DNA from: Candidatus Eiseniibacteriota bacterium
GTDB taxonomy: Bacteria; Eisenbacteria; RBG-16-71-46; CAIMUX01
Reading direction: 5' to 3'
Assembly (NCBI GenBank): GCA_903844735.1
Contig: CAIMUX010000027.1
Location: 1 to 61,463 of the forward strand
DNA length: 61,463 bases
Both the position numbers and the translations under genes were made by a program. Numbering within the stretch: the first letter of the stretch is position 1; each line of letters begins with the position of its first letter. The notes beneath the pieces were generated by a model. That model was not told where the DNA came from and made no database searches. It was given only the letters and a program-made list of their open reading frames with translations. This document shows, piece after piece, positions 1 through 61,463 of the stretch.

Positions 1-63
1 CAGACCAAACCGCCACTCTCTCGGAGACCCACAGTCCACTTGGAGGAGGAATCCACACACGGG

Positions 64-285
64 TCATATCAGCTCAACAAATCCCTTGCGGGAGGAGTCC
101 AGATAGGAGTCCAGGGCCGACATCCCGCAGTAGTTCTGGATGGTACTGGTAAACACGAGCGAAGGATTCGCGTGAAGGATGAGGGTACCGCCCTCGTTGG
201 GGCCGGCCAAAGCGAGGTTCGATGCAAGGAGCGGAAGTCCCGTGAACCAGACAGCTCCGGCGAGCGCGCGGGACCGATTCGTCAT
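64..285 (-). pseudogene. 5' part of a secreted-protein gene, prematurely terminated
   Basis: The 73-codon frame starts with a clear Sec signal peptide: a short basic start (MTNRSR), a hydrophobic stretch, and a likely cleavage after LALA. The mature part begins GPNEGGTLILH and contains a single Cys in NYCGM. This beginning resembles large secreted surface proteins of Eisenbacteria-like genomes, which run for hundreds of residues. Here the frame stops after only about 45 mature residues, and the other two minus frames also close within a few codons, so the gene looks truncated or frameshifted rather than short by design. No function can be given. Confidence 0.45.
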
Positions 286-665
286 GTCAACCTCCCTCTA
301 AGTCACAGCCAGAAATGCCACTGCAGATACGACGGTCGCTGCGCGGCCTCGTCCGCGATCGCGACCGCGAGTTAAACGTTAGTCCTCAACAAGCTGCACT
401 GTCGAGCAATTTTGCAGGTAGATGTGATCATTACCGTCACAATCGCATCATATAAGTGCATGGCGATCTGAAGGCCGAGCCTTTCCCAACGCCGACACCC
501 GATCAGCCTCCCGGTCGCTCGCCGGTACCCGGGCTCCACGAGCTCGAAAACCGTCTGCTCCGCAGGTCACGGGAAGCCCACCTGCCGCGATTCGCAAGAA
601 CCGCTTCGAAGCCGCTCCCGTCAACGCGCAATTGCTCTAATTTGTGACCTGATCGCAACTCGCAT
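286..665. other. Gene-free upstream region
   Basis: No convincing coding frame is seen. The AT-richer part (about 375-460) is probably the promoter region of the minus-strand secreted-protein fragment. It contains an inverted repeat TGTGA-N9-TCACA at 423-441, which resembles a CRP-type half-site pair but with spacing wider than the usual N6. Confidence 0.35.
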
Positions 666-1031
666 TCATCCCACGCCGCGTCTTGTTGCCGAAAGGGACG
701 AAGAGGACCACCCCACGAGGGGTGGCCTTTGACGCATCAGAGCGCCAGCGCCCTCCGGAAGGTGCTGGAGAGCCCCGAGCCCGGGGCCCATCCGGACTCG
801 CGGACTCCGGGACCCCTGGACCTGAGTGAGGGCGTTGAAGAGCGACCAGGCGTTTCGTGGAGCGACATCCTCGCGCCTCGGCCGCTCGCGGGCGCCGATG
901 ATCTGCGGGAGTTCCAAAGCGGGCGGGACGTCCCGCCGGAGGGCCTCGATCATGAGGTGGTCGGTCGCACCAACGGAGACCTCCCGCGCCTTCATTGCGG
1001 CGATTGTGCCGAGTGGCTCCTCTGACGTCAT
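666..1031 (-). pseudogene. DUF932-like C-terminal fragment
   Basis: The translated frame of 121 codons contains a stretch resembling the C-terminal part of phage/plasmid-type DUF932 proteins: KAREVSVGATDHL, then NAWSLFNALTQV, the aromatic-Asn-Ala segment typical of that family. Full members are about 300-400 residues, so this is at most a third of one, and the tail after residue 75 looks like random high-GC translation. It begins 7 nt after the stop of the thiamine-binding gene, with only a weak ribosome-binding site. I read it as a decayed remnant. The family call rests on memory of the motif and needs a profile search. Confidence 0.35.
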
Positions 1032-1038
1032 GCCTAGC

Positions 1039-1344
1039 TTAGGCCTTCCCCAGCTTCTTCTCCACGCTGGCGACCTTCTCGTCCATCGTCTGCTCGCGGT
1101 CCGTGCGGGTGCCCAGCCGGATCGTGGTGTGGATCCGCGGCGCGTCCATCTCGTGAACCACTTCGTGGCAGCGCTTCACCGCAGCCAGAACCTCGTCCCA
1201 CTCCCCCTCGATGTTGGTGCCGTAGGCGTGGAGCCGGGTCGTCAGCCCTGCCTCAGTGAGGACCCGTTCACAAGCGGCGATGTACCCGGAGACCGACACG
1301 CCGACTCCGATCGGCACCACGCAGAGATCCAAAATGACTTTCAC
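1039..1344 (-). CDS. MTH1187-family thiamine-binding protein
   Basis: The product has 101 residues, the normal length for the MTH1187/YkoF-like ferredoxin-fold family (formerly DUF77), whose members bind thiamine or a related ligand as small oligomers in the cytoplasm. Family hallmarks are visible: the first strand VILDLCVVPIG followed by VSVSGYIAACERVL, the central LHAYGTNIEGEWDEVL with the conserved Gly-Thr-Asn-Ile-Glu-Gly, and the final strand PRIHTTIRLGTRTD. The start is GTG at 1344, supported by a strong AAGGAGGAG ribosome-binding site. It is divergent from the radical SAM gene with only 18-33 bp between starts. No thiamine biosynthesis gene is nearby. Confidence 0.9.
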   Translation of the reverse strand: MKVILDLCVVPIGVGVSVSGYIAACERVLTEAGLTTRLHAYGTNIEGEWDEVLAAVKRCHEVVHEMDAPRIHTTIRLGTRTDREQTMDEKVASVEKKLGKA

Positions 1345-1362
1345 CGCGACTCCTCCTTCTCC

Positions 1363-2097
1363 ATGTACGATCCACCCATGGACATCGCGTACCGCTTCGG
1401 CGACCCGTCAAAACTCTACCTCAACGTCACCAACCGCTGCACCAACCGCTGCGGCTTCTGCATCCGCTACCACGCCGACGGCGTGGGGGGCAGCAACCTC
1501 TGGGGAGGATCGGAGCCCGACCTCGACACGCTCCTCACGGCGGTCGAGGCGATGCGCGGCCCGGAGCCGTTCCGCGAGGTCACCTGGTGCGGGTTCGGGG
1601 AGCCGACCTACCGGCTGGATCTCATCACGGCCGCGGCCCCGTACCTGCGTGGCGCTTCGCGTTCGATCCGTCTGAACACCAACGGCCACGCCTGCCTCAT
1701 CCACGGGCGGGACGTGCTTGGGGAGCTGGCAGCAGCCGTGGACGATGTGTCGGTGTCGTTGAACGCGCCGAATCGCCGGCGATACCTGGAGCTGTGCCGG
1801 CCGGACTCGGAGTCAGTGGCGGCGACGGGGTCGGGCGCGCCGGAAGGGCAGCCGGTGCCGGAAGGGTCAAGCGCGAACGCGGGCCAGGCGACGATCGCCG
1901 TGACCCCTGGTGATCCGGGTCGCGAGAGCGCGCCGCGCGATTTCTGGGAGGCCGTGCTGGACTTCCTCACGCGCAGTCCCGGCCGTTTTCGCAGCGTGCA
2001 GGCCTCGGTCGTGGGTGCCGTCCTCTCTGCCGAGGAGATCGGGGCCTCGCGCGAGCTGGCGCGGTCGCTGGGGGTCGAGCTGTTCCGGGTGCGGTAG
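1363..2097 (+). CDS. TatD-associated radical SAM protein
   Basis: The 244-residue product has the cluster motif CTNRCGFC (CX3CX2C) near its N-terminus, directly after LYLNVTNR, as in the 'radical SAM, TatD family-associated' group. The downstream WCGFGEPTYRLD (the GEP segment) and RLNTNGHACL (SAM/substrate strand) fit the radical SAM barrel. An insert of about 45 residues rich in Gly, Ser, Ala and Pro after LCRPDSE is unusual. ATG 1363 and ATG 1378 are both possible starts; neither has a good ribosome-binding site, and family N-termini fit the second slightly better. No tatD gene lies in the window, so the substrate is unknown. Confidence 0.85.
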   Translation: MYDPPMDIAYRFGDPSKLYLNVTNRCTNRCGFCIRYHADGVGGSNLWGGSEPDLDTLLTAVEAMRGPEPFREVTWCGFGEPTYRLDLITAAAPYLRGASRSIRLNTNGHACLIHGRDVLGELAAAVDDVSVSLNAPNRRRYLELCRPDSESVAATGSGAPEGQPVPEGSSANAGQATIAVTPGDPGRESAPRDFWEAVLDFLTRSPGRFRSVQASVVGAVLSAEEIGASRELARSLGVELFRVR

Positions 2098-2108
2098 CGG
2101 ACGGCCAG

Positions 2109-3188
2109 CTACGCTTCGGCCGCGGTATTCCCCGATCCCAGCCCTTCCTCCACCGGCAGATGCTGCCCCGCCCGCTCCGCATGGTACGAACTGCGCACCA
2201 GGGGGCCACTCTCGACATGGAGGAAGCCGAGTTCGCTAGCGATGCCCTTGAGCCGTGCGAACTCGTCCGGGTGCCAGTAGCGAACCACCGGAAGGTGGTC
2301 CCGCGTCGGTTGGAGGTACTGACCGAAGGTGACGAGGTCGCACCCCACGCCGCGCAGGTCCCCCATCACCGCCGTCACCTCGTCCTCGGTCTCGCCGAGC
2401 CCCAGCATCAGACCCGACTTGGTGACGAAGCCGCGGTCTTTGGCGTGACGCAGCACGCAGAGGCTCCGGTCGTACTTGGCCTGCGGGCGGACCTGCCGCT
2501 GCAGCCGTGGCACCGTCTCGACGTTGTGAGCGAGGATGTCGGGTCGCGTGACTAGCACGGTGTCGAGGTCCGCGGCATCTCCTTGGAAGTCGGGGATCAA
2601 GACCTCGACCTTGGTCGCGGGCGAAAGCCGATGAATGGCACGGATCGTCTCGGCCCAGATCCCGGCCCCGCCGTCGGGCAGCTCGTCGCGATCCACGGAG
2701 GTGATCACGGCGTGGACGAGCCCCATGCGCGCGATGGCGCCGGCCACGCGCTGCGGCTCGTCTTGGTCGACGACGTCGGGTCGCCCCGTAATCACGGCGC
2801 AGAAGCCACACGATCGCGTGCAAACATCGCCGAGGATCATGAACGTCGCCGTCCCAGCCGACCAGCACTCGCCGACGTTCGGGCAATTGGCGCTCTCGCA
2901 GACGGTGTGCAGGCGGTGGCGCGAAACGATGCCGCGCGTTTCCGCGAACTCGCCGCCCTGAGGCAGGCGAACACGCAGCCACGCGGGACGGCGCCCCGGA
3001 CCGGATATGCTGGTCGGCAAAGTCGGGGGCGCAAACGCGGACCCCGTGGGTTCCGGCCTCCCGTCGCCGCCGGCTCCCGCGAGGTCCGGCGTCCCGATGA
3101 TGTCGGCCCCGGCGGAAATCGGCGTCGCGCCGACGTCGGCCCCGGGAACGCCCGGCGTCATGCCGATCCTCGGCTTCTTCATGGTCAA
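2109..3188 (-). CDS. lipA: Lipoyl synthase
   Basis: LipA inserts two sulfur atoms into protein-bound octanoyl groups. Both iron-sulfur cluster motifs are present: the auxiliary-cluster [12 protein letters not shown] and the radical [11 protein letters not shown] (CX3CX2C). Other family blocks are [35 protein letters not shown] and the C-terminal [11 protein letters not shown] with the conserved Arg-Ser-Ser-Tyr. The protein has 359 residues. About 70 N-terminal residues form a Gly/Pro/Ala-rich extension before the core begins at [10 protein letters not shown], so translation could start later. The ATG overlaps the E2 stop by 4 nt. It is the last gene of the lpd-lipB-E1-E2-lipA operon, giving the operon its own lipoylation route. 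Confidence 0.97.
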
Positions 3189-4858
3189 ACGCCCGCCACC
3201 AGGTCGCCTTTCTCCAGGTGGTACCGCACTCGCTGAATGAAGTAGCCCCCCAGCGCGCCATCCACGACCCGGTGGTCGTACGAAAGGCTCAGGTACATGA
3301 TGTCGCGCACCGCGATCGCCTCACCCAGCACGACCGGCCGCTTCACGATGGCGCCCGCGCCGAGGATGCCGACGTTCGGCTGGCTGATGATGGGCAGCCC
3401 GAAGAGATTTCCGTAGCCACCCATATTGGTGACCGCGAAGGTCCCGCCGGCAACCTCATCCGGCACCAGCTTCTTTGCGCGGGCGCGGGCGGCGAGGTCA
3501 GTGATGGCGCGGGCGATACCGAGAAAGTTCTTCTCCTCCGCGTGCTTCACCACGGGAACAATCAGTCCGTTGTCGAGAGCCACGGCCACACCGATGTTGA
3601 CGAAGCGCTTGACCAGGATGTCGGTCCCTTCCACGGAGGCGTTCATCATCGGGTAGTCGAGGAGCGCCTGCACCGTCGCCGCCACGATGAACGGCGTGTA
3701 CGTCAGCCTAAACCCGTACTTCTGTTGGAACTCACCCTTCGTCGCCTCGCGGTAGCGGACGATACCGGTCATGTCGCACTCGGTGACCGAGGCGACATGA
3801 GGCGAGGTCGCCTTGGACCGCACCATGTGCTCGGCGATCCGCTGGCGCATGATATCCATCTTGATCACTTCGATGGGGCCGTCGCCGGTACTGCGCGTCT
3901 CGGCAGCCGTGTAGGCCGGATACGGCTTGAACTTCACTTCACCGCCGCCGGAAGGGCCGAAGAAGGAGACACCGGGGAGCACCCCGCCGGCCGAAACAGG
4001 CCCGGCCACACCCGGCGCGCCGGAGGTCGCGGGGGAGAGGGTCGGAGAAGCGAGGGGAGAGACCGTCTGGGCGCCAACCGCCGGCGCACCCGCGGACAGC
4101 GCCGCGGAGGGACCGGCCGGCATGCCGGCAGCAGCCGGCGAAGCAGGCGCACCGCCCCCGCTTGCGCGGGTCGCGACATAGGATGCGAGGTCGTCTTTCG
4201 TGACCCGCCCATCGCGTCCCGTGCCCCGGATTCCGGCCAGTTCGGCGACGCTGACCCCTTCGACGCGGGCGATGGAGCGGACGAGCGGCGAGTAGAAGCG
4301 CTCGCCGTCATGGCGCGGAATCGGACCACCGCCGGCCATCGGCGGAACGGGCGGCGACACCGCCGGCGCCGCCGCAACAACGATCGGGGCGGGTACCGGG
4401 GCCGATGGGATCAGCACCGGAGAGGGAGCGGAAGCAGGTGTCGGTGAGGGCGCGGCCGCGACCGGCGGTTCGGCCGTCGGCGATGGTGACGATGGCCGTG
4501 TGACAGGCGGTGCCGGTGCCGCCGTGGCCGGCGGCGGCGGCGGGGTGGCCGCCGGAGAAGGTGCGGGGGCCTGCGCCGAAGAGGGTGCCGCCGGAGCGGA
4601 AGCGGCCACCGCATCGCCCGCCTCTGTCTCGATCACGGCGATGACCTGCCCCACCGGAATCGTCTCCCCCTCCCGGGCGCGAATTTCCACGAGACGGCCC
4701 GCGGCGGGCGAGGGGATCTCCGAGTCGACCTTGTCGGTGGAGATGTCGAGGACGTTCTCGTCCCTCGCCACCAACTCGCCGATCTTCTTCGTCCAGCGGA
4801 CGACCGTCCCTTCCGTGATGCTCTCGCCCATCTGGGGCATGACCATGTCGACCCGCAT
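3185..4858 (-). CDS. 2-oxoacid dehydrogenase E2, dihydrolipoamide acyltransferase
   Basis: The 557-residue E2 core of a 2-oxoacid (probably branched-chain) dehydrogenase complex. An N-terminal lipoyl domain occupies residues 1-80, with the lipoylated Lys43 in [10 protein letters not shown] long Pro/Ala linker follows, then a peripheral-subunit-binding domain near residues 185-225 ([16 protein letters not shown]...GRVTKDDL), a second Gly/Pro/Ala linker, and a catalytic acyltransferase domain of about 230 residues ending with the active-site [13 protein letters not shown] (HXXXDG). There is one lipoyl domain. It lies between the fused E1 (48 nt upstream) and lipA (4-nt overlap). Branched-chain rather than pyruvate specificity is inferred from the E1 type; the sequence alone does not prove it. 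Confidence 0.95.
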
Positions 4859-4906
4859 CTCTTCCCGCCTTTCCGTTCAGTCCCGGCCGACGACGCGGCA
4901 CGGTGA

Positions 4907-7033
4907 TCAGTAACCCGCCAGCTCCTCGCAGGCGGCGATCAGCCCCGCCGTCTGCGGCAGAATCCGTTCCTCGAGAAACCAGTTATACGGGATCGGCGTG
5001 TCGGCACCCGCGAACCGGCGAACCGGCGCGTCGAGGTGGTCAAACGCCATCTCGGCGATGCACGCGGCAACCTCCGCTCCGAATCCGCCGAAAACTCCGT
5101 CCTCATGGGCCACAACCACGCGCCCGGTCTTGCGCGCGCTGGTCAACACCGTCTCCACATCGAGTGGCACCATGGTGCGCAGGTCGATCACCTCGACCGC
5201 AACACCGCGCTGTCCCATCGCCTCGGCGGCATCCAGCGCCCGCTTCACCATGGAACCGTAGGTCACGATCGATAGGTCCGTCCCCGGCCGCACCACCCGC
5301 GCCACGCCCCACGGCAGGAGGAACTCCTCATCCGGTTCCGGCGCCGCGGCGTAGATCTGCCGGTAGAGCCCCTTCGGCTCTAAGAACAGGTACGGATCGT
5401 CGCCGCGGATGGCCGACTTCAGGAGCCCCTTGGCGTCCGCCGCCGTACTCGGGTAGCCGATGTAGAGCCCGGGAAAGTGGCTGAAGGTCGCCTCGATGTT
5501 CTGACTGTGGCAGAGCGCTCCGTGAATGTAACCGCCCACCGGCACGCGGATCACCATGGGACAGGCCCAGTGGTTGTTCGACCGATATCGCATCGTCGAG
5601 AGTTCGTTACGAATCTGCATCATGGCGGTCCAAATATAGTCCCCAAACTGAATTTCGATGATCGGTTTCCACCCCTTGACCGCCATGCCGATGGCGGTGC
5701 CGACGATCGACGACTCAGCGAGCGGCGAGTTCCAAACCCGCTCGGGGCCGAAACGCGTGGAAAGACCCGTGGTCGCGGTGAAGACGCCCCCCTTCTTGTC
5801 CTCAATGTCCTCACCATAGACGACGATCCGCTCGTCGCGGTGCATCTCCTCGGTAAGGGCGTGGTTGATGGCGTCGACGAGGAACACCTGGCTGCCGGTG
5901 TTGCCGCGCGGCTCGGGGGACGCGCCTGCGGGCGGGATGTACCGCGCGTGGCTGAAGACGTGGTTCTTCGCCGTGGTCGGATCGGGGAAGGGAGCAGCGG
6001 CGGCATCGTCGGCCGCATCGTCCACCAGCCGCTGCACGTCCGCGCGGGCCGCCTCGAACTCGGCTGGAATACACACGCCGCGACCGATCAGCTCGGCCTC
6101 GAGGAGCAGGATCGGATCACGCACGAGGTCGGCGTCAAGCTCCTCGGCCGAACGGTACTTGGCCTGGTTGTCCGATGATGAGTGCGGGAGAAGCCGCACT
6201 ACATCCGCGTCGATGAGGGTCGGTCCGTCGCCGCGCCGCGCCCGCGCCACCGCAGCCTTCGCCGCAAAGAGCGATGCATGGAAATCAGTACCGTCAATCT
6301 TCGCGCGGTGGAGGCCGGGGTAGCCGCCCACCATCTCGTAGACACCGCCCCCGGCGAGTTGCTGCTCGATCGGGACCGAGATGGCGTATTTGTTGTTCTG
6401 AATGCAGAAGATCACCGGGAGCTTCTCGCGGCTGGCCCAGTTGAGCGCTTCGTGGAAGTCACCCTGAGCGGTGGTCCCCTCGCCCGAGGAGACATAAACC
6501 ACCTCGTCGCTTCCCTCGCGCCGGACGGCAAGGGCGGTGCCGACGGCCTGGAGAAACTGCGTGCCGGTGGGACTCGACTGCGAGACGATGCGAAGCCTCC
6601 GATGGCCGTAGTGGGCCGGCATCTGCCGCCCGCCCGAATTCGGGTCGTCGGCCTTCGCGAGGAAGCAGAGGAGTATCTCGCCCGCGGTCATCCCCAACTG
6701 CAGCACGAACGCGAGGTCCCGATAGTACGGATAGGCCCAGTCCCTCCCGGGCCGCAGCGCCAGGGCGACCGCGGCCTGTACGGCTTCATGACCGGAGGCC
6801 CCGATATGAAAGAAGCTCTTCCCCTGCCTGAGCAGGATAAGCATCTTCTCGTCGAGTCGGCGCGTGAGGAGCAACGTGCGGTACGCACCGCGCAGATCGT
6901 CGGGCGTCGGTTCCACCGTCTCGTCCACCCGCCGACGCCCCACCGCTTCCTCTGTCCGTGGGCGGGAGACACCGCGAGGCCTTTCCGCCCGATCCCCTCC
7001 CTCCGTCACGCCCGACATTCCGCGCCCCTCCAC
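4907..7033 (-). CDS. Fused alpha/beta 2-oxoacid (branched-chain) dehydrogenase E1
   Basis: One 708-residue chain carries both E1 subunits. The alpha half (about 45-350) has FHIGASGHEAVQ, the thiamine-diphosphate region SSGEGTTAQGDFHEALNWAS...NNKYAIS (Glu replaces the usual Asp of GDG), and the phosphorylation-loop-like RLLPHSSSDN. The beta half (about 385-708) has YGEDIEDKKGGVF, FGPERVWNSPLAESSIVG, GDYIWTAMMQI and the C-terminal NWFLEERILPQ. Fusions of this kind are known for branched-chain-type E1. The listed start overlaps lipB by 28 nt. A better-supported start is the internal ATG at 7018, preceded by GGAGGGG, which overlaps lipB by 13 nt. E2 follows after 48 nt. Confidence 0.95.
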   Translation of the reverse strand: MEGRGMSGVTEGGDRAERPRGVSRPRTEEAVGRRRVDETVEPTPDDLRGAYRTLLLTRRLDEKMLILLRQGKSFFHIGASGHEAVQAAVALALRPGRDWAYPYYRDLAFVLQLGMTAGEILLCFLAKADDPNSGGRQMPAHYGHRRLRIVSQSSPTGTQFLQAVGTALAVRREGSDEVVYVSSGEGTTAQGDFHEALNWASREKLPVIFCIQNNKYAISVPIEQQLAGGGVYEMVGGYPGLHRAKIDGTDFHASLFAAKAAVARARRGDGPTLIDADVVRLLPHSSSDNQAKYRSAEELDADLVRDPILLLEAELIGRGVCIPAEFEAARADVQRLVDDAADDAAAAPFPDPTTAKNHVFSHARYIPPAGASPEPRGNTGSQVFLVDAINHALTEEMHRDERIVVYGEDIEDKKGGVFTATTGLSTRFGPERVWNSPLAESSIVGTAIGMAVKGWKPIIEIQFGDYIWTAMMQIRNELSTMRYRSNNHWACPMVIRVPVGGYIHGALCHSQNIEATFSHFPGLYIGYPSTAADAKGLLKSAIRGDDPYLFLEPKGLYRQIYAAAPEPDEEFLLPWGVARVVRPGTDLSIVTYGSMVKRALDAAEAMGQRGVAVEVIDLRTMVPLDVETVLTSARKTGRVVVAHEDGVFGGFGAEVAACIAEMAFDHLDAPVRRFAGADTPIPYNWFLEERILPQTAGLIAACEELAGY

Positions 7034-7911
7034 CCACTGTTGCCCAGCTCCGCCCCGGGACCGTCGTTTCGGAGTTCCGGCCCCGGCACAGCCGGCGTCC
7101 CACCACCTGCGTGCGGTGCGTGAACCTGCCCCTGCATCCGCCTCGGCCCCTTGCTCTCCTCCTGCCCGGAAACTTCCGCATCCGCGAGTAGCTCCAACAG
7201 CTCGTGCGGTCGCAGATCATGCGGCTCCCGGCCGAAAAGCCGCGCCATTTCGCCCACGACCTCCCGCTCCACTTCCATACGGGACACCAGCTCCCCGGTC
7301 TGTATCCGCATGGATGTCACCCCGCGGCCGCGCAGACCGCACGGGACGATCCAAGAGAAGGCCACGAGGTCGGGATCGAGATTCAGCGCAAAACCGTGGG
7401 TACTCACCCAGTGACTGAGGTGCATCCCGATGGCCGCCACCTTCTCGTTCCCAACCCAGACGCCGGTGGCTCCGGCCGCGCGCCCGGCCTCGATCCGGTG
7501 CCGTGCTAACACGCGGATCAACACATCCTCGATCTCACGGAGGTACCGGTGCACATCCTGGTAGAGCGCCCGCAGGTCGAAGATCCAATAGCCGACGAGC
7601 TGCCCCGGCCCATGCCATGTGACATCCCCTCCACGATCGACCTCCACCACCTCCACCCCGCGGGACCGAAACCCCTCGGCATCCAGGAGAAGGTTTTCCC
7701 GGCGCGCGTTCTTTCCCAGCGTTACCACCGGTTCGTGCTCGAGGAACAGAAGCGTGTCGGGGATGCGCCCTTCATGCCGCGCGGCCCACAGGCGTCGCTG
7801 CAGATCCCAGGCCTCCCGGTACGGGACCAACCCCGGAAACGAAACCACCCAGACCGGCGGGCATGCGACCGCGCCGGCCTTAGAAGTTGATCGACTCCCC
7901 GTACGCGGCAC
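7006..7911 (-). CDS. lipB: Octanoyl-ACP:protein N-octanoyltransferase
   Basis: LipB moves octanoyl from acyl carrier protein to apo-lipoyl domains, the step before LipA. Recognisable blocks are LLFLEHEPVVTLGKNA, VEVDRGGDVTWHGPGQLVGYWIFDL, VWVGNEKVAAIGMHLSHWVSTHGFALNL and SWIVPCGLRGRGVTSM. The catalytic Lys (in NEKVAAIG) and Cys (in PCGL) are both present. The protein has 301 residues, against about 210-240 in most relatives. The surplus is a C-terminal tail rich in Gly, Pro and Arg that runs into the E1 start and may be a by-product of the overlap. The start is GTG at 7911, inside the end of lpd. Confidence 0.95.
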   Translation of the reverse strand: MPRTGSRSTSKAGAVACPPVWVVSFPGLVPYREAWDLQRRLWAARHEGRIPDTLLFLEHEPVVTLGKNARRENLLLDAEGFRSRGVEVVEVDRGGDVTWHGPGQLVGYWIFDLRALYQDVHRYLREIEDVLIRVLARHRIEAGRAAGATGVWVGNEKVAAIGMHLSHWVSTHGFALNLDPDLVAFSWIVPCGLRGRGVTSMRIQTGELVSRMEVEREVVGEMARLFGREPHDLRPHELLELLADAEVSGQEESKGPRRMQGQVHAPHAGGGTPAVPGPELRNDGPGAELGNSGWRGAECRA

Positions 7912-9355
7912 CGGTAGCCTCCATCACGGCTTCGGACAGAGTCGGGTGGGCATGTATGGTCTCGAGTATCTCCCGTCCTGTCGTCTCCAGGGTCATCCCC
8001 AAACCCACCTCGGCGATCATCTCCGTGGCCTCGGAACCGAGGATGTGCGCCCCTACGACGCCGCCGTATTTCGCATCAAAGAGGAGCTTCACGAACCCCT
8101 GCGTCTCGTTGATGGCAAGGCCCTTTCCGCTGGCCCGGAAGGGGAATCGTCCGATCTTCAACTCAATCCCCTTCTCCTTCGCTGCGCGCTCGGTCAGGCC
8201 AATGGAGGCAACCTGCGGGCGGCAATACGTACAACCGGGAATGCGGCCGTAGTCGATAGGCGGACGCTCATGCCCGGCGATCCGCTCCACGGCCGCCAGC
8301 GCCTCGGCTGAAGCCACATGCGCGAGCAGCGGCGGTCCGATCACATCGCCGATCGCGAAGATGCCCGGCACCGCGGTCTCGTAACGGATCTTGTCTACCG
8401 TCAGAAAGCTGCGCTCCGGCGCGATGCCGAGTTCCTCCAGGCCCAGGTTCTCGACATTCCCCTGCAGACCGATGGCGATGAGCGCCTTTTCCGCCTCCAC
8501 CGGAACCGGGCCGGTCGGCGTCTGCAGGGTCCCCTTCACCCCATGCTCGGTGCGTTCCAGACGCTCCACCCTCGTTCGCGAAAACACCTCCACCCCCGAC
8601 TTGCGGAAGATCTTCTCCAGCTCAAGGGCGATCTCGTCATCCTCCACCGGCAGGATATGGTCCAGCATCTCGACCAGAGTCACCTTCGCCCCGAAGACCC
8701 GGTACATATAGGCAAACTCCACACCGATGGCGCCCGCCCCCACGATCAGGAGTGACTTCGGAACCTCGGGGAGGATCATCGCCTCGCGACTGGTGAGGAT
8801 GACCTCGCGGTCGAAGGGAAGGCCGGAAATCTGCCGCGGCCGAGCGCCGGTGGCGATCATGACGCGCTCGGCGGCGAGGGTCTGCGTCGCCCCGTCCGGG
8901 CCGGTCACCGCGACGAGGAATCCGGTCCCCGACGGGTCGCGGGCGATGCGTCCGCGACCGTTGACCAGCTCGCACTTGTATTTTTTCAGCAACGCGGCCA
9001 CGCCCTTGGTCAGGCGGTCGGAGACGTCGCGGCTACGCTTGACCACCTTGGGAAAGTCGAGGCCGAGGCTGTCAATGATCAGCCCCCAGGTCGCGGCCTC
9101 CTGTACGTGCTCGTAGATCTCCGCGTTCTTGAGCAGCGCCTTGGTCGGAATGCAGCCCCAGTTGAGACAGATCCCTCCGACCCGTTCGGCCTCCACCACG
9201 GCGACCTTCAGCCCGAGCTGGCCCGCCCGGATCCCCGCAACATACCCGCCGGGGCCGCCGCCGAGAACTACGAGGTCCCAGCGATCGGGTCGCTCCGCCT
9301 GATCCGATCGGTCGGTGTGATTCGTTCGTCCTGTCCTGCCGGATTGCTCCGCCAT
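7880..9355 (-). CDS. lpd: Dihydrolipoyl dehydrogenase (E3)
   Basis: The 491-residue flavoprotein reoxidises dihydrolipoyl groups of the E2. The N-terminal FAD-binding VLGGGPGGYVAGIRA follows a variable leader of about 25 residues rich in Arg, Thr and Asp. The redox disulfide lies in GGICLNWGCIPTKALL (CX4C). The second dinucleotide fold is LLIVGAGAIGVEFAYMY, the flavin site is GIFAIGDV, and the C-terminal dimer-interface base is HAHPTLSEAV (His-Pro with following Glu). It is first in the minus-strand operon lpd-lipB-E1-E2-lipA and overlaps lipB by 32 nt. A start at the first ATG (9355) is plausible, but the poorly conserved leader leaves it open. Confidence 0.96.
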   Translation of the reverse strand: MAEQSGRTGRTNHTDRSDQAERPDRWDLVVLGGGPGGYVAGIRAGQLGLKVAVVEAERVGGICLNWGCIPTKALLKNAEIYEHVQEAATWGLIIDSLGLDFPKVVKRSRDVSDRLTKGVAALLKKYKCELVNGRGRIARDPSGTGFLVAVTGPDGATQTLAAERVMIATGARPRQISGLPFDREVILTSREAMILPEVPKSLLIVGAGAIGVEFAYMYRVFGAKVTLVEMLDHILPVEDDEIALELEKIFRKSGVEVFSRTRVERLERTEHGVKGTLQTPTGPVPVEAEKALIAIGLQGNVENLGLEELGIAPERSFLTVDKIRYETAVPGIFAIGDVIGPPLLAHVASAEALAAVERIAGHERPPIDYGRIPGCTYCRPQVASIGLTERAAKEKGIELKIGRFPFRASGKGLAINETQGFVKLLFDAKYGGVVGAHILGSEATEMIAEVGLGMTLETTGREILETIHAHPTLSEAVMEATGAAYGESINF

Positions 9356-9435
9356 CGTCGTCTCCCCTCGCGACCCAAAGCTACCAGCGGGTCCGGATCG
9401 AGACTCCCGACCCGGCCCGGCCCTACTTCACCCGG

Positions 9436-10965
9436 CTATGGCGCGTTACGGACGATCCGAAGTCCGACGTCACTGTAGAAACTGCCTGGCGGATGGTAGA
9501 AGCGGAAGGCCGAGCGGCACTCCCGCGGCGTCACCAACCAGCTCCCGCCACGACAGACGCGGCTGTCTCCCGTGGACGATCCGACCGGGTCGGAGACCAC
9601 GGAATCCGGCTCAGCCGGCAATGGCGGGAAGTCGAGTCCATAGGTCGCGTCGTACCGGTCCCAAGTCCATTCAAAGACATTGCCGAGGATATCGCCGAGC
9701 CCCCAGGGGTTGTCCTCCCGGAGGCCGACCTGGTGGGTAGCATCTTCCGAATTCCCGCAGTACCAGCCGACGGGATCGAGCACCGGATCGAGCGGGCGGC
9801 AGGCGAGTTCCGCCGTCTCGCCACGAAAAGTCGCCGCCGTGCTTCCCGCACGGCAGGCGAATTCCCACTCGGCCTCGGTGGGCAGACGGTAGCCGTTGTT
9901 GGCCCAGTGCGTCACCACTTCGGCATGTACGATGCGGCTTCCTTCGGTGGACCGACCGCCGATGTCATAGACGGCGGTCAGCGAATCGCGCGCCGACATT
10001 CGGTTGCAGAACTCCAACGCGTCGAACCAGGTGATCCGCTCCACCGGTCGATCGCCTCCCGGAAACGCGGAATCATTCCAGCCCATGATCGCGAACCACT
10101 CCGCTTGCGTCACTTCATGCGCGCCGGCCAAGAACGAGCGGGTGAGGCGAACCGGGTGGCTCCGTTCATCGGCGGGATCGCGCCCCACCTCCGTCACCGG
10201 GCTGCCCATCGAAAAGACCGGCCCGGTCTCGATGGCTATCATCGAAATCGGCAACAAGAGAACTCCGCGACCGACACAGCCGACCGGACGAAAAGGGCCT
10301 CCGACCTCGATCCGGCAACTCGCATCCCCCTCCGCGCGGGGGGTGAAACGAACAACGACGGTCTGGTTTTCCCCGTGACGCAGCGCGACGGTCGCGCCTC
10401 CGCTCACCAGGGCAAACGAGGAACAGTCAGCCGAAACGCTCCCGCGCAGCGTGCCGCCGCCGTCATTGTGCAGCACGAACTCGCGCTCGAACGACTGCCC
10501 CACCGGGACATCTCCGAAATCAAGAGTGTCGGGCACCGCCCGGTAGGCCGGTGCGCCCAACCACGCCCGCTTGTCATTGTTGGAGATGATCGACCAGTTT
10601 CCGGCCTCGTCCCGGCTCTTGAGGCCAAAGTAGCGCCAGTCGCCGCCGGGAATTCCAAGTAACACCGCGGTCTCACGCGTCCCGACGACACCGGGGACCG
10701 GCAGCGGCCCCACGACGGTCCCCTCGGTCCAATCGTAGACCTCAACGATCGGGCGGTTCAGCCACCGTACCTCGTACGCCTCAGCCTTCCCGGCAGCGCC
10801 GTCGTCCCCCGGCGCGGTCCAGGCCAAGGTCACGGTGCTGTCTCCGATGTCGACGACCTTGAGATCGGTGACGCGGCCGGGGATCACTTCGTCTTTCGGC
10901 CGGGTCCCCTGATTGCTGCACGCGACGAGCGCAAGCAGGGCGAAAAGTGGGATGAAGCGACGCAT
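9436..10965 (-). CDS. Lipoprotein with FN3, ASH-like and formylglycine-generating-enzyme-fold domains
   Basis: The 509-residue protein starts with a lipoprotein signal, LALVACSNQG (lipobox with Cys16). A fibronectin type III-like domain follows (about 30-135, VTDLKVVDIGDSTVTLAWTAPGDDG), then a beta-sandwich of the choice-of-anchor/ASH kind (LDFGDVPVGQSFEREFVL). From about residue 245 to the end is a SUMF1/FGE-sulfatase domain: EVTQAEWFAIMGW, YRLPTEAEWEFACRAG, GLGDILGNVFEWTWD and CRGGSWLVTPRECRSAFRF. Most bacterial proteins of this type do not oxidise sulfatase Cys, and no sulfatase gene is near. The ATG directly abuts the stop of a 49-codon upstream ORF whose 3' end supplies the ribosome-binding site, implying coupled translation. 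Confidence 0.88.
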   Translation of the reverse strand: MRRFIPLFALLALVACSNQGTRPKDEVIPGRVTDLKVVDIGDSTVTLAWTAPGDDGAAGKAEAYEVRWLNRPIVEVYDWTEGTVVGPLPVPGVVGTRETAVLLGIPGGDWRYFGLKSRDEAGNWSIISNNDKRAWLGAPAYRAVPDTLDFGDVPVGQSFEREFVLHNDGGGTLRGSVSADCSSFALVSGGATVALRHGENQTVVVRFTPRAEGDASCRIEVGGPFRPVGCVGRGVLLLPISMIAIETGPVFSMGSPVTEVGRDPADERSHPVRLTRSFLAGAHEVTQAEWFAIMGWNDSAFPGGDRPVERITWFDALEFCNRMSARDSLTAVYDIGGRSTEGSRIVHAEVVTHWANNGYRLPTEAEWEFACRAGSTAATFRGETAELACRPLDPVLDPVGWYCGNSEDATHQVGLREDNPWGLGDILGNVFEWTWDRYDATYGLDFPPLPAEPDSVVSDPVGSSTGDSRVCRGGSWLVTPRECRSAFRFYHPPGSFYSDVGLRIVRNAP

Positions 10966-11115
10966 TTAGGCCTCCCCCGGCAGGTGCCGTTCGAAAATCT
11001 TCAGGAACTCGCGCAGGGAATCGCCGCCTGAGGGACCACGGGCGGGACAGCCGTCCTCGCGCCGGGTCGCGCAGACCGGGAACAGGGTCTCATGCGGCAG
11101 GGGAATCTCCTCCAT
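10966..11115 (-). CDS. 49-residue small protein coupled to the FGE-fold lipoprotein
   Basis: An ATG at 11115 is preceded by CAGGGAGA at a good distance and opens a 49-codon frame ending with TAA at 10966-10968. The next base starts the lipoprotein ATG. The product starts MEEIPLPHETLFPVCATRRE, continues with a second Cys (VC-X6-GC), and ends in an amphipathic helix-like SLREFLKIFERHLPGEA. The first half faintly recalls small thioredoxin-like [2Fe-2S] ferredoxin starts, but the other cluster Cys are absent, so this is not claimed. The ribosome-binding site, the exact stop-start junction and a non-random composition argue that it is real. Confidence 0.55.
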   Translation of the reverse strand: MEEIPLPHETLFPVCATRREDGCPARGPSGGDSLREFLKIFERHLPGEA

Positions 11116-11226
11116 CTTGGTCTCCCTGGTTGCACCCCGGCCTCCCTGCGGATCGTCGCACGCCGCCCTGTGGGCAGTCTACTCCAGGAGGACCGGGGCG
11201 TCTCGGAGCAATCCAGCGAGCCCCCC

Positions 11227-12327
11227 CTATGTGGGGGACGCCCCACTACGAGGGCACGGCGGGCGCGCAGGATGAGACCGACGCACGACTCCGTTCACTT
11301 CGACCAGCGGCACCCCGACTTGCTCGGCCCGGAGCAAGGACAGGGCTCGGGTGCAGAGAATCTCCTCCAGCTCCGCAGCCTTCGCCGGACTGACCGCGCC
11401 GTCGGGAATCTTCCCGCCCGCCATCATGCCGTGCCCCCCGGCCATCCCCAAGTCGCCCACGACGCGGCGGATCATCCGCCCGGCGTTGGCGCGTTCCAGG
11501 TTCGTGCGGATCGAGAGCCAGAGATCGGGTCCGTAGCGGCCGACCGCCAACGACCAGCGGATCCCTTCGAGACGGACCATGAGGTCGGCAAACTCGGCCA
11601 CGACATCCGGGTTGCTCACTTCTCCGGAGCGGGTCACAGCCACGCGACCGTGGAGCCGCGTCCCGTCGATCGCCTGGTCGATCATGGAGAAGTAGTTGCG
11701 CGGGATCGGCGGATGCTCGATCTGCGATAGCGCGTGGTTGTCGACCAGAGGAAAGAGATCCAGGAAGACTTTGATGTCAGCGCGCGAGGCATCGCGGCCG
11801 AGGTTTTTCGTCTCAGCCTTGATGGCGTAGAAGATCGCCGTGGCAAGCCGCCGGTCGAGGCGCATCCCCGCGGCGTGGAGGTACTCGCTGACAATCGTCA
11901 CGCTGGCGCCATAGTCCTCCCGCACATCGTAGAAGGGGACCTCGCGTGTGCTGCGCCGTAACGGGTGGTGATCGATGACAACGGTGGGGACCGTCCCCGG
12001 CGGAAGCGAGTTATTCCCCGTGCCGGGCTGGCTGTCGACCAGGGCAATGGCATCATAGGAGGCCGGGTCGAGCTCATCGAGTCGCTGCAGCGGGACCTTG
12101 AGCACCTCCAGCAAAGCCCGGTTCTCGCCCCGGCCGATGATGCCGCCGTACGCGAGATCGACTCGCATCCGCCTCAGCCGTCGAGCCAAACGCAGCAGCG
12201 CCCAGCCCGTCGCGATGGTATCGGGGTCAGGGTTGTCGTGGGTGACGATGAGCAGGCGCCGTTTCCCGTGGAGGAGATGGGCCAGTTGCTCGAGCCGCTT
12301 CTCGGCGGCATCCGGGGGTCGTGCCAA
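11227..12327 (-). CDS. DHH-family phosphoesterase (NrnA-like)
   Basis: A cytoplasmic DHH/DHHA1 phosphoesterase of the bifunctional oligoribonuclease/pAp-phosphatase type. Metal-ligand motifs are THDNPDPD, ALVDSQPGTGN and VVIDHHPL (the DHH signature). The C-terminal DHHA1 substrate-binding motif is GGHGMMAGG. The long frame reaches GTG 12378, but TTG 12327 has an excellent GGAGGAG five nt upstream and gives MARPPDAAEKRLEQL, so I place the start there (366 residues). About 20 basic/Pro-rich residues form a loose C-terminal tail. Substrate (nano-RNA, pAp or a cyclic dinucleotide product) cannot be told from sequence. Confidence 0.88.
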   Translation of the reverse strand: MARPPDAAEKRLEQLAHLLHGKRRLLIVTHDNPDPDTIATGWALLRLARRLRRMRVDLAYGGIIGRGENRALLEVLKVPLQRLDELDPASYDAIALVDSQPGTGNNSLPPGTVPTVVIDHHPLRRSTREVPFYDVREDYGASVTIVSEYLHAAGMRLDRRLATAIFYAIKAETKNLGRDASRADIKVFLDLFPLVDNHALSQIEHPPIPRNYFSMIDQAIDGTRLHGRVAVTRSGEVSNPDVVAEFADLMVRLEGIRWSLAVGRYGPDLWLSIRTNLERANAGRMIRRVVGDLGMAGGHGMMAGGKIPDGAVSPAKAAELEEILCTRALSLLRAEQVGVPLVEVNGVVRRSHPARPPCPRSGASPT

Positions 12328-12555
12328 GATCTCTCCTCCGTGCGTACGCGGGCGACGGGGAATGCTAGGGACGCACACCCCCGTGGGTCAAGTACGGTCG
12401 GCGGGATTGCTCCTCGACGCGCGAAGCGTACGCCTGCCGTGCCGGGCCTGCGCGCGCCTGGGTCGGCCTGTCGAACCGCGTTCCAGGCCCTTCGCCGAGC
12501 CCTCGGCCTGGCCCTTCACTCTGCCCCTTGCCTCACCCCTCGCCTGGCCCTGAGC

Positions 12556-13908
12556 CTACGCATCTGCCTCGCCCTGCATCAGCCGCGCGATCAGGAACGC
12601 CATCTCCAGACTCTGCGAGTCGTTCAGCCGCGGATCGCAATAGGTTTCGTAGCGCCGCTCTAGATCCTCGTTGGTGACTACCGTGGAGCCACCAACGCAC
12701 TCGGTGACATCGTCAGGGGTCAGCTCGAAGTGGACGCCACAGAGACGGCTCCGCTGCTCGCGATGAATACGGAAGGTGCGGGTCAGCTCGTCAAGGATGA
12801 CCGAGAAATCACGCGTCTTGCGGCCATTCGCCAGGGTGACGCTGTTGCCGTGCATTGGGTCGCAGCTCCACCCCACCGGACGCCCCGATTCAACCACCGC
12901 CCGCACCAGCGGGGCCAGCGCCTCCTCTACCCGGTGCGCACCCATCCTCGTGATGAAGGTGATCTTTCCCTCTTCGTCGGCGGGGTTCAGCACCTCCAGG
13001 AGACCCAGCAGCTCTCCAGGTGTGGACTTCGCGTCGATCTTGATTCCGATCGGGTTGGCGATGCCGCGGAAGTACTCCACATGGGCGCCGTCCAGTTGGC
13101 GGGTCCGCACGCCGATCCAAGGCATGTGTGTGCCGGTGTTGTACCAACGGCCCGAAACCGGATCATGGCGGGTCAGCGCCTCTTCGTAGCCGAGTAGCAG
13201 CCCCTCGTGCGAGGTATAGAAATCGGCCTTGCCGAGCGCCTCGGGGCGGACGCCGCCGAACGACTCCATGAAGTGGATGGCATCGAGAATGCGGTCGACC
13301 ACAGTTCGGTACTCGTCCCAGTTGCGCCCCCGCTGAATCGACTGCAGGTTCCAGTTATACGGTCGCCTCAAGTCAGCAAATCCGCTCTCAATCAGGGCAC
13401 GCACGTGATTGAGGGTGGCCACCGAATGGAAGTAGCAGGAAAGGAGCCGCGAGGGATCCGGCGTGCGCCCGCGAAGCTCCGAATCGATGGCGTTGACGGC
13501 GTCGCCGCGGTAGGTCGGCAGCGTGATTCCGTCCACCACCTCGCTGTCCTCGGAACGCGGCTTGGCATATTGACCGGCGATGCGGCCGACGCGGATCACC
13601 GGCCGGCGTGCTCCGTAGGTCAGGATCACGCTCATCTGGAGAAGGATCTTGAGCTGGTTGGCAATACTCCCGGCATTGCAGTCGAGGAAGCGCTCGGCGC
13701 AATTGCCCCCCTGAAGGACGAAGGCGCGGCCACGCGCCGCCTCCGCCAATCGTCGCTTCAGCCCCTCGGTCTCACCGGGGGCCACGATGGGCGGGTAGCT
13801 CCGTACTTTCTCCAGGTCGCGGCCCAGAGCATGCGGATCCGGGTAGACAGGCTGCTGCCGGGCCGGAAGGTCCCGCCAGCTTTCAGGCGACCACGGGCGT
13901 GGGGGCAT
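12556..13908 (-). CDS. Class II 3-deoxy-7-phosphoheptulonate (DAHP) synthase
   Basis: Catalyses the first step of the shikimate pathway from phosphoenolpyruvate and erythrose 4-phosphate. The 450-residue length matches the plant/mycobacterial class II type. Signature blocks are SWRDLPARQQPVYPD near the start, FVLQGGNCAERF (metal-binding Cys), VIRVGRIAGQYAKPRS, DFYTSHEGLLLGYEEALTR, MPWIGVRTRQLDGAHVEY, VGWSCDPMHGN and GVHFELTPDDVTECVGG. The frame is open upstream to 14307, but ATG 13908 follows AGGGAGG by about 5 nt and begins exactly where homologues begin, so the upstream part is non-coding. Regulation is not evident. Confidence 0.95.
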   Translation of the reverse strand: MPPRPWSPESWRDLPARQQPVYPDPHALGRDLEKVRSYPPIVAPGETEGLKRRLAEAARGRAFVLQGGNCAERFLDCNAGSIANQLKILLQMSVILTYGARRPVIRVGRIAGQYAKPRSEDSEVVDGITLPTYRGDAVNAIDSELRGRTPDPSRLLSCYFHSVATLNHVRALIESGFADLRRPYNWNLQSIQRGRNWDEYRTVVDRILDAIHFMESFGGVRPEALGKADFYTSHEGLLLGYEEALTRHDPVSGRWYNTGTHMPWIGVRTRQLDGAHVEYFRGIANPIGIKIDAKSTPGELLGLLEVLNPADEEGKITFITRMGAHRVEEALAPLVRAVVESGRPVGWSCDPMHGNSVTLANGRKTRDFSVILDELTRTFRIHREQRSRLCGVHFELTPDDVTECVGGSTVVTNEDLERRYETYCDPRLNDSQSLEMAFLIARLMQGEADA

Positions 13909-14069
13909 CCGTTCCTCCCTTGCGCCGGGGCCGCGGCATTCGGCCGCGTCTGCTTCGTGACCGCCCCGGAGATCTGTGAGTTCTTTGGACGTTACATCCT
14001 GGGCGGCCCGACCCGCGCCCCGAACCCCTTGCAATGCAGACACCGCGCGGCCGGTCGGCGCGAGTCTTG

Positions 14070-15092
14070 TCACAACGCGTTGATTGCGTCGATGAGCTGC
14101 CGCAGCCGCGAAAACCTTCGCTTGCCGAACTGAAAACAGATCCCGTGCAGCACCGCCAACTGCGGGTCGGTTCGGTCCTCCAGCGGCAGCGCGCACATCG
14201 CCAGGCCATCTCCTGGGATGATGTCCGCGAATCGGGTGGCCAGGCCTTGCCGCTCCTCCTCGCTCAGCGGCCGCCGCAACCGCAGGAGCAGTCGGTCGCC
14301 CACCCACCGTGAAGAATGGAAGACGCGGTAGAACCGCTCCACCTCGGCGAACGCCTCCTCGGGAGAATGCACCGACACGAGCAGCTCCAGGTCGGCCGCA
14401 TCGACATAGCCCTGGCCCGCCAACTCCCGACGCACGAAATCGAGCCAGGTGTCCCAGTAGGTCCCGTCCGGCAGGTCGAGCAGCACCACCGGCCGCGGCT
14501 CCGCCTTGCCTGTCTGCAACAGCGTCAGAAGCTCGAACGCCTCGTCATTCGTCCCGAACCCTCCGGGGAATAGCAGGTACGCCGACGACTCCTTGATGAA
14601 GACGAGCTTGCGGGTGAAGAAGTACTTGAACTCCACCAGCCTCTGGGCATGGATGAAGCGATTGGTATCCGGCTCAAACGGGAGGCGAATACCAAGGCCG
14701 AAGCCCCACTCGCGGCCCGCCCCGCGGTTGGCCGCCTCCATCACGCCGCCGCCTGCTCCGGTGATCACCATCATCCCGTGCCTTGCGAAGAGCGACCCGG
14801 TGTGCAGCGCCAGTTGATAAAGCGGGTGGTCCTCCGGTGTCCGAGCCGACCCGAAGACGCCGACCTTCCGCACCGCCCGATACGGCGCGAACGCTCGGAA
14901 TGACCGGCGCAACTCGCGCACGGCCGCGTTCAGGATCTTCAAGTCAAGGCGGGACGTGTCCTCCCAGGGCAATCGCGCACCCGACCTGAGCAGGGACATG
15001 ACCAACTCACGGTGGGCGAACGGCTCGGCCAGGTCGAGAATTCCCGAAATCCGTGACTCCACATCGTCCCGCGGAAATGGCGACCGTTTCAT
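14070..15092 (-). CDS. LOG/TIGR00730-family Rossmann-fold protein
   Basis: The protein belongs to the LOG ('lonely guy') superfamily, whose small members hydrolyse nucleoside monophosphates to release the base. Signature motifs are VGVFGSART, VITGAGGGVMEAANRGA and LLFPGGFGTNDEAFELLTLLQ (PGGXGTXXE with the catalytic Arg/Glu region). At 340 residues it is longer than cytokinin-activating LOG (about 190), with an N-terminal helical region and a C-terminal region ending RLRQLIDAINAL, like the larger uncharacterised subgroup. ATG 15092 has GGAGGA upstream. The alternative start at 15119 would overlap the tolC-like stop. Confidence 0.85.
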   Translation of the reverse strand: MKRSPFPRDDVESRISGILDLAEPFAHRELVMSLLRSGARLPWEDTSRLDLKILNAAVRELRRSFRAFAPYRAVRKVGVFGSARTPEDHPLYQLALHTGSLFARHGMMVITGAGGGVMEAANRGAGREWGFGLGIRLPFEPDTNRFIHAQRLVEFKYFFTRKLVFIKESSAYLLFPGGFGTNDEAFELLTLLQTGKAEPRPVVLLDLPDGTYWDTWLDFVRRELAGQGYVDAADLELLVSVHSPEEAFAEVERFYRVFHSSRWVGDRLLLRLRRPLSEEERQGLATRFADIIPGDGLAMCALPLEDRTDPQLAVLHGICFQFGKRRFSRLRQLIDAINAL

Positions 15093-15108
15093 GATGGTCC
15101 TCCTCGCA

Positions 15109-16659
15109 TCACTCCTCAAACCTGCTCTCCAGGTCGATCCGATTCACGAGATACGTCATCAGCTCCTCCAGGCCCCGAGCTTGCGTTTCGAGCCGGACCA
15201 CGTCGGCCTCGAGCATCGTCACCTTGTTGATCCGCTCATCGGCGAACCGCTCCTCGGCAATTCGCACCTTCCGGGTCGCCAGCTCTTCCTGCTTCCACAG
15301 GATCTCCAGCCGGCGGCCGCTCACCTCGATCAGGTCCAGGAGGCGGCCGGTCTGTGCGCGCGCATCCTGTTTGGCCCGAGCCAGCTGCAACCGCGCGCGC
15401 TCAGCCTCGAAGTGAGCGGATCGCACCACAGCCCCGGAGGCGCCCCCATCCCACACCGGGTAGCTGAAGTTCAAGGAGACACCCCACCCGTTGGTGTTGA
15501 TGTTGTCCGTGGGGTAATCGGCGAGTTTTACCCGGCCGCGCCCTATGGAGTAGCTTGCCTTGAAATCCCCGGTGAAGCCGTGCCCGGCCGCCGCGAAATC
15601 GGCCGCGCGAGTCGCCTTGGCGTGCTCCAGTTCCGCTTGCCGCACGGCACGGCACGAACTCCACCCGGCGCGCAAAGCAGCCACCCGATCGGCGGACAGC
15701 GGTGTCGGCGACTCCGGGCGCGCGAGTTCGATCCCCTGCTCGTCTTCGAGATCCAAGAGCAGCGCCAAGGACCGCCGCTTCTCCGCCGCGGCCGCGGCCG
15801 TCTCGCGCAGGCTCAGTTCCGCGTCGAGTCGCTTCGACGCCGAGGTCAGCCACTCCTCCTCCGAAAGCACACCGTCGGTCCACTTGGTGGAATCGATCCC
15901 CGCGCGCAGTCCCGCCGCCTCCAATCGATCGCGCGCGGTTTCCTCCTTGAGATCGGCGAGCAGCACCCCCACGAACGCCTCCGTCACCTCCCGGGCCAGC
16001 TTCGCTTCCTCCGAGACACGTGTGAGCCCCGCCTGCTCCAGGTCGTCATGCCGGTTGGCCAGCTCATTACGCGGCTGCGACGGACGCAGGATCGGCTGCT
16101 CGAGCGCGAAGTCAAAGTAGCCTCGGCGCCCCACCTCGTCGAGAAAGGAATTGGGGGAGGCCGTCGGGTCGGTGTCGGGATACCGGTCCTGATTGTTCGC
16201 GAGGTTGGCCCTCAGATTGAGCGTGCCGCCGGTGACAAGGCTCTGGTCCAGTTGCACAAATGAGTTCAGCGCCAGTCCTTGGGTCTTGTACAGTCGCTTG
16301 CGGGTCGAGCCTCCGAAGAATTTGTACGACTGGTCAACCGCATACGCCGGCACCTGCCCGTTGATACTGACCGATGGGAAATAGAAGTTGCTGCGACTCG
16401 CCTGGTAGAGACCCTGCTTGACCTCCACATCCCCGCGGATGATCCGGCCGCGCGCGGACTCCCGCACCGCCAGCCGGATCGCCTCCTCCAGCGTAAGTGC
16501 CCCCCGCGCGCGGGTGGGCCCGGGAGCGGCTGCCGCGGCTGGATCCGCAACACCACGCAAGACCTCCGCGCGCGCGGGGACAGGCCAGGACACCAAGGAC
16601 GTCAGCAGCACAATGAGCATGATCGACACGACAGCACCTCCGCGAGTGGACTCACTCAT
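15109..16659 (-). CDS. TolC-family outer-membrane efflux protein
   Basis: The 516-residue product has a signal peptide (VSIMLIVLLTSLVSWPVPARA) and the tandem coiled-coil/beta-strand layout of TolC-type channels: a first OEP repeat starting ALTLEEAIRLAVRESARGR, and a second containing KASYSIGRGRVKLADYP, WGVSLNFSYPVWDGG and a long helix RARLQLARAKQDARAQTGRLLDLIEV. It would form the outer-membrane exit duct for the HlyD adaptor and MacB-like permease encoded just upstream in the same operon, and overlaps the permease gene by 8 nt. Confidence 0.88.
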   Translation of the reverse strand: MSESTRGGAVVSIMLIVLLTSLVSWPVPARAEVLRGVADPAAAAAPGPTRARGALTLEEAIRLAVRESARGRIIRGDVEVKQGLYQASRSNFYFPSVSINGQVPAYAVDQSYKFFGGSTRKRLYKTQGLALNSFVQLDQSLVTGGTLNLRANLANNQDRYPDTDPTASPNSFLDEVGRRGYFDFALEQPILRPSQPRNELANRHDDLEQAGLTRVSEEAKLAREVTEAFVGVLLADLKEETARDRLEAAGLRAGIDSTKWTDGVLSEEEWLTSASKRLDAELSLRETAAAAAEKRRSLALLLDLEDEQGIELARPESPTPLSADRVAALRAGWSSCRAVRQAELEHAKATRAADFAAAGHGFTGDFKASYSIGRGRVKLADYPTDNINTNGWGVSLNFSYPVWDGGASGAVVRSAHFEAERARLQLARAKQDARAQTGRLLDLIEVSGRRLEILWKQEELATRKVRIAEERFADERINKVTMLEADVVRLETQARGLEELMTYLVNRIDLESRFEE

Positions 16660-17959
16660 AGCGCAGGGAATCGATGACGTTCAAACGAGCGGCCTGGCGG
16701 GCCGGAACGACGCCGAAGACCAGGCCCACCAGAGTGGAGACTCCGACCGCAAGCACGACCGAGAACCAGGAGACGACGGTGGGCCACCCGGCCGTCAGGC
16801 TGATGATGCGGCTGATGGCCAGGCCGACCGCGAGCCCCACGGCGCACCCGAGCAGGCAGATCGCCACAGCCTCGAGAAGAAACTGCCGCAGGATGTCGCC
16901 CTGTGTGGCGCCCACGGCGCGCCGGATGCCGATCTCCCGGGTTCGCTCGAGAACCGTGGCCAACATGATGTTCATGATCCCGATCCCTCCCACGAGCAGG
17001 GAGAGCCCGGCAATGGCGCCCATGACAACATTGAAGATCCGCTGCGTCTTCTGCGTCTGCCGCACCAGCGACTCGGGAACCACGACTTCGTAATCGGGAA
17101 CACCGCCGTGCCGCCGCTGGAGCACCCGGTCGATCAGCAGCGTGGCGGCAGGGACGAAGCGGACCTCGCGCACGGTCACGGTCAACTGGTCCACCTCCGG
17201 GATGTTCCAGGTCTTCTCCGGCTTCGTCGAGGCAGAGCCGCCCCAATGCGCCTGGAACCCGCCCTCGCTCGGAGCCTCGCGCTCGAACTTCTTCACGGCG
17301 GTGGCAAAGGGAATGTAGACATCCTCGTTGAGGTTCTTGAGCTCAAATCCCTCGATCTTCCCCCGGCCGATGTACTTGTCCGCCATCACGCCGACGACGG
17401 TGAAGTCGAGGTCCCCGATCCGCACGGACTTCCCCAGCGGGTCATCGAAGGCGAACAGCTCGCGCTTGGCCTTCGCTCCGAGAACGCAGATCTGGCTGTA
17501 GTCGCGGTTGTCGAGATCGAGGAGGAAGCGCCCGCGGGCGACGTCGATGGAGGTCGAGCGGATGTACGACGGCAGTGTAGCCACCACGCGCACGCGGGCC
17601 TCGTGCGAGCCGCGGCGCACGAGCCCCGCGATCTCGAACCGCTGAGGCACTACCCCGGCCACCAAGTCGGTGAAGCAGGCGATGTTCTCGCCGTCGGCGA
17701 GACCCAGTCCCGGCGAGCGGCGGAACGACTCGGCATCGCCCCGCGTCGGATCCGGGGTCGTCGAGCGCACGATGATGTTGTTCACGCCGAGGATGGAGAT
17801 CTGCGAGAGCGCCTCCCGCTTGGCCCCCTCGCCGATGGAGAGCATCGACACCACCGCCGCAACCCCGAAGATCACCCCAAGCATGGTGAGCAGCGTCCGC
17901 AGCTTGTGCACGCCGAGCGACTCGACGGAAATCCGGAGGATGGCGCGACGATCCATCAT
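16652..17959 (-). CDS. MacB/FtsX-type ABC transporter permease
   Basis: The 435-residue inner-membrane protein has the MacB layout. An N-terminal membrane helix (LRTLLTMLGVIFGVAAVVSML) is followed by a large periplasmic MacB_PCD domain (about residues 45-290). Three C-terminal helices come next: IFNVVMGAIAGLSLLVGGIGIMN, FLLEAVAICLLGCAVGL, and WFSVVLAVGVSTLVGLVFGVVPA. The sequence RTREIGIRRAVGATQGDILRQFL is the family coupling-helix signature. No nucleotide-binding domain is fused and no ATPase gene lies in this operon, so the ATPase must come from elsewhere. It overlaps the adaptor by 4 nt and tolC by 8 nt. Confidence 0.9.
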   Translation of the reverse strand: MMDRRAILRISVESLGVHKLRTLLTMLGVIFGVAAVVSMLSIGEGAKREALSQISILGVNNIIVRSTTPDPTRGDAESFRRSPGLGLADGENIACFTDLVAGVVPQRFEIAGLVRRGSHEARVRVVATLPSYIRSTSIDVARGRFLLDLDNRDYSQICVLGAKAKRELFAFDDPLGKSVRIGDLDFTVVGVMADKYIGRGKIEGFELKNLNEDVYIPFATAVKKFEREAPSEGGFQAHWGGSASTKPEKTWNIPEVDQLTVTVREVRFVPAATLLIDRVLQRRHGGVPDYEVVVPESLVRQTQKTQRIFNVVMGAIAGLSLLVGGIGIMNIMLATVLERTREIGIRRAVGATQGDILRQFLLEAVAICLLGCAVGLAVGLAISRIISLTAGWPTVVSWFSVVLAVGVSTLVGLVFGVVPARQAARLNVIDSLRYE

Positions 17960-19212
17960 CGGCCCGACGGTGCTCCCGCCCCGCCCGGCGCCTGCGTTCC
18001 CCCCGAACGCCCCTTGTTCAGCTCAGGCTCGGTCGCCTTGTCGCCGGGCATCCCCTGGCGGGCCAGCGTGGGGTCGACTAGGAGCACCGTCTCGCCGCCG
18101 GAGAGGCCCGAGACGACCTCGATCTCCTGGTCATTCCGCCGGCCGGTCTTGACCTCGCGCGGTTTCTTGTTGTCGAGGTAGACCACGGTCGTGTCCGAGA
18201 CCTCGAAGACCGCCTCCAGCGGAACGGTGACGACATCGGGGATCCGTTCCACCACGATCTTCCCGGAGGCGGACATGCCGGGTTTCAGCCGCTCATCGTG
18301 GTCGAGGATCGCCGCCTCGATATCGAAAACATTCACGCGCGAACTCTCGTCCTTGCGACGCGCGAGAGTCCCCTTGCGCTCGATCTTCCCGTCAAAGGTT
18401 CGGTCGGAGACGGCATCGAGCGAGATGATCACCGGGAGCCCCGGCTCGACGCGGCCGGCGTCTACCTCCGACACCGTGGCCTTCAGCAGCATCTCGCCTA
18501 AATCCGGGAGATCGACCAGCCCCTGCCCCGGCCACGGCGAGTCGCCGGCCTGCACCTTGCCCTCCGAGCTTCCTTTCCAGATGTTGAGGTAGACCGCCAT
18601 CCCCGGGATCGGCGCCACCTGCGTCATCTGCTCCAGCTCCTTGCGGGCCATGGTGACCTTGTCGCGGGCGCGCTGGACTTCCAGCTCCGCCTTCTGCACA
18701 TCGGCCTTGATCTGATCGAGCTGGGCTGTCGCCTTCAGTTCAGCAAGGTCGAGCTGGAGTTTGGCTTCCTCCGCGATCTTGGGCGCCTCGTGCTTCTTCT
18801 CATCGAAGTTGCGCTGGGCCTGGCGCAGCTCAAGGGCCAGTTGTTTCTCCTGGATGGCGTATTCCTGCCGGGCGCGCCCGAGTGACGTCTCGCTGATCTT
18901 GAGCTGCGATTCCTGATCGGTGAGCTCGGCCTGCTGCTGACTCGAATCAAACTTGACAACCGGATCGCCGGCCTTCACGAGCGAGCCTTCCGGGGCGAGC
19001 CAAGTGATCTGGATGTTGCGAATGCGGGGCGCGGTGATGGTGTAGGCGCGCTTGGCGCCGACCTGCCCCGTCACCTGCAGGGAGATCAGCATCTCGCCGC
19101 GCCGTACCTTCGCCTTCGGGGTCTCCACCGGCCGAGAGAGAACCCGCCCGCCGATCAGGATCCCCACCACGATCACGACCAATACGAGCACCACCCAGGA
19201 GATCCTGTGCAT
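17956..19212 (-). CDS. HlyD/MacA-type periplasmic adaptor
   Basis: The 418-residue adaptor has one N-terminal membrane anchor (VVLVLVVIVVGILIGG). Split barrel-sandwich halves (RNIQITWLAPEGSLVKAGDPV and a later counterpart) flank a long helical hairpin, about residues 85-200, rich in Lys, Glu, Gln and Ala. Beta-barrel and membrane-proximal domains follow (GKIERKGTLARRKDESSRVNVF, LKPGMSASGKIVVERIPDVV). It links the MacB-like permease to the TolC protein. The start at 19212 has GGAGGGGGA upstream, and it is the first gene of the efflux operon. Confidence 0.9.
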   Translation of the reverse strand: MHRISWVVLVLVVIVVGILIGGRVLSRPVETPKAKVRRGEMLISLQVTGQVGAKRAYTITAPRIRNIQITWLAPEGSLVKAGDPVVKFDSSQQQAELTDQESQLKISETSLGRARQEYAIQEKQLALELRQAQRNFDEKKHEAPKIAEEAKLQLDLAELKATAQLDQIKADVQKAELEVQRARDKVTMARKELEQMTQVAPIPGMAVYLNIWKGSSEGKVQAGDSPWPGQGLVDLPDLGEMLLKATVSEVDAGRVEPGLPVIISLDAVSDRTFDGKIERKGTLARRKDESSRVNVFDIEAAILDHDERLKPGMSASGKIVVERIPDVVTVPLEAVFEVSDTTVVYLDNKKPREVKTGRRNDQEIEVVSGLSGGETVLLVDPTLARQGMPGDKATEPELNKGRSGGTQAPGGAGAPSGR

Positions 19213-19712
19213 CGATCATCCCCCTCCATCACCTGACGACGCAGTTTGAGCCGCTATGCTAGCACGGCCGAGGAGCCGCCGGGCCAGGCGAGCAGCCCTG
19301 CACCTGGGCAGTCGGGGTGCTGGGGCGGTTGCGGTGGATCGGCGGCAATCGTCGAGATTGGGTTTCAGGGTGCAGCACCGTTTCATTCCTGCGTTTCAAC
19401 ACAGATCGTCCACGGAAACCCAACGGGGAAAAACCGGTTCCTTCCCCGCCCCCTCCTACCTGTGGTAGTCCGGTGCGGTGACATTCACGCTTCGATTCCA
19501 ATGGGTTGCGCAGGCACTTTCAACGACCCGGCTGATTTGGCACGCTCCATGTTTGGAAGGATCCCGAGCACGACGCGACACGACACGGCACAAAGCGACG
19601 CGACACAACGGGACGCAACACCACACGTCGCGACGTGGCGCGAGATGACACGACAAGCCGGGGCGGCGCCTGCCGCATCTCGGAAGGGACCCGAAAGAAG
19701 GAGGACTTCCCC
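19213..19712. other. Intergenic region between the efflux operon and hsp20, with a T-poor tract
   Basis: No gene is seen in these 500 nt. The right half, about 19567-19665, is a low-complexity run of short imperfect units of the form CGACRCGACAC, with almost no T on the plus strand. It would be part of the hsp20 leader if transcription starts upstream of it. At 19538-19553, TGGCACG-N4-ATGTT resembles a sigma-54 promoter (consensus TGGCACG-N4-TTGCW) with the -12 C missing. Confidence 0.3.
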
Positions 19713-20162
19713 ATGAACATGGTATGCCGGCAGCCGATGACACTGGTGCGAACCCCGATGATGCACGGTTCGCTCAACACGGAACTCGATCGAATGTTCG
19801 ACTGGGCCCTGGGACCGGACCTTTCCCACACCCACCGCGCGGGACCGGCTCTGGACGTCATCCAAGACGAGCAACGATACGTGGTGCGGGCTGACCTTCC
19901 CGGCCTGAGCCGCGACGAGGTGGAGATCACCTTCCAGGACGGCGTGCTGACCATCAAGGGCGAAAAGAAGCAGGACGAGCGACCGGAGAACCATCGCCTG
20001 CACCTGCAGGAGCGCTTTCACGGAAGCTTCACCCGCAACCTGCGCCTCCCGGAGCGCGTGGACACGGACAAGATCGAGGCCACGATGAAGGATGGCGTGC
20101 TCGAACTGGTTCTGCCTTTCGTTCCTGAAGTGCAGCCTCGGAAGATCGTGGTGAACGGCTAG
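19713..20162 (+). CDS. Hsp20/alpha-crystallin small heat shock protein
   Basis: The 149-residue ATP-independent holdase has an alpha-crystallin domain from about residue 45 to 140: ALDVIQDEQRYVVRADLPGLSRDEVEITFQDGVL (the A-x-DV start), a GEKKQDERPENHRLHLQERFHGSFTRNLRLPERVD middle, and MKDGVLELVLPF near the end. The C-terminal tail lacks a clear I-x-I but ends PRKIVVNG. ATG 19713 follows AAGAAGGAGGA at 7-8 nt. It is monocistronic, with a terminator-like hairpin 44 nt downstream. The T-poor leader is unusual. Confidence 0.95.
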   Translation: MNMVCRQPMTLVRTPMMHGSLNTELDRMFDWALGPDLSHTHRAGPALDVIQDEQRYVVRADLPGLSRDEVEITFQDGVLTIKGEKKQDERPENHRLHLQERFHGSFTRNLRLPERVDTDKIEATMKDGVLELVLPFVPEVQPRKIVVNG

Positions 20163-20205
20163 GCACCATCGGATCAACACCCCGTGGGTGTGGCGAAGGG
20201 CGGGT

Positions 20206-20236
20206 CGGATCGAAGAGATCCGGCGCGCCTTTCTTT
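20206..20236 (+). terminator. Probable intrinsic terminator of hsp20
   Basis: A stem CGGATC/GATCCG with the loop GAAGA is followed after GCGCGCC by TTTCTTT. It lies about 45 nt past the hsp20 stop, which is a sensible place. The T-run is separated from the stem, so efficiency is uncertain. Confidence 0.5.
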
Positions 20237-20321
20237 CCGTCTGGAGCGAGCGTGGGCGAGGACAGGAAGCGGGGCGTGTCCGTGCCGTTGGTGAGCGGCA
20301 GATCCGGGTTGAGGGATCCTA

Positions 20322-20735
20322 GTGTGCCTTTGGTTGGCCGGCTTCACCCGTTCCGAAATGATCCGGGTAGAGGCCGAGAAGCTGTGGATCGGCCTATTGC
20401 GGTCAGGCGCGGTTGTGCTGGAGTTCTTTGCCTACGGCGGCACGCAGCCCCTACCCGACTACCGTCGCACGCTGAGTTCGGATCTGCGCACGATCGGCAC
20501 CAAGCATGCGGCGTTCGCGGTCACCGACATCGTGGGATTCCATGAACGGCTGGCCGCCGCCGGGGTGACCCTGGCGACTGATCTGCGGGTCTTCGGCGGC
20601 GGGCAACGCTACTTCTGTGTCGCGGACCCCGACGGGATCCTGCTGGAGATCGAGGCGGCAGCTCGCGCAGATCCCGGTAGAGCGGGGACATTCCAGGCAG
20701 ACGGAGATCGGCGGTTCCGGCGTAGTGCTTGCTGA
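20322..20735 (+). pseudogene. VOC/glyoxalase-family fragment, 5' truncated
   Basis: Between about 20335 and 20665 the frame encodes the second half of a vicinal-oxygen-chelate protein: LWIGLLRSGAVVLEFFAYGG, then TIGTKHAAFAVTDIVGFHERL, and YFCVADPDGILLEIEA (the metal-ligand Glu region). The first metal-binding half, about 30-50 residues with the initial His, is missing. A TGA lies 12 nt before the only usable GTG, and the C-terminal 25 residues are unrelated. It abuts a second decayed gene on the other strand, so this patch looks like genomic debris. Confidence 0.6.
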
Positions 20736-20789
20736 CAGCGGTCCGACATCCTCGGGTGGAAAGGCACTTCTTAGCGTTGGTGCGGTAGG

Positions 20790-21066
20790 ATCCCCGGCAA
20801 ATACGACACCATCCGGGCTGATGCCCTGCGCCAGCAGCCAGCGGTAGGCGGCCATCGAGTCGTCCAGCGCGGCCGGGTAGCGATGTTCCGGGGCCAGACC
20901 GTATTCGTCCAGCAGGACGGTGCCTTTGGCTGCCGCGGGCAAACTTGGCCGCGTGCATCCGGTGGCCACTGCGCGAGCCGGAGACATCGGCCCCGCCGTG
21001 CACGAAGAGGATCACCCGGTCCTTCTTGCCGTCCGGCAGCGCATCGGTGACCGACCCGACCGGCAT
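20790..21066 (-). pseudogene. Alpha/beta hydrolase (HSL-type esterase) fragments, frameshifted
   Basis: Two frames must be joined to read this. One gives DRVILFVHGGADVSGS (the HGGG oxyanion-hole region, last Gly changed) and SGHRMHAAKFAR. The other gives LLDEYGLAPEHRYPAALDDS, MAAYRWLLAQGI and GVVFAGD, which in family members leads into the nucleophile GDSAGG. Here the sequence breaks off after AGD. There is no nucleophile Ser, catalytic Asp or His region, so it is non-functional. Confidence 0.65.
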
Positions 21067-21292
21067 GACCTCGGGTCACGAACACGTGCCTCGCGGTGGC
21101 GAATCGAGCTGCCTCGCGCGTGACTGTCGCTGCGCCTCCCGCGGCAAGTTCTGGCCCCTCACAAGCTACCGGGCTCTCGGCCCGCGAGTCGCGAGAGCGA
21201 GGCCGGACTGATCCACTGCCAGCGCCAGCACCAGCGGCAGGCCGAGGACGCTGCGCCCCGGGGACGGCCCCTTTCCCTGGCAGCTCCATTCT

Positions 21293-21308
21293 TGGTACGA
21301 TCTGGTAC
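21293..21308. promoter_or_regulatory. Tandem TGGTAC repeat upstream of the DUF2442/DUF4160 pair
   Basis: TGGTAC occurs at 21293-21298 and again at 21303-21308, exactly 10 bp (one helical turn) apart and directly upstream of the GAGGAGGAG ribosome-binding site of the DUF2442 gene. The spacing fits an operator for autoregulation, as common in toxin-antitoxin pairs. This is an inference from position only. Confidence 0.3.
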
Positions 21309-21325
21309 CGAGGAGGAGCTGATCC

Positions 21326-21610
21326 GTGAGAAGAGTCCTCAATGTCAAGGCCTTGCCGGGATACCGGGTGGAGCTGGAATTTGACGATGGTGTATGCGGC
21401 GTCGTGGACCTCTCCGAAGCCGTCGGCAAAGGCGTGTTCGCCCTGTGGAGCAACCCGCTTCTCTTCGAACGGGTTCGTATTGGCTCATCCGGCGAACTGG
21501 TTTGGAGCGACCGCATCGATCTGTGCCCCGATTCGCTCTACCTCAAGGTGACGGGCAAGAAACCGGAAGACATCTTCCCCGCACTGCGGGACCAGCCCAC
21601 CCATGCCTGA
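21326..21610 (+). CDS. DUF2442 domain protein
   Basis: The 94-residue product matches the DUF2442 pattern: an N-terminal RVLNVKALPGYRVELEFDDGV, central VVDLSEAVGKGVFALWSNPLLFERV, and late WSDRIDLCPDSLYLKVTG. GTG 21326 has GAGGAGGAG upstream. DUF2442 genes are often paired with DUF4160 genes, as here, where the downstream gene overlaps by 8 nt. Such pairs behave like small mobile two-gene modules and are suspected toxin-antitoxin systems; no activity can be read from the sequence. Confidence 0.85.
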   Translation: MRRVLNVKALPGYRVELEFDDGVCGVVDLSEAVGKGVFALWSNPLLFERVRIGSSGELVWSDRIDLCPDSLYLKVTGKKPEDIFPALRDQPTHA

Positions 21611-21863
21611 AATCAGCCGTTTCCTGGGCATCGTCATCAAGATGTTCTTCGATGATCACGACCCGCCGCACTTTCATGCGGAGTACGGCGAGGACCTTGC
21701 CCTGATTGATATTCGAACGCTGGCCGTGTTCTCCGGCCGGCTGCCGCCTCGAGTCACTGGCCTGGTGATCGAATGGGCGACCCTTCATCAGGGGGAGCTG
21801 CTCGCCGATTGGGGCATGGCTCGTGCGAGGGAGGAACTCCGGAAGATCGCCCCGCTGGAATAA
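21603..21863 (+). CDS. DUF4160 domain protein
   Basis: The 86-residue product starts MPEISRFLGIVIKMFFDDH and contains DHDPPHFHAEYGE (the conserved H-x-PPHFHA-Y core), then ALIDIRTL, FSGRLPP and VIEWATLHQGELLADW. This is a standard full-length DUF4160 protein. Its start overlaps the end of the DUF2442 gene by 8 nt, so the two are co-translated. It converges on citG, whose stop is 64 nt away. Confidence 0.88.
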   Translation: MPEISRFLGIVIKMFFDDHDPPHFHAEYGEDLALIDIRTLAVFSGRLPPRVTGLVIEWATLHQGELLADWGMARAREELRKIAPLE

Positions 21864-21926
21864 GGTCGGCAAACAGCTTCCTGCGGCCGTAGGAGTCTCT
21901 CGCGAATCAACGCAACACCGACCCAG

Positions 21927-22955
21927 TCAGGGGTTTCCCGCCCGATCCCGCACAGCCGCCAGCGCCAGCACCAGAGCCAGGCAGTCGGCCACCCCCCCCA
22001 TGGTGAGCCGTTGGGCGCGGTACTCGTCGTTCCACTCGGCGAGAACCGGCCGCGGATCATCACCTTGATCGAGTAGCACCCGGAGCGCGGCGCCGTCGCG
22101 GCGGAGGCGCGCCAACCCGGCCACGCCACAGCGCGCCACAGCCGTGGTGTCTTCTACGCTTTGCATCAACGCGGCCAGGGCGTGAAATGCCGCCAGGTCC
22201 TTGCCGGCAGCCAGGTACGCGGGTAGCCCGGCTTCGAAGACCGATGGCAACCCCGCGAGCGCTTCCGCCCGGACGCCACCGAGACCGTGGGCCTCACGCA
22301 CCCGGACGCCCGGTCGGTCCGCGTCGGGCAGAGGGGTGACGGCGAAGAAAGCACGAGCGACGGACACGATGGCGCGCCGCAGCGCAGTCTGTTGCACGGT
22401 CTCTCCGGGGATTCCGTGGTCGGGCGGCGTTCCGATCACAGCGGCCTCCGCGCCATCTTGACGGGCCAAGTCGCACGCGGCCAACAGCAACAGCCCGGAG
22501 AGAAAGATGTACCCCCGATGGGCGTTCGTACCGATCGCCTTCTCCATCCGGGACTCGGCTCGGCGCCCGGCTTCGATACAGGCCGCGAGGGGCCACACAT
22601 CCTCCGGTTGACCGGGACCGATCCGTAGCCGGATCAGTTCCTCGTAGTACAGGGGAAGCAACTCGATCGACTGCACCATCCGCGCGTGGTCCAGATCGGG
22701 ATGGGACCCGTTGTCGTGCCGGTCTACCAGACCGGGCTTGGGGGTCAGGTCGACCTCGGCACGGGCACCTTGCACCAGAGCCTCGGCCAGGGCATGGGGA
22801 TCGAGCCGGCCGATCAAACGAGGACCCGCAGGGGCGGCTCTTCGCAACCGGGCCGGATCCTGCCGCCTCGGCTCTTGCGGATCATGCCGAACCCCCAACC
22901 GGGAGGGGAAATCGACCTGCGACCCGATGCCGGTCCGGATATCGAGTGACTGCAT
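21927..22955 (-). CDS. citG: Triphosphoribosyl-dephospho-CoA synthase (CitG/MdcB type)
   Basis: CitG makes 2'-(5''-triphosphoribosyl)-3'-dephospho-CoA, precursor of the citrate lyase prosthetic group. Conserved blocks are ARAEVDLTPKPGLVDRHDNG, SHPDLDHARMVQSI, GTNAHRGYIFLSGLL and VREAHGLGGVRAEALAGLPSV. The core begins about 50 residues into the listed 342-residue frame. The N-terminal part is Arg/Pro-rich and may not be translated; TTG 22817 is a possible internal start but lacks a ribosome-binding site. Last in the PPC-citE-citF-citX-citG series, 180 nt after citX. Confidence 0.9.
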   Translation of the reverse strand: MQSLDIRTGIGSQVDFPSRLGVRHDPQEPRRQDPARLRRAAPAGPRLIGRLDPHALAEALVQGARAEVDLTPKPGLVDRHDNGSHPDLDHARMVQSIELLPLYYEELIRLRIGPGQPEDVWPLAACIEAGRRAESRMEKAIGTNAHRGYIFLSGLLLLAACDLARQDGAEAAVIGTPPDHGIPGETVQQTALRRAIVSVARAFFAVTPLPDADRPGVRVREAHGLGGVRAEALAGLPSVFEAGLPAYLAAGKDLAAFHALAALMQSVEDTTAVARCGVAGLARLRRDGAALRVLLDQGDDPRPVLAEWNDEYRAQRLTMGGVADCLALVLALAAVRDRAGNP

Positions 22956-23091
22956 GGGTACCCCTTGCTTGGTGGTGAATCCTCGTCACCCCGGCGGGCG
23001 ACTTCGAGAGAGTCTACAACCCGTTCCCTAAGCTCAAACGTGTGCATGGCGCACCCGACGTTACTTTCCGGATGCACACGCCTCTGCATCC

Positions 23092-23111
23092 CGAACCCAC
23101 GCGTGGGTTCG
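23092..23111. promoter_or_regulatory. Perfect 20-bp palindrome between citX and citG
   Basis: CGAACCCACGCGTGGGTTCG is a perfect palindrome 24 nt beyond the citX stop and about 137 nt before the annotated citG start. As RNA it forms an 8-bp stem with a CGCG loop. No T-run follows on the minus strand, so it is either a weak or Rho-assisted terminator, a processing site, or a dimeric operator. Several GTGCA/TGCAC words surround it (about 23041-23120). Confidence 0.4.
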
Positions 23112-23135
23112 CCGTGCACACGATTCTCGGTGGGT

Positions 23136-23813
23136 CTACCCCGGCCGGTGCCTGTTGCAGCGGGGTTCTCCGGTCCCGTGACGGTCGGTCCCGTCCCGCT
23201 CCCCCGCGGCTTCATTCCCAAACACCGCCACCGCCAGCAGCAACGCCTCCACCCGGGTCCAAAGCTCCGCCTCGCCATGCCGACCCAACCGCATACAATC
23301 GCGAGCCGGCTCATCACAGACGAGGCAAGTGCGCTCCGGTAGCCCCACAGCCCGCCGGGTCACCGGCCGCCCGCCGGCATCGTACACATCGAGATCCAGG
23401 AGTCGTCCCCACGGCACGTCCGACTCGAAAACCACGCACAGCTCCTTCATGCGCCGAGGCTCGGTGGCCGCGGCGAAGAACAGGAACTCACCCAGAATGT
23501 CTTCACCATGGTCATGCGGAAAGGAGAATGCGGTGAACGGCGCACCGGTTGCGCCTACTGGCAGCGACGGCTCCTGATCGAGCGCGAGTGCCCCCGACCA
23601 GGGCAACTGCAGCATCGCCATACCGGCCCCGACCAACCGCTCCGCGCCGGCGGGCCTCTTGTCGGGTCCGGGAATGACCGTCGAGACAGCAACAACGCAG
23701 CCGCTGTCACCAGCGCGACTCAAGAAGGAATCGAGCCTGGCCTGCCGGGCATCCCGCGCCGCGAGTAGGACGCGCCGGACTTGGGCCAAATCGACGGCTG
23801 CCTCACGAGACAT
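23136..23813 (-). CDS. citX: Apo-citrate lyase phosphoribosyl-dephospho-CoA transferase (CitX)
   Basis: CitX attaches the prosthetic group to the acyl carrier subunit CitD of citrate lyase. The 225-residue sequence carries the family blocks DARQARLDSFL, STVIPGPDKRP, FESDVPWGRLLDLDVYD and RAVGLPERTCLVCDEPARDC (conserved Cys pair and R-CL-C). The C-terminal 20 residues after AVFGNEAAG are basic and poorly conserved. Presence of both CitX and CitG implies that a CitD-type acceptor exists in this organism, yet no citD is seen in the window. Confidence 0.93.
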   Translation of the reverse strand: MSREAAVDLAQVRRVLLAARDARQARLDSFLSRAGDSGCVVAVSTVIPGPDKRPAGAERLVGAGMAMLQLPWSGALALDQEPSLPVGATGAPFTAFSFPHDHGEDILGEFLFFAAATEPRRMKELCVVFESDVPWGRLLDLDVYDAGGRPVTRRAVGLPERTCLVCDEPARDCMRLGRHGEAELWTRVEALLLAVAVFGNEAAGERDGTDRHGTGEPRCNRHRPG

Positions 23814-23909
23814 TCATCCCCTTCCCGCGATTCGGGGTAGGCCTCCGGTTTTAGCCCTCCGGCCTGAGGCCTGAAGCCCGAAGCCCTCGTACTCCGTACC
23901 CAAGATCCC

Positions 23910-25451
23910 TCACCCTTCCTTGACCTTCCGCACGACATCGATGATCGACCCGTCCCGGTACTCGATGAGCGCCACCACCTCGTCCTCGAACTCGACCGGA
24001 CGCGGCACGCCGGTAAGTTTCGTGATTTCCTCGTGCAGCTCGCGGATCCCCTTGACCGGAAGGCGCCGCTTCACGAGCTCCTTCTTCAGCTCCGCGTGCT
24101 TGTCAGCCACGGCGATCCCCCGCTCGGTGACGATGACGTCCACGGTCTCGCCCGGCGTGGTGATGGTGGTCACCTCCTCGCGGATGATCGGCAGTCGCCC
24201 GCGGATCGAAGGTGCCACGACGACGGCTAGCTTGGCGCCGGCCGCGGTGTCGCAGTGCCCGCCCGTATTGTGCAGGAGCAGGCCGTTCGACTCGGTGTTG
24301 ACGTTCACGTTGAAGTTGACGTCCACTTCGGTCGCCCCAAGGATGACGCAGTCGAGGCGGTTGACCACGCAGCCGCGGTTGAACGGGTTGGCGTACAAAT
24401 CGGCGCTGATCTCGCGGTGCATGAGGGTGCGGCCGAGCGACTGCACCGCCTTGAGGTCGAAGCACTGCACGTCGAAGAGGGTGTGAAAGAGCCCTTCCTC
24501 CAGCATGTCGACAAAGTAGCCGGTGATCCCGCCGCAGCCGAAGCTCCCCTTGATCTTGAGCTCGCGCATCCGGTTGCGCACGTTTTCCGCCACCGCCAGG
24601 GAGGTCCCGCCCGCGCCGGTCTGGAAGGAGAAGCCGTCGCGGAGCAACCCCGCAGCCTCGATCACCTCGGAGGCGTAACGAGCGATCAGCAGCCCCGCCG
24701 GATCGCGGGTCACCCGCGTGGTGGTGGAGACGATCTTTTGCGGGTCACCGAGGGAGTCGATCTTCACCACCCAGTCAACATCGCTCTGGGAGATGCTCAC
24801 CGGCGAGGCGGGATACGGAACCAGGTTGTCGGTCACCGCCACCACCTTGCGGGCGTAGCGCGCGTCGGTGTAGGCGTAGCCGAGGCTGCCGCAGGCGGAA
24901 GGTCCTTGCACTCCGTTCAGGTTGCCGGTCTCGTCGCAACAGGGTGCGGCCAGGAACGCCACATCCACTGTGACATCGCCCGCGACGATCGACCGCGCGC
25001 GCCCGCCGTGGCTGCGTACGACAATCGGAAAGTCCAGCTCGCCCTTGCTGACCAGCTCACCGATCAGGCCGTTCACGCCGGTCTCGCAGCGGGTCACGGT
25101 GCCGTTACGGATCTGCGGAATGATCTCGGCGTTGACCGGGTGCACCGAGCTCGACGCCACGCAGAGATCACGGATCCCCATGGCGTCGCACTCCTGGATC
25201 ACGAGGTTGAGCAGCCGGTCCCCGTTGCGGAGATGATGATGGGTGGAAATGGTCATGCCGCTCTCAAGCCCGCACTTCTCGATCGCCTCGTGCAGCGAAC
25301 CGAGAAGCTTGCTGTCCCACGGGGTGCGACGTTCCAGCGGGCGAGTGCTGCGCTGCACCGCGGGCATGCGGGACCAGGGGTCGATGTACGGTTCGTAGTC
25401 GACGCCCTTCCAGTTCGCCGGGATCTCGCGGCCAAGACTATTCCTTGCCAT
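23910..25451 (-). CDS. citF: Citrate lyase alpha subunit (citrate CoA-transferase)
   Basis: The 513-residue CitF swaps the acetyl group on the carrier for citrate. Family blocks are GVDYEPYIDPWSRMPAV, TISTHHHLRNGDRLLNLV, SSSVHPVNAEIIPQIRNGTV, AAPCCDETGNLNGVQGPSACGSLGYA, DGFSFQTGAGGTSLAV, GSFGCGGITGYFVDMLEEG and TESNGLLLHNTGGHCDTAAGAK. Full length. Start overlaps the end of citE by 14 nt, and citX follows 96 nt downstream. It is expected in a cytoplasmic CitDEF complex. Confidence 0.96.
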   Translation of the reverse strand: MARNSLGREIPANWKGVDYEPYIDPWSRMPAVQRSTRPLERRTPWDSKLLGSLHEAIEKCGLESGMTISTHHHLRNGDRLLNLVIQECDAMGIRDLCVASSSVHPVNAEIIPQIRNGTVTRCETGVNGLIGELVSKGELDFPIVVRSHGGRARSIVAGDVTVDVAFLAAPCCDETGNLNGVQGPSACGSLGYAYTDARYARKVVAVTDNLVPYPASPVSISQSDVDWVVKIDSLGDPQKIVSTTTRVTRDPAGLLIARYASEVIEAAGLLRDGFSFQTGAGGTSLAVAENVRNRMRELKIKGSFGCGGITGYFVDMLEEGLFHTLFDVQCFDLKAVQSLGRTLMHREISADLYANPFNRGCVVNRLDCVILGATEVDVNFNVNVNTESNGLLLHNTGGHCDTAAGAKLAVVVAPSIRGRLPIIREEVTTITTPGETVDVIVTERGIAVADKHAELKKELVKRRLPVKGIRELHEEITKLTGVPRPVEFEDEVVALIEYRDGSIIDVVRKVKEG

Positions 25452-26361
25452 GGATCACCTCGTCGGAGAGTTCGTAGTCGACGAGGCCGAACGCCTTCGC
25501 TGTGCGCAGGATGCGCGCGGCCCGTTTCACTACCGGGGCATCCACCATCTTCCCCCGCAGCGAGATGACGCCCGTGCCCATCTGCCGGGCGCGCTGGATC
25601 GCTTCCATGACCTCGAGCGCGTCGTCGATCTCCTCTTTCTTGGGGCGGAAGACCTCGTGCACCACCGGGATCTGGCGAGGATTGACCAACGACTTGCCGG
25701 TGAAGCCGAGTCCCTTGACGAGCTCGGTCTCGCGACGCAGCCCGTCCATGTCGTTCACGTCCGCGAAGATCGAATCGATCGCCTGCAGCCCGGCTGCCTT
25801 GGCGGCCCAGACGATGCGTGTGCGGGCGTTGAACAGCTCCGTCCCCTCTTTGGTGCGATGAATCTCCATGGACGCCGTGTAGTCTTCGGCGCCGAAGGCG
25901 AGAGCCACGATGCGCGACGAGGCTTGCGCCACTTCGACGCAGTTGAGCACGCCGACAGCGCTCTCGATGGAAGGGATGATCGTAAACCACCCGATCGGCA
26001 GGCCCAGCTTCTCCTCCGCCTCCGTGAGAATCGTGTCGAGCTTTTCCACTACATCGCGGGTGTCGGCCTTGGGCAGGCGGATCCCGTCGGGTTTCGCGGG
26101 CAGCACCTCGCGCAGGTCACCGAGAGCGTACTTGGTATCGAGGGCGTTGATGCGGACGAAGATCTCCTTCTCGCGGTCGGGGAGGAGGCGGAGATAGTTG
26201 CGGGCCAACACGCGGGCGGCATCTTTCTCCGCCAGCGGCACGGCGTCCTCAAGATCGATCATCACGCCGTCCGCCTCGAAGACCGGGATGTTCTGAAGCA
26301 TCCCCGGCATGTTCCCGGGGACGTAGAGGAGTGTGCGACGCAGCCGGTCCCGCCCGTTCAC
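25438..26361 (-). CDS. citE: Citrate lyase beta subunit (citryl-ACP lyase)
   Basis: The 307-residue TIM-barrel lyase cleaves citryl-carrier to acetyl-carrier and oxaloacetate. Key regions are RTLLYVPGNMPGMLQN, GVMIDLEDAVPLAEKDAAR (metal-binding Glu/Asp), RINALDTKYALGDL, IRLPKADT, IIPSIESAVGVLN, ALAFGAEDYTASM and GKSLVNPRQIPVV. It overlaps both neighbours (4 nt with the PPC-domain gene upstream, 14 nt with citF downstream), so the three are translationally coupled. In typical operons the gene directly before citE is citD. Confidence 0.95.
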   Translation of the reverse strand: MNGRDRLRRTLLYVPGNMPGMLQNIPVFEADGVMIDLEDAVPLAEKDAARVLARNYLRLLPDREKEIFVRINALDTKYALGDLREVLPAKPDGIRLPKADTRDVVEKLDTILTEAEEKLGLPIGWFTIIPSIESAVGVLNCVEVAQASSRIVALAFGAEDYTASMEIHRTKEGTELFNARTRIVWAAKAAGLQAIDSIFADVNDMDGLRRETELVKGLGFTGKSLVNPRQIPVVHEVFRPKKEEIDDALEVMEAIQRARQMGTGVISLRGKMVDAPVVKRAARILRTAKAFGLVDYELSDEVIHGKE

Positions 26362-26834
26362 GGCTGCTCTCCCTCGAAGTAGAGCGTGTCGATGCCGCCG
26401 GCCTCCGAGCGCTGGCGCTCCACGCCTTCTACGATGTATTCGGACAGCACCACCTCGCAGGTCGCGAAGACCTCAGCCTCGAAGAGGTGCCCACCCACCA
26501 CCTCACCGGACGACCGGGACCCGAAGATGTGCAGGTGCGGGTCGGGCCGGCCGCCGGGGCCGGGAACGAGGTTTCCTTCGATGCCGATCAGGTCGAGCGG
26601 CCCCTCGATGCTGTGCACCGGCATGCGGGGCTCGGTAATCGGCAGGTGGGCCCCCGCCTGGATGTCGCTGAAGGTGACATTGCGCACCGACCCGATGGCC
26701 GAGATCATGACGCCGTGCTTGAGCTCGACATGTTCCGCGAAGAGAACGATCTGCCGTACCAGCAAGCTCCCGGGCGGGATGCGGAGTATGAAGCGGCGGC
26801 CGTCGCGGCACTCGCGGTAGGAAAAGCTGTCCAT
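26358..26834 (-). CDS. PPC/DUF296-domain protein in the citD position
   Basis: The 158-residue protein is almost entirely one PPC (plant and prokaryote conserved, DUF296) domain: RIPPGSLLVRQIVLFAEHVELKHGVMISAIGSVRNVTFSD, GIEGNLVP, PDPHLHIFGS (conserved PHLH), and VVGGHLFEAEVFATCEVVLSE (GGHL...A-VF-T-E). Some PPC proteins carry AT-hooks and bind DNA; there is none here, so a metabolite-binding or enzymatic role is as likely. It is the first gene of the citrate lyase operon and overlaps citE by 4 nt, exactly where the 10-kDa carrier gene citD normally lies. It has no CitD-like features and no obvious prosthetic-group Ser. Confidence 0.88.
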   Translation of the reverse strand: MDSFSYRECRDGRRFILRIPPGSLLVRQIVLFAEHVELKHGVMISAIGSVRNVTFSDIQAGAHLPITEPRMPVHSIEGPLDLIGIEGNLVPGPGGRPDPHLHIFGSRSSGEVVGGHLFEAEVFATCEVVLSEYIVEGVERQRSEAGGIDTLYFEGEQP

Positions 26835-26843
26835 GATGCTCGG

Positions 26844-26912
26844 TTACTCCTCTTCGGCCCGACGCAGGGCCATCCGGAGGAACGATACCACGGTCGGATC
26901 GGCGGGCTCCAC
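26844..26912 (-). other. Possible 22-codon ORF or decayed gene end upstream of the PPC gene
   Basis: In the otherwise gene-free 26835-27123 interval a minus-strand GTG at 26912 opens VEPADPTVVSFLRMALRRAE and ends 9 nt before the PPC start, its last codons supplying GAGGAG. Just upstream a second frame reads ILLKVGLEIFLS. Joined by a frameshift they resemble the end of a helical protein, so this may be the tail of a broken gene, or a short leader that couples translation. Divergent promoters for the PPC and NifX-like genes must also lie here. Confidence 0.25.
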
Positions 26913-27123
26913 GAGAGAGGAAGATCTCCAGGCCCACCTTCAGCAGAATCGTCGACTCGGCCCGCCGAAAAGTAGCCGACGCGCTCGTTCACGGAAAGTC
27001 CCTCCGGATCGAGGGTGGTCCTATTCGTCAGGGAGCCCGCCGGTGCTGCCGGTTGCACGACCGACCGGCGAAGCGATCGACACCAGAATGCCGTGGCAGG
27101 ACTCTGCCAAAAGAGAGGTCCCG

Positions 27124-27498
27124 ATGAACATCCGCATCCCCGTCAACGAAGACCAAGGACTCAGGAGCCCGGTGTGCGGACACTTCGGTTCGGCGCCGTT
27201 TTTCATGATCGTCGACACCGACACCGGAACCTGCCGGGCCATTGCGAACACCAATCAGCACCACGGTCACGGAATGTGCACGCCCCTGGCGGCACTGAGT
27301 GGAGAGAGCATCGACGGCATGGTCGTCGGCGGGATCGGTGGGGGCGCGCTGAACAAGTTGGTCGCCGCGGGAATACGGGTGTTCCTTTCGGAGCAGTCGA
27401 CCGTGGAGGAGACGGTGACCGCGTACAAGGCGGGGACCCTGCGCCCGGTGACACCCGAGATCGCCTGCGGTCAGCATCACGGGCACGACGGCCACTAG
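27124..27498 (+). CDS. NifX/NifB-C-terminal-like (dinitrogenase iron-molybdenum cofactor) family protein
   Basis: The 124-residue single-domain protein starts MNIRIPVNEDQGLRSPVCGHFGSAPFF, typical of the NifX/NafY/NifB-C fold that binds iron-sulfur or metallocluster precursors. It continues with GGIGGGALNKLVAAGIRVF and a late TVEETVTAYKAGTL. The family's HFG core is present, and the C-terminus has a His-rich CGQHHGHDGH tail plus an internal HHGHGMC, suggesting metal binding. ATG 27124 follows AGAGAGG. No nif genes are near. Stand-alone members are common in anaerobes, with unknown role. Confidence 0.9.
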   Translation: MNIRIPVNEDQGLRSPVCGHFGSAPFFMIVDTDTGTCRAIANTNQHHGHGMCTPLAALSGESIDGMVVGGIGGGALNKLVAAGIRVFLSEQSTVEETVTAYKAGTLRPVTPEIACGQHHGHDGH

Positions 27499-27511
27499 AT
27501 CCCACGATGTC

Positions 27512-27527
27512 GGGGGCAGTAGCCCCC
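27512..27527 (+). terminator. GC-rich hairpin after the NifX-like gene
   Basis: GGGGGC-AGTA-GCCCCC forms a 6-bp stem with a 4-nt loop, 14 nt past the stop. The following sequence (CGCTCTATC) lacks a T-run, so it is only terminator-like. Confidence 0.4.
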
Positions 27528-27679
27528 CGCTCTATCGATCCACCTCTCTCGGACCTTGCGCGGCGTTCCGACGCGAGATCCGGCACTTTCTCCCGGCGGG
27601 AGAGTCGTCGCAAGCATTAGCAGATCAGGAACACAATTCGCGATAACATCCGTATCGCTTCTCTCGCTTCCTCCCTTAT

Positions 27680-27695
27680 ATTCGTTTACGCGAAT
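27680..27695. promoter_or_regulatory. Inverted repeat at the arsR promoter
   Basis: ATTCG-TTTACG-CGAAT is a clean inverted repeat directly after a TATATT -10-like hexamer (27677-27682) and 23 nt before the arsR start. Its location over the likely transcription start and its symmetry suit an autoregulatory operator for the ArsR-family dimer encoded next. No good -35 is visible. Confidence 0.5.
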
Positions 27696-27717
27696 GGATG
27701 GACAGGCGGGAGGAAGC

Positions 27718-28122
27718 ATGAAACGGCCCAGTCCCGAGGAGATCGAGCTGCTGCACGGAAGGCTCTGCCAGGCTCTGGCGGATACGACCCGCATTGCGGT
27801 GCTCTACGAACTGGCCGCCGGGCCTCGCCATGTCACGGCACTGGTGGAAGCACTCGGGCTGCCCCAGGGTACCGTCTCCCGCCATCTGCGTGTCCTCCAT
27901 CAACGGGGTCTGGTGGTCACTCACCGGATCGGAACGAAGATCGAGTACCGGCTCAAGGACGAGCGGGTCGTCCAGGCCCTGGATCTTCTGCGCGCTCTGC
28001 TCGCCGATCAGTTGGAGCACGAGACGGCCCAAGCCGCCCGGATCCGGGCGGCAAAGAAGTTCACGCGCGGGCAGGGCAGCCAGGCTCGACCGCGCAAGAC
28101 GCGAACCACGGAGGTCCCATGA
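27718..28122 (+). CDS. ArsR/SmtB-family winged-helix regulator
   Basis: The 134-residue DNA-binding repressor-type protein has an HTH core from about 10 to 90: LCQALADTTRIAVLYELAAGPRHVTALVEAL, GLPQGTVSRHLRVLHQRGLVVTHRIGTKIEYRL. Only one Cys is present (in GRLCQAL), so it lacks both the metal-binding CXC and the two-Cys persulfide switch of BigR/SqrR-type ArsR proteins; its signal is unknown. ATG 27718 with GGGAGGAAGC upstream is preferred over ATG 27694, which lies in the operator. It is first in the sulfur/cytochrome cluster and overlaps the FadL-like gene by 4 nt. Confidence 0.9.
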   Translation: MKRPSPEEIELLHGRLCQALADTTRIAVLYELAAGPRHVTALVEALGLPQGTVSRHLRVLHQRGLVVTHRIGTKIEYRLKDERVVQALDLLRALLADQLEHETAQAARIRAAKKFTRGQGSQARPRKTRTTEVP

Positions 28123-29444
28123 GATCCCTACGATCCCTGTTCCTGGCCGGCTTGGCCGCATCTGTCCTCTGTCCCGCCGCCCACGCCACCAACGGCATGA
28201 ACATGATCGCCTATGACGCCGTTTCCGCCGGCATGGGGGGCGCCGATGCTGCCGTGGAGACAGGATGCACAGCGGTCGCGGCCAATCCCGCCAACCTCTC
28301 GACTCTCTGCAAGAGCTCGCTGGTGGTGAACCTTTCGCTCCTCGCGCCCAAGATCGGTTTCGCCAACACCTCGATGTCCGGTGCCAACGACCTGGACGGC
28401 AAGAGCCAGATCTTTCCACTGCCCTTCCTCGGGTACGCCAATCGAGTGGGGGAAAGCGGACTGGCCTGGGGCTTGGGCCTCTTCGCCCAGGGCGGGATGG
28501 GCGTCGACCTGCGCGATGTTCACACCAATTTCGGCACGAGCGATCGGATCTATTCGAACGTCCGCTACATGCGCCTCGCGCCGACGCTCTCCTATGCCGT
28601 AACCGAGAAGCTCGCCCTCGGCGCTACGGTGCACGCCGGGTATTCGGACATCGCTTACAAGTTCTTCCCGAAGACGAGCTACTACAGTCCCGGACAAGAT
28701 GACACGCCGGGCACCGCCGACGACATGGCCTTCCCCGGGCAAGCGCTGAAAGGGGCCAGGAGCCTGGGTGTCGCCTTCCGCGCCGGCGCCCGCTATGAAG
28801 TCACGCCCAAGCTCTCCTTCGGCGGGACCTACACTTCCAAGTCGACGCTCGACTACAAAAACGGCGATCTCGACATGAACTTCACGGCGATGGGGCTGGG
28901 CCCGGTGCGATACGACGCTTCCGTAGACGGGTTCGATTGGCCCGCGGCCGTCGAGGGTGGAGTGGCGGTAAAGCTGCTCGAGAACACGTTGACCATCGCG
29001 GGAGACGCACAGTGGATCAACTGGTCCGACGCCCTCAAGACCGTCACCGTCAAGGGCGACAGCCCCGACAACCCGAATGCCGCGCCGTCGGTGCAGATCC
29101 CCTTCATCTTCAACTGGGACGACCAGATGGTCTACGCCGCGGGCGCCGCCTGGGCATTTTCCGAACGCGACATCGTTCGTGCGGGGTACAACTTCGCCTC
29201 GAACCCGATCCCTGATGACTGTGTCTATCCGCTCTTCCCAGCGACGACGGAGAGCCACGCGACGGTCGGTTATGGCCGGTCCTTCAATCGCGTGCTCGTT
29301 GACCTCGCCTACGAGCACGCGTTCGAGAGCAAGGCAACAAACTCGAACACCAACCAGATGGAGAACCCGTTCGGTCCGGGGGACCGGATCACCCACGCAC
29401 AGAACACCCTCCACGTGGCCGTCACCTACAAACTGCAGGACTGA
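28119..29444 (+). CDS. FadL/OmpP1-family outer-membrane transporter
   Basis: The 441-residue beta-barrel has a signal peptide (SLFLAGLAASVLCPAAHA) and a mature N-terminus TNGMNMIAYDAVSAGMGGADAA, the N-terminal hatch motif of FadL (TNG...G-G-A). AVAANPANLS follows, then alternating strands to a terminal aromatic-poor VAVTYKLQD. FadL-type channels bring hydrophobic compounds across the outer membrane. Coupled by overlap to the ArsR gene and followed immediately by the cytochrome lipoprotein, it may admit a hydrophobic or aromatic/sulfur substrate for this system. Substrate unknown. Confidence 0.9.
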   Translation: MRSLRSLFLAGLAASVLCPAAHATNGMNMIAYDAVSAGMGGADAAVETGCTAVAANPANLSTLCKSSLVVNLSLLAPKIGFANTSMSGANDLDGKSQIFPLPFLGYANRVGESGLAWGLGLFAQGGMGVDLRDVHTNFGTSDRIYSNVRYMRLAPTLSYAVTEKLALGATVHAGYSDIAYKFFPKTSYYSPGQDDTPGTADDMAFPGQALKGARSLGVAFRAGARYEVTPKLSFGGTYTSKSTLDYKNGDLDMNFTAMGLGPVRYDASVDGFDWPAAVEGGVAVKLLENTLTIAGDAQWINWSDALKTVTVKGDSPDNPNAAPSVQIPFIFNWDDQMVYAAGAAWAFSERDIVRAGYNFASNPIPDDCVYPLFPATTESHATVGYGRSFNRVLVDLAYEHAFESKATNSNTNQMENPFGPGDRITHAQNTLHVAVTYKLQD

Positions 29445-29449
29445 CGAGC

Positions 29450-30724
29450 TTGCCACGAATCCGAGTTCTGGCTCGACGCGCACTGCCGGTCGTGCTTCTG
29501 ATTCTGCTGGCGTGCGCGTCGTCCCAAACCGCCCTCCTGCTACCCGGCGGCAACCGCACCGCGGTGACCCGGCCGATCGAGATCCTGTTCACGGGAGACG
29601 TGGGAGGGAAGCTCGAGCCCTGCGGGTGATCCCGCCACCCCAAGGGGGGTCTCGCCCGGCGGGCGGGAAGGATCGGACAGCTACGGGGCGATTCGAGCGC
29701 GGTCCGCTTCCAGGTCGACGCCGGCAACCTGCTGCGCACTGACGGCCCGCCGCGGGAGCGACGGCGCATCAATGGACTGCTCATCGAGCTAGTCATGCAG
29801 AGCGGGCTCGATCTGCTCAACGTCACGCCGGGTGACCGTGCCGAACTCGACTCGCTGGACAGCCGACCCGCCTTCCTCGGCCCAGACGAAGATCCCACCT
29901 GGGCAATGCTCAAGCGCGCCGGAATCACGATTGCGGCCCTGCCGCTGGGCCGCGTCGATCGGACCCGGCTCGACATGTTTCGCTCCGATGCGGCGCTGCG
30001 GGTGGGGTCTCGCCCTCCGGACGCCGCCTTGAGCATTGCGCTCGCGACGGTGGAAGGGGTGGAGGACGAAGAGATTCTGGAGGCCCTGCCCAAGGTGGAC
30101 GTCCTTCTGCTCTCCCGCGGCGACACGAGCTACCGGGCAGCGCGGCGGATACATGAAACCATCGTCGCCTATGCCCCCGCGCAGGGTCAGTATCTCGGAC
30201 GCCTTCGGGTTCAGCCTGGAGGGCCGGTAAATGTTGAGTGGCTCTCGCTCTACGGCCCGGGACTAGCCGATCACGACGTGTCCGACCGGATCGCCTCGCT
30301 GAACCTGGAATTGCGCGACATCCGCAAGGCCGAGGCGCGGCGCCGCGAGCCCGCACCACAGAACCCCCGCTGGGCGGCTGCCCAGGCATGCGAATCGTGT
30401 CATCGCAGCGTGGTGGAGAGCTGGAAGCGCAGCGGCCACGCGCGCGCGATGGCAACCCTCGTGAAGGCGGGCCGGGATTTCGACCCGGATTGCCTTCGTT
30501 GTCACGTCACCGCCTGGGGCGACGGATACGTCGACCCATTGGCGACGCCGCAGCTGGCCGATGTGCAATGCGAAGCGTGCCATGGTTCGGGAGCCCTGCA
30601 CGTCCAAGATCCCTCCCACTCCCTCGGCGCGACGCCGCCCGGGCTCTGCCTTCGCTGCCACACAAAGGAGAACAGTCCCGAGTTCGATGACGGTAGGTAC
30701 CGCGATCGCATCCGTCACTGGTGA
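29450..30724 (+). CDS. Probable selenocysteine-containing tetrahaem cytochrome c lipoprotein (UshA-like N-terminal domain)
   Basis: Reading through an in-frame TGA at 29627-29629 gives one 424-residue protein. TTG 29450 starts a lipoprotein signal (VVLLILLAC lipobox). Residues 45-280 resemble the metallophosphatase/5'-nucleotidase-like domain found in some periplasmic cytochromes: ILFTGDVGGKLEPCG-U-SRHPKGGLARRA, then FQVDAGNLL. Homologues have EPCGC at this site as I recall the family, so TGA falls exactly on a Cys (residue 60), with Cys58 two before it. The C-terminus has four haem sites, CESCH, CLRCH, CEACH and CLRCH (about residues 314-404), cytochrome c554-like. A hairpin follows the TGA. 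If TGA is a true stop, only a 59-residue peptide is made and downstream ATG 29795 yields a protein with no export signal. Start codon choice is moderate; 5 nt after fadL. Confidence 0.75.
29627..29663 (+). promoter_or_regulatory. UGA codon and candidate bacterial SECIS hairpin
   Basis: TGA at 29627 is followed by CCCGCC (29631-29636) pairing with GGCGGG (29658-29663). An inner stem ACCCC (29637-29641) pairs with GGGGT (29646-29650), closing on an apical loop AAGG. A 3' bulge CTCGCCC separates the stems. A stem-loop just after the UGA with G in its loop about 15 nt downstream is the known layout of bacterial SECIS elements read by SelB. The pairing is seen by eye; it has not been folded or covariance-tested. 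Confidence 0.6.
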
Positions 30725-30785
30725 GGCGCCCTCCTTGGTCCGCCACGGAGATCTCGCCCGACATCATCAATAAGGAAATCTCCCG

Positions 30786-30838
30786 TTGACGCCGATACCT
30801 GTAAAGAGGTACTTATTTACCTGTATGGTGGGAAGGTA
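30786..30838 (+). promoter_or_regulatory. Promoter with TACCT/AGGTA operators upstream of the Rrf2 gene
   Basis: TTGACG (30786) is a good -35, with TACTTA about 18 nt later as a poor -10. Inverted repeat TACCT-N6-AGGTA at 30796-30811 lies between them, and a second pair TACCT (30818-30822)/AGGTA (30834-30838) lies downstream. ACCTGTA is also directly repeated. The layout suggests repression by the Rrf2 protein encoded next and shows that the octahaem part of the cluster can have its own control. Confidence 0.55.
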
Positions 30839-30879
30839 GTCCGCATGTCACCGGCCCCAATCAAGCAGGTGGAGGTCTC

Positions 30880-31317
30880 TTGCCCGGTCTACTCAGATTC
30901 TCGGAAGCGGCCGCCCTCGCCCTGCACGCCATGGCCCGCGTGGCGGTGGGACGCGGCGACGTCTTGAGCGCCAAAGCCCTGGCCCGTGACTGCCGGGCGT
31001 CCGAGGCGCACATGATCAAGGTCTGCCAGCGGCTGGCTCAGGGAGGCCTTCTGACGTCCCACCGCGGCGCCGCCGGCGGGTTCACGCTGGGAAAGAAGGC
31101 CGGGCAGATTCGTCTCCTCGAAATCTACACGCTGATCGAGGGTCCCGTCGTTCTCAGGCCGTGCCTGTTCCAGAATCACACGTGCATCGGAGACCACCAC
31201 AAGGAGTGCGCCTTCGGAACCATGATCATGGAATTGGAGAGAGACGTCCTCCGATACCTGAAGACCACAACCCTGGCCGCGGTGGCGGCCAGGTGCACCT
31301 CCAGGGAGGCACGATGA
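30880..31317 (+). CDS. Rrf2-family iron-sulfur-type regulator
   Basis: The 145-residue winged-helix regulator (IscR/NsrR family) has the HTH SAKALARDCRASEAHMIKVCQRLAQGGLLTSHRGAAGGFTLG and the wing Gly-Gly-Phe. The C-terminal sensor region holds three Cys: PCLFQNHTCIGDHHKEC (C-X6-C-X7-C), close to the cluster ligands of NsrR (C-X5-C-X7-C). It therefore probably senses NO, redox state or iron-sulfur status. TTG 30880 is preceded by GGTGGAGG. It overlaps the octahaem cytochrome gene by 4 nt, a position typical for Rrf2 genes that control multihaem reductases. Confidence 0.9.
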   Translation: MPGLLRFSEAAALALHAMARVAVGRGDVLSAKALARDCRASEAHMIKVCQRLAQGGLLTSHRGAAGGFTLGKKAGQIRLLEIYTLIEGPVVLRPCLFQNHTCIGDHHKECAFGTMIMELERDVLRYLKTTTLAAVAARCTSREAR

Positions 31318-32741
31318 AGCGCACGCGGTACGTCCAGGCCTGGATGATAGCGATCGTTCTCATCCTCGCCGCCCTCGGCGCGTTTCTCGCCAGGGGCCGC
31401 ACCGGTCCCGAACGCGGCCGGGCGGAAGCCGCAGGCCCAAGAACTCCGCACAGCCACCTCGATCACACGCCCTACTTCACCGCCCCGTTCGCATCGCCCC
31501 AGGCGGTTACGCGCGCCTGCCTGAAGTGCCACCCCGAGGAGGCGGTCGATTTCATGAAGACCGCGCACTGGCAGTGGCTCGGGGGCGAGATCACGGTGCC
31601 GGGCCACCCGCAGCCGATGCGGATCGGGAAGAAGAACCTCCTCAATAACTTCTGCATCTCCATCACCGGCAACTACGCCGCCTGCACGAAGTGTCACGCC
31701 GGCTACGGCTGGTCGGACGCCAGCTTCGACTTCACCCGGGCCGAGAACATCGACTGCCTCGTCTGCCACGAACGGACCGGTGCTTACGTCAAGGGCAATG
31801 CGGGAATGCCGGCGAAGGAGTCCGATCTGCTCGCGGCGGCCCGGTCGGTGGGGTTCCCCCGGCGGGAGAACTGCTCCGTCTGCCACAGCTACGGGGGCGG
31901 CGGCCAGGGGGTGAAGCACGGGGATCTCGACAGCAGCCTGGAGAATCCGTCCGGCGAGGACGACGTCCACATGGGGACGCACGCGTTCCTGTGCATCGAT
32001 TGCCACCGCACCACCAAGCACAACGTCTCGGGTCGCGCGTTCTCGGTGAGCGTGGAAGATTCAAACGGCATCGGCTGTACCGATTGCCACCAGAAGCCGC
32101 CCCACGCGGACCCGAGGATCAACGCCCACATCGCCTCCGTGGCTTGCCAGACCTGCCATATCCCGATGTACGCACGGAAGCTCCCCACAAAGACATTCTG
32201 GGATTGGAGCAAGGCGGGCGATCCGAGTCGTGAGGAGAATCCTCATCACTACCTGAAGATCAAGGGCGAGTTCGTCTACGACCAGAACGTCGTTCCGGAA
32301 TACCTCTGGTTCAACCGCAGCGTCGATCGCTACCTCCTCGGCGATGCGATCGACTCGACACGGGCCACGGACATCAACCGGCCGCGGGGCGACATCCACG
32401 ACCCCGCCGCGAAGATCTGGCCTTTCAAGGTGCACCGCGCGCTCCAGCCGTTCGACCGCAAGAACAACGTCCTCTTGCCCCCGGTCACGGGGGGCGAAGG
32501 CGGGTACTGGAAGACATTCAACTGGGACCAGGCGATGAGGCTCGGCGCTCAGGCCTCGGGCATCGGGTACAGCGGCTCCTACGGCTTCGCGAAGACGGTG
32601 ATGTACTGGCCCCTGTCTCACATGGTCTCTCCGAAGGAAGAGGCGCTCCCATGTAACGCCTGCCACGGGGAGCAGTCGCGGATGGACTGGGCAGCACTCG
32701 GGTACGAGGGCGATCCGATCCGCACGGGAGGCCGGCGATGA
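31314..32741 (+). CDS. Octahaem tetrathionate-reductase (OTR)-family cytochrome c
   Basis: The 475-residue periplasmic protein has an N-terminal anchor/signal (AWMIAIVLILAALGAFLA) and eight haem motifs: CLKCH, CTKCH, CLVCH, CSVCH, CIDCH, CTDCH, CQTCH and CNACH. Other OTR features are FMKTAHWQWLGGE near haem 1, the NNFCISI segment, GTHAFLC, and a long region YDQNVVPEYLWFNRSVDRYLLGD before the last haem. In vitro, OTR-type enzymes reduce tetrathionate, nitrite and hydroxylamine; the physiological substrate is not settled. Sulfur-transport neighbours favour a sulfur oxyanion here. ATG 31314 with AGGGAGG. Coupled to the next gene (4-nt overlap). Confidence 0.93.
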   Translation: MKRTRYVQAWMIAIVLILAALGAFLARGRTGPERGRAEAAGPRTPHSHLDHTPYFTAPFASPQAVTRACLKCHPEEAVDFMKTAHWQWLGGEITVPGHPQPMRIGKKNLLNNFCISITGNYAACTKCHAGYGWSDASFDFTRAENIDCLVCHERTGAYVKGNAGMPAKESDLLAAARSVGFPRRENCSVCHSYGGGGQGVKHGDLDSSLENPSGEDDVHMGTHAFLCIDCHRTTKHNVSGRAFSVSVEDSNGIGCTDCHQKPPHADPRINAHIASVACQTCHIPMYARKLPTKTFWDWSKAGDPSREENPHHYLKIKGEFVYDQNVVPEYLWFNRSVDRYLLGDAIDSTRATDINRPRGDIHDPAAKIWPFKVHRALQPFDRKNNVLLPPVTGGEGGYWKTFNWDQAMRLGAQASGIGYSGSYGFAKTVMYWPLSHMVSPKEEALPCNACHGEQSRMDWAALGYEGDPIRTGGRR

Positions 32742-35107
32742 TCCGCACAACTCGGACCTTCCTGCTCGCGCCGCTCGCGCTGCTGGCGCTGCTGACGCTG
32801 GTGGCGCTGATCGGCACGGTGGCCTCCGCCGCGCCCCTGGCGCCCGCGGTCCATCAGGCCTCGACGCCCGCGGCCCATCCGGTTTCGGCGCCACCTGTGC
32901 CCACAGGACCCCAAGCGAACCCGATGCACCCCGCCTTCGTGGTGCTGGACGAGACCGGCGCCCCGGCTCTGGTGTCCGGCAGGCCTCCATCCTCGGAAAG
33001 AACCTGCGGGGCCTGCCACGACGCTTTGTACATCCGCGCGCACGACGTTCACTGGAACGATCGCGTGAGGGCGGCCTGCGTCGAATGCCATTTCCGGGGC
33101 GGGCAGTTTCCCAGCGACCCGGCGGCCTACGATGCGACAGGGAAGCTCCGTCGCGAGGCGATCCGCATCTCCGCGCCCCGCGACGAGAACTGCGCCTCGT
33201 GCCACGGGATCGTCCACGAGGGAGACGATCCCGTTTCGATTCCCGGCAGCTTCGGTCCTCGGACCGATCCCGCCGCGAAGGAGACCTACGACCTCACCTT
33301 GGACACGGGCGCGATCATCTCCTCGCAGGACGTCGCCCACTCGTACCTGAACCTAGAGGCCAAGGCGGGACGGGACTACCCCTGGGACGTCCACGCGCGG
33401 AGGCTCGTCGCCTGCGTGGACTGCCACTATGCTCCGAACAACCCGGCCAAGGCCGAGGTGAAGCAGGCCAAGCTGGACTTTCTCGTCGAGGACCCACGGC
33501 GTATTCCGATCTCGACGTTTCTGCACGAGCCGGACCATCGATTGGCCACCGCATCCTGCCGCTCGTGCCACGACCCTAGGAAGGCCCACGACTTTCTTCC
33601 GTACAAGGAACGGCACTTCGAAGCGCTGGAGTGCGAGGCCTGTCATATCCCTCACCCCTTGGGCCCGGCGGCCGGGGTGATCGACGCTACCGTGATCACA
33701 ACGGACGGGCGGCCGCTGGTCGAGTACCGGGGCGTGGCGCGGCGGGAGGGCGAGTCGTTCAACGCGGCCTACGCCCAGGGTTATTCCCCCATCCTCCTCC
33801 CCCACCGCGGCCCGGGCGGCGTGACCAAGCTGGCTCCGTTCAACGTGGTCGACAACTGGTTCTGGTCCGACGGGCCGAATGGCTCCGCGATCCAATCCGG
33901 CCTGATCGCCAGGGCCTATGTCGAGGACGGTCACTACGTCCCGCCGATCCTAGCGGCCTTCGATGCCAATCAGGACGGCCGGCTGGGTTCATCGGAGCTC
34001 CGCCTCGACACCGCAAGCAAGACCGACGTAGTCCGGTCGCGGCTGCGCGCGCTCGGTGTCCACGATCCGCGGATCCGCCGGGATGTCTCGTTCCATCCGA
34101 TCACCCACGGGGTGCAGGCGGGCGCGCAGGTTCAGCGGGACTGCGCGAGCTGTCACGAGAGACGATCCCGCCTGAGCGACGGCCTCGCTCTCGCGTCGTA
34201 CACACCGGTTGGCGCCGATCCGTCCTCTCAGAACCCGCCGGTCGACCCGAGCATCCTTGCTCAGATTCAGACGGGTCGCAACGGCGCCTCGGCCGTGCCA
34301 AGCCCCTCCCCGAACCTCTATGTCCTCGGTCACTCTCGGCGCGGATGGGCCGATCGGCTCGGCTTCGTCGTCTTCGTCGCCACTCTCCTGGGCATCGGCG
34401 CTCACATTCTTTTCCGGATTCTCTCGCGGCCGTCGAGGAACGCGAGCGCGCGGCCTACGACACAGCGGGTCTACCTGTACGGCGCCTACGAGCGGCTCTG
34501 GCACTGGCTCATGGGCTTCAGCATCTTGGCACTCATGGTGACGGGGCTCCAGGTTCACTTCTTCGGCGCGTGGCAACTCATCACGCTGCCGAGGGCAGTG
34601 GCCGTCCACAACTTCTTCGCGGTCGTGCTGGCCCTGAACGCCTTTCTCTCGCTCTTCTACCACCTCGCCACGAGCGCGATCCGGCAATTCCTGCCGGCCA
34701 AGAAGAACCTGATCGAAAACATCACCGCGCAGGCCCACTACTACACACGGGGAATCTTCCTCGGGCAGCCTCACCCGTCGCCGAAGACGCCGGAACGCAA
34801 GCTCAACCCGCTGCAGCAACTCACCTATCTCGCGCTGTTAAACGTGCTCTTCCCCCTGCAGGTCGTGACGGGCGCCCTCATCTGGGGGGCATCGCGGTGG
34901 CCGCACCTGGCGCAGGCTACCGGGGGGCTCACACTGGTCGCGCCGCTGCACAGTCTCTGTGCCTGGTTCTTCCTGGCGTTCTTCTTCGTCCACGTGTACC
35001 TCACCACGACCGGGCACACCGTGCTTTCGAACATCGCCGCGATGGTCAACGGATACGAGGAGATCGAGCTGAAGCACCCCGCCACCACGGGAGGATCGAA
35101 TGTCTGA
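32738..35107 (+). CDS. Heptahaem cytochrome c fused to a membrane cytochrome b
   Basis: The 789-residue protein starts with a signal (LLAPLALLALLTLVALIGTVASA) and has seven CXXCH sites: CGACH, CVECH, CASCH, CVDCH, CRSCH, CEACH and CASCH (about residues 89-470). An EF-hand-like DANQDGRLGSSEL lies near residue 410. From about residue 530 the chain is membrane-bound: WADRLGFVVFVATLLGIGAHI, then a cytochrome b561/NapC-linked-type four-helix unit with His residues in ERLWHWLMGFSILALMVTG, VHNFFAVVLALNAFLSLFYHL, PLHSLCAWFFLAFFFVHVYL. It is the natural quinol-oxidising electron donor to the octahaem protein, moving electrons from the membrane to the periplasm. Overlaps both neighbours. Confidence 0.9.
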   Translation: MIRTTRTFLLAPLALLALLTLVALIGTVASAAPLAPAVHQASTPAAHPVSAPPVPTGPQANPMHPAFVVLDETGAPALVSGRPPSSERTCGACHDALYIRAHDVHWNDRVRAACVECHFRGGQFPSDPAAYDATGKLRREAIRISAPRDENCASCHGIVHEGDDPVSIPGSFGPRTDPAAKETYDLTLDTGAIISSQDVAHSYLNLEAKAGRDYPWDVHARRLVACVDCHYAPNNPAKAEVKQAKLDFLVEDPRRIPISTFLHEPDHRLATASCRSCHDPRKAHDFLPYKERHFEALECEACHIPHPLGPAAGVIDATVITTDGRPLVEYRGVARREGESFNAAYAQGYSPILLPHRGPGGVTKLAPFNVVDNWFWSDGPNGSAIQSGLIARAYVEDGHYVPPILAAFDANQDGRLGSSELRLDTASKTDVVRSRLRALGVHDPRIRRDVSFHPITHGVQAGAQVQRDCASCHERRSRLSDGLALASYTPVGADPSSQNPPVDPSILAQIQTGRNGASAVPSPSPNLYVLGHSRRGWADRLGFVVFVATLLGIGAHILFRILSRPSRNASARPTTQRVYLYGAYERLWHWLMGFSILALMVTGLQVHFFGAWQLITLPRAVAVHNFFAVVLALNAFLSLFYHLATSAIRQFLPAKKNLIENITAQAHYYTRGIFLGQPHPSPKTPERKLNPLQQLTYLALLNVLFPLQVVTGALIWGASRWPHLAQATGGLTLVAPLHSLCAWFFLAFFFVHVYLTTTGHTVLSNIAAMVNGYEEIELKHPATTGGSNV

Positions 35108-35654
35108 AGCCAACGCCACACCTAAGCGGGTTCGGACGCCCAAGCCGCCACGGGCGTACATCAATCCCTACCTCGGCGGCGCTCTGCTCGGGGTCGTCCT
35201 CTTTCTCTCCTTCTACATCACCGGCAACGGTCTGGGCGCTTCCGCCGCGATCAACCGGGTGCAGGTCGCGATCCTGAATGTGTTCGCCGCGGGCCATGTG
35301 GACCGGGTCGGGTACATGTCCGAGATGGGCGGCGGGCATCGCAACGCCCTCGACCACCCGTCGGTCTTCATGCTTCTCGGGACGTTCCTCGGCGGGGCGC
35401 TCTCCGGCTTGCTCAATCGGAGGCTGAAGTTCGAGACCCGGCGCGGACCGCGCATTTCGGTTCCGGCACGCTGGGCTATCGCCTTCCTCGGCGGGGCCAT
35501 CATGGCGTACGGCGCCCGCCTGGCCCGGGGCTGCACCTCCGGCCAGGCCTTGAGCGGGGGCGCCGTGCTCTCGGTCGGCAGCTTCGCGTTCATGTTCTCG
35601 ATCTTCATCGCGGCGTACGCGCTGGCCTGGTCGCTCCGGCGACTCTGGACTTAG
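35100..35654 (+). CDS. YeeE/YedE-family sulfur-compound transporter, first half
   Basis: The 184-residue membrane protein has about four helices: GGALLGVVLFLSFYITGNGLG, FMLLGTFLGGALSGLL, WAIAFLGGAIMAYGARLARG and FAFMFSIFIAAYALAW. The conserved Cys motif ARGCTSGQALSGGAVLSVGSF is that of TsuA/YeeE proteins, which carry thiosulfate or sulfide-derived sulfur through a Cys relay. Paired half-size YeeE genes (PmpA/PmpB-like) are common. It overlaps the cytochrome b gene by 8 nt and precedes the second half by 12 nt. Confidence 0.92.
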   Translation: MSEANATPKRVRTPKPPRAYINPYLGGALLGVVLFLSFYITGNGLGASAAINRVQVAILNVFAAGHVDRVGYMSEMGGGHRNALDHPSVFMLLGTFLGGALSGLLNRRLKFETRRGPRISVPARWAIAFLGGAIMAYGARLARGCTSGQALSGGAVLSVGSFAFMFSIFIAAYALAWSLRRLWT

Positions 35655-35666
35655 GAGGAGGACATC

Positions 35667-37016
35667 ATGGCTCCTTTCAACATCACGCCGCATGCGGGAG
35701 TAGTCGCCTACTTTCTGGTCTTCTTTCTCCTCGGGCTGGGATTCGGCGTCGTGCTCGAGCTGTCGGGATTCGGCGACTCGCGGAAGCTCGCCGCGCAGTT
35801 CTATCTGCGCGACTTGACCGTCATCAAGGTGATGTTCACCGGCATCGTCACGGCGGCCATCCTCATCCATCTGGCTTCCGCCTTCCAGCTCCTGGACCTG
35901 TCCCGCGTCTGGGTCAACCCGACGTACCTCGTACCGGGGATCGTGGGCGGGCTGATCATGGGGGTCGGGTTCATTGTCGGAGGGTTCTGTCCGGGGACCT
36001 CGCTCGTCGCGGCCGCCACGTTGAAGCTGGACGGCATCATGTTCGTACTGGGCGGCCTCGTCGGCGTTTTCTTCTTCGGCGAGACGGTCCACTTGTTCGA
36101 AGGGTGGTGGCAATCGACCTACCTGGGACGATTCACCCTCCCCGACTGGCTCGGCCTGCCGACGGGGGTGACCATCCTGCTCCTCGTCGCGATGGCGCTC
36201 GGGATGTTCTACCTGGCGGAAATCGCCGAGGCGCGGTTCGGCAATCGCCAGGTGGTGCAAGGCCGCCGGGCGTTTCCTGGCCGTCGGGCGCTGTTGGTCG
36301 TCGCCGGTTCGCTCGCCGCTCTCTGCTTCACCCTGATCCTCAAGGGACAGCCGAGCGTCGAGGACCGTTGGAGCTGGATCTCGAAGGGCGGTGATCGTCA
36401 GCTTGCCGGCCGCGAGATCTTCGTCGACCCCGCCGAGGTCGTCGATCTGCGCCGCGACCTTTCGCTTTTCGTCCGGATCTTGGAGGTGCGCAGCGAAGCG
36501 GACTACAACCTGTTCCATCTCGCCGGATCCGAGCGGATCGACATCGATTCCACGAGCCACCCCGTTTTAGTCCGAAGTCTCCTCGATGACACCGACAACA
36601 CGATCGTATTTCTCGCAGGCAACGGGGAGCAGGACGCCGTCGAAGCCTGGAAGCGGCTGCGGGCGCAGGGCGTGCTGAACCTGTACGTGATCGAGGGAGG
36701 CATCAACCACTGGCTGGAGGTCTACCCGGTCGGACCGTGCGTGGCGCAGCGCATCGAGGGGACCGACGCGAGTGCGGAAGTCCGCGGAGGAGAGACGCTC
36801 CGCTACCGCTTCCTCGCCGCCGTAGGCGAGCAGAGCCCGTCGGCCCATCCTGAGGTAGCGCGGCGGGAGTATGTTCCCGATTGCGCAATGGCGTCCCTCG
36901 CCGGACCCGCGGGATCGGTCGCCTCGGCTTTCACCGGGGGAAACGCACCGAGGCGGGACTACGCGAAGAAGGTCAAGATCCAGAAGAAGACGGTGGCCAA
37001 GGGAGGGTGCGGCTGA
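35667..37016 (+). CDS. YeeE/YedE transporter fused to a rhodanese-like domain lacking its catalytic Cys
   Basis: The 449-residue protein has an N-terminal YeeE/YedE half of about 225 residues: ELSGFGDSRKLAAQFYLRDLTVIKVMFTGIV, GLIMGVGFIVGGFCPGTSLVAAAT (Cys relay). A further helix is RALLVVAGSLAALCFTLIL. A rhodanese fold occupies about 245-350: FVRILEVRSEADYNLFHLAGS and LYVIEGGINHWLEVY. In the active loop the usual Cys is lost (IVFLAGNGEQDA), so it cannot form a persulfide there. The tail ends in a Lys-rich stretch and the sequence VAKGGCG, a terminal Gly-Gly-Cys-Gly that could act as a mobile thiol. AGGAGGAG ribosome-binding site. Confidence 0.9.
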   Translation: MAPFNITPHAGVVAYFLVFFLLGLGFGVVLELSGFGDSRKLAAQFYLRDLTVIKVMFTGIVTAAILIHLASAFQLLDLSRVWVNPTYLVPGIVGGLIMGVGFIVGGFCPGTSLVAAATLKLDGIMFVLGGLVGVFFFGETVHLFEGWWQSTYLGRFTLPDWLGLPTGVTILLLVAMALGMFYLAEIAEARFGNRQVVQGRRAFPGRRALLVVAGSLAALCFTLILKGQPSVEDRWSWISKGGDRQLAGREIFVDPAEVVDLRRDLSLFVRILEVRSEADYNLFHLAGSERIDIDSTSHPVLVRSLLDDTDNTIVFLAGNGEQDAVEAWKRLRAQGVLNLYVIEGGINHWLEVYPVGPCVAQRIEGTDASAEVRGGETLRYRFLAAVGEQSPSAHPEVARREYVPDCAMASLAGPAGSVASAFTGGNAPRRDYAKKVKIQKKTVAKGGCG

Positions 37017-37061
37017 TCCGCACGGCGGACTCCCGTACGGAAATCCAACCGAGGAGGCGTT

Positions 37062-38531
37062 GTGCCCCCGACTTCGTCCAGCATCCGTTTCCAGTCCGAA
37101 CGATACGCGGAGGCGCTCGCTTCTTTCACCTCCGCGCACCCGGACTACAGCGCGACCGCCCACATCGACACCTGCCGGGCTCGCGACTATGGCCGGCTCG
37201 ACGTCCAGGGCCACACCTATCTCGACTACACCGGCGGCGGTCTCTACGGGGAGTCCCAGATTCGGGCTCACCACGACCTCCTGGCGACCGGGGTCTTCGG
37301 CAATCCGCACTCCCACAATCCGACCTCGCTGGCGGCCACGGAGCTCGTTGAAGAGGCAAGGGCGGCCGTGCTCGACTTCTTTCACGCCTCCCCGGACGAC
37401 TACGACGTGGTCTTCACCTTGAACGCCAGCGGGGCGCTGAAGCTCATCGGAGAGGCGTTCCCGTTCGCCGCGGATGGGACCTATCTGCTCTCCTTCGACA
37501 ATCACAACTCCGTCAACGGCGTTCGGGAGTACGCGCGGCGAGGCGGCGCTCAGGTCATCTACGTGCCGGTGCGCGACCCCGATCTGCGCTTAGACGAGCG
37601 TTTGATCCGCCATCACTTGCAGGCCGCGGCCCGGGGACACGCCCGGCTCTTCGCGTATCCGGCGCAGTCGAACTTCAGCGGTGTGCAGCATCCGCTCGAG
37701 TGGGTCGCCCTGGCGCGGGCCGAAGGCTGGCAGGTCTTGCTGGACGCGGCGGCCTTCGCCCCGACCAACCGGCTCGACCTCGCCGAGGTGCAGCCCGATT
37801 TCGTCGCACTTTCCTTCTACAAGATGTTCGGCTACCCCACCGGCGCCGGCGCGCTCCTGGCGCGCCGCGAGGCGCTGGCCTCTCTGCGGCGTCCCTGGTT
37901 CTCAGGCGGGACCATCACCCTGGCGTCGGTCCAAGGCGCCGGTTGGCATCACCTCGCGCCCGGCCACGCCGGATTCGAGGACGGTACTGTCGACTACCTG
38001 GGGCTGCCCGCGGTCACCATCGGCCTGCGCCATCTCGCCGATGTCAGCCTCGATGCCGTGCATACGCGGGTCGCCGCCCTGGCCGCCTGGCTCCTCGGCG
38101 AGATGTCGATGCTGCGTCATTCCAACGGCGCCCCGATGGTGCGGCTGTTCGGTCCGAAGACCATGGATCGCCGTGGCGCCACCATCGCCTTCTACCTCTT
38201 GGATCCGAGCAGCGCCGTCTATGACGTGCAACGCGTCGAGGAACTCGCCGGTCTCGAGCGCATCTCCATTCGCACGGGCTGCTTCTGTAACCCAGGCGAC
38301 GGCGAGGTCGCTCATGGCATCAGCCGCGACGAGATGGCCGAGTGTTTTGCCGAGCCGGAGATTCCGGTCACACTGCTCGACTGCCAGCGCCTCATCCAGG
38401 ACGCGACCGGCAAGGTGCCCAACACGATTCGGATCTCCCTGGGGCTCGTGTCCAACTTCGCGGACGTCTGGCGGTTCATGGCGTTCGCGGAGGGTTTTCG
38501 TGACCGGGATGCGGCTGGAATCACGGGCTGA
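37062..38531 (+). CDS. Class V aminotransferase, cysteine-desulfurase/Moco-sulfurase type
   Basis: The 489-residue PLP enzyme starts at GTG 37062 after GAGGAGG. Blocks are HTYLDYTGGGLYGESQ, NPHSHNPTS, VVFTLNASGALKLIGEAFPF, DAAAFAPTNRLDL, SFYKMFGYPTGAGALLARR (PLP-Lys) and RISIRTGCFCNPGDGE (Cys loop with two Cys). The order and the N-terminal HIDTCRARDYGRLDVQG resemble the N-terminal half of molybdenum-cofactor sulfurases more than NifS/IscS. It could take sulfur delivered by the YeeE pair or sulfurate a cofactor. Last gene of the cluster, 45 nt after the rhodanese-fused transporter. Confidence 0.88.
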   Translation: MPPTSSSIRFQSERYAEALASFTSAHPDYSATAHIDTCRARDYGRLDVQGHTYLDYTGGGLYGESQIRAHHDLLATGVFGNPHSHNPTSLAATELVEEARAAVLDFFHASPDDYDVVFTLNASGALKLIGEAFPFAADGTYLLSFDNHNSVNGVREYARRGGAQVIYVPVRDPDLRLDERLIRHHLQAAARGHARLFAYPAQSNFSGVQHPLEWVALARAEGWQVLLDAAAFAPTNRLDLAEVQPDFVALSFYKMFGYPTGAGALLARREALASLRRPWFSGGTITLASVQGAGWHHLAPGHAGFEDGTVDYLGLPAVTIGLRHLADVSLDAVHTRVAALAAWLLGEMSMLRHSNGAPMVRLFGPKTMDRRGATIAFYLLDPSSAVYDVQRVEELAGLERISIRTGCFCNPGDGEVAHGISRDEMAECFAEPEIPVTLLDCQRLIQDATGKVPNTIRISLGLVSNFADVWRFMAFAEGFRDRDAAGITG

Positions 38532-38542
38532 GTTCGTCCGAC

Positions 38543-38567
38543 CGGGATCAGCACGCGCCATCCCGGA
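38543..38567 (+). terminator. Hairpin after the sulfur/cytochrome cluster
   Basis: CCGGGAT (38543-38549) pairs with ATCCCGG (38561-38567) across an 11-nt loop, 11 nt past the last stop. No T-run follows, so it is a possible end-of-operon structure only. Confidence 0.4.
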
Positions 38568-38596
38568 GAATGCGCTCCGGGTTCGCGAGGCGGGTT

Positions 38597-39180
38597 TGTC
38601 AAGATTTCCGTGTAACCGACCATCTCAGATTCCGCCTTCGAAGGCGATGGTGAAGTGATTGATGGCCGCGGGCCAGGCGTAGATCGAGTTCCTCCAGTTC
38701 GCCGAGGCCTTCTGGATCGCAAGGTAGATGACCTTCCGGACGGACTCCGGGTTCGGGAATGCCCCGCGCTTCTTGGTGACCTTTCGGATGCTCGAGTTGA
38801 TCGATTCGATGGCGTTGGTCGTATAGATCACCTTCCGGATCGCTTCGGGGTAGGCGAAGAACGGCGACAGGTGCACCCAGTTCTGCTCCCAGCCCCGCCC
38901 GATGGACGGGAACTTGACGTCCCACTTGGCCCGGAACGCATTCAGAGCGGCCCGACCCGCTTCCTCAGTCGGCGCCGTGTAGACGGCGCGCAGGTCGGCC
39001 ACCACGGCGCGCCGCTCCTTCCAACTCACGAAGCGCAGGGAGTTGCGGATCATGTGGACGATGCAGAGCTGCACCTGCGTCTTCGGGAACACCGCTTCGA
39101 TCGCCTCCGGGAAGCCCTTCAGGCCGTCGATGCAGGCGATCAGGATGTCCTTCCGTCTTGAACTGTTGCATGATCTGCAA
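38597..39180 (-). mobile_element. Truncated IS256-family insertion sequence
   Basis: The minus strand encodes the C-terminal half of an IS256-family (mutator-like) transposase: ILIACIDGLKGFPEAIEAVF, CIVHMIRNSLRFV, GWEQNWVHLSPFFAYPEAIRK, TTNAIESINSSIRKVTKKRG (catalytic Glu). The frame ends at 38625. Upstream it breaks after ILIAC: the preceding residues sit in another frame (QQFKT), so there is a frameshift near 39150, and the N-terminal half with the first catalytic Asp is gone. On the transposase 3' side, TTACACGGAAATCTTGACA (rc of 38596-38614) is a typical IS256 terminal repeat. No matching left end is found. It is dead DNA between the sulfur cluster and BREX. Confidence 0.85.
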
Positions 39181-39480
39181 CGGTTGCCTGCCCCGGCTCT
39201 GCCGGAGTGTCCGCCCCCGAAGTGTCTGGTCCCGATCCACGAGAAGTCCTCCCTTGCGCAATGTTCGATGCCTGCCAGCACAAGGCCCACTCGCACGATT
39301 CCTGGCTCCGTACCCAAATCCGGTGCCCCCACCCTCGGCGATCATCGTCACCGGCTACTCCCGTCCGGCCCGACCGACTGCCATCAGGCGGGCCGCCGCA
39401 TTGTACTCGCGTCCGCCGCGGCAGCCCAAGGGCCGCGTGCCGGCGAGATGCCCTGGCCTGACCCGATGCGCCCCGGACCT
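39181..39480. other. Gene-free stretch between IS256 remnant and brxHI
   Basis: No coding frame resembles a known protein. A short hairpin CCGGC-TCT-GCCGG lies near 39192. It may include the lost half of the element's insertion scar; nothing else is seen. Confidence 0.3.
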
Positions 39481-41589
39481 CTACCCCTGAACAGCAACCT
39501 CCCCAACCGCCTCCCCCATCACTTGCCCAACCGCCTCACGATCCTCCAACCTCCGTCGCAGCTCTTCCGCCGCCATCTGAACCGGCAGACAATCCGCAAA
39601 CTTCAGCCCCCGAATCGCATCATCGAGTGCCACGTCCGGCGCCATGCGCGTCCCGCGAGAGCGCAGTTCCTGGATCCCATCCACGATCCGAGCAGCGGAG
39701 ACCGAACTACCAAAGGTGATCGATAGGTTGTCATACCGAGCACTACTACCGCCCAGAGACCCGAGATGATCCCCCAATGCCGCATTGGCGCGGTAGCCTG
39801 CAAACGTCCACCACGTCGTGTCGCCGCCAGGCCGTTGCACCACCTGCGTGCCGCCCTCCGTAAGCCACGCGAACTCAGCTCTCAGAGCCCCGATCGTCGT
39901 GATCGCCCGCGCCGACCACCAGTCCGGCACGCTGTCGGTGGCCAGGATATGCCGCATCGTCCGGCAGAGCCGAAACCCAAGATGGCGCCCGGGACTCGAC
40001 CATCGGGACCGGCCCGAATCCGGCACCGGCTCGACCCAAGCCACCTTTCGGCTCCATTCGATCTCTTTCACACGCCACCCTCGGCCACCCATCAGCAGGA
40101 CCGGCTGCTGCCCGTCCTTGGCCAGGAAGGACGAGGGATCCACTTCCCCCAGGATTTCCTGTCCATGGCGGACCGAGAAAAGGGGATCGCTGGTGAAGAC
40201 GGAGAACAGCTCCATGAAGTAACGGAAGCCGTACTGGTCCTCTCCGTGGCGACCGAGCCAGAGAAGATTCTGGTCCTCGGAGAGAACTCCGGTGCTGACC
40301 ATATGCGCCAGGATCTCCGTCAGGTCGTCGTCGGAGACGCCGCTCCCGCGGAGAAACGCCTCCAGCCACTGGCGGCAATCGGTCCGGCCGATCCCTCGCT
40401 CCTGCAAGGCCAGTGCCATGATCTGCTGCGCGACCACGTGGAAGGGCGCGGCCGGCGGTTCCATCGGGTCGATCCAGCCCTGGAGGGCTAGGTCGCCAAT
40501 CGCGGCGGCCCGCAGGGTGCTCTGCGGGCTCAGGGTCAGAAACAAACCGTTGCGGGTCGTACTAGCTCTCCGCCCCGCCCTCCCGATTCGTTGCAGGAAG
40601 GACGCCACGGTCGAGGGTCCGTCGATCAGGATGACACGATCGAGGTCCCCCACATCGATCCCTAGCTCGAGCGTGCTCGTGGAGACGATGACACAGTCAG
40701 TGGCCTCGGCAAAGGCCCGCTCCGCGCGGAGCCGCTCGTCCTTACCCAACGATCCGTGAGACACGTGCGTGGTGATTTCGTTCTGCCGGAGCTGAAACGA
40801 CAACTGTTCAACTCCGCTACGGCCTTCACAGAAAACGAGACGCTTCTCACCACGGTGGAGGCGCGAGATGACGACGGCGGCGTTCTCCAGGGAGCCCACA
40901 TAGTCCAGGCGGAGATCGATCGTCCCGGCGGCCCCCGCGGGGGGCGCAATCACGTCACCTCCACCGGAGCACCCGGTCGTCAGCCACGCCAGGAGATCCT
41001 GTTCCTTCCCGACCGTCGCCGAGAGACCGACCCGCTGCAGCTCGCGACGCGCGATCCGGGAGATCCGGCCGATGACCGAGAGGAGATGCCACCCCCGGTC
41101 GTCGCCGGCGAAGGCGTGGATCTCATCGACGACCACCGCTCGCAGATCGGACAGCAGTCCATGTCCGTCCCGATGCGGCGACGTGAGGATCACCTCCAGC
41201 GACTCCGGCGTGATGAGGAGAACGTCCGGTGGGTCGGCCAGAATTCTCCGGCGCTCGCTGGGGCCGGTGTCGCCATGCCAGACCGCGCAGGATCTACCGA
41301 AGAGTCGGCCGTAGTGGGCCAGCCGGATATGCAGCGCGTTGAGCAGGGCCTTGAGCGGGCAGACATACAGAATCGACAGCCCGGTCCACCCCTCATTCAT
41401 CATCCGCGTGTAGAGCGGGAACATAGAGGCTTCGGTCTTGCCTCCCGCAGTCGGGGCCAACAGCAGCGCGTGCCGACCGGCCAGCAGAGGAACGATCGCG
41501 TCCTCTTGCAGGGGTCGGAGACTGTTCCAACCCAGAGTGTTCACCACGTGATGCTGGATGCTGGGGTGGAGTTGCTCGAAGGCGCTCAT
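39481..41589 (-). CDS. brxHI: BREX type 2 DEAD/DEAH helicase BrxHI
   Basis: The 702-residue superfamily 2 helicase has Walker A APTAGGKTEASMFPLYTRM, motif Ia LYVCPLKALLNAL, motif II VVDEIHAFAGDD, LSATVGKEQDLL (motif III), and HRGEKRLVFCEGRSGVEQL. Motif VI is FLQRIGRAGRRASTT, and a DEAD/Lhr-like C-terminal region follows. It is the last gene of the type 2 BREX (Pgl) operon, 50 nt after brxD. BrxHI has no assigned role in phage restriction beyond being a conserved component of this type. Confidence 0.88.
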   Translation of the reverse strand: MSAFEQLHPSIQHHVVNTLGWNSLRPLQEDAIVPLLAGRHALLLAPTAGGKTEASMFPLYTRMMNEGWTGLSILYVCPLKALLNALHIRLAHYGRLFGRSCAVWHGDTGPSERRRILADPPDVLLITPESLEVILTSPHRDGHGLLSDLRAVVVDEIHAFAGDDRGWHLLSVIGRISRIARRELQRVGLSATVGKEQDLLAWLTTGCSGGGDVIAPPAGAAGTIDLRLDYVGSLENAAVVISRLHRGEKRLVFCEGRSGVEQLSFQLRQNEITTHVSHGSLGKDERLRAERAFAEATDCVIVSTSTLELGIDVGDLDRVILIDGPSTVASFLQRIGRAGRRASTTRNGLFLTLSPQSTLRAAAIGDLALQGWIDPMEPPAAPFHVVAQQIMALALQERGIGRTDCRQWLEAFLRGSGVSDDDLTEILAHMVSTGVLSEDQNLLWLGRHGEDQYGFRYFMELFSVFTSDPLFSVRHGQEILGEVDPSSFLAKDGQQPVLLMGGRGWRVKEIEWSRKVAWVEPVPDSGRSRWSSPGRHLGFRLCRTMRHILATDSVPDWWSARAITTIGALRAEFAWLTEGGTQVVQRPGGDTTWWTFAGYRANAALGDHLGSLGGSSARYDNLSITFGSSVSAARIVDGIQELRSRGTRMAPDVALDDAIRGLKFADCLPVQMAAEELRRRLEDREAVGQVMGEAVGEVAVQG

Positions 41590-41639
41590 GGTTCGCTCAC
41601 CAAGCGCTCACCGGGAACCGATTGGCTGCGCTTCATCGG

Positions 41640-42959
41640 TCACAGGTCGAGCTCAATGTCATCCGGCCGCTCGACCGCCGTCGCGTTGCGCTCGACCCGG
41701 TTCAATTCCCCTTCCTCCAGCGTGAGGCGATAGTCCCGGCGAGGATCGAAGTCGGCGTAAAGATCCACACGGTCCAGAATGTCCGCCACCAGTTTCTTCA
41801 AAAAGAGCCGCGGCGCCACGCCGACGCGGCCTCCCAGCTTCCCAACGACGACCCTCGCAAGGGTGTCCACGTAGCCGTCGTCGACCCGAGCCAGGATCCG
41901 CTCCGCGTTCGGGTTGCCCTCCACATAGATCGCACGAACCCGGGTGGCCACCGCGACCAGGCTCTCCAGATCGAAGTTCTGCAGCCGGACCTGCGGAGCT
42001 CGAGGATTGTCGAATCGCGGATCGGCATCGAAATGGGTCGCCAGACGCTGCGACAGCGGCGGCAGCAGGGCCACGCCCTGCGAGCCCTCGAAGAAAGCCG
42101 GCGTGCCGGTGATCGCCAGGTACAGGCCGGGGAATCGACCACCGTCAATCTCGTCGATCCACTGACGCAGCGCGTTGAGCGCCTTCTCCCGGACGTCCCG
42201 CCGGACCCTCTGCAGGGTCTCCACCTCATCGAGAACCACGACGAGGCCCGTGTGGCCGGCATCGCGCAGGACGAGCAACAGGCCGTGGATGAACCCGAGG
42301 GCGGCGAAGTGGTCGACCTCCCCTTTGAGTCCGCTGGCGCGTTTGGCCTGCGCGCCGACGTTGGGCTGTCCGGAGACCCAAGCCAGAAGTGCGTCGGCGG
42401 TCGCCCGATCCCCGTGCGTCTGCGCCTGCCGGTAGCCTCGGAGCGCCGCGGCGAAGGTCGGCGCCACCTGCGAGAGCGGCTGCAGCCGGGCCTCCAGAAG
42501 CTCCGCGCTCCTCTGCCGCAGCGCCTCGGCATCATCCGAGGCGATCGTTCCCCCGGTGAGGACGTCCTGTTCCAGCACGTAAAACCACCGCTCCACGATC
42601 GAGCGGAACGCCCCCTGCGGAACGTCGTCGGTCGACAGGCGCTCCATCATCCGCCGGTAGACGGTTTCGAGGCGGTGGAGCGGCGTCTCGGTTTCGGAGA
42701 CCTGCACCTCGGCGGTCACGAACCCGACGCGCTGGGCCTGGTCTTGAAGCCATCGCGCCAGAAACGTCTTCCCCGATCCGTACTCCCCGCGAAGGGCCTT
42801 GAAGACGCTGCCGCCCCGCCCCACGAACGCGAGATCGTCCTGGAAGGCGGGCCCGAATCGCTCCAGACCGACCGCGAACGCCTCCAGCCCGCGCCGGGGA
42901 ACCGTCCCGCGCCGTAGGGCTTCCAAGATCTCACGTTGGCGTTGGCTGCTGAGTGGCAC
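41640..42959 (-). CDS. brxD: BREX type 2 ATP-binding protein BrxD
   Basis: This 439-residue AAA-type ATPase has Walker A LRGEYGSGKTFLARWLQDQA, Walker B GLVVVLDEVETLQR, and a sensor-like ITGTPAFFEGSQG. The listed frame is open to 43100 inside pglZ, but GTG 42959 follows the pglZ stop by 2 nt with GGAG upstream and begins VPLSSQRQREILEALRRG like homologues. The family is the BrxD/DUF2791-type ATPase of BREX type 2. Position between pglZ and brxHI is the standard one. Confidence 0.88.
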   Translation of the reverse strand: MPLSSQRQREILEALRRGTVPRRGLEAFAVGLERFGPAFQDDLAFVGRGGSVFKALRGEYGSGKTFLARWLQDQAQRVGFVTAEVQVSETETPLHRLETVYRRMMERLSTDDVPQGAFRSIVERWFYVLEQDVLTGGTIASDDAEALRQRSAELLEARLQPLSQVAPTFAAALRGYRQAQTHGDRATADALLAWVSGQPNVGAQAKRASGLKGEVDHFAALGFIHGLLLVLRDAGHTGLVVVLDEVETLQRVRRDVREKALNALRQWIDEIDGGRFPGLYLAITGTPAFFEGSQGVALLPPLSQRLATHFDADPRFDNPRAPQVRLQNFDLESLVAVATRVRAIYVEGNPNAERILARVDDGYVDTLARVVVGKLGGRVGVAPRLFLKKLVADILDRVDLYADFDPRRDYRLTLEEGELNRVERNATAVERPDDIELDL

Positions 42960-42961
42960 GG

Positions 42962-45886
42962 CTACTCCAAATGGAACTGCACGCGCAGGAGTTCCACGGT
43001 CAGACGGACGGTGCCGGATGACTCCTCGCGCACGAGCACTTCGTACCCGTCCAGGTTCAGGAGCCGGGCCAGGCTCGACAGGATCCCCGGCACGCGCCAA
43101 TCAGGGACGCGCATGACCCGGGCGAGGGCATCGAGGGAAGAGACGCCTCCGCGACCGGTCAGATGCTCCAGGATCAGCGCCACCTGCTCCGGGGGAAGAG
43201 CGGAGCGTGCCTGCCGCTCCGCCTGCGCTTGGTAGAGCGGGGATGTGAGGAGCTGCCCGATCCAAGGTGATGCCTGGATCGGCTGAACCCCCAAGTTCGG
43301 CTGCCCAGGTTGGCTCGGTTGCCCCTGGTCGTACGGCAGGTCCGGCTGGCTCGTTTGACCCGGACGGTCCACCGGTATTGGCTGTCTCGGCTGACTCGAC
43401 TGACTCTGCAAAACCTCCCCAGCCGCGTCCGCCTGGACCACGCTCGCGTGGGGAATCGCGACCTCGGCCGCGAGATCCTCCGGCGTGGTCGAACGCGCGC
43501 GGCGAACCTCCGCGACGGGACCATCGTCCGAAACGGGATCCCCGGTCCACCACAGCGGTCGGACGACGGAGAGATAGGGCCAAGGGATGTCTTTCGCGCC
43601 CGGCGGGCTCAAGACCGCCCAAGGGATGAGCATCTCCTGCGGGCTCACACCACCGTGGTACCCGTTCTTCTTGATACCGTACCGCCGCGTCTCGGTCCAG
43701 AGTGCGATCATCCGGTTGCCCGGCCGCAGAACGCGCGGGCCGCTGACGAGGATCTCGCCGTCTCGCACGACGCCGCCTTGCGCCCCGATGCCTCGCGCCT
43801 CGATACCTGGCGCCCCGACGCCTCGCACCTCGCCATCTTGAATGTCAACGTCCCGGAACCGGTCGAAATCTCCCCCGGGGATCCGTTCCGTGCCGCGCTC
43901 CGGCACATGACCGTGATCCGACACGAGTACCACCGTGCGATTCCCGGCACGGGCCGCTTCCAGAAGCGGCCCCAAGCCGGTCACGGTCTCGACGCGCCAC
44001 TCGACCAGGATCTGGTTCCCTTTCGCCAGATGGTCGTCCACGGCGTTGAGCACCGCGCCGATGACCGGTACGCGGTCAGCTTCGATGGTGGCGCGGACCG
44101 ACGGCTTGAGGTCTCCGCCGGAACTCCCAAACAAGACGCTCTTGTGCCACAGCACCGGCCGGGCCTCGGCGCGCGAGCCCGGGTTGAGCGAGTCCTGTCC
44201 GGCAAACGCCTGAAGCTCCGCCCCCGCATCCCCGCGAGTGAGCCGACCCGAGAGCAGGCTGGCCCGCGCCGCCTCGGTGAGGGATGGAAACGTCGCCACC
44301 AGAAGGGGAATGTCCCCCGTCTGCGGCAACGCCATCGAGCGCCAACCGCGAGCCAACAACGACTCCTCGATCTCCCGAAAGACCGCGAAACTCATCCCAT
44401 CCAACATGAGCAGCAGGATTCGGGTCTTCTCGGCCAGCGGACCGAGCACGCACGGCACGAACTCCTCGGCGGGCATCGCGTCCGACGAGCCGAAGGGCGC
44501 GGTCGCCTGCTCAGCCACGAGTTGGGCGAACTGAAGATTCTCCCGCTCCCGTTGACGCAACACGGCCTCTTGAAGCCGTTCGTAAGCCTGGGACACCACC
44601 CGGTTGGGCTCGACGCCCGAGAGGTGATGGCGGGCGCGATCGACCCAACTCCCCTCATCGGCATACGCCCGGCCCACGGCGTTGAAGGTGGAGGCTGGCG
44701 GCGACGTCGTGCCAACGCAGCGCAGCCAGCGGAGCAGCCGAACGGCCATCTGGGCTCGGGACACCCGGCCATGATCCTCCGGGTGAATCTGCTTCCAGTC
44801 GTGGCGCTCCACCCGCTCGGCCGCCGCTTCCGCCGCTCGCAGGGCCGCATCCACCTCGCGGGAGGCTATATCGCAGATCGCTCCCAGGGCCGTCTCCAGC
44901 GTCTGTCCAAACTGCTCGATGCGAGCCTCGAACGACCCTCGCGTGATCGACCCCAGCCCACGGAACGACTCTGCCCGCAATTCCTCGAGGATCAGATCGG
45001 CTCGCTCGAGAATCGGATCGACCGGGACTCCGCCCTTGTGGAGTCGCTGCACAACCTCGCGCGCGGCTTGCGCCAGGGCCGCGGCGGAGGCGGCAGGCAC
45101 GGCCCTTCCCCCGAACCACGGCTCGAGGCGAACGGAAGCGTCTCGCAGTTGAGGTTCGCTGAGCGCAACCTCCGATCCCAGAATCTCGGCCACCAGGCCG
45201 ATCGGTACGGCATCACCGCCACGACCCGCCTCGATGAGGTCGAACAGAGACGCCACGCCCGGGCCTCCTTGGGCAGTGAGCCACGTCATAAGGTCTTCGC
45301 GCACGATCTCGTCGAGCGCGCGGAAGCGCTCGCGGTTCTCGGCGTGGACCGACCATTCCAGGAGGTTCGGGAGGTCCCAGTTCTCCGGCGTAAGGCCGAG
45401 GAGGGCCTGCAAGGCAACGCCCCAGGAAGTGGTCTCGTCGAGCGTGCCGGCCGGGGCCGCCGGCAGGGCTCCCGCCGGGTTCGCTTCGAGTAGCACGCGG
45501 GCCATCCACGAGATTCGCTTCACACGTGGATCCGCTCTCTGGGCCTGGAAGCGCTCCAAGACGATCTGCCACGGCTGGATCGGTAGCACTTGCCCGCGAG
45601 TCAGCCGAGCCGCGACGTCGAGACCCAGCGTGTGCTCATCGACCCGGGTCAGCAGAACCAGGTGCAAGGCCTCATCGCGATCCAGCTCCAGGAGGGCCTC
45701 CCGCGCCTGGAGCGGGGAGTCCGCCTGTACAACCCGGTACGCGCGCCCGGCGATCTCCAACGAGTCGGCCCCGGTCCAGGGAGCCGTCGTCTTGATTCCG
45801 ATCGCCCGGCGCAGGTCGGGCTCCGGAGTCTTCCTCAACACCTGCTCCACCAAGGCCACAACTTGACTGGGGGTCGCCGAGGTCAC
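42962..45886 (-). CDS. pglZ: BREX type 2 protein PglZ (alkaline-phosphatase superfamily)
   Basis: The 974-residue protein has a PglZ domain in its middle: TRILLLMLDGMSFAVFREIEE (metal-site Asp), GDIPLLVATFPSLTEAARASLLSGRL (nucleophile Thr region), and RTVVLVSDHGHVPERG (second metal site). PglZ is the hallmark of all BREX systems. The N-terminal region (VALVEQVLRKTPEPDLRRAIGIKT...) and the C-terminal winged-helix-like domain ending in RVQFHLE fit type 2 PglZ. A Gln/Pro-rich linker (about 840-900) is unusual. Its ATG overlaps pglY by 4 nt. Confidence 0.93.
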   Translation of the reverse strand: MTSATPSQVVALVEQVLRKTPEPDLRRAIGIKTTAPWTGADSLEIAGRAYRVVQADSPLQAREALLELDRDEALHLVLLTRVDEHTLGLDVAARLTRGQVLPIQPWQIVLERFQAQRADPRVKRISWMARVLLEANPAGALPAAPAGTLDETTSWGVALQALLGLTPENWDLPNLLEWSVHAENRERFRALDEIVREDLMTWLTAQGGPGVASLFDLIEAGRGGDAVPIGLVAEILGSEVALSEPQLRDASVRLEPWFGGRAVPAASAAALAQAAREVVQRLHKGGVPVDPILERADLILEELRAESFRGLGSITRGSFEARIEQFGQTLETALGAICDIASREVDAALRAAEAAAERVERHDWKQIHPEDHGRVSRAQMAVRLLRWLRCVGTTSPPASTFNAVGRAYADEGSWVDRARHHLSGVEPNRVVSQAYERLQEAVLRQRERENLQFAQLVAEQATAPFGSSDAMPAEEFVPCVLGPLAEKTRILLLMLDGMSFAVFREIEESLLARGWRSMALPQTGDIPLLVATFPSLTEAARASLLSGRLTRGDAGAELQAFAGQDSLNPGSRAEARPVLWHKSVLFGSSGGDLKPSVRATIEADRVPVIGAVLNAVDDHLAKGNQILVEWRVETVTGLGPLLEAARAGNRTVVLVSDHGHVPERGTERIPGGDFDRFRDVDIQDGEVRGVGAPGIEARGIGAQGGVVRDGEILVSGPRVLRPGNRMIALWTETRRYGIKKNGYHGGVSPQEMLIPWAVLSPPGAKDIPWPYLSVVRPLWWTGDPVSDDGPVAEVRRARSTTPEDLAAEVAIPHASVVQADAAGEVLQSQSSQPRQPIPVDRPGQTSQPDLPYDQGQPSQPGQPNLGVQPIQASPWIGQLLTSPLYQAQAERQARSALPPEQVALILEHLTGRGGVSSLDALARVMRVPDWRVPGILSSLARLLNLDGYEVLVREESSGTVRLTVELLRVQFHLE

Positions 45887-48800
45887 GGTTTCGGCTCCCC
45901 TTCGCCCTCAGATTCCAGAGACCACTGGATCCGCAGGACGGACCGACGCGACGTCAGCTTGGGCCGCAGCTCGGTCATCAGTGTCTCCAAGTCTTTCGCG
46001 CTTCGAGCAACGTGGTCACCCTGCTCGATGTTGATCCCGACCTTCGGCGACGGAGACGGGCCCGGCGGTTGAGGCCCGGGATGTCCCGGGTCGGGGCGTC
46101 CGGGATCGGAAGGCCCGGGACCGACCGGTCCGGCGTCTGGAGCTCCGGGATCGGGGGCCTTTGGTTCCGTCGGTCCGGGCTTCGGGGCACTCGCCAGCTC
46201 GGCCAGGAGCTTGGCGCCATCCGCGGAGAGTCGGGTGAGCGCCGGCGCCAGGCCGATGGCCAACTCGTGGGCCTTGAGATCCTCGATCAGCTCGTGCACC
46301 AGCCCCTTGGCTGCGGTCACCTCCCCCACCCGGCCGAGCCCGCGGAACAGATCCCAGTTAGCGGTCCCCAGGGCGTTGACGACCAGACTCGCCTTCTTCA
46401 GGCTGGACCCGATGGCCGCCGGATCCTGGTGCAGCCGGATCGTGGCGAGCCCGCGGACGCTCTCGAGCGGTTTGTTCACCTCGACCGCGTCGCAGATCGC
46501 CTTGGCCTCACGGGCCGCGGCCAGTCGGGAGCAGCCAGGCCCCTGCTCGGGAACGAACTCGGCCAGAACCCGTTCCAAGGCCGGGACCAGGCTCTTGACG
46601 GCGTCGCGATTCGCCTCCGCCTCGTGGCGGATATCCGCGGCGAAACGGTCCAGGTTGGCCGCGTTGCGCAAGGCCGGCGCGGTCACGCCAAAGACGGCCG
46701 CCGCCCGCTTCTTCGCCTCCTCCCATTCCGCCTGGCTCGGGAGTTCCTGCTCCACCAGGATCAGATCATCCTGAAGCTGCTCGAGGGTGGGGCTCATCGG
46801 CGCGGCCCGCAGCCGGAAGCTGCGGTTGGTCTGGTCCGCGAACGTCAGAATGAGCAGATTCTGAACCTCTTTGGGGAGCCCGCGTGGCGCCGGCAAATCG
46901 GTCGCAGCGCGCAGAGCCTCCACCGTGAGATCGCCCGCCGACTCCGTGGCGCACTTCAGGAAGTGGGTCTTCCACGCCGTTCCCAGCACGAAGTGGGTTT
47001 CGCCCATTTCGCCCAGTTGGAGCGGCACGACGATCCCCTGGAACAACGACCGCAGCGCCCGATCGAGCAGCACCCGCCCATCCGGATGCTGGGCGGCGGT
47101 TTCTAGAACCGTCCGCACCTTGTTCAGGTTCGTGATCGATGGCTTCTCCAGGAACTGGGGATGCGCGGGGTACTGGTACTCCAGGATCTGCTCCAAGATC
47201 GACTCAAAGGCCGCCTTGAGGTCGGCCCCCAGGGGCGGCCGCGGCTCGAACCCCGCAGCCAACGAACGCAGGTTGGACAGCACGTTCAAGGTCCGATCGA
47301 TCTTCCCCTCGATGGGCGGCACGATCCCGTACGCCGACTCCAACACCTGGATCATGTGCTGCCGCAGCGCGCTGCGCTGGCTATCAAGGATGGAGCGAGC
47401 GGCCGCCCGCTGCGCCGGCGCGATCTGTTGCGCCGCGCGGTCGAACCGTTCGCCGGCCAGGAGATGGTCGAGTCGGACCAGCTTGCCGAGGTCGGACTGC
47501 GCAGACGCGGTGAAGAACCAGGGGATCCAGGTGACGGTCTTCGTTCCCTCCGGTACTGCCTGCTGAAACTTCTCCAGACGGGCGTGATCATCCGCCGGCG
47601 TGTGGCCCTCGGCATCGAACGGATAGTCGATGAGGATCTTCCAGGTCTGCGGTCCGCCCCGCAGAGCCTCGTCCTTGGCCTCGCGGATGTTCAGGTAGCT
47701 CAGATCGAAGCTCCGCCGCGTCTGCCGCCAGGTGAAATCCCGGTGGTAGAACATCGACCCGTCATCTTCGATCTCGAGCCCCGCAAAGAGAAGCTCCCGC
47801 ACCTTCGCCTGCCGCGCCCCGGGGGTGTCGGCCGATTGCACCGACTCCAGGATCGGACCGACATCGACATCGGCGAGCTGGACCGTCAGAAGCGGGTTGT
47901 TCGGATCCTCGCTGATCCGCACCTCGCCGACTTGCGCGGCCCACCGCCGAACCTTGCGCAGAACCTCTTCCGCTTCCCGGCCCGGAATCGGCGTGCGGAT
48001 GGTGCCGTGGTTGAGCGCCGCGAGACGGCGGGCGTCCAGGCTTCGCAGTGACTCCACGTTCGGGGCCAGGGCCGCCAGCAGGAGGGTCTTGACCAGCCGC
48101 GCATCGTTCTGCAGCGCCTTGACGCGGGGATCGCCCTCTGGCACGCCACCGGAACCGGTAGCACCGGGACCGCCGGCGCTGGGCTCGTCCCCACCGGATC
48201 CGCCAACACCTATTTCCGCGAACCGGACTCCGTGTTCCTGCTCCAGCATCGGGCGCAGCTTTTCCTCGTAGAGGCGCCTCGCCCCCTCGAACTGGGCCCG
48301 CATCACGTCGCTGAACGCCTCGTCCCCATCGGCCAGGGCATCGTATAAATCCCCGACCGGAACGAGGTCCCCCAGGCACAAGTGATCACGGCCGCGGACC
48401 AGAAGTTCGACCAGCACTTTGAGGGCGGTCCGCTCCCGCTGTAGAAGCGCGGACAGGGCAACAAGCGTCTCGATCAACGCCGGGCTGAATGGATAGACCC
48501 GCCGGAACATGGCGCTGTCGCCGGTCGAGGTCATCAGGATGTCCCGCAGCGCGCCGACCTCCTGCTCGGTCTGCGTGAACGCCCGGTTCATCTCCTGCCG
48601 CGCGGCCTCGCTCAGGGGGCGAAGCACGCGCTTCTCGATGATCGCCGGAAGATTGCGGTCTTCGAGGGTGATCTTGCCGAAGCGGGCCTCCCAGTGACGC
48701 AGCACGTCGTCGAAGTTGAGCTGCTGGATGCCGGTGAAGTTCTCCCCCACGAGCTCCCGCAACGACCGCTGGCGGGCGATGAAGCCGATGATCGGGATCG

Positions 48801-49722
48801 GCCGGCCGGCATGTTGCGCCTCGACCAGCTTGGTGAGCTTCTGCCCCTCGCGGCTGACGAAGTCGGGCGAGCTGGCGTGGCTGGCCAGCCAGAGGATGAG
48901 TTCGTCCAAAAAGAGTATCAGCGCGTCGTAGCCGAGATCCGCGGCGTGCCGCGACAGGATGGCGAGGCCCTGATCCAACTCCACGTAGCTCTCGTTGGCC
49001 GCAGAGACCACCTGGCCGTACGAAGTGAAGAATTGCTCCACCAGCCGGCCCACGAGGCGCAGCCGAAGCTCATCGCCCGACGGCGCCTTGATCGCCTGGG
49101 CGAATAGCTCCGGCGTCCACGGGGCCGCCAGGTCTCCCCACCCGCTCTGCGCCGACGCGCCGATGTTCAAGCGGCTGAAAAAGACCTCGTCGCCGATCTG
49201 CGCACGCAGCTCGGAAGCGTCCCGAAACAGCGGGTCGGCCAGGAAGACCGGGGGCGTGGCGCAATCCGGGTGGAGGCCGCGCACGTGATCGACATACCCT
49301 TGCAGGATCGCCTGCTCCATCCCCCGCTTGCCGACCATGTGATACGGCACGAGGAGGAACTTCTTGCCCTCTAACCACGGGTGCTTGGCCAGCACCGGCG
49401 CGAACTCCGGGATGGAGCGGGCCTGGCGGTTCCCTTGCAGCAGCAGGTGCAGGACCGCCATGAAGTGGCTCTTGCCGCTCCCGAAGCTGCCGTGGAGATA
49501 GGCCGCCTTGCTGGTGCCGTGCCCGTCCGCGCGCGTCCCGGCGAGGGCGCCCCCGATCAGGTCGAGCGCCTCGTCGAAGGCGCGCACGAGCTGGGGCGTG
49601 ACCACATAGGTCCGCAGCGTCGTTTCCGGGTCCTGGATCCCTTCGGTGAGCCGCAGGACAAAGTCGCCACGGCTGACATGGTCGGGGATCTCGATGAGGT
49701 CACGAATCAGCGTCGTCGACAC
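45883..49722 (-). CDS. pglY: BREX type 2 ATPase PglY
   Basis: The 1279-residue P-loop ATPase has Walker A YLHGSFGSGKSHFMAVLHLLL (about residue 80) and Walker B DALILFLDELILWLASHA, as in the large BrxC/PglY proteins (DUF6079 type) thought to form the platform of BREX complexes. The C-terminal part is helical with a Pro/Gly-rich low-complexity spacer (GAPDAGPVGPGPSDPGRPDP) before KVGINIEQGDHVARSAKDL. GTG start at 49722. It is separated from pglX by a 3-kb insert of other genes, including an opposite-strand gene, so it may need its own promoter. Confidence 0.9.
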   Translation of the reverse strand: MSTTLIRDLIEIPDHVSRGDFVLRLTEGIQDPETTLRTYVVTPQLVRAFDEALDLIGGALAGTRADGHGTSKAAYLHGSFGSGKSHFMAVLHLLLQGNRQARSIPEFAPVLAKHPWLEGKKFLLVPYHMVGKRGMEQAILQGYVDHVRGLHPDCATPPVFLADPLFRDASELRAQIGDEVFFSRLNIGASAQSGWGDLAAPWTPELFAQAIKAPSGDELRLRLVGRLVEQFFTSYGQVVSAANESYVELDQGLAILSRHAADLGYDALILFLDELILWLASHASSPDFVSREGQKLTKLVEAQHAGRPIPIIGFIARQRSLRELVGENFTGIQQLNFDDVLRHWEARFGKITLEDRNLPAIIEKRVLRPLSEAARQEMNRAFTQTEQEVGALRDILMTSTGDSAMFRRVYPFSPALIETLVALSALLQRERTALKVLVELLVRGRDHLCLGDLVPVGDLYDALADGDEAFSDVMRAQFEGARRLYEEKLRPMLEQEHGVRFAEIGVGGSGGDEPSAGGPGATGSGGVPEGDPRVKALQNDARLVKTLLLAALAPNVESLRSLDARRLAALNHGTIRTPIPGREAEEVLRKVRRWAAQVGEVRISEDPNNPLLTVQLADVDVGPILESVQSADTPGARQAKVRELLFAGLEIEDDGSMFYHRDFTWRQTRRSFDLSYLNIREAKDEALRGGPQTWKILIDYPFDAEGHTPADDHARLEKFQQAVPEGTKTVTWIPWFFTASAQSDLGKLVRLDHLLAGERFDRAAQQIAPAQRAAARSILDSQRSALRQHMIQVLESAYGIVPPIEGKIDRTLNVLSNLRSLAAGFEPRPPLGADLKAAFESILEQILEYQYPAHPQFLEKPSITNLNKVRTVLETAAQHPDGRVLLDRALRSLFQGIVVPLQLGEMGETHFVLGTAWKTHFLKCATESAGDLTVEALRAATDLPAPRGLPKEVQNLLILTFADQTNRSFRLRAAPMSPTLEQLQDDLILVEQELPSQAEWEEAKKRAAAVFGVTAPALRNAANLDRFAADIRHEAEANRDAVKSLVPALERVLAEFVPEQGPGCSRLAAAREAKAICDAVEVNKPLESVRGLATIRLHQDPAAIGSSLKKASLVVNALGTANWDLFRGLGRVGEVTAAKGLVHELIEDLKAHELAIGLAPALTRLSADGAKLLAELASAPKPGPTEPKAPDPGAPDAGPVGPGPSDPGRPDPGHPGPQPPGPSPSPKVGINIEQGDHVARSAKDLETLMTELRPKLTSRRSVLRIQWSLESEGEGEPKP

Positions 49723-49727
49723 GGTGT

Positions 49728-49853
49728 TTTCTACCTCTCCTTCTTGCTGGCGCGGGTCCGTTTCGGTGCGGCCGGGCGAACGGCGCGAAGATCATCCGCG
49801 GTCAAGCCGACACGGCGCAATTCCTGGCTTACGAAGTCCTGGAAATAATGGCG
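49728..49853 (-). repeat. Displaced copy of the pglX 3' end (left direct repeat)
   Basis: These bases match 52788-52913, the real end of pglX, at a constant offset of 3060 bp. I count about 10 mismatches over 123 nt (about 92% identity). Read on the minus strand it still encodes YFQDFVSQELRRVGLTADDL, then RAVRPAAPKR and a Lys/Arg end. It is the original or a second 3' end left next to pglY after an insertion. Confidence 0.85.
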
Positions 49854-49962
49854 GCTCCTCGGCGAAAGTGGAACGCCCGAGGGCGGGCGAGTCCAGCACC
49901 ATGAGCATGATAGAAGAACCGAACCCCGTAGGGTCAGGAAACCCGGCCGAGCCCCAACCAAC

Positions 49963-50100
49963 ATGGTCCAACAGGCGCGCAAGCCCATGATCAGCGAGGG
50001 GTGGATCGAGGCGAAGAACGGTCGGTTCTGGAAGATCACGGATGCGGGCCGCAAGGCGGCGGAGAAGGCTGGGGGGAAAGGGGCCGGGGGGCGGAAGTGA
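49963..50100 (+). pseudogene. Winged-helix-like C-terminal remnant
   Basis: ATG 49963 opens a 45-codon frame reading ARKPMISEGWIEAKNGRFWK, then ITDAGRKAAEKAGG. The EGWIE-K-GRFWKIT-AG pattern is typical of the wing and last helix of small winged-helix proteins. The DNA-recognition part upstream is missing, so it is a fragment inside the BREX insert. Confidence 0.45.
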
Positions 50101-50197
50101 GCTCGGGATTCCCCGTGACCCACGAATTGGCTGCCTCCCCGTCGCCGGCCGGAAAAGGCGTTGATTCCTGTGGCAAGAACCACGTACGTTTTTCAAC

Positions 50198-50609
50198 ATG
50201 AAGCGCGTACATGGATCATCGCAATGCCTTGAATCACAAGTGCGTTCCAGGATCTTTGGGCACGGCCAGGGGTGGGTGTTCACCCCGAGGACCGACACCG
50301 CCCAGGGGGCTCCCGCTCGGCGGACATGGCCCTTCCGGTCGGGTCAGAATCGGCCGACGGGAAATCGTTCTCAAGGGCACCACGCCACGCATCATGGCGA
50401 CCGCAGACCGCATGAGCGGAAGGATCATCCAGGCTTCATGGCATGTCGGTCGGCGGAACGGAAACGACGGGACTTTCGCGATCCTGCGACGCCAACTCAC
50501 CGACAAGGGCCGGGTGCAGTTGATCAAGGATCTTTCATACGCGCCCGCGTGGATCGTCGGGAATCTTCGCCGACTGGGTGCCGGGGGTGCTAAGCAGGTG
50601 ATGACATGA
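50198..50609 (+). pseudogene. AbiEi/DUF6088-like antitoxin gene with internal deletion and frameshift
   Basis: The beginning, in one frame from ATG 50198, reads QVRSRIFGHGQGWVFTPRTD, like the start of DUF6088/AbiEi-type antitoxin regulators (R-I-G-GRGWVFTP). The end, in the +1 frame, reads GRVRIGRREIVLKGTTPRIM, then RMSGRIIQAS, and finishes LTDKGRVQLIKDLSYAPAWI, like the C-terminus of the same family (DL-YAPAW). About 60-100 codons between the two are missing and the frames differ. The final ATGA overlaps the AlbA_2 gene start by 4 nt, so the two were once a coupled pair. Confidence 0.6.
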
Positions 50610-52330
50610 TGGCTCCCACTGACGATGAGATCCTCGCGGCCCTCTCGCAGCTCGATACTGCATGTGCCGACGCAATCGAGAGCGAGTGCCTGGAGTTCAA
50701 GCCGTGGTCTGATCCCAAGTCCTGTCTGAGGGTTGCTGTCGAGTACGCCGTTTGTTTCGCCAATGCCGCCGGCGGCGCTGTCGTCTTCGGCGTTGCCGAC
50801 CGGACTATCGGACGGGCATCCGCGATTCATGGTGCCCGCGGGTACGACCTGGACATTTGGCGGCGAACCCTATTCGATAGCACGCGGCCCAACATAGCCG
50901 CGACGGCTGACGAGCTTGTTGTGGCTGAGGGCACCGGCAAGTTGTTGGTGGTGCGGGTTCCGCAGGGGGCAACACCGCCCTATTCGACGGCCGATGGTCT
51001 GTACAAGCGGCGGGTCGGCAAGAACTGCATGCCAATGGATCCTGCGAGCGTGGCCCGAGTGCGTGTTGCCACCGGTGCTGTGGATTGGAGCGGCGAGCCG
51101 GCGACTGGTCTCAGCGAAGCTGACCTCGACCCGCTAGGCATCGAGCGAGCCCGCGTGATCCTGCGCAGCAAGAGCCCGGAATCGGGGCTGCTGCATCTGG
51201 ATGATCGCTCGTTCCTCCGGGGCATTGAGGCGGTGCGACATGATCGCGTGACAAACGCGGGCTTGCTGCTTTTCGGCCGGGCCGAGGCGATCGCGGACCT
51301 ATGCCCGCAAAGTCAGGTGCATTACGCTCATTTGCCTTCCGAGACCAGAGTCGCCCGTAATGATGTCTGGCGCGTCGGGTTGTTGCAGATCGTGGCGAAC
51401 GTCGAGGCCATCTTCGCCGGCCCCGCCAACCCGGAGGAGGAGCTATCTGTCGGCCTGTTCAAGCTGCGCATTCCCGCCTACCCGCTCGATGTTGTGCGCG
51501 AGGCGGTGCTGAATGCCATCACTCACCGGGACTATGCCGACCCTGGCGAGGTTCTGGTTCGGCACGCGCCCGCGGAACTTGTGATCACGAGCCCCGGCGG
51601 GTTCGTGGGTGGCATTAGCGTCGACAACATCCTCCGCCACGAGCCAGTGGCGCGCAATCGCACCCTCGCCAACATGTTCATGAAGCTGCGGTTGGTGGAG
51701 GCTGCAGGTACGGGTCGCCGGCGCATCTTCCTTCAAACGCTGAGTTACGGCAAACGCATGCCGAGTTACGAGAGCGATGGTTCTCGCGTGACGCTGCACA
51801 TTTTCGACGGTTCGTTCGACCGCAGGCTGGCCGGGCTGGTGGCCAAGTGGAATGAAGAGGGTCGGGACGTCCAACTGGACGCCCTGATGGTGCTGACCTA
51901 TTTGAAGGAGCGGCCGTACGTCGACCCCGGTGGTGCGGCCGAGCTGCTCCAACTGGAACGCGGCCGAGCCCTCACAGTGCTGGAGCAACTGTCGGCGCCC
52001 GGAACAGGTATCCTAGAGCGCAGGGGGAATACCCGCTCCGCCACGTTTCATCTCGTCAAGGCGGTCGCCAAAGACCTGATCGGAAAGGCGGCCTACACCC
52101 GCGTCCGCGGCCTGAATCCGGCACGCTACGCCGAGCTCGTCCGCGAGTTCCTGGCCGACCATCAGAGCATCTCTAACCGGGAAACCCGCGAGCTGCTTGG
52201 CCTAGGCGATTCTCCGTCCGCCCAGGTCGAGGCGTCTGGCCATCTCAGAAGGTGGTCGGGACCCGATGGTTTCTTGAACGCGATCGGAAGCGGCTCTGGT
52301 CGGCGGTATGTGCTGCGCAGCGGATCTTAG
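50606..52330 (+). CDS. AlbA_2/Schlafen-like domain plus GHKL ATPase-like protein
   Basis: The 574-residue protein has an N-terminal AlbA_2 domain (old 'RecG-like' annotation): DAIESECLEFKPWSDPKSCL, VEYAVCFANAAGGAVVFGVAD, GLYKRRVGKNCMPMDP. The middle carries LLLFGRAEAIADLCPQSQVHY and an ATP-binding region of the HATPase_c_4 kind, YPLDVVREAVLNAITHRDYAD and ITSPGGFVGG. The C-terminus has winged helices (DALMVLTYLKERPYVDPGGAAELL). Such proteins are frequent in defence islands and next to antitoxin-like genes. It lies antisense to the BREX operon, inside the repeat-bounded insert. It appears intact; lower GC than its neighbours in parts hints at transfer. Confidence 0.82.
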   Translation: MMAPTDDEILAALSQLDTACADAIESECLEFKPWSDPKSCLRVAVEYAVCFANAAGGAVVFGVADRTIGRASAIHGARGYDLDIWRRTLFDSTRPNIAATADELVVAEGTGKLLVVRVPQGATPPYSTADGLYKRRVGKNCMPMDPASVARVRVATGAVDWSGEPATGLSEADLDPLGIERARVILRSKSPESGLLHLDDRSFLRGIEAVRHDRVTNAGLLLFGRAEAIADLCPQSQVHYAHLPSETRVARNDVWRVGLLQIVANVEAIFAGPANPEEELSVGLFKLRIPAYPLDVVREAVLNAITHRDYADPGEVLVRHAPAELVITSPGGFVGGISVDNILRHEPVARNRTLANMFMKLRLVEAAGTGRRRIFLQTLSYGKRMPSYESDGSRVTLHIFDGSFDRRLAGLVAKWNEEGRDVQLDALMVLTYLKERPYVDPGGAAELLQLERGRALTVLEQLSAPGTGILERRGNTRSATFHLVKAVAKDLIGKAAYTRVRGLNPARYAELVREFLADHQSISNRETRELLGLGDSPSAQVEASGHLRRWSGPDGFLNAIGSGSGRRYVLRSGS

Positions 52331-52787
52331 CGCGAATCTTAGAGAATTGCGGGAGCAATGGAGTTGTGATCGCAAGTTGCTTGTTAACAGTCATTTGTGG
52401 ATCTTAGGGCATTCTTAGTTGGGCGGCGCCGCGACATCGTCGCATTCCACCTCCAAGCTGGGGCAGAGATCCTCCCCGCCAACGGTCTGCATGACCGCGC
52501 CGAGGGCACTGGCGAGCCCCTTGTCCTTCTCGACGCCGAAGGCTCGCGCGAACATACGATCGCAGGGCCGATCGAACCTCTGCGTCCCCGCATGTGCTGT
52601 GCATGCTACGCGTTCATCCTTCCTGAACCTGGCCGACCGCCTACGTAGGGTACGGAAACAGCGGCCACCAAGCCAGACGGGAGTGTGACGCCGAACAGCC
52701 GACTCCCAACGTCGAATCCGCGAGAACGATCGAGGCGGCGCACCCGGTGGGCCCCCACGAAACCGCCGTGACCTGCGTGCGGCCTAC
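52331..52787. other. Gene-poor end of the BREX insert
   Basis: After the AlbA_2 gene about 460 nt hold no clear gene. A minus-strand frame at 52415-52555 (46 codons from ATG, open further upstream) reads ARAFGVEKDKGLASALGAVM, then QTVGGEDLCP, and ends AAPPN. It looks protein-like and could be the tail of a lost gene; I do not recognise it. Confidence 0.3.
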
Positions 52788-52913
52788 TTTCTACCTCTCC
52801 CTCTTGCCGGCGCGGCTCCGTTTCGGTGCGGCCGGGCGCACGGCACGCAGATCATCCGCGGTCAAGCCGACGCGGCGCAATTCCTCGCTTACGAAGTCCT
52901 GGAAGTACTGCCC
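52788..52913 (-). repeat. Right direct repeat: functional pglX 3' end
   Basis: This is the end of the intact pglX gene and the partner of 49728-49853. Both copies encode YFQDFVSxELRRVGLTADDL to the stop. Together they bracket the roughly 2.9-kb insert, as attL and attR would if an element integrated at the 3' end of pglX and rebuilt it. Confidence 0.85.
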
Positions 52914-55900
52914 CATCCGCTGACCCCACTTCGCATCGAGATCATCGTGCCACTGCAACAGCCACGGCACCAGTTCCTGTAGGCAGGCCAGCAGCGGGGC
53001 GAGCCGTTCGGCCGGCCAGGCGTCCTGCGTGCGGCGTTCCTCGTAGTAGGCCGCCAGGGCCAGCGCATGCTCCAGCTCATCCCATCCTGCCCAACCCAGG
53101 ACCAGCGTCGGGTCAGCCTCCCGGGTGAGGAACGGATGGAGGAAGAACCGCTCCTTCGGGACATCGAGCTTCCCGCGGTGCTTCCAGGACGACCCGGACT
53201 GGAAGTCGGCCTGCACGTACTTCGGGGGAACCGGGATGCGCCCGAGCTCTGTCTTCTTGAGCTCCTGGGCGTCGTCCTCGCCCAGACGATCGGGATGCCC
53301 GTTCGGCAGCCGGGTGCGGGCGTCGATCGCATCCTCCCGTCGCTGCAACTCCCAGGTCCGCTCCCACTGCCGGCGTTTCTCCAGGCCTGACTCGCGATAC
53401 CGCAGGGAGGGGAGGAAGGGCACCCCTTCCCCTTCGACCAGATCGGTGACGAGGGCGGTCAGGTCGAAGTCGGCCCGGCCGGCCCAGAGTTCCACGACAG
53501 ACAGAAACTCCGGGTCGTGCCGGAGGCGATCAGCGAGCGCGGCGCAGCTTTGGAATCGCGGGGTGTCCTTCGGCCAGAGCGTCGGGGATTCGAGGCGGTC
53601 GAGGAGCCAGGTGCGTAGCGCCCGTTCCTCCTGGGCGTCCCACGACTCCAGGTTCCAGCGACGCTTGCACTCCGGTTGCTCGATCAAGGCGATGTTGCGG
53701 TCACTCTCCAGGCGGGCGATCCGGCGCTCCACGACCGCCCGATAGGACGCCGGCCAAGACTCGGGCAGTTCGGTGATCGGCGTCGAGCCGTGGCGAGCGA
53801 ACCAGGTCGTCTCGAGCTCTCCCGCCGCCATCTGGCGGGCCATCACGACCTCGAAGGCGCGCTCGCCGAGGCGCAGCGAAGGGGTGGTGTCTGGCGGAGC
53901 CGTGAGGTCTTCTTCGAGGAGACCGTAGAGACGGTAGACACGCCAGTCGAGTTCCTCCTGCCAGAAGATCATCTCGGCGAGCAGGCGATCGGCTTCGGTG
54001 TGGGCGTCGTTCAGTGCGGTCCGGGTGGGGGTGGTCCGGGCGGCAAGGGCGCCGGGGAGGAGATCGGCGCGGGCACGCGCGCGGTCCTCCAGAGAGCGGG
54101 CGAGTTCAACGGGCTCAGGCGTGACGAGGGGGAAACGCTCGATGTTCGTCGCGTTGAAGGCAAAGTACACCTCCCACATGTTCTTCCGGACCCGGGCGCC
54201 TTCGTCACCGACCTGGTCTCCTCCCTTGGGGAAACACACCTGTCGGAGCCAGAAGCACGCGGTCGAGCTGTTCAGGAGGCCGAGGAGTCCCAGGTGATCG
54301 TCGACCGTGGCCGTGGGGGGGAGCTTGATGACGGGGGCGGTTTGCTTGAACACCTTGCCGCCCCGGTCGAAGACGAAGTGGTTGTGGGTGGAGACTTCGC
54401 CGTAGGTGATGGATAGCGGGCTCCGGTACTTGTCAGGAATCCAGCGATACCATCCCCACCAATCCTGCCCAAGGTCTTCTCGCGTCCTTCCCCCGAACGA
54501 GACGATCGCGCGTAGACTCGCCCTGTATCGCCAGAGGTGTCGCGCCCAACCACATTGTTCTGGAAGTGCCACCAGCTCGAAGTCAGAGTCATAGGGAGCC
54601 AGGGCGGATTCCGACACGCCGATCGACCAATCGCGCACGACCTCACCAACCACGAACGGTGCCGAGTGCTGGGCCGGTACGGCGAGACGTCGCCACACCG
54701 CTTGGTCGGCGATGAATGCGTCGTCCAGTCCAGGAAAGCTCGCGAATCCAATGCTGGCGATCCGGGTGTCAAGCCTCGCGGAGGAGTTACTTTCAAGTGC
54801 CTCCTTCAAGTCCGCCGCCCCACCACCACCAATACTCCATGGATGATGCCCCAGTGTCTCCCGCATCTGATCAACCACCGAGACGTACAAGCTACTGGAC
54901 CCCGCCCGATCGACCTGCCCGACAATCGCCCGCCAAACCACCCCCTGCGAAGCATCCTCCGGCGTCGAAGGCTCCCCCCGAATCCCCTGCACCATCCGAA
55001 CCACCGGCGCCACCGGCGACCGATTCCGCCCGAACATGATCACCGTCGGCGTCCCATGCCCCGGGATGTACGCCCCCGACGAATCGATCACATGCGTCAG
55101 ATCCCACGACGGGATGTAGCTCTCGATCAGCTTTCTCCCGAACTCCCGCTTCATGAACGAGTTCGCCACGATGAGCCCGACGTGCCCGGCGCCGGCGCCG
55201 TGCTTCTCGTCACCGTCGAGGGCCAGCTCGAAGAATCTCTCCAAGAACGGCACGACCAGCGAGTACTTCATGTGGCACGATCCGTAAAGCTCGCGGTAGG
55301 CCTGATTCAATATCCGGTCCTTGACGGTGATGTACGGCGGGTTGCCCACGACCACGTGATACTGATGCCCCAGAACCTGCGTGATCGCGGCAGCGTCTTC
55401 CACGGCGTAGAAGTGGTGTTGTATCGGGTTCACCGTCGGGAGCCCGAGCTGCACGCCCCCCCGGCCCGGCCGCGCGAACTGCGCCCCGTGCAGGAGCGAG
55501 TCGCCGACCGCAAGCTGGAAGCGAAACGCCGGTGCATCCGCGATCCGCGTGATCTGCGCCCCACGCAGTGCGGCGACCAGCAGCCGAAAGCGCGCGATGG
55601 CGACCGCGAACGGGTTCAGGTCGACGCCCGCTACGCCTTTCAGCGCTGCCTCGACACGCGCGGCGGGGGCGAGGCCAGGCTTGTGCGTTTCCTGCAGGGC
55701 GAGCAATCGTCGAAACGCTCCCAACAGGAAATGCCCCGAGCCGCAGGTCGGGTCGATCAGGCGAACCGCTTCGTATCCAAACTCAGCAATCGCCGGGGTC
55801 AGGGTGCGGTCGAGGATGAACTCCTCGATGAAGTCGGGCGTCTGGAGCAAGGCGTAGCGGGCCTTGGCGTCATCGGAGAGGTCCTGATACAGATCACCCA

Positions 55901-56450
55901 GAAACCGCGTGTCCCAGTCGGGATCGGTGAAGTCGTGGGCCAGCAATCCGGTGTCCGGCTCGATCCGCCGGAAGAACTGGATCAACTCCCCGGCGGCGTC
56001 GCCGGAGATCGGGAGGCGCCAGAGGGGATTCGCCCCCTCGGCGAAGAGCGGCGCCAGATCGGGATGCGCTGCCAGATCCCGGAAGGCTCGCTCCAGCCAG
56101 TCGCGATCGCTGTCGGTGGGGTGCGCCTGGAAGTGGACCGTCTGACGATCCTGCGCGCGCCGCAGGCGATCTCCGAGCCCTGCGATCCAAGGCTCGTCGA
56201 TCAAGCCGTTATCTTCCAGAAAGCGCAGGAAGGCGCACGCGAGGAGCCAGTTGACCGCGACCTGCGTGATCCGCTCTCCGCGCCAGGCCTCGAACTCTTC
56301 GCCGGTGCGCCCCTGTTGGCGGGCGTCCCGGTACTCTTCGTCCAGTCCCTGGCGCAGGTGCTGGGTGCCGTCGACGCGCTCGCGAAGATCCTTTTCCAGA
56401 CGTCGCAGCAGAAGACGTAGATCCCGCAGGAGGGTGCGTCGATCGATCAT
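52791..56450 (-). CDS. pglX: BREX type 2 adenine-specific DNA methyltransferase PglX
   Basis: The 1219-residue type IIG-like N6-adenine methyltransferase has SAM motif I VRLIDPTCGSGHFLLGAFRRL and catalytic motif IV HVVVGNPPYITVKDRIL (NPPY). An N-terminal helical domain (DRRTLLRDLRLLLRRLEKDL) precedes them, and a large target-recognition/C-terminal region follows. In BREX the enzyme marks host DNA. The frame is open to 56543, but ATG 56450 begins MIDRRTLL like homologues and lies 7 nt after the pglW stop. Its 3' end is the repeat that bounds the insert, and it is intact. Confidence 0.93.
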   Translation of the reverse strand: MIDRRTLLRDLRLLLRRLEKDLRERVDGTQHLRQGLDEEYRDARQQGRTGEEFEAWRGERITQVAVNWLLACAFLRFLEDNGLIDEPWIAGLGDRLRRAQDRQTVHFQAHPTDSDRDWLERAFRDLAAHPDLAPLFAEGANPLWRLPISGDAAGELIQFFRRIEPDTGLLAHDFTDPDWDTRFLGDLYQDLSDDAKARYALLQTPDFIEEFILDRTLTPAIAEFGYEAVRLIDPTCGSGHFLLGAFRRLLALQETHKPGLAPAARVEAALKGVAGVDLNPFAVAIARFRLLVAALRGAQITRIADAPAFRFQLAVGDSLLHGAQFARPGRGGVQLGLPTVNPIQHHFYAVEDAAAITQVLGHQYHVVVGNPPYITVKDRILNQAYRELYGSCHMKYSLVVPFLERFFELALDGDEKHGAGAGHVGLIVANSFMKREFGRKLIESYIPSWDLTHVIDSSGAYIPGHGTPTVIMFGRNRSPVAPVVRMVQGIRGEPSTPEDASQGVVWRAIVGQVDRAGSSSLYVSVVDQMRETLGHHPWSIGGGGAADLKEALESNSSARLDTRIASIGFASFPGLDDAFIADQAVWRRLAVPAQHSAPFVVGEVVRDWSIGVSESALAPYDSDFELVALPEQCGWARHLWRYRASLRAIVSFGGRTREDLGQDWWGWYRWIPDKYRSPLSITYGEVSTHNHFVFDRGGKVFKQTAPVIKLPPTATVDDHLGLLGLLNSSTACFWLRQVCFPKGGDQVGDEGARVRKNMWEVYFAFNATNIERFPLVTPEPVELARSLEDRARARADLLPGALAARTTPTRTALNDAHTEADRLLAEMIFWQEELDWRVYRLYGLLEEDLTAPPDTTPSLRLGERAFEVVMARQMAAGELETTWFARHGSTPITELPESWPASYRAVVERRIARLESDRNIALIEQPECKRRWNLESWDAQEERALRTWLLDRLESPTLWPKDTPRFQSCAALADRLRHDPEFLSVVELWAGRADFDLTALVTDLVEGEGVPFLPSLRYRESGLEKRRQWERTWELQRREDAIDARTRLPNGHPDRLGEDDAQELKKTELGRIPVPPKYVQADFQSGSSWKHRGKLDVPKERFFLHPFLTREADPTLVLGWAGWDELEHALALAAYYEERRTQDAWPAERLAPLLACLQELVPWLLQWHDDLDAKWGQRMGQYFQDFVSEELRRVGLTADDLRAVRPAAPKRSRAGKRER

Positions 56451-56457
56451 GCCTGGC

Positions 56458-59400
56458 TCATACGGCGATGGTTTCCTCGGCGAAGGTGGAAGGCAGGCGC
56501 AGCCACTGCGAACTCCCGATGACCGGCAGCGGCACGCTGTCAATCTGCGGGAGGCTCGATTGTTCGTTCGCGGCGATGAGAACCCAGAGCCCCTGCAGAT
56601 GCCCGTCGGCCAGAGCTCGCCCGGTCCGATCTCGAAGCTGCTCGAGGAGCTCCATCTGCCCGTAGCGGGCCAGAAGCCCCGGATAGGTAGCCAGCACGGT
56701 CGCTTCCTTTCCGGCCGCCACGACGGCGGTGGTCACGGCGGGCACGGCCCTCTTCACCAGCGTGAGGAGCTGGGGCCAGTCCGGCGCCATCGGGCCCGCG
56801 GCGTCGGTGCGCAGAACCACCGACCAATCGACCTTGGCCGCGGCGGCCACCTGGCGCATCTCGTCGATCAGGGTCTTCTCCAGGTGAACTGGGTTCACGT
56901 GGTGTTGGCTCATCAGCGCGGCTTCGACGGCACGATGACGCCCGGGCGTGGTGAGAAGCACCAGGAACGCGCCCTCGCGGGACGCCTGGCGCAGGCGCTC
57001 CCGGCAGCGCGAGAGCAGGTCGGCCTCCGGCGTCGCGGCGGTGGGATGATCGCGTACGAGCCAGGTCGTGAGTGAACTCCCCGACCGCAGCCGGCTCGTG
57101 TACCCTCCCCTGCCATCATGCGCGAGCGGATCCCACTCCAGCTCTAGGCGGAGGTCCTCGATCCAGCGGTCAAGCTGGGGACGAAACGGAAGCGCCTGCG
57201 CCTGTGGATACCGTAGCCTGACCCGGCGTCGGAGCTCCTCCTCCCCCAGCGCTTCGCCGAAGAAGAGCGAACCCTGCGCCAATTGCAGCGCGCGCCTGGC
57301 ATCCAGGCCGCGCGGATAGATCTCCTGCCGGCTCGAGAGAGCCGCCGACTTGGACGCGGCGACGGCCAGGCGGAGCAACCGCGCGTCCGAGAGGGGCGGC
57401 ACGCACTCCGGGGGAGTCACCTTGGAAAGCACCGTGACGGCCCGGGAAGGCGAAGGAAGCGGATCGCTGCACGCCAGTTCATCCGCCTTGGCCCCGAGGC
57501 GCAGGCCGTAGTCGGCCAAGGGAGAAGACCCGGCCACCAGCACGGTCGAGGCGTGACGCCGGATCAGGTAGCGCGGATCCGCGCTGTCACCCTCGGCCTC
57601 AACCGCCGCGCGGAGAACCGCCCGGGCCGACCGGGTCCGCATCGGCTCCAGCTCGGTCGAGCCTCTGGCCGCGAGGACGGCGGAGGTAAGTTCCTCCACC
57701 GAGGCGACACCGCCTTGCTGGATCAAGATCTCCTGGACGAGAGTGCGAAGGGCCGTGATCGCCTTGGCCTTGCGCCAGCGCCGCCGGGCGGCGGCCAAGG
57801 CCAGGCTGATCGCCGTCGCGGTCTTCCCTCTTTGCTTGGCGGCCTCGGTCTGACTGGGCCAATGGTCGCTTTCCAGCCCGAGGGCAGCGCGAAGGGTCTG
57901 CAGAGTGTCGCGATTGCGGGACGTGTCCGGCAGCAGGACCACCGGCAGGAGTGCGTCGATACTGTAAGCATCGACCTGCTCGGCCTCGGCGGGCTCTTCG
58001 GGCATCGGAACCTGGGCCGGCACCTGGGGGAACCGAACCCGCAGGTCTTGCGACCACTGACTGATCTCCTGGCGGGTCTTGTTTCCCACCCCGCGCAGGA
58101 GGTTGATCTTCGCCAGGGGCGCACGGAGAAGATCCCCCACCGTGACGACGCCGATCCGTTCACACGCGTTCAGGGCGCGCGCGGAAAGCGGGAGCTCCGC
58201 GCACAAGGTCGTCATGGTCGCCCTAGCCAGGACCGCGGCGCGGTCGGCCTCGATCGTCGCCGGATCTCGGTGCGGGGCGGCGGCCGCAACGAAGACCTGC
58301 CGCCACGCCAGCCGAAGCGACTCGGTGCTGTCGAAGCGATCGCCGGGATTCCTCTGGAACGACTTGGCGAAGAAGGCGGCCAGCGGGTCTCGGATGCTCG
58401 GGTCGAAGGACGCGGCGTCGATGGTTGCGTCGCACTCGACCAGCGCGGGGTCGCTCTTGCCGTCGCCCCAGCGCGGGAGCGCTCCGGTGGCCATCTGGTA
58501 GAGAACGATCGCGGCCGCCCACCGCTCGGCATGCAGGTCCCAGCGCGGCGGCCGACGCAGCTTCAGAAACGGCTCGATGTACCCGTCGGTGCCCGCGTCG
58601 ATGTCATCCAGGCGCGCTCGGGCAAGAGAGAAGTCGAAGAGCGCCAGGTGCAGCTCGTCGTTCTTGCCGAAGGGGCCGATCCCGAGGTTGTCGGGCTTGA
58701 TGTCCCGATGGGGGATCCCCACCGCTTCGAGGTGCGCCACGGCCTCAAGCAGGTCCTCGCCGAAGCGCTGCAGAAGATCCAGCGAGAGCGTGCCCTCGTC
58801 GCGCAAACGATGGGCCAGCGTCTCGTCGCCCGCCTTCGGGGTGCGAATGGCCGTGTGTCCGGCGATCTCGAGCGTCTCGTAGTAGGCCACGATGCGCGGG
58901 TGACGCAGCTTGGCCAGCACCTCTCCCTCGGCCTGGACCCGCGCATTGACCTCCGGCGTGCGGGCAACCTTGAGGACGCTGATGGTCCCCTCTTTCTCGA
59001 CCTCCAGCGCGACGGCCGTTCCTCCGCTGCCCAGCCGGCGGCGCACGGTGAACCCTTGCCCGATCCGGTCGTTCGGCTTGGCTTCCAGGGGATGCACGAC
59101 CGGTTCTTCCGCCGGACGCGTGAGGCGCTCCTCCACCGCATCGAGTCGCTTCAGGAACTCCTCGGCGGAATCGAAACGCCGGCTCACGTTCGGGTGCGTG
59201 GCGAGGAGAACGAGGTCGCGCAGCTCCTCGGGAACGCCGTCCAGCACGGCCGTAAGGTCCAGGCCTCCGCCGTCGCGCAACGTTTCCCACAGAGCCCCCG
59301 GGGTATCCGCAGGTGGCTGCTTCGTCAACAGGTGCCAGGCCAGGGCACCCAACGAGAACACGTCCAACTGCTCGCCGGCTTCGTCGGTGTCCGCGGCGAA

Positions 59401-60624
59401 CTCCGGCGCCCGGTACAGGGCCGCAGTGTCCTCGACCAGCTCCTCGACGTGCCGGGTGGCACTCACATGGAGGGTCCCCCCCTCGGTCGACTCGGTACCA
59501 CGTGATCCGATCTGCCAATCGAGGATCTGCACCTGCGGGTTCGGACTCTTGGGATCCCGGACTAAGACGCTGCGAGGACACAAGGCCCGGTGCACGATCC
59601 GCTTTCGGTGGGCATAGCGCACCACCTCAGCGACCTGTCGTAGAATGTCGAGAGCCGTGCCCTGGCTGAGTTCCGGCCCCTTCTCACGGAGATACTGATC
59701 CAGACGGACCGAGCCGTCCTGGTGGTCGAAGAGAAGCGCCGGGCCAAGTTCGTGCTCGGTGAGCTGGTCGGGCTTCACGAACCCAGGATGCTGGAGCCCT
59801 TGCAGGATCCGGAACTCCCGCTCGGCGGCCCGCCGTATGGTATCGCGGTCGAGCGACCCAGGCGTGCGTGCCACCAGATAGACGCGCGCACGTCGTTTGA
59901 TCGTCGGGATGGTGATGTGCGTGGCGAGGAAGTCCTGGTAGACGCCCCCGGAGCTTTCGTAGAGGAGGTTCCCCAACTCGTAGTCACCGAGCCGCCGGGC
60001 TCGTCCCGACTGCCCGATCTTGAGCTGGTCCATCGCCCGCAGTACGACCTTGGCCAGGGGGCGGCGGATTGGTTCTGCGGGCGCCAGACGCAGGCCCGTG
60101 ACCTCCCCTGTCGTGAGGGCCTTGAGGATGCCCGGACGGGCCGGGCGATCGCCCTGCGCCGGCAGATCACGCACGCAGACGCGCTGCCGCGGAAGCCCCT
60201 CCAGCTTCACTTCGATGTCGGGGTGGGAGAGAAAGATCAGCGGCTGGACGAAAGGGATCGGCGTGCCCGCCGCCGCCCGCTGCCGCTGAAGAATGCCCTT
60301 CAGACGCTTCGCCTTGCGGTTCGCCAGGAAGAGCGGCGCGTCATAGACCCGAGTCCGCCCCTCGTGTTCCACGACCCAGTTCTGGAGGTCCCCGGTCAGG
60401 ACGCCGGGCCAGCTCTTGATCTCGACCAAGTAGAAGCCGGCCGGGCTCAGCACGAGCAGGTCGATCTCGTTCAGGCTGCCGTCGTCGGCGGGGAACTCCA
60501 GGAGAGCCCAGGCTTGGTACGGATCGTGGTCGGGCAGGCCTTGGCGGATGAACTCCAACGCCTCGCGCTCCCAGGGGTACGGGCTGGGTGTCACGGTGCG
60601 CCAACGTTGGTCGGACATGGGCAT
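56458..60624 (-). CDS. pglW: BREX type 2 serine/threonine kinase PglW
   Basis: First gene of the BREX operon, about 1388 residues from ATG 60624 (GAGG upstream); ATG 60618 is also possible, and a further open frame to 60702 is probably untranslated. A nuclease-related NERD domain is at about 15-130: PWEREALEFIRQGL, IDLLVLSPAGFYLVEIKSWPG. A first kinase-like domain has HRALCPRSVLV in place of HRDLKPxN (about 344), so it looks catalytically dead. A second kinase domain keeps VLKVAR (Lys), HRDIKPDNLGIG (about 637) and FDFSLAR (DFG to DFS). A helix-hairpin region (INLLRGVGNKTRQEI) and a long C-terminal region follow. Full PglW proteins share this plan. Confidence 0.92.
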   Translation of the reverse strand: MPMSDQRWRTVTPSPYPWEREALEFIRQGLPDHDPYQAWALLEFPADDGSLNEIDLLVLSPAGFYLVEIKSWPGVLTGDLQNWVVEHEGRTRVYDAPLFLANRKAKRLKGILQRQRAAAGTPIPFVQPLIFLSHPDIEVKLEGLPRQRVCVRDLPAQGDRPARPGILKALTTGEVTGLRLAPAEPIRRPLAKVVLRAMDQLKIGQSGRARRLGDYELGNLLYESSGGVYQDFLATHITIPTIKRRARVYLVARTPGSLDRDTIRRAAEREFRILQGLQHPGFVKPDQLTEHELGPALLFDHQDGSVRLDQYLREKGPELSQGTALDILRQVAEVVRYAHRKRIVHRALCPRSVLVRDPKSPNPQVQILDWQIGSRGTESTEGGTLHVSATRHVEELVEDTAALYRAPEFAADTDEAGEQLDVFSLGALAWHLLTKQPPADTPGALWETLRDGGGLDLTAVLDGVPEELRDLVLLATHPNVSRRFDSAEEFLKRLDAVEERLTRPAEEPVVHPLEAKPNDRIGQGFTVRRRLGSGGTAVALEVEKEGTISVLKVARTPEVNARVQAEGEVLAKLRHPRIVAYYETLEIAGHTAIRTPKAGDETLAHRLRDEGTLSLDLLQRFGEDLLEAVAHLEAVGIPHRDIKPDNLGIGPFGKNDELHLALFDFSLARARLDDIDAGTDGYIEPFLKLRRPPRWDLHAERWAAAIVLYQMATGALPRWGDGKSDPALVECDATIDAASFDPSIRDPLAAFFAKSFQRNPGDRFDSTESLRLAWRQVFVAAAAPHRDPATIEADRAAVLARATMTTLCAELPLSARALNACERIGVVTVGDLLRAPLAKINLLRGVGNKTRQEISQWSQDLRVRFPQVPAQVPMPEEPAEAEQVDAYSIDALLPVVLLPDTSRNRDTLQTLRAALGLESDHWPSQTEAAKQRGKTATAISLALAAARRRWRKAKAITALRTLVQEILIQQGGVASVEELTSAVLAARGSTELEPMRTRSARAVLRAAVEAEGDSADPRYLIRRHASTVLVAGSSPLADYGLRLGAKADELACSDPLPSPSRAVTVLSKVTPPECVPPLSDARLLRLAVAASKSAALSSRQEIYPRGLDARRALQLAQGSLFFGEALGEEELRRRVRLRYPQAQALPFRPQLDRWIEDLRLELEWDPLAHDGRGGYTSRLRSGSSLTTWLVRDHPTAATPEADLLSRCRERLRQASREGAFLVLLTTPGRHRAVEAALMSQHHVNPVHLEKTLIDEMRQVAAAAKVDWSVVLRTDAAGPMAPDWPQLLTLVKRAVPAVTTAVVAAGKEATVLATYPGLLARYGQMELLEQLRDRTGRALADGHLQGLWVLIAANEQSSLPQIDSVPLPVIGSSQWLRLPSTFAEETIAV

Positions 60625-61005
60625 AACTGGCGTCCTCAAGTTCGCTTCGGCTTTCGGACGGGTCGCGCCGGGTCTGCCGGGTGAGCCGGGCGCGGGGCGC
60701 ACTGGATCGAGGCAGAAACGGGAGACAGCACCGGGTACCTAGCGATGCGGAGCATAGCGGGCAGTGCCGCCGGATGATAGGAGTGTTCGAAGCCTGCCAC
60801 GGCTCCGAACACTCCGGAATGACACCACGATAGTGCCAGCCGGAGTCTGACATCCGCTGACGCCGATGTTCGGCGAGAATCAGTCTCTGCTCGGTTTCGA
60901 TACCGCCGCGGGGAGACTCACGAGCCGCGAAGGCCGCCGCCGCTCCGTAGCGAACAACCCCGCGGAATTGCGGCCGTCGCGTTGCGCGCGAGACCTCCGC
61001 ATGGA
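60625..61005. other. Upstream region of the BREX operon
   Basis: About 380 nt without a recognisable gene. It should hold the pglW promoter on the minus strand. GTGTTCGAAGC...GCTCCGAACAC (about 60781-60811) is an inverted repeat of GTGTTCG-type arms that could be an operator or the terminator of the remnant upstream. Confidence 0.35.
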
Positions 61006-61330
61006 TCAACCACCGACAGGCGTCGACCCATCCGCGCTTGCCTGCAACGAGAACACCTTCTCCGACGGCAATCGCAGCAGGGTCACATCCAGCACCGTCG
61101 TGCGGAACGGCTGGATCAGATCCCGAAGCAGTGCCGGCGGCACGTCGATGGTCATCGGAAGGTAGTCGATTTCGTCAGAGTTGGGCTCGTAACCGGTGAT
61201 CTCGAAGTGAGCCGGGACCGCCATGTCGAGGAGATCGATCCACTGCTTATCGCCATTCTTCTCCACGAAACGCTGCGTGCGCAGGTAGTAGGTTCTGGTG
61301 CCGGGATGCAGGCGGTTGTCGTGTGAGCGT
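61006..61330 (-). pseudogene. C-terminal remnant of an unrecognised gene
   Basis: The minus frame reads GTRTYYLRTQRFVEKNGDKQ, then WIDLLDMAVPAHFEITGY, IDYLPMTIDVPPALLRDLIQ and ends SADGSTPVGG. The composition is that of a real soluble protein of which about 100 residues remain. Upstream of about 61330 the same frame turns into Arg-rich nonsense that overlaps a probable insertion-sequence end, so the gene seems cut by it. I do not recognise the family. Confidence 0.4.
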
Positions 61331-61333
61331 GCG

Positions 61334-61372
61334 CACGATAACTGAGGGTGCTTCCGCCACGATATTTGAGGG
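61334..61372. repeat. Paired direct repeats, probable insertion-sequence end
   Basis: CACGATAACTGAGGG (61334-61348) and CACGATATTTGAGGG (61358-61372) are direct repeats with 12 of 15 bases equal, 24 bp apart. Multiple terminal repeats of this kind occur at ends of IS21-like elements. They lie between the gene remnant and the ORF end at 61379. Confidence 0.4.
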
Positions 61373-61378
61373 TCCGGA

Positions 61379-61463
61379 TCATCGGCGCGCCGCCGTCGGT
61401 CTGGGCCGCGGCCGTTCGGCCGCGGCGGGAACCGCGAACACCTCAAGGTAGAGCTTCTCGTCG
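61379..61463 (-). CDS. 3' end of an ORF running off the window, possibly transposase-associated
   Basis: The minus frame entering at the window edge reads DEKLYLEVFAVPAAAERPRP and closes at TGA 61379-61381. Only 27 codons are visible. Its place next to paired terminal repeats suggests the end of an insertion-sequence gene, but the residues themselves do not identify it. Confidence 0.3.
   Translation of the reverse strand, partial: DEKLYLEVFAVPAAAERPRPRPTAARR

Follow-up and report, generated by a model that had tools for sequence, protein, structure and literature searches.

The locus analysed here raises the question of how a citrate lyase, the enzyme that splits citrate into acetate and oxaloacetate, is supplied by an operon in which citD is not seen and a gene for a PPC/DUF296 protein stands directly before citE. 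The window, by which we mean the whole 61,463-nucleotide stretch of DNA that was analysed, corresponds to contig C27 in a draft MAG of 5.40 Mb (142 contigs, 95.8% complete, 4.99% contamination). On its minus strand lie the PPC/DUF296 gene (26358-26834; 158 aa; PF03479 [PCC], E=3.2e-22), which is gene 3 of a seven-gene operon type described below; citE, for the citrate lyase beta subunit (citryl-carrier lyase; 25438-26361; GTG start; PF03328, E=6.5e-60); citF, for the alpha subunit (23910-25451; PF04223, E=6.6e-173; TIGR01584, 643 bits, above the cut-off); citX, for the holo-carrier synthase (23136-23813; Pfam CitX, E=4.9e-30; TIGR03124 below the cut-off); and citG, for a triphosphoribosyl-dephospho-CoA synthase of the MdcB/CitG type (21927-22955; profile match). 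The profile matches thus bear out all four cit genes that the first-pass annotation had listed. The best TIGR match of CitE was TIGR01588, which at 348 bits falls short of its equivalog cut-off (443), and CitE is 60 to 78% identical to the CitE proteins of the operon clade defined below. The window holds the only CitF of the whole genome, and its PPC is likewise the genome's only PF03479 protein. PPC had been described as fused by overlap to citE; the two genes do share 4 nt (GTGA at 26361-26358), and this is an overlap, not a fusion.

The earlier statement that no CitD-like frame is present from 21.9 to 27.1 kb held up. A six-frame PF06857 search of the whole genome returned no citD in the window, its sole match being on another contig, and the CitD proteins of the clade, used as queries in a relaxed search over 21.5-28.2 kb, gave only noise. 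Upstream of PPC, in the place that citC-citD occupies in relatives (26835-27123), no remnant was found. Beyond this interval, divergent from the PPC operon, are genes for a Nitro_FeMo-Co domain protein (27124-27495, plus strand) and then for an ArsR-type regulator and a FadL-type porin (27556-29444, plus strand), and farther on genes for an Rrf2 regulator and then a multihaem cytochrome c (PF11783; 30880-32741, plus strand). At the other end of the operon, adjoining DUF2442 and DUF4160 genes (21326-21863, plus strand) are convergent with citG; pairs of the DUF2442/DUF4160 type are often listed as toxin-antitoxin-like.

To see how related operons are organized, 84,980 species genomes were scanned with an alignment of CitF, and the best 80 loci, ranked by likeness to the window CitF, were taken as the sample. 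Thirteen of these best 80 (L015 to L026 and L028) share a clade with the window, their CitF proteins being 68 to 77% identical to that of the window. In 11 of the 13, the gene order is citD-PPC-citE-citF-citX, in most cases with citC ahead and citG behind; among these PPC loci, citC was undetected in L021 and L022 and citG in L017. L015 (Opitutaceae) and L023 (Accumulibacter) are the two exceptions: in them, citD directly precedes citE, citD-citE-citF-citX-citG is kept, and no PPC was found elsewhere in the genome. None of the 67 loci outside the clade among the best 80 had a PPC match. To regard the position of PPC as the proper place of citD is mistaken for this operon type, in which PPC stands between citD and citE.

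A PPC alignment was searched against the Geomonas phylum and family, the Propionivibrio class and family, and a broad set of genomes related to that of the window. The matches separated cleanly: all those with E values below 1e-60 sit between citD and citE, and those of 1e-15 to 1e-30 do not adjoin cit genes. Besides the window's, 36 PPC proteins belonging to this type were collected, a set that includes the 11 clade loci and some loci from the same genome. Every one of them is directly flanked by citD and citE, so that the linkage to citE, proposed earlier as something to look for, does recur in other genomes. PPC of this type occurs in 18 of 48 genomes of the Geomonas family; in the window's phylum, the search gave one weak match, in one other genome. 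PPC was not found on plasmids, and a comparison by eye of the flanks of six clade operons revealed no other conserved neighbor common to them. The citD-PPC and PPC-citE gaps are mostly about -8 to +20 nt, leaving out some citD-PPC values of 264 to 288 nt that are artefacts of locating the citD stop, and spacing this tight implies coupled translation. We conclude that one clade of citrate lyase operons has PPC as a conserved accessory gene. As far as we searched it is undescribed, and the literature search found no paper linking citrate lyase with the PPC domain or DUF296.

Two variants of operon structure were also seen. A Rhodocyclaceae MAG (G062) carries the PPC-citE operon twice (L095 and L103), and the PPC scores of the two are equal; the second has citD, with citC undetected upstream. 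In relatives of the window genome, four loci encode CitD and CitE domains in one frame (L007, 2-1327, plus strand; L009, 3078-4286, minus strand; L010, 1204-2535, minus strand; L012, 782-2068, minus strand), with PF06857 followed by PF03328 in the three of the four on which Pfam was run; these are fusions in another citrate lyase type.

The window clade has full support in the CitF tree (100/100). Three changes are needed to account for the distribution of PPC on that tree; in the simplest history, PPC was gained once, at the base of the clade, and lost twice. In the PPC tree, all PPC proteins of this type form one group with moderate support (83/94), and the window and L028 are sisters in both trees (99/96 for PPC and 100/99 for CitF). 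Since the clade spans several phyla, namely, Myxococcota, Thermodesulfobacteriota, Pseudomonadota, Verrucomicrobiota (where PPC was lost), and the window's own, the operon probably moved laterally.

PF03479 extends over the whole of the window PPC (residues 13 to 133, profile positions 1 to 115 of 117, 79.5 bits against a cut-off of 25). The predicted structure (mean pLDDT of 81.5) matches solved PPC structures with Z scores of 17 to 18, and the protein shares with the single-domain PPC/DUF296 proteins AF0104 (2h6l), PH0802 (2dt4), and LmiA the PF03479 domain and the His-X-His...His arrangement, here H100, H102, and H116. In contrast to these proteins, it belongs to a distinct group that, where found, is always in a citrate lyase operon. 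This group is set apart by invariant R70, H74, S109, G137, and S143, and R13, R70, H74, E127, E132, and R140 are kept in all 37 of its members. The His triad is complete in 33 of the 37 and has Gln at position 116 in three more; in L028, it reads Gln, Tyr, and Arg. The L028 protein (5614-6081, plus strand), the nearest relative of the window's, has thus lost all three metal-site His residues and kept the other invariant residues. Judging from these four proteins, the metal site would not be essential in every member. We infer that PPC is soluble, has a metal- or ligand-binding pocket, and is not a DNA-binding regulator.

Our lead guess, a tentative one, is that PPC may be a metal-dependent accessory enzyme acting on a product of the pathway, perhaps as an oxaloacetate decarboxylase. 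It rests on the acidic character of the protein, its coupling to citE, the His triad in 33 of 37 members, and the acetolactate decarboxylase-like predicted fold (Z of 8.0 to 10.1, root mean square deviation of 3.9 to 4.6 over 125 to 135 residues). The particular activity is suggested by oxaloacetate being a beta-keto acid and by the relation of the fold to PTD012 (Z of 4.8, other rows being at or below 4.3). PTD012 (C11orf54) is a beta-ketogulonate decarboxylase that binds Zn through three His residues and is structurally related to acetolactate decarboxylase (PMC12435205). Unlike the fold, the sequence gives no detectable match to these enzymes: Pfam returned PF03479 only, a PDB profile search found PPC proteins only, and the triad is lost in some of the cit operon proteins. 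A modeled fold that resembles those of decarboxylases would not in itself prove activity.

The distribution of the Na+-pump oxaloacetate decarboxylase (OAD) bears on this guess in two ways. Its beta subunit (PF03977, a family that also covers related decarboxylases) is absent from seven PPC-containing genomes, including the window's, and present in six, and PPC is therefore not a simple OAD substitute. The triad is intact in all seven PPC-containing genomes lacking PF03977, and the three degenerate triads in the genomes checked all occur together with PF03977 (p of ~0.07, with kinship ignored); the PPC-less genome G059 lacks PF03977 as well, so that this pattern is no more than suggestive. Against an enzymatic role stands the absence of PPC from two complete-looking operons, L015 and L023.

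Other roles have to be weighed against that of an accessory enzyme. It is possible, though doubtful, that PPC regulates transcription of the cit operon, in keeping with the usual annotation of PPC proteins as putative DNA-binding proteins and with the titles of the solved relatives; the Escherichia coli PPC protein LmiA, which has a three-His site, has been reported to be a positive regulator (PMC7667037). However, neither an AT-hook, a helix-turn-helix, nor an added DNA-binding domain was seen in the 158 residues, the pI was 5.2 to 6.9 (acidic to neutral) in all 12 PPC proteins tested, and among the conserved residues is a group-specific set of polar ones. The third position of seven, tightly coupled between two structural genes, would also be an unusual place for a regulator. 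That PPC is a noncatalytic subunit serving the structure or assembly of the citrate lyase complex must likewise be put on the doubtful side. Its unvarying position, with citD and citE on either side, the tight spacing, and the co-inheritance would all fit such a subunit, for which loss of the triad in L028 would be unproblematic, but PPC is absent from L015 and L023, where citD-citE-citF-citX-citG is kept, and from every other citrate lyase in the sample.

We regard it as unlikely that PPC is a citrate lyase deacetylase or modulates the enzyme in some other way, by turning it off or by shielding the acetyl-carrier thioester. An inactivating citrate lyase deacetylase was reportedly characterized biochemically from phototrophic bacteria by Giffhorn in 1981 (as cited in PMC11204750), and PPC adjoins citD and citE, the former encoding the carrier. 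The fold relative PTD012 hydrolyses p-nitrophenyl acetate (PMC12435205). The loss of the His triad in L028 speaks against this role.

There remains the carrier itself. That citD might be elsewhere had been one of the two options offered by the first-pass annotation, and the whole-genome search located it: the genome has one citD, encoding 97 aa, on contig C106 (4611-4901, minus strand; PF06857 match at 4620-4859, E=1.3e-26), directly downstream of citC (408 aa; PF08218, E=5.2e-54), the citC-citD pair occupying 4608-6161 on the minus strand. The carrier-serine motif AGTMQSSD is intact and aligns with the prosthetic-group serine region of the clade CitD proteins; it is this serine that carries the prosthetic group. 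The protein is 60 to 74% identical to CitD of the same operon clade and mostly 30 to 51% identical to CitD elsewhere. The tetranucleotide composition of C106 correlates with that of the genome at 0.951 and 0.956, compared with 0.913 to 0.967 for the genome's own contigs left out singly; ten loci from other genomes reached no more than 0.905. Given this agreement in composition and the intact citD, the carrier would very probably be supplied in trans. The missing citD is moved, not replaced.

The citCD pair lies 4.6 kb inside the 45-kb C106, and PPC-citEFXG is in the middle of the 61-kb C27; this is the sole genome seen in which the two parts are apart. Just 3' of citD (C106, 3313-4446) is a mosaic of truncated genes, comprising a response regulator's end, the initial third of a patatin, and a CusB/EmrA-like piece, which looks like a rearrangement scar at the spot where PPC would follow citD. 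This mosaic, together with the 4.99% contamination of the MAG and the fact that the split rests on one assembly, could also be taken to mean that C106 citCD is contamination or part of a chimeric contig, the true genome either lacking citCD or having it beside PPC in an unassembled copy. We consider this very unlikely, as C106 agrees with the genome in composition, there is no further CitF or PPC that a foreign operon would have brought, and the genes upstream of PPC on C27, a long contig, are unrelated ones. That PPC replaces CitD as the carrier or a core subunit of a CitD-less citrate lyase, as the window without citD could suggest, is hardly credible, since a full citD with the carrier-serine motif is in the genome, citD adjoins PPC in 36 of 36 other loci, and PPC contains no CitD-like carrier motif.

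The anatomy that we favor is thus a split operon with PPC as an accessory gene, not a CitD replacement, and we hold this to be likely. The ancestral order would have been citC-citD-PPC-citE-citF-citX-citG; since PPC stands between citD and citE in relatives, the window holds the PPC-citEFXG part of this seven-gene operon, and citC-citD would have been separated to the C106 region in this genome. The CitD carrier and the acetylating ligase CitC would then act in trans on an otherwise ordinary citrate lyase. PPC would be an accessory gene dedicated to a single citrate lyase clade, co-inherited with the operon, translationally coupled to citE, and dispensable, having been lost in two members. The modified citrate lyase imagined in the first-pass annotation, in which PPC had a regulatory or structural part, accordingly fares unevenly: replacement falls away, with no carrier motif in PPC and an ordinary citD beside it in relatives, whereas a role tied to citrate lyase gains support because the PPC-citE linkage is conserved. 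A citD elsewhere in the genome, combined with a PPC-citE linkage that is not conserved, had been named as what would speak against the proposal; citD is indeed elsewhere, and conservation of the linkage contradicts the second part.

All of citC, citD, citE, citF, citX, and citG are in the genome, each half in the usual relative order, and from its gene content the genome is predicted to encode an ATP-independent CitDEF-type citrate lyase with the maturation genes citC, citX, and citG. These are the same six genes as in the citCDEFXG operon of the Klebsiella, E. coli, and Leuconostoc type, from which the window genome differs in the extra PPC before citE and in having citC-citD apart. The Geobacter bemidjiensis citCDEFXG cluster spans Gbem_3862 to Gbem_3856, seven locus tags for six named genes (PMC2996986). 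It comes from the same bacterial family as operons with PPC between citD and citE and, unlike that of the window genome, is intact; no seventh gene is named in the passages found of that paper, and given the excess of tags over names, PPC is presumably the unnamed one.

PPC/DUF296 proteins occur widely in prokaryotes and have been annotated as DNA-binding on little direct evidence. The fixed place amid citD and citE in several phyla provides the PPC family with a defined pathway and a few testable activities, such as soluble oxaloacetate decarboxylation or citrate lyase deacetylation, and the tempting CitD-less reading of the missing citD is corrected. We tentatively raise the possibility that the clade carries its own PPC-family Zn-dependent oxaloacetate decarboxylase, or a citrate lyase deacetylase; if true, this would establish a catalytic function for prokaryotic proteins that are generally annotated as DNA-binding.

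Follow-up and report, generated by a model that had tools for sequence, protein, structure and literature searches.

UshA-like selenoproteins carrying a CxU motif (COG0737) were reported in 2008 (GOS, PMC2398784), and they are also listed in later reviews (PMC9312934 and PMC13188914); no mention of haems in the family was found in the passages of these three articles that were searched. A further family, NF049981 or UshA-like (seleno)protein family 2, is listed as CxxU in PMC13188914. Other selenocysteine (Sec)-containing multihaem c-type cytochromes have also been described, namely ExtKL of Geobacter (NF040886), which adjoins a porin and other cytochromes (PMC5877670), and MccSep (PDB 9wt8 and others).

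The gene discussed here (29450–30724, forward strand) lies in a contig of Candidatus Eiseniibacteriota (CAIMUX010000027.1, positions 1–61,463), and this whole 61,463-nucleotide stretch is referred to below as the window. Its product shares the CxU motif in a UshA-like protein with the COG0737 group, and its best family match is NF041198 (UshA_like_PCGU, "UshA-like (seleno)protein"; 187.5 bits, E = 3.6e-55, below the cut-off of 275), with which it shares a UshA-like domain with PCG[U/C] followed by a C-terminal haem region. It differs in that its nucleotidase-like domain is shorter, as in a group of short Cys forms (L003, L004, L006, L007 and L076) that also score below the cut-off (184–202 bits). 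A number of UGA forms likewise score under it, including two from the phylum to which the window belongs; all 37 aligned homologues match the family. The window protein scores 41.9 bits on NF049981 (cut-off 140), which shares the UshA-like domain but differs in its CxxU motif, as listed in PMC13188914, and 13.1 bits on the ExtKL model (cut-off 250). ExtKL and MccSep likewise have Sec in a multihaem c-type cytochrome, but they resemble the window protein or the family profile only weakly and only in the haem region. The original prediction, made from the window sequence, had proposed a new kind of multihaem protein. That claim does not stand, since the architecture is already modelled by NF041198 and selenium is already represented among multihaem cytochromes by ExtKL and MccSep; together with the 2008 report, these make the window gene a divergent addition to a known kind.

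The gene and its reading frame

With its internal TGA read as Sec, the gene encodes 424 residues, from a TTG start at 29450 to a UGA stop at 30722–30724, and the only internal stop is an in-frame TGA at 29627–29629, corresponding to residue 60 in the context EPCG-U60-SRHPKGGLARR. A likely Shine-Dalgarno sequence for TTG 29450, AGGA, was identified by eye at 29437–29440, within the 3′ end of the upstream porin gene. The first 22 codons (29450–29515) specify a likely lipoprotein signal peptide, also recognized by eye, with the sequence LILLAC and a lipobox (LLAC) ending in Cys22; residues 3–24 form a helix in the structural model. A 5′-nucleotidase/SoxB-like domain that has lost its metal-binding and catalytic residues follows at about residues 43–266 (29576–30247), and it includes the Cys58-Gly59-Sec60 site (29621–29629), which was assigned from the reading frame and the alignment of homologues. 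The C-terminal part contains exactly four CXXCH motifs: CESCH (C314; 30389–30403), CLRCH (C348; 30491–30505), CEACH (C374; 30569–30583) and CLRCH (C400; 30647–30661). No further stop interrupts the frame after the UGA. Thus, the lipoprotein signal before the UGA and the four haem sites after it are both where the original prediction placed them.

The standard-code open reading frame begins at ATG 29795 and spans 309 aa. A gene caller using translation table 11 would most likely start there, so the N-terminal part is probably lost in ordinary annotation, in agreement with the earlier expectation that gene callers would miss it.

UGA/Cys exchange among homologues

Homologues were gathered from 80 related loci in named genomes and from a phylum search that gave matches in 46 of 47 genomes, and those counted (n = 78) possessed the motif and at least three haem motifs downstream. 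The codon for residue 60 is TGA in 36 of them and a Cys codon (TGC or TGT) in the other 42, at exactly the same position, and the homology spans the UGA, with EPCG[C/U]....GGLARR aligning on either side. Both the coding similarity flanking the TGA and the existence of Cys-type relatives with EPCGC at this site, as put forward earlier, are supported. In a 37-row alignment in which residue 60 was written as Cys, the CXXCH residues are invariant, as are C58, residue 60, G66, G67 and R70. Latescibacterota, Zixibacteria and Myxococcota are among the groups with UGA forms, and TGA is also found in a second PCGU copy in the same genome and in most copies in the window's phylum.

These observations bear directly on whether the UGA is a true stop, with the remainder of the gene decaying or only the 309-aa cytochrome being made from ATG 29795. 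Such a pseudogene might be suspected because the window protein forms a long branch in a quick tree and has no close relative with which selection could be tested; a search for a close homologue found none, the best being about 31–37% identical. A decaying gene would nevertheless have to account for 35 further genes, from assemblies of several phyla, that have UGA at this very residue, for the retention of family-invariant residues on both sides of it, for the lack of any other stop or frameshift, and for the complete Sec machinery of the genome (see below), and this explanation is very improbable. An assembly or base-calling error, with TGC or TGG as the true codon, is if anything even less credible; the Cys codon TGC is a single base away from TGA, but the TGA recurs in the second genomic copy and in most copies of the phylum, and the window gene also possesses the SECIS word GGUCU. 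Accordingly, the stop-only, pseudogene and sequencing-error readings were rejected on the basis of the UGA/Cys pairs in independent assemblies and the second genomic copy.

When Sec and Cys were mapped as a label on the quick tree, at least nine changes were required, five of them forced by well-supported branches. The placement of the window protein differs between two quick trees, beside the short Cys clade in one and near myxococcal forms in the other, and an AU test on three placements rejected none of them. For L108, L118 and L124, a Sec and a Cys paralogue sit side by side in one locus, an arrangement that suggests duplication followed by Sec/Cys exchange. Another copy (L045), from a record titled Klebsiella pneumoniae, clusters with MAG copies from myxococci and other proteobacteria and probably derives from a mislabelled metagenome bin.

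Predicted selenocysteine insertion

A candidate bSECIS region extends from 29630 to 29668, immediately after the UGA, and comprises the word GGUCU at 29648–29652 (+19 to +23) and a stem-loop at 29650–29668. Bacterial SECIS elements are described in PMC13188914 as a stem-loop, 16–37 nt from the UGA, whose first two loop positions include a G. Free folding downstream of the UGA of the window gene yielded a hairpin whose GGC loop begins at +29, and the hairpin with a G in its loop that had been foreseen at SECIS distance is indeed present, with a stability at shuffle level only. By itself this hairpin is weak evidence, because its fold energy is no better than that of shuffles (z = 0.00; z = 0.12 in a second test), and a SECIS call from fold energy alone was dropped as uninformative for the window.

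The comparison across the family is more telling. Among named genomes, GGUCU occurs at +19 to +23 in 13 of 15 UGA forms versus 1 of 22 spacing-matched Cys forms (Fisher p = 3.8e-7), and SECIS-type hairpins exceed codon shuffles in UGA forms (mean z 1.29, versus 0.07 in Cys forms; p = 2e-7), including when only named genomes are considered (1.08 versus 0.08; p = 0.002), all of these p-values overstating independence in that kin sequences were counted separately. In the window gene the word is written GGT CTC, although GGT makes up only 12% of Gly codons. GGUCU is found in the same place in E. coli fdhF, where it is the SelB-binding loop, and a check against 5,368 E. coli genomes bore out the fdhF sequence. 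The word is not universal, since many UGA forms within the window's phylum have a shorter spacing or lack it.

All four components that the original prediction had proposed looking for are encoded in the same genome: SelA (437 bits), SelB (325 bits, in one long frame that includes the C-terminal part), SelD (368 bits) and a tRNA-Sec with anticodon UCA (73 bits). The selD gene (C103:143022–143945) carries an internal TGA and its product is probably a selenoprotein itself. The second PCGU tetrahaem gene (C42:19737–20996) also has an in-frame TGA; it is of the orthodox type and clusters on the tree with relatives of its own order and family. Across the family, SelA exceeds its cut-off in 13 of 15 UGA genomes versus 21 of 34 Cys genomes, which is in the expected direction but discriminates weakly. 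Taken together, the UGA/Cys pairs, the Sec machinery, the second PCGU gene and the GGUCU word make Sec by far the best reading, and judged from sequence, UGA 29627 is almost certainly decoded as Sec through SelB, tRNA-Sec and a SECIS element in the coding sequence that follows.

Fold, metal site and haem domain

An AlphaFold2 model of the window protein, built with Cys at residue 60, has a pLDDT of 85.7 and a pTM of 0.82. In structural comparison, which included Foldseek, it matches 5′-nucleotidases and SoxB (Z about 22 over model residues 38–351). The fold is thus shared with SoxB, UshA and CD73, but the window protein differs from these enzymes in lacking their metal-binding and catalytic residues and in possessing the additional CGU motif and haems. 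None of the Asp, Asn and His positions examined against CD73, among them its metal ligands, is kept, and the DxH motif is missing in 77 of 78 family members. The C-terminal domain belongs to the cytochrome c554 family (PF13435, 56.8 bits versus a gathering score of 20.8; related structure PDB 1bvb).

It is conceivable that the UshA-like domain acts as a metal-dependent, hydrolase-like enzyme in which Sec is a metal ligand and has no redox role. The 5′-nucleotidase/SoxB fold would fit, as would the His found at the CD73 His243 position in 20 of 36 UGA forms and at the His220 position in 16 of 36, which also means that metal loss is not family-wide. This alternative is nonetheless unlikely, given the loss of every examined ligand position from the window protein, the near-complete absence of DxH from the family, and the haem domain, which suggests electron transfer. 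Alternatively, the CGU site could be structural or sensing, a non-catalytic element regulating the haem domain. The many Cys/Sec exchanges are in keeping with such a role, and so is one relative (L103; G010:C324:2219–3484) that carries PTGU in place of PCGU, with Thr replacing the partner Cys and the UGA kept, so that Sec is not paired with Cys in every member. Against this, Cys58, Cys/Sec60 and the GG that follows are invariant in the 37-row alignment, and Sec is generally kept in proteins for catalysis; a purely structural or sensing site is about as improbable as a metal-bound Sec. A Cys-Sec redox site wired to the haems is the reading we favour, with somewhat better than even confidence, and less for any single substrate.

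Genomic neighbourhood

Directly upstream, a PorV/FadL-like outer-membrane protein is encoded at 28119–29444 on the same strand (NF033709, 52.5 bits, below the cut-off of 90). The gap between its stop codon and TTG 29450 is 5 bases, and it is a probable operon partner of the selenoprotein gene. Downstream, also on the forward strand, lie genes for an Rrf2-family regulator (30880–31317; TIGR00738, over cut-off), an octahaem cytochrome of the tetrathionate reductase family with eight CXXCH motifs (31314–32741; TIGR04315, 552 bits, cut-off 375), a fusion of a seven-CXXCH cytochrome with a thiosulfate-reductase-type cytochrome b (32738–35107; below family cut-offs), and a YeeE/YedE (TsuA-like) membrane protein (35100–35654; below cut-offs). 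The octahaem cytochrome, the cytochrome b fusion and YeeE/YedE-like membrane proteins form one run from 31314 to 37016, a candidate sulfur redox locus. PMC13188914 lists selenoprotein members of the TIGR04315 family; the copy in the window has no in-frame UGA. Near the end of this locus, an ORF on the reverse strand (38625–39332) resembles, by eye, a mutator-type (IS256-like) transposase.

The octahaem cytochrome, cytochrome b and YeeE neighbours suggest sulfur or selenium chemistry for the window locus. A search for these neighbours around other family loci found no matches, and recurrent neighbours of family loci are confined to groups of close relatives.

Proposed function and significance

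The product would be an exported, probably lipid-anchored protein, in which a degenerate UshA/SoxB-type domain may bear a Cys-Gly-Sec pair instead of metallophosphatase chemistry. The pair could react with a sulfur or selenium compound, such as a persulfide, thiosulfonate or selenite species, and the cytochrome c554-type tetrahaem domain would then pass electrons to or from neighbouring cytochromes. The suggestion of a sulfur or selenium substrate draws on the similarity to the SoxB fold and on the neighbours, the latter peculiar to the window among the family loci searched. The broader picture, in which an inactivated metallophosphatase fold has become an extracytoplasmic Cys-Sec redox enzyme, permanently coupled to a tetrahaem domain and acting on a sulfur or selenium substrate in many phyla, with the window gene as a separate, shortened branch inside an octahaem/YeeE-type sulfur locus, is offered tentatively, as a possibility that falls short of an even chance.

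To date, the family has been catalogued with no function assigned to it, and the published lists consulted note only the CxU motif. Selenium-based electron transfer outside the cytoplasm becomes a testable proposal for it, given the consistent tetrahaem domain, the disappearance of metal-binding residues from part of the family and the repeated exchange of Sec and Cys.
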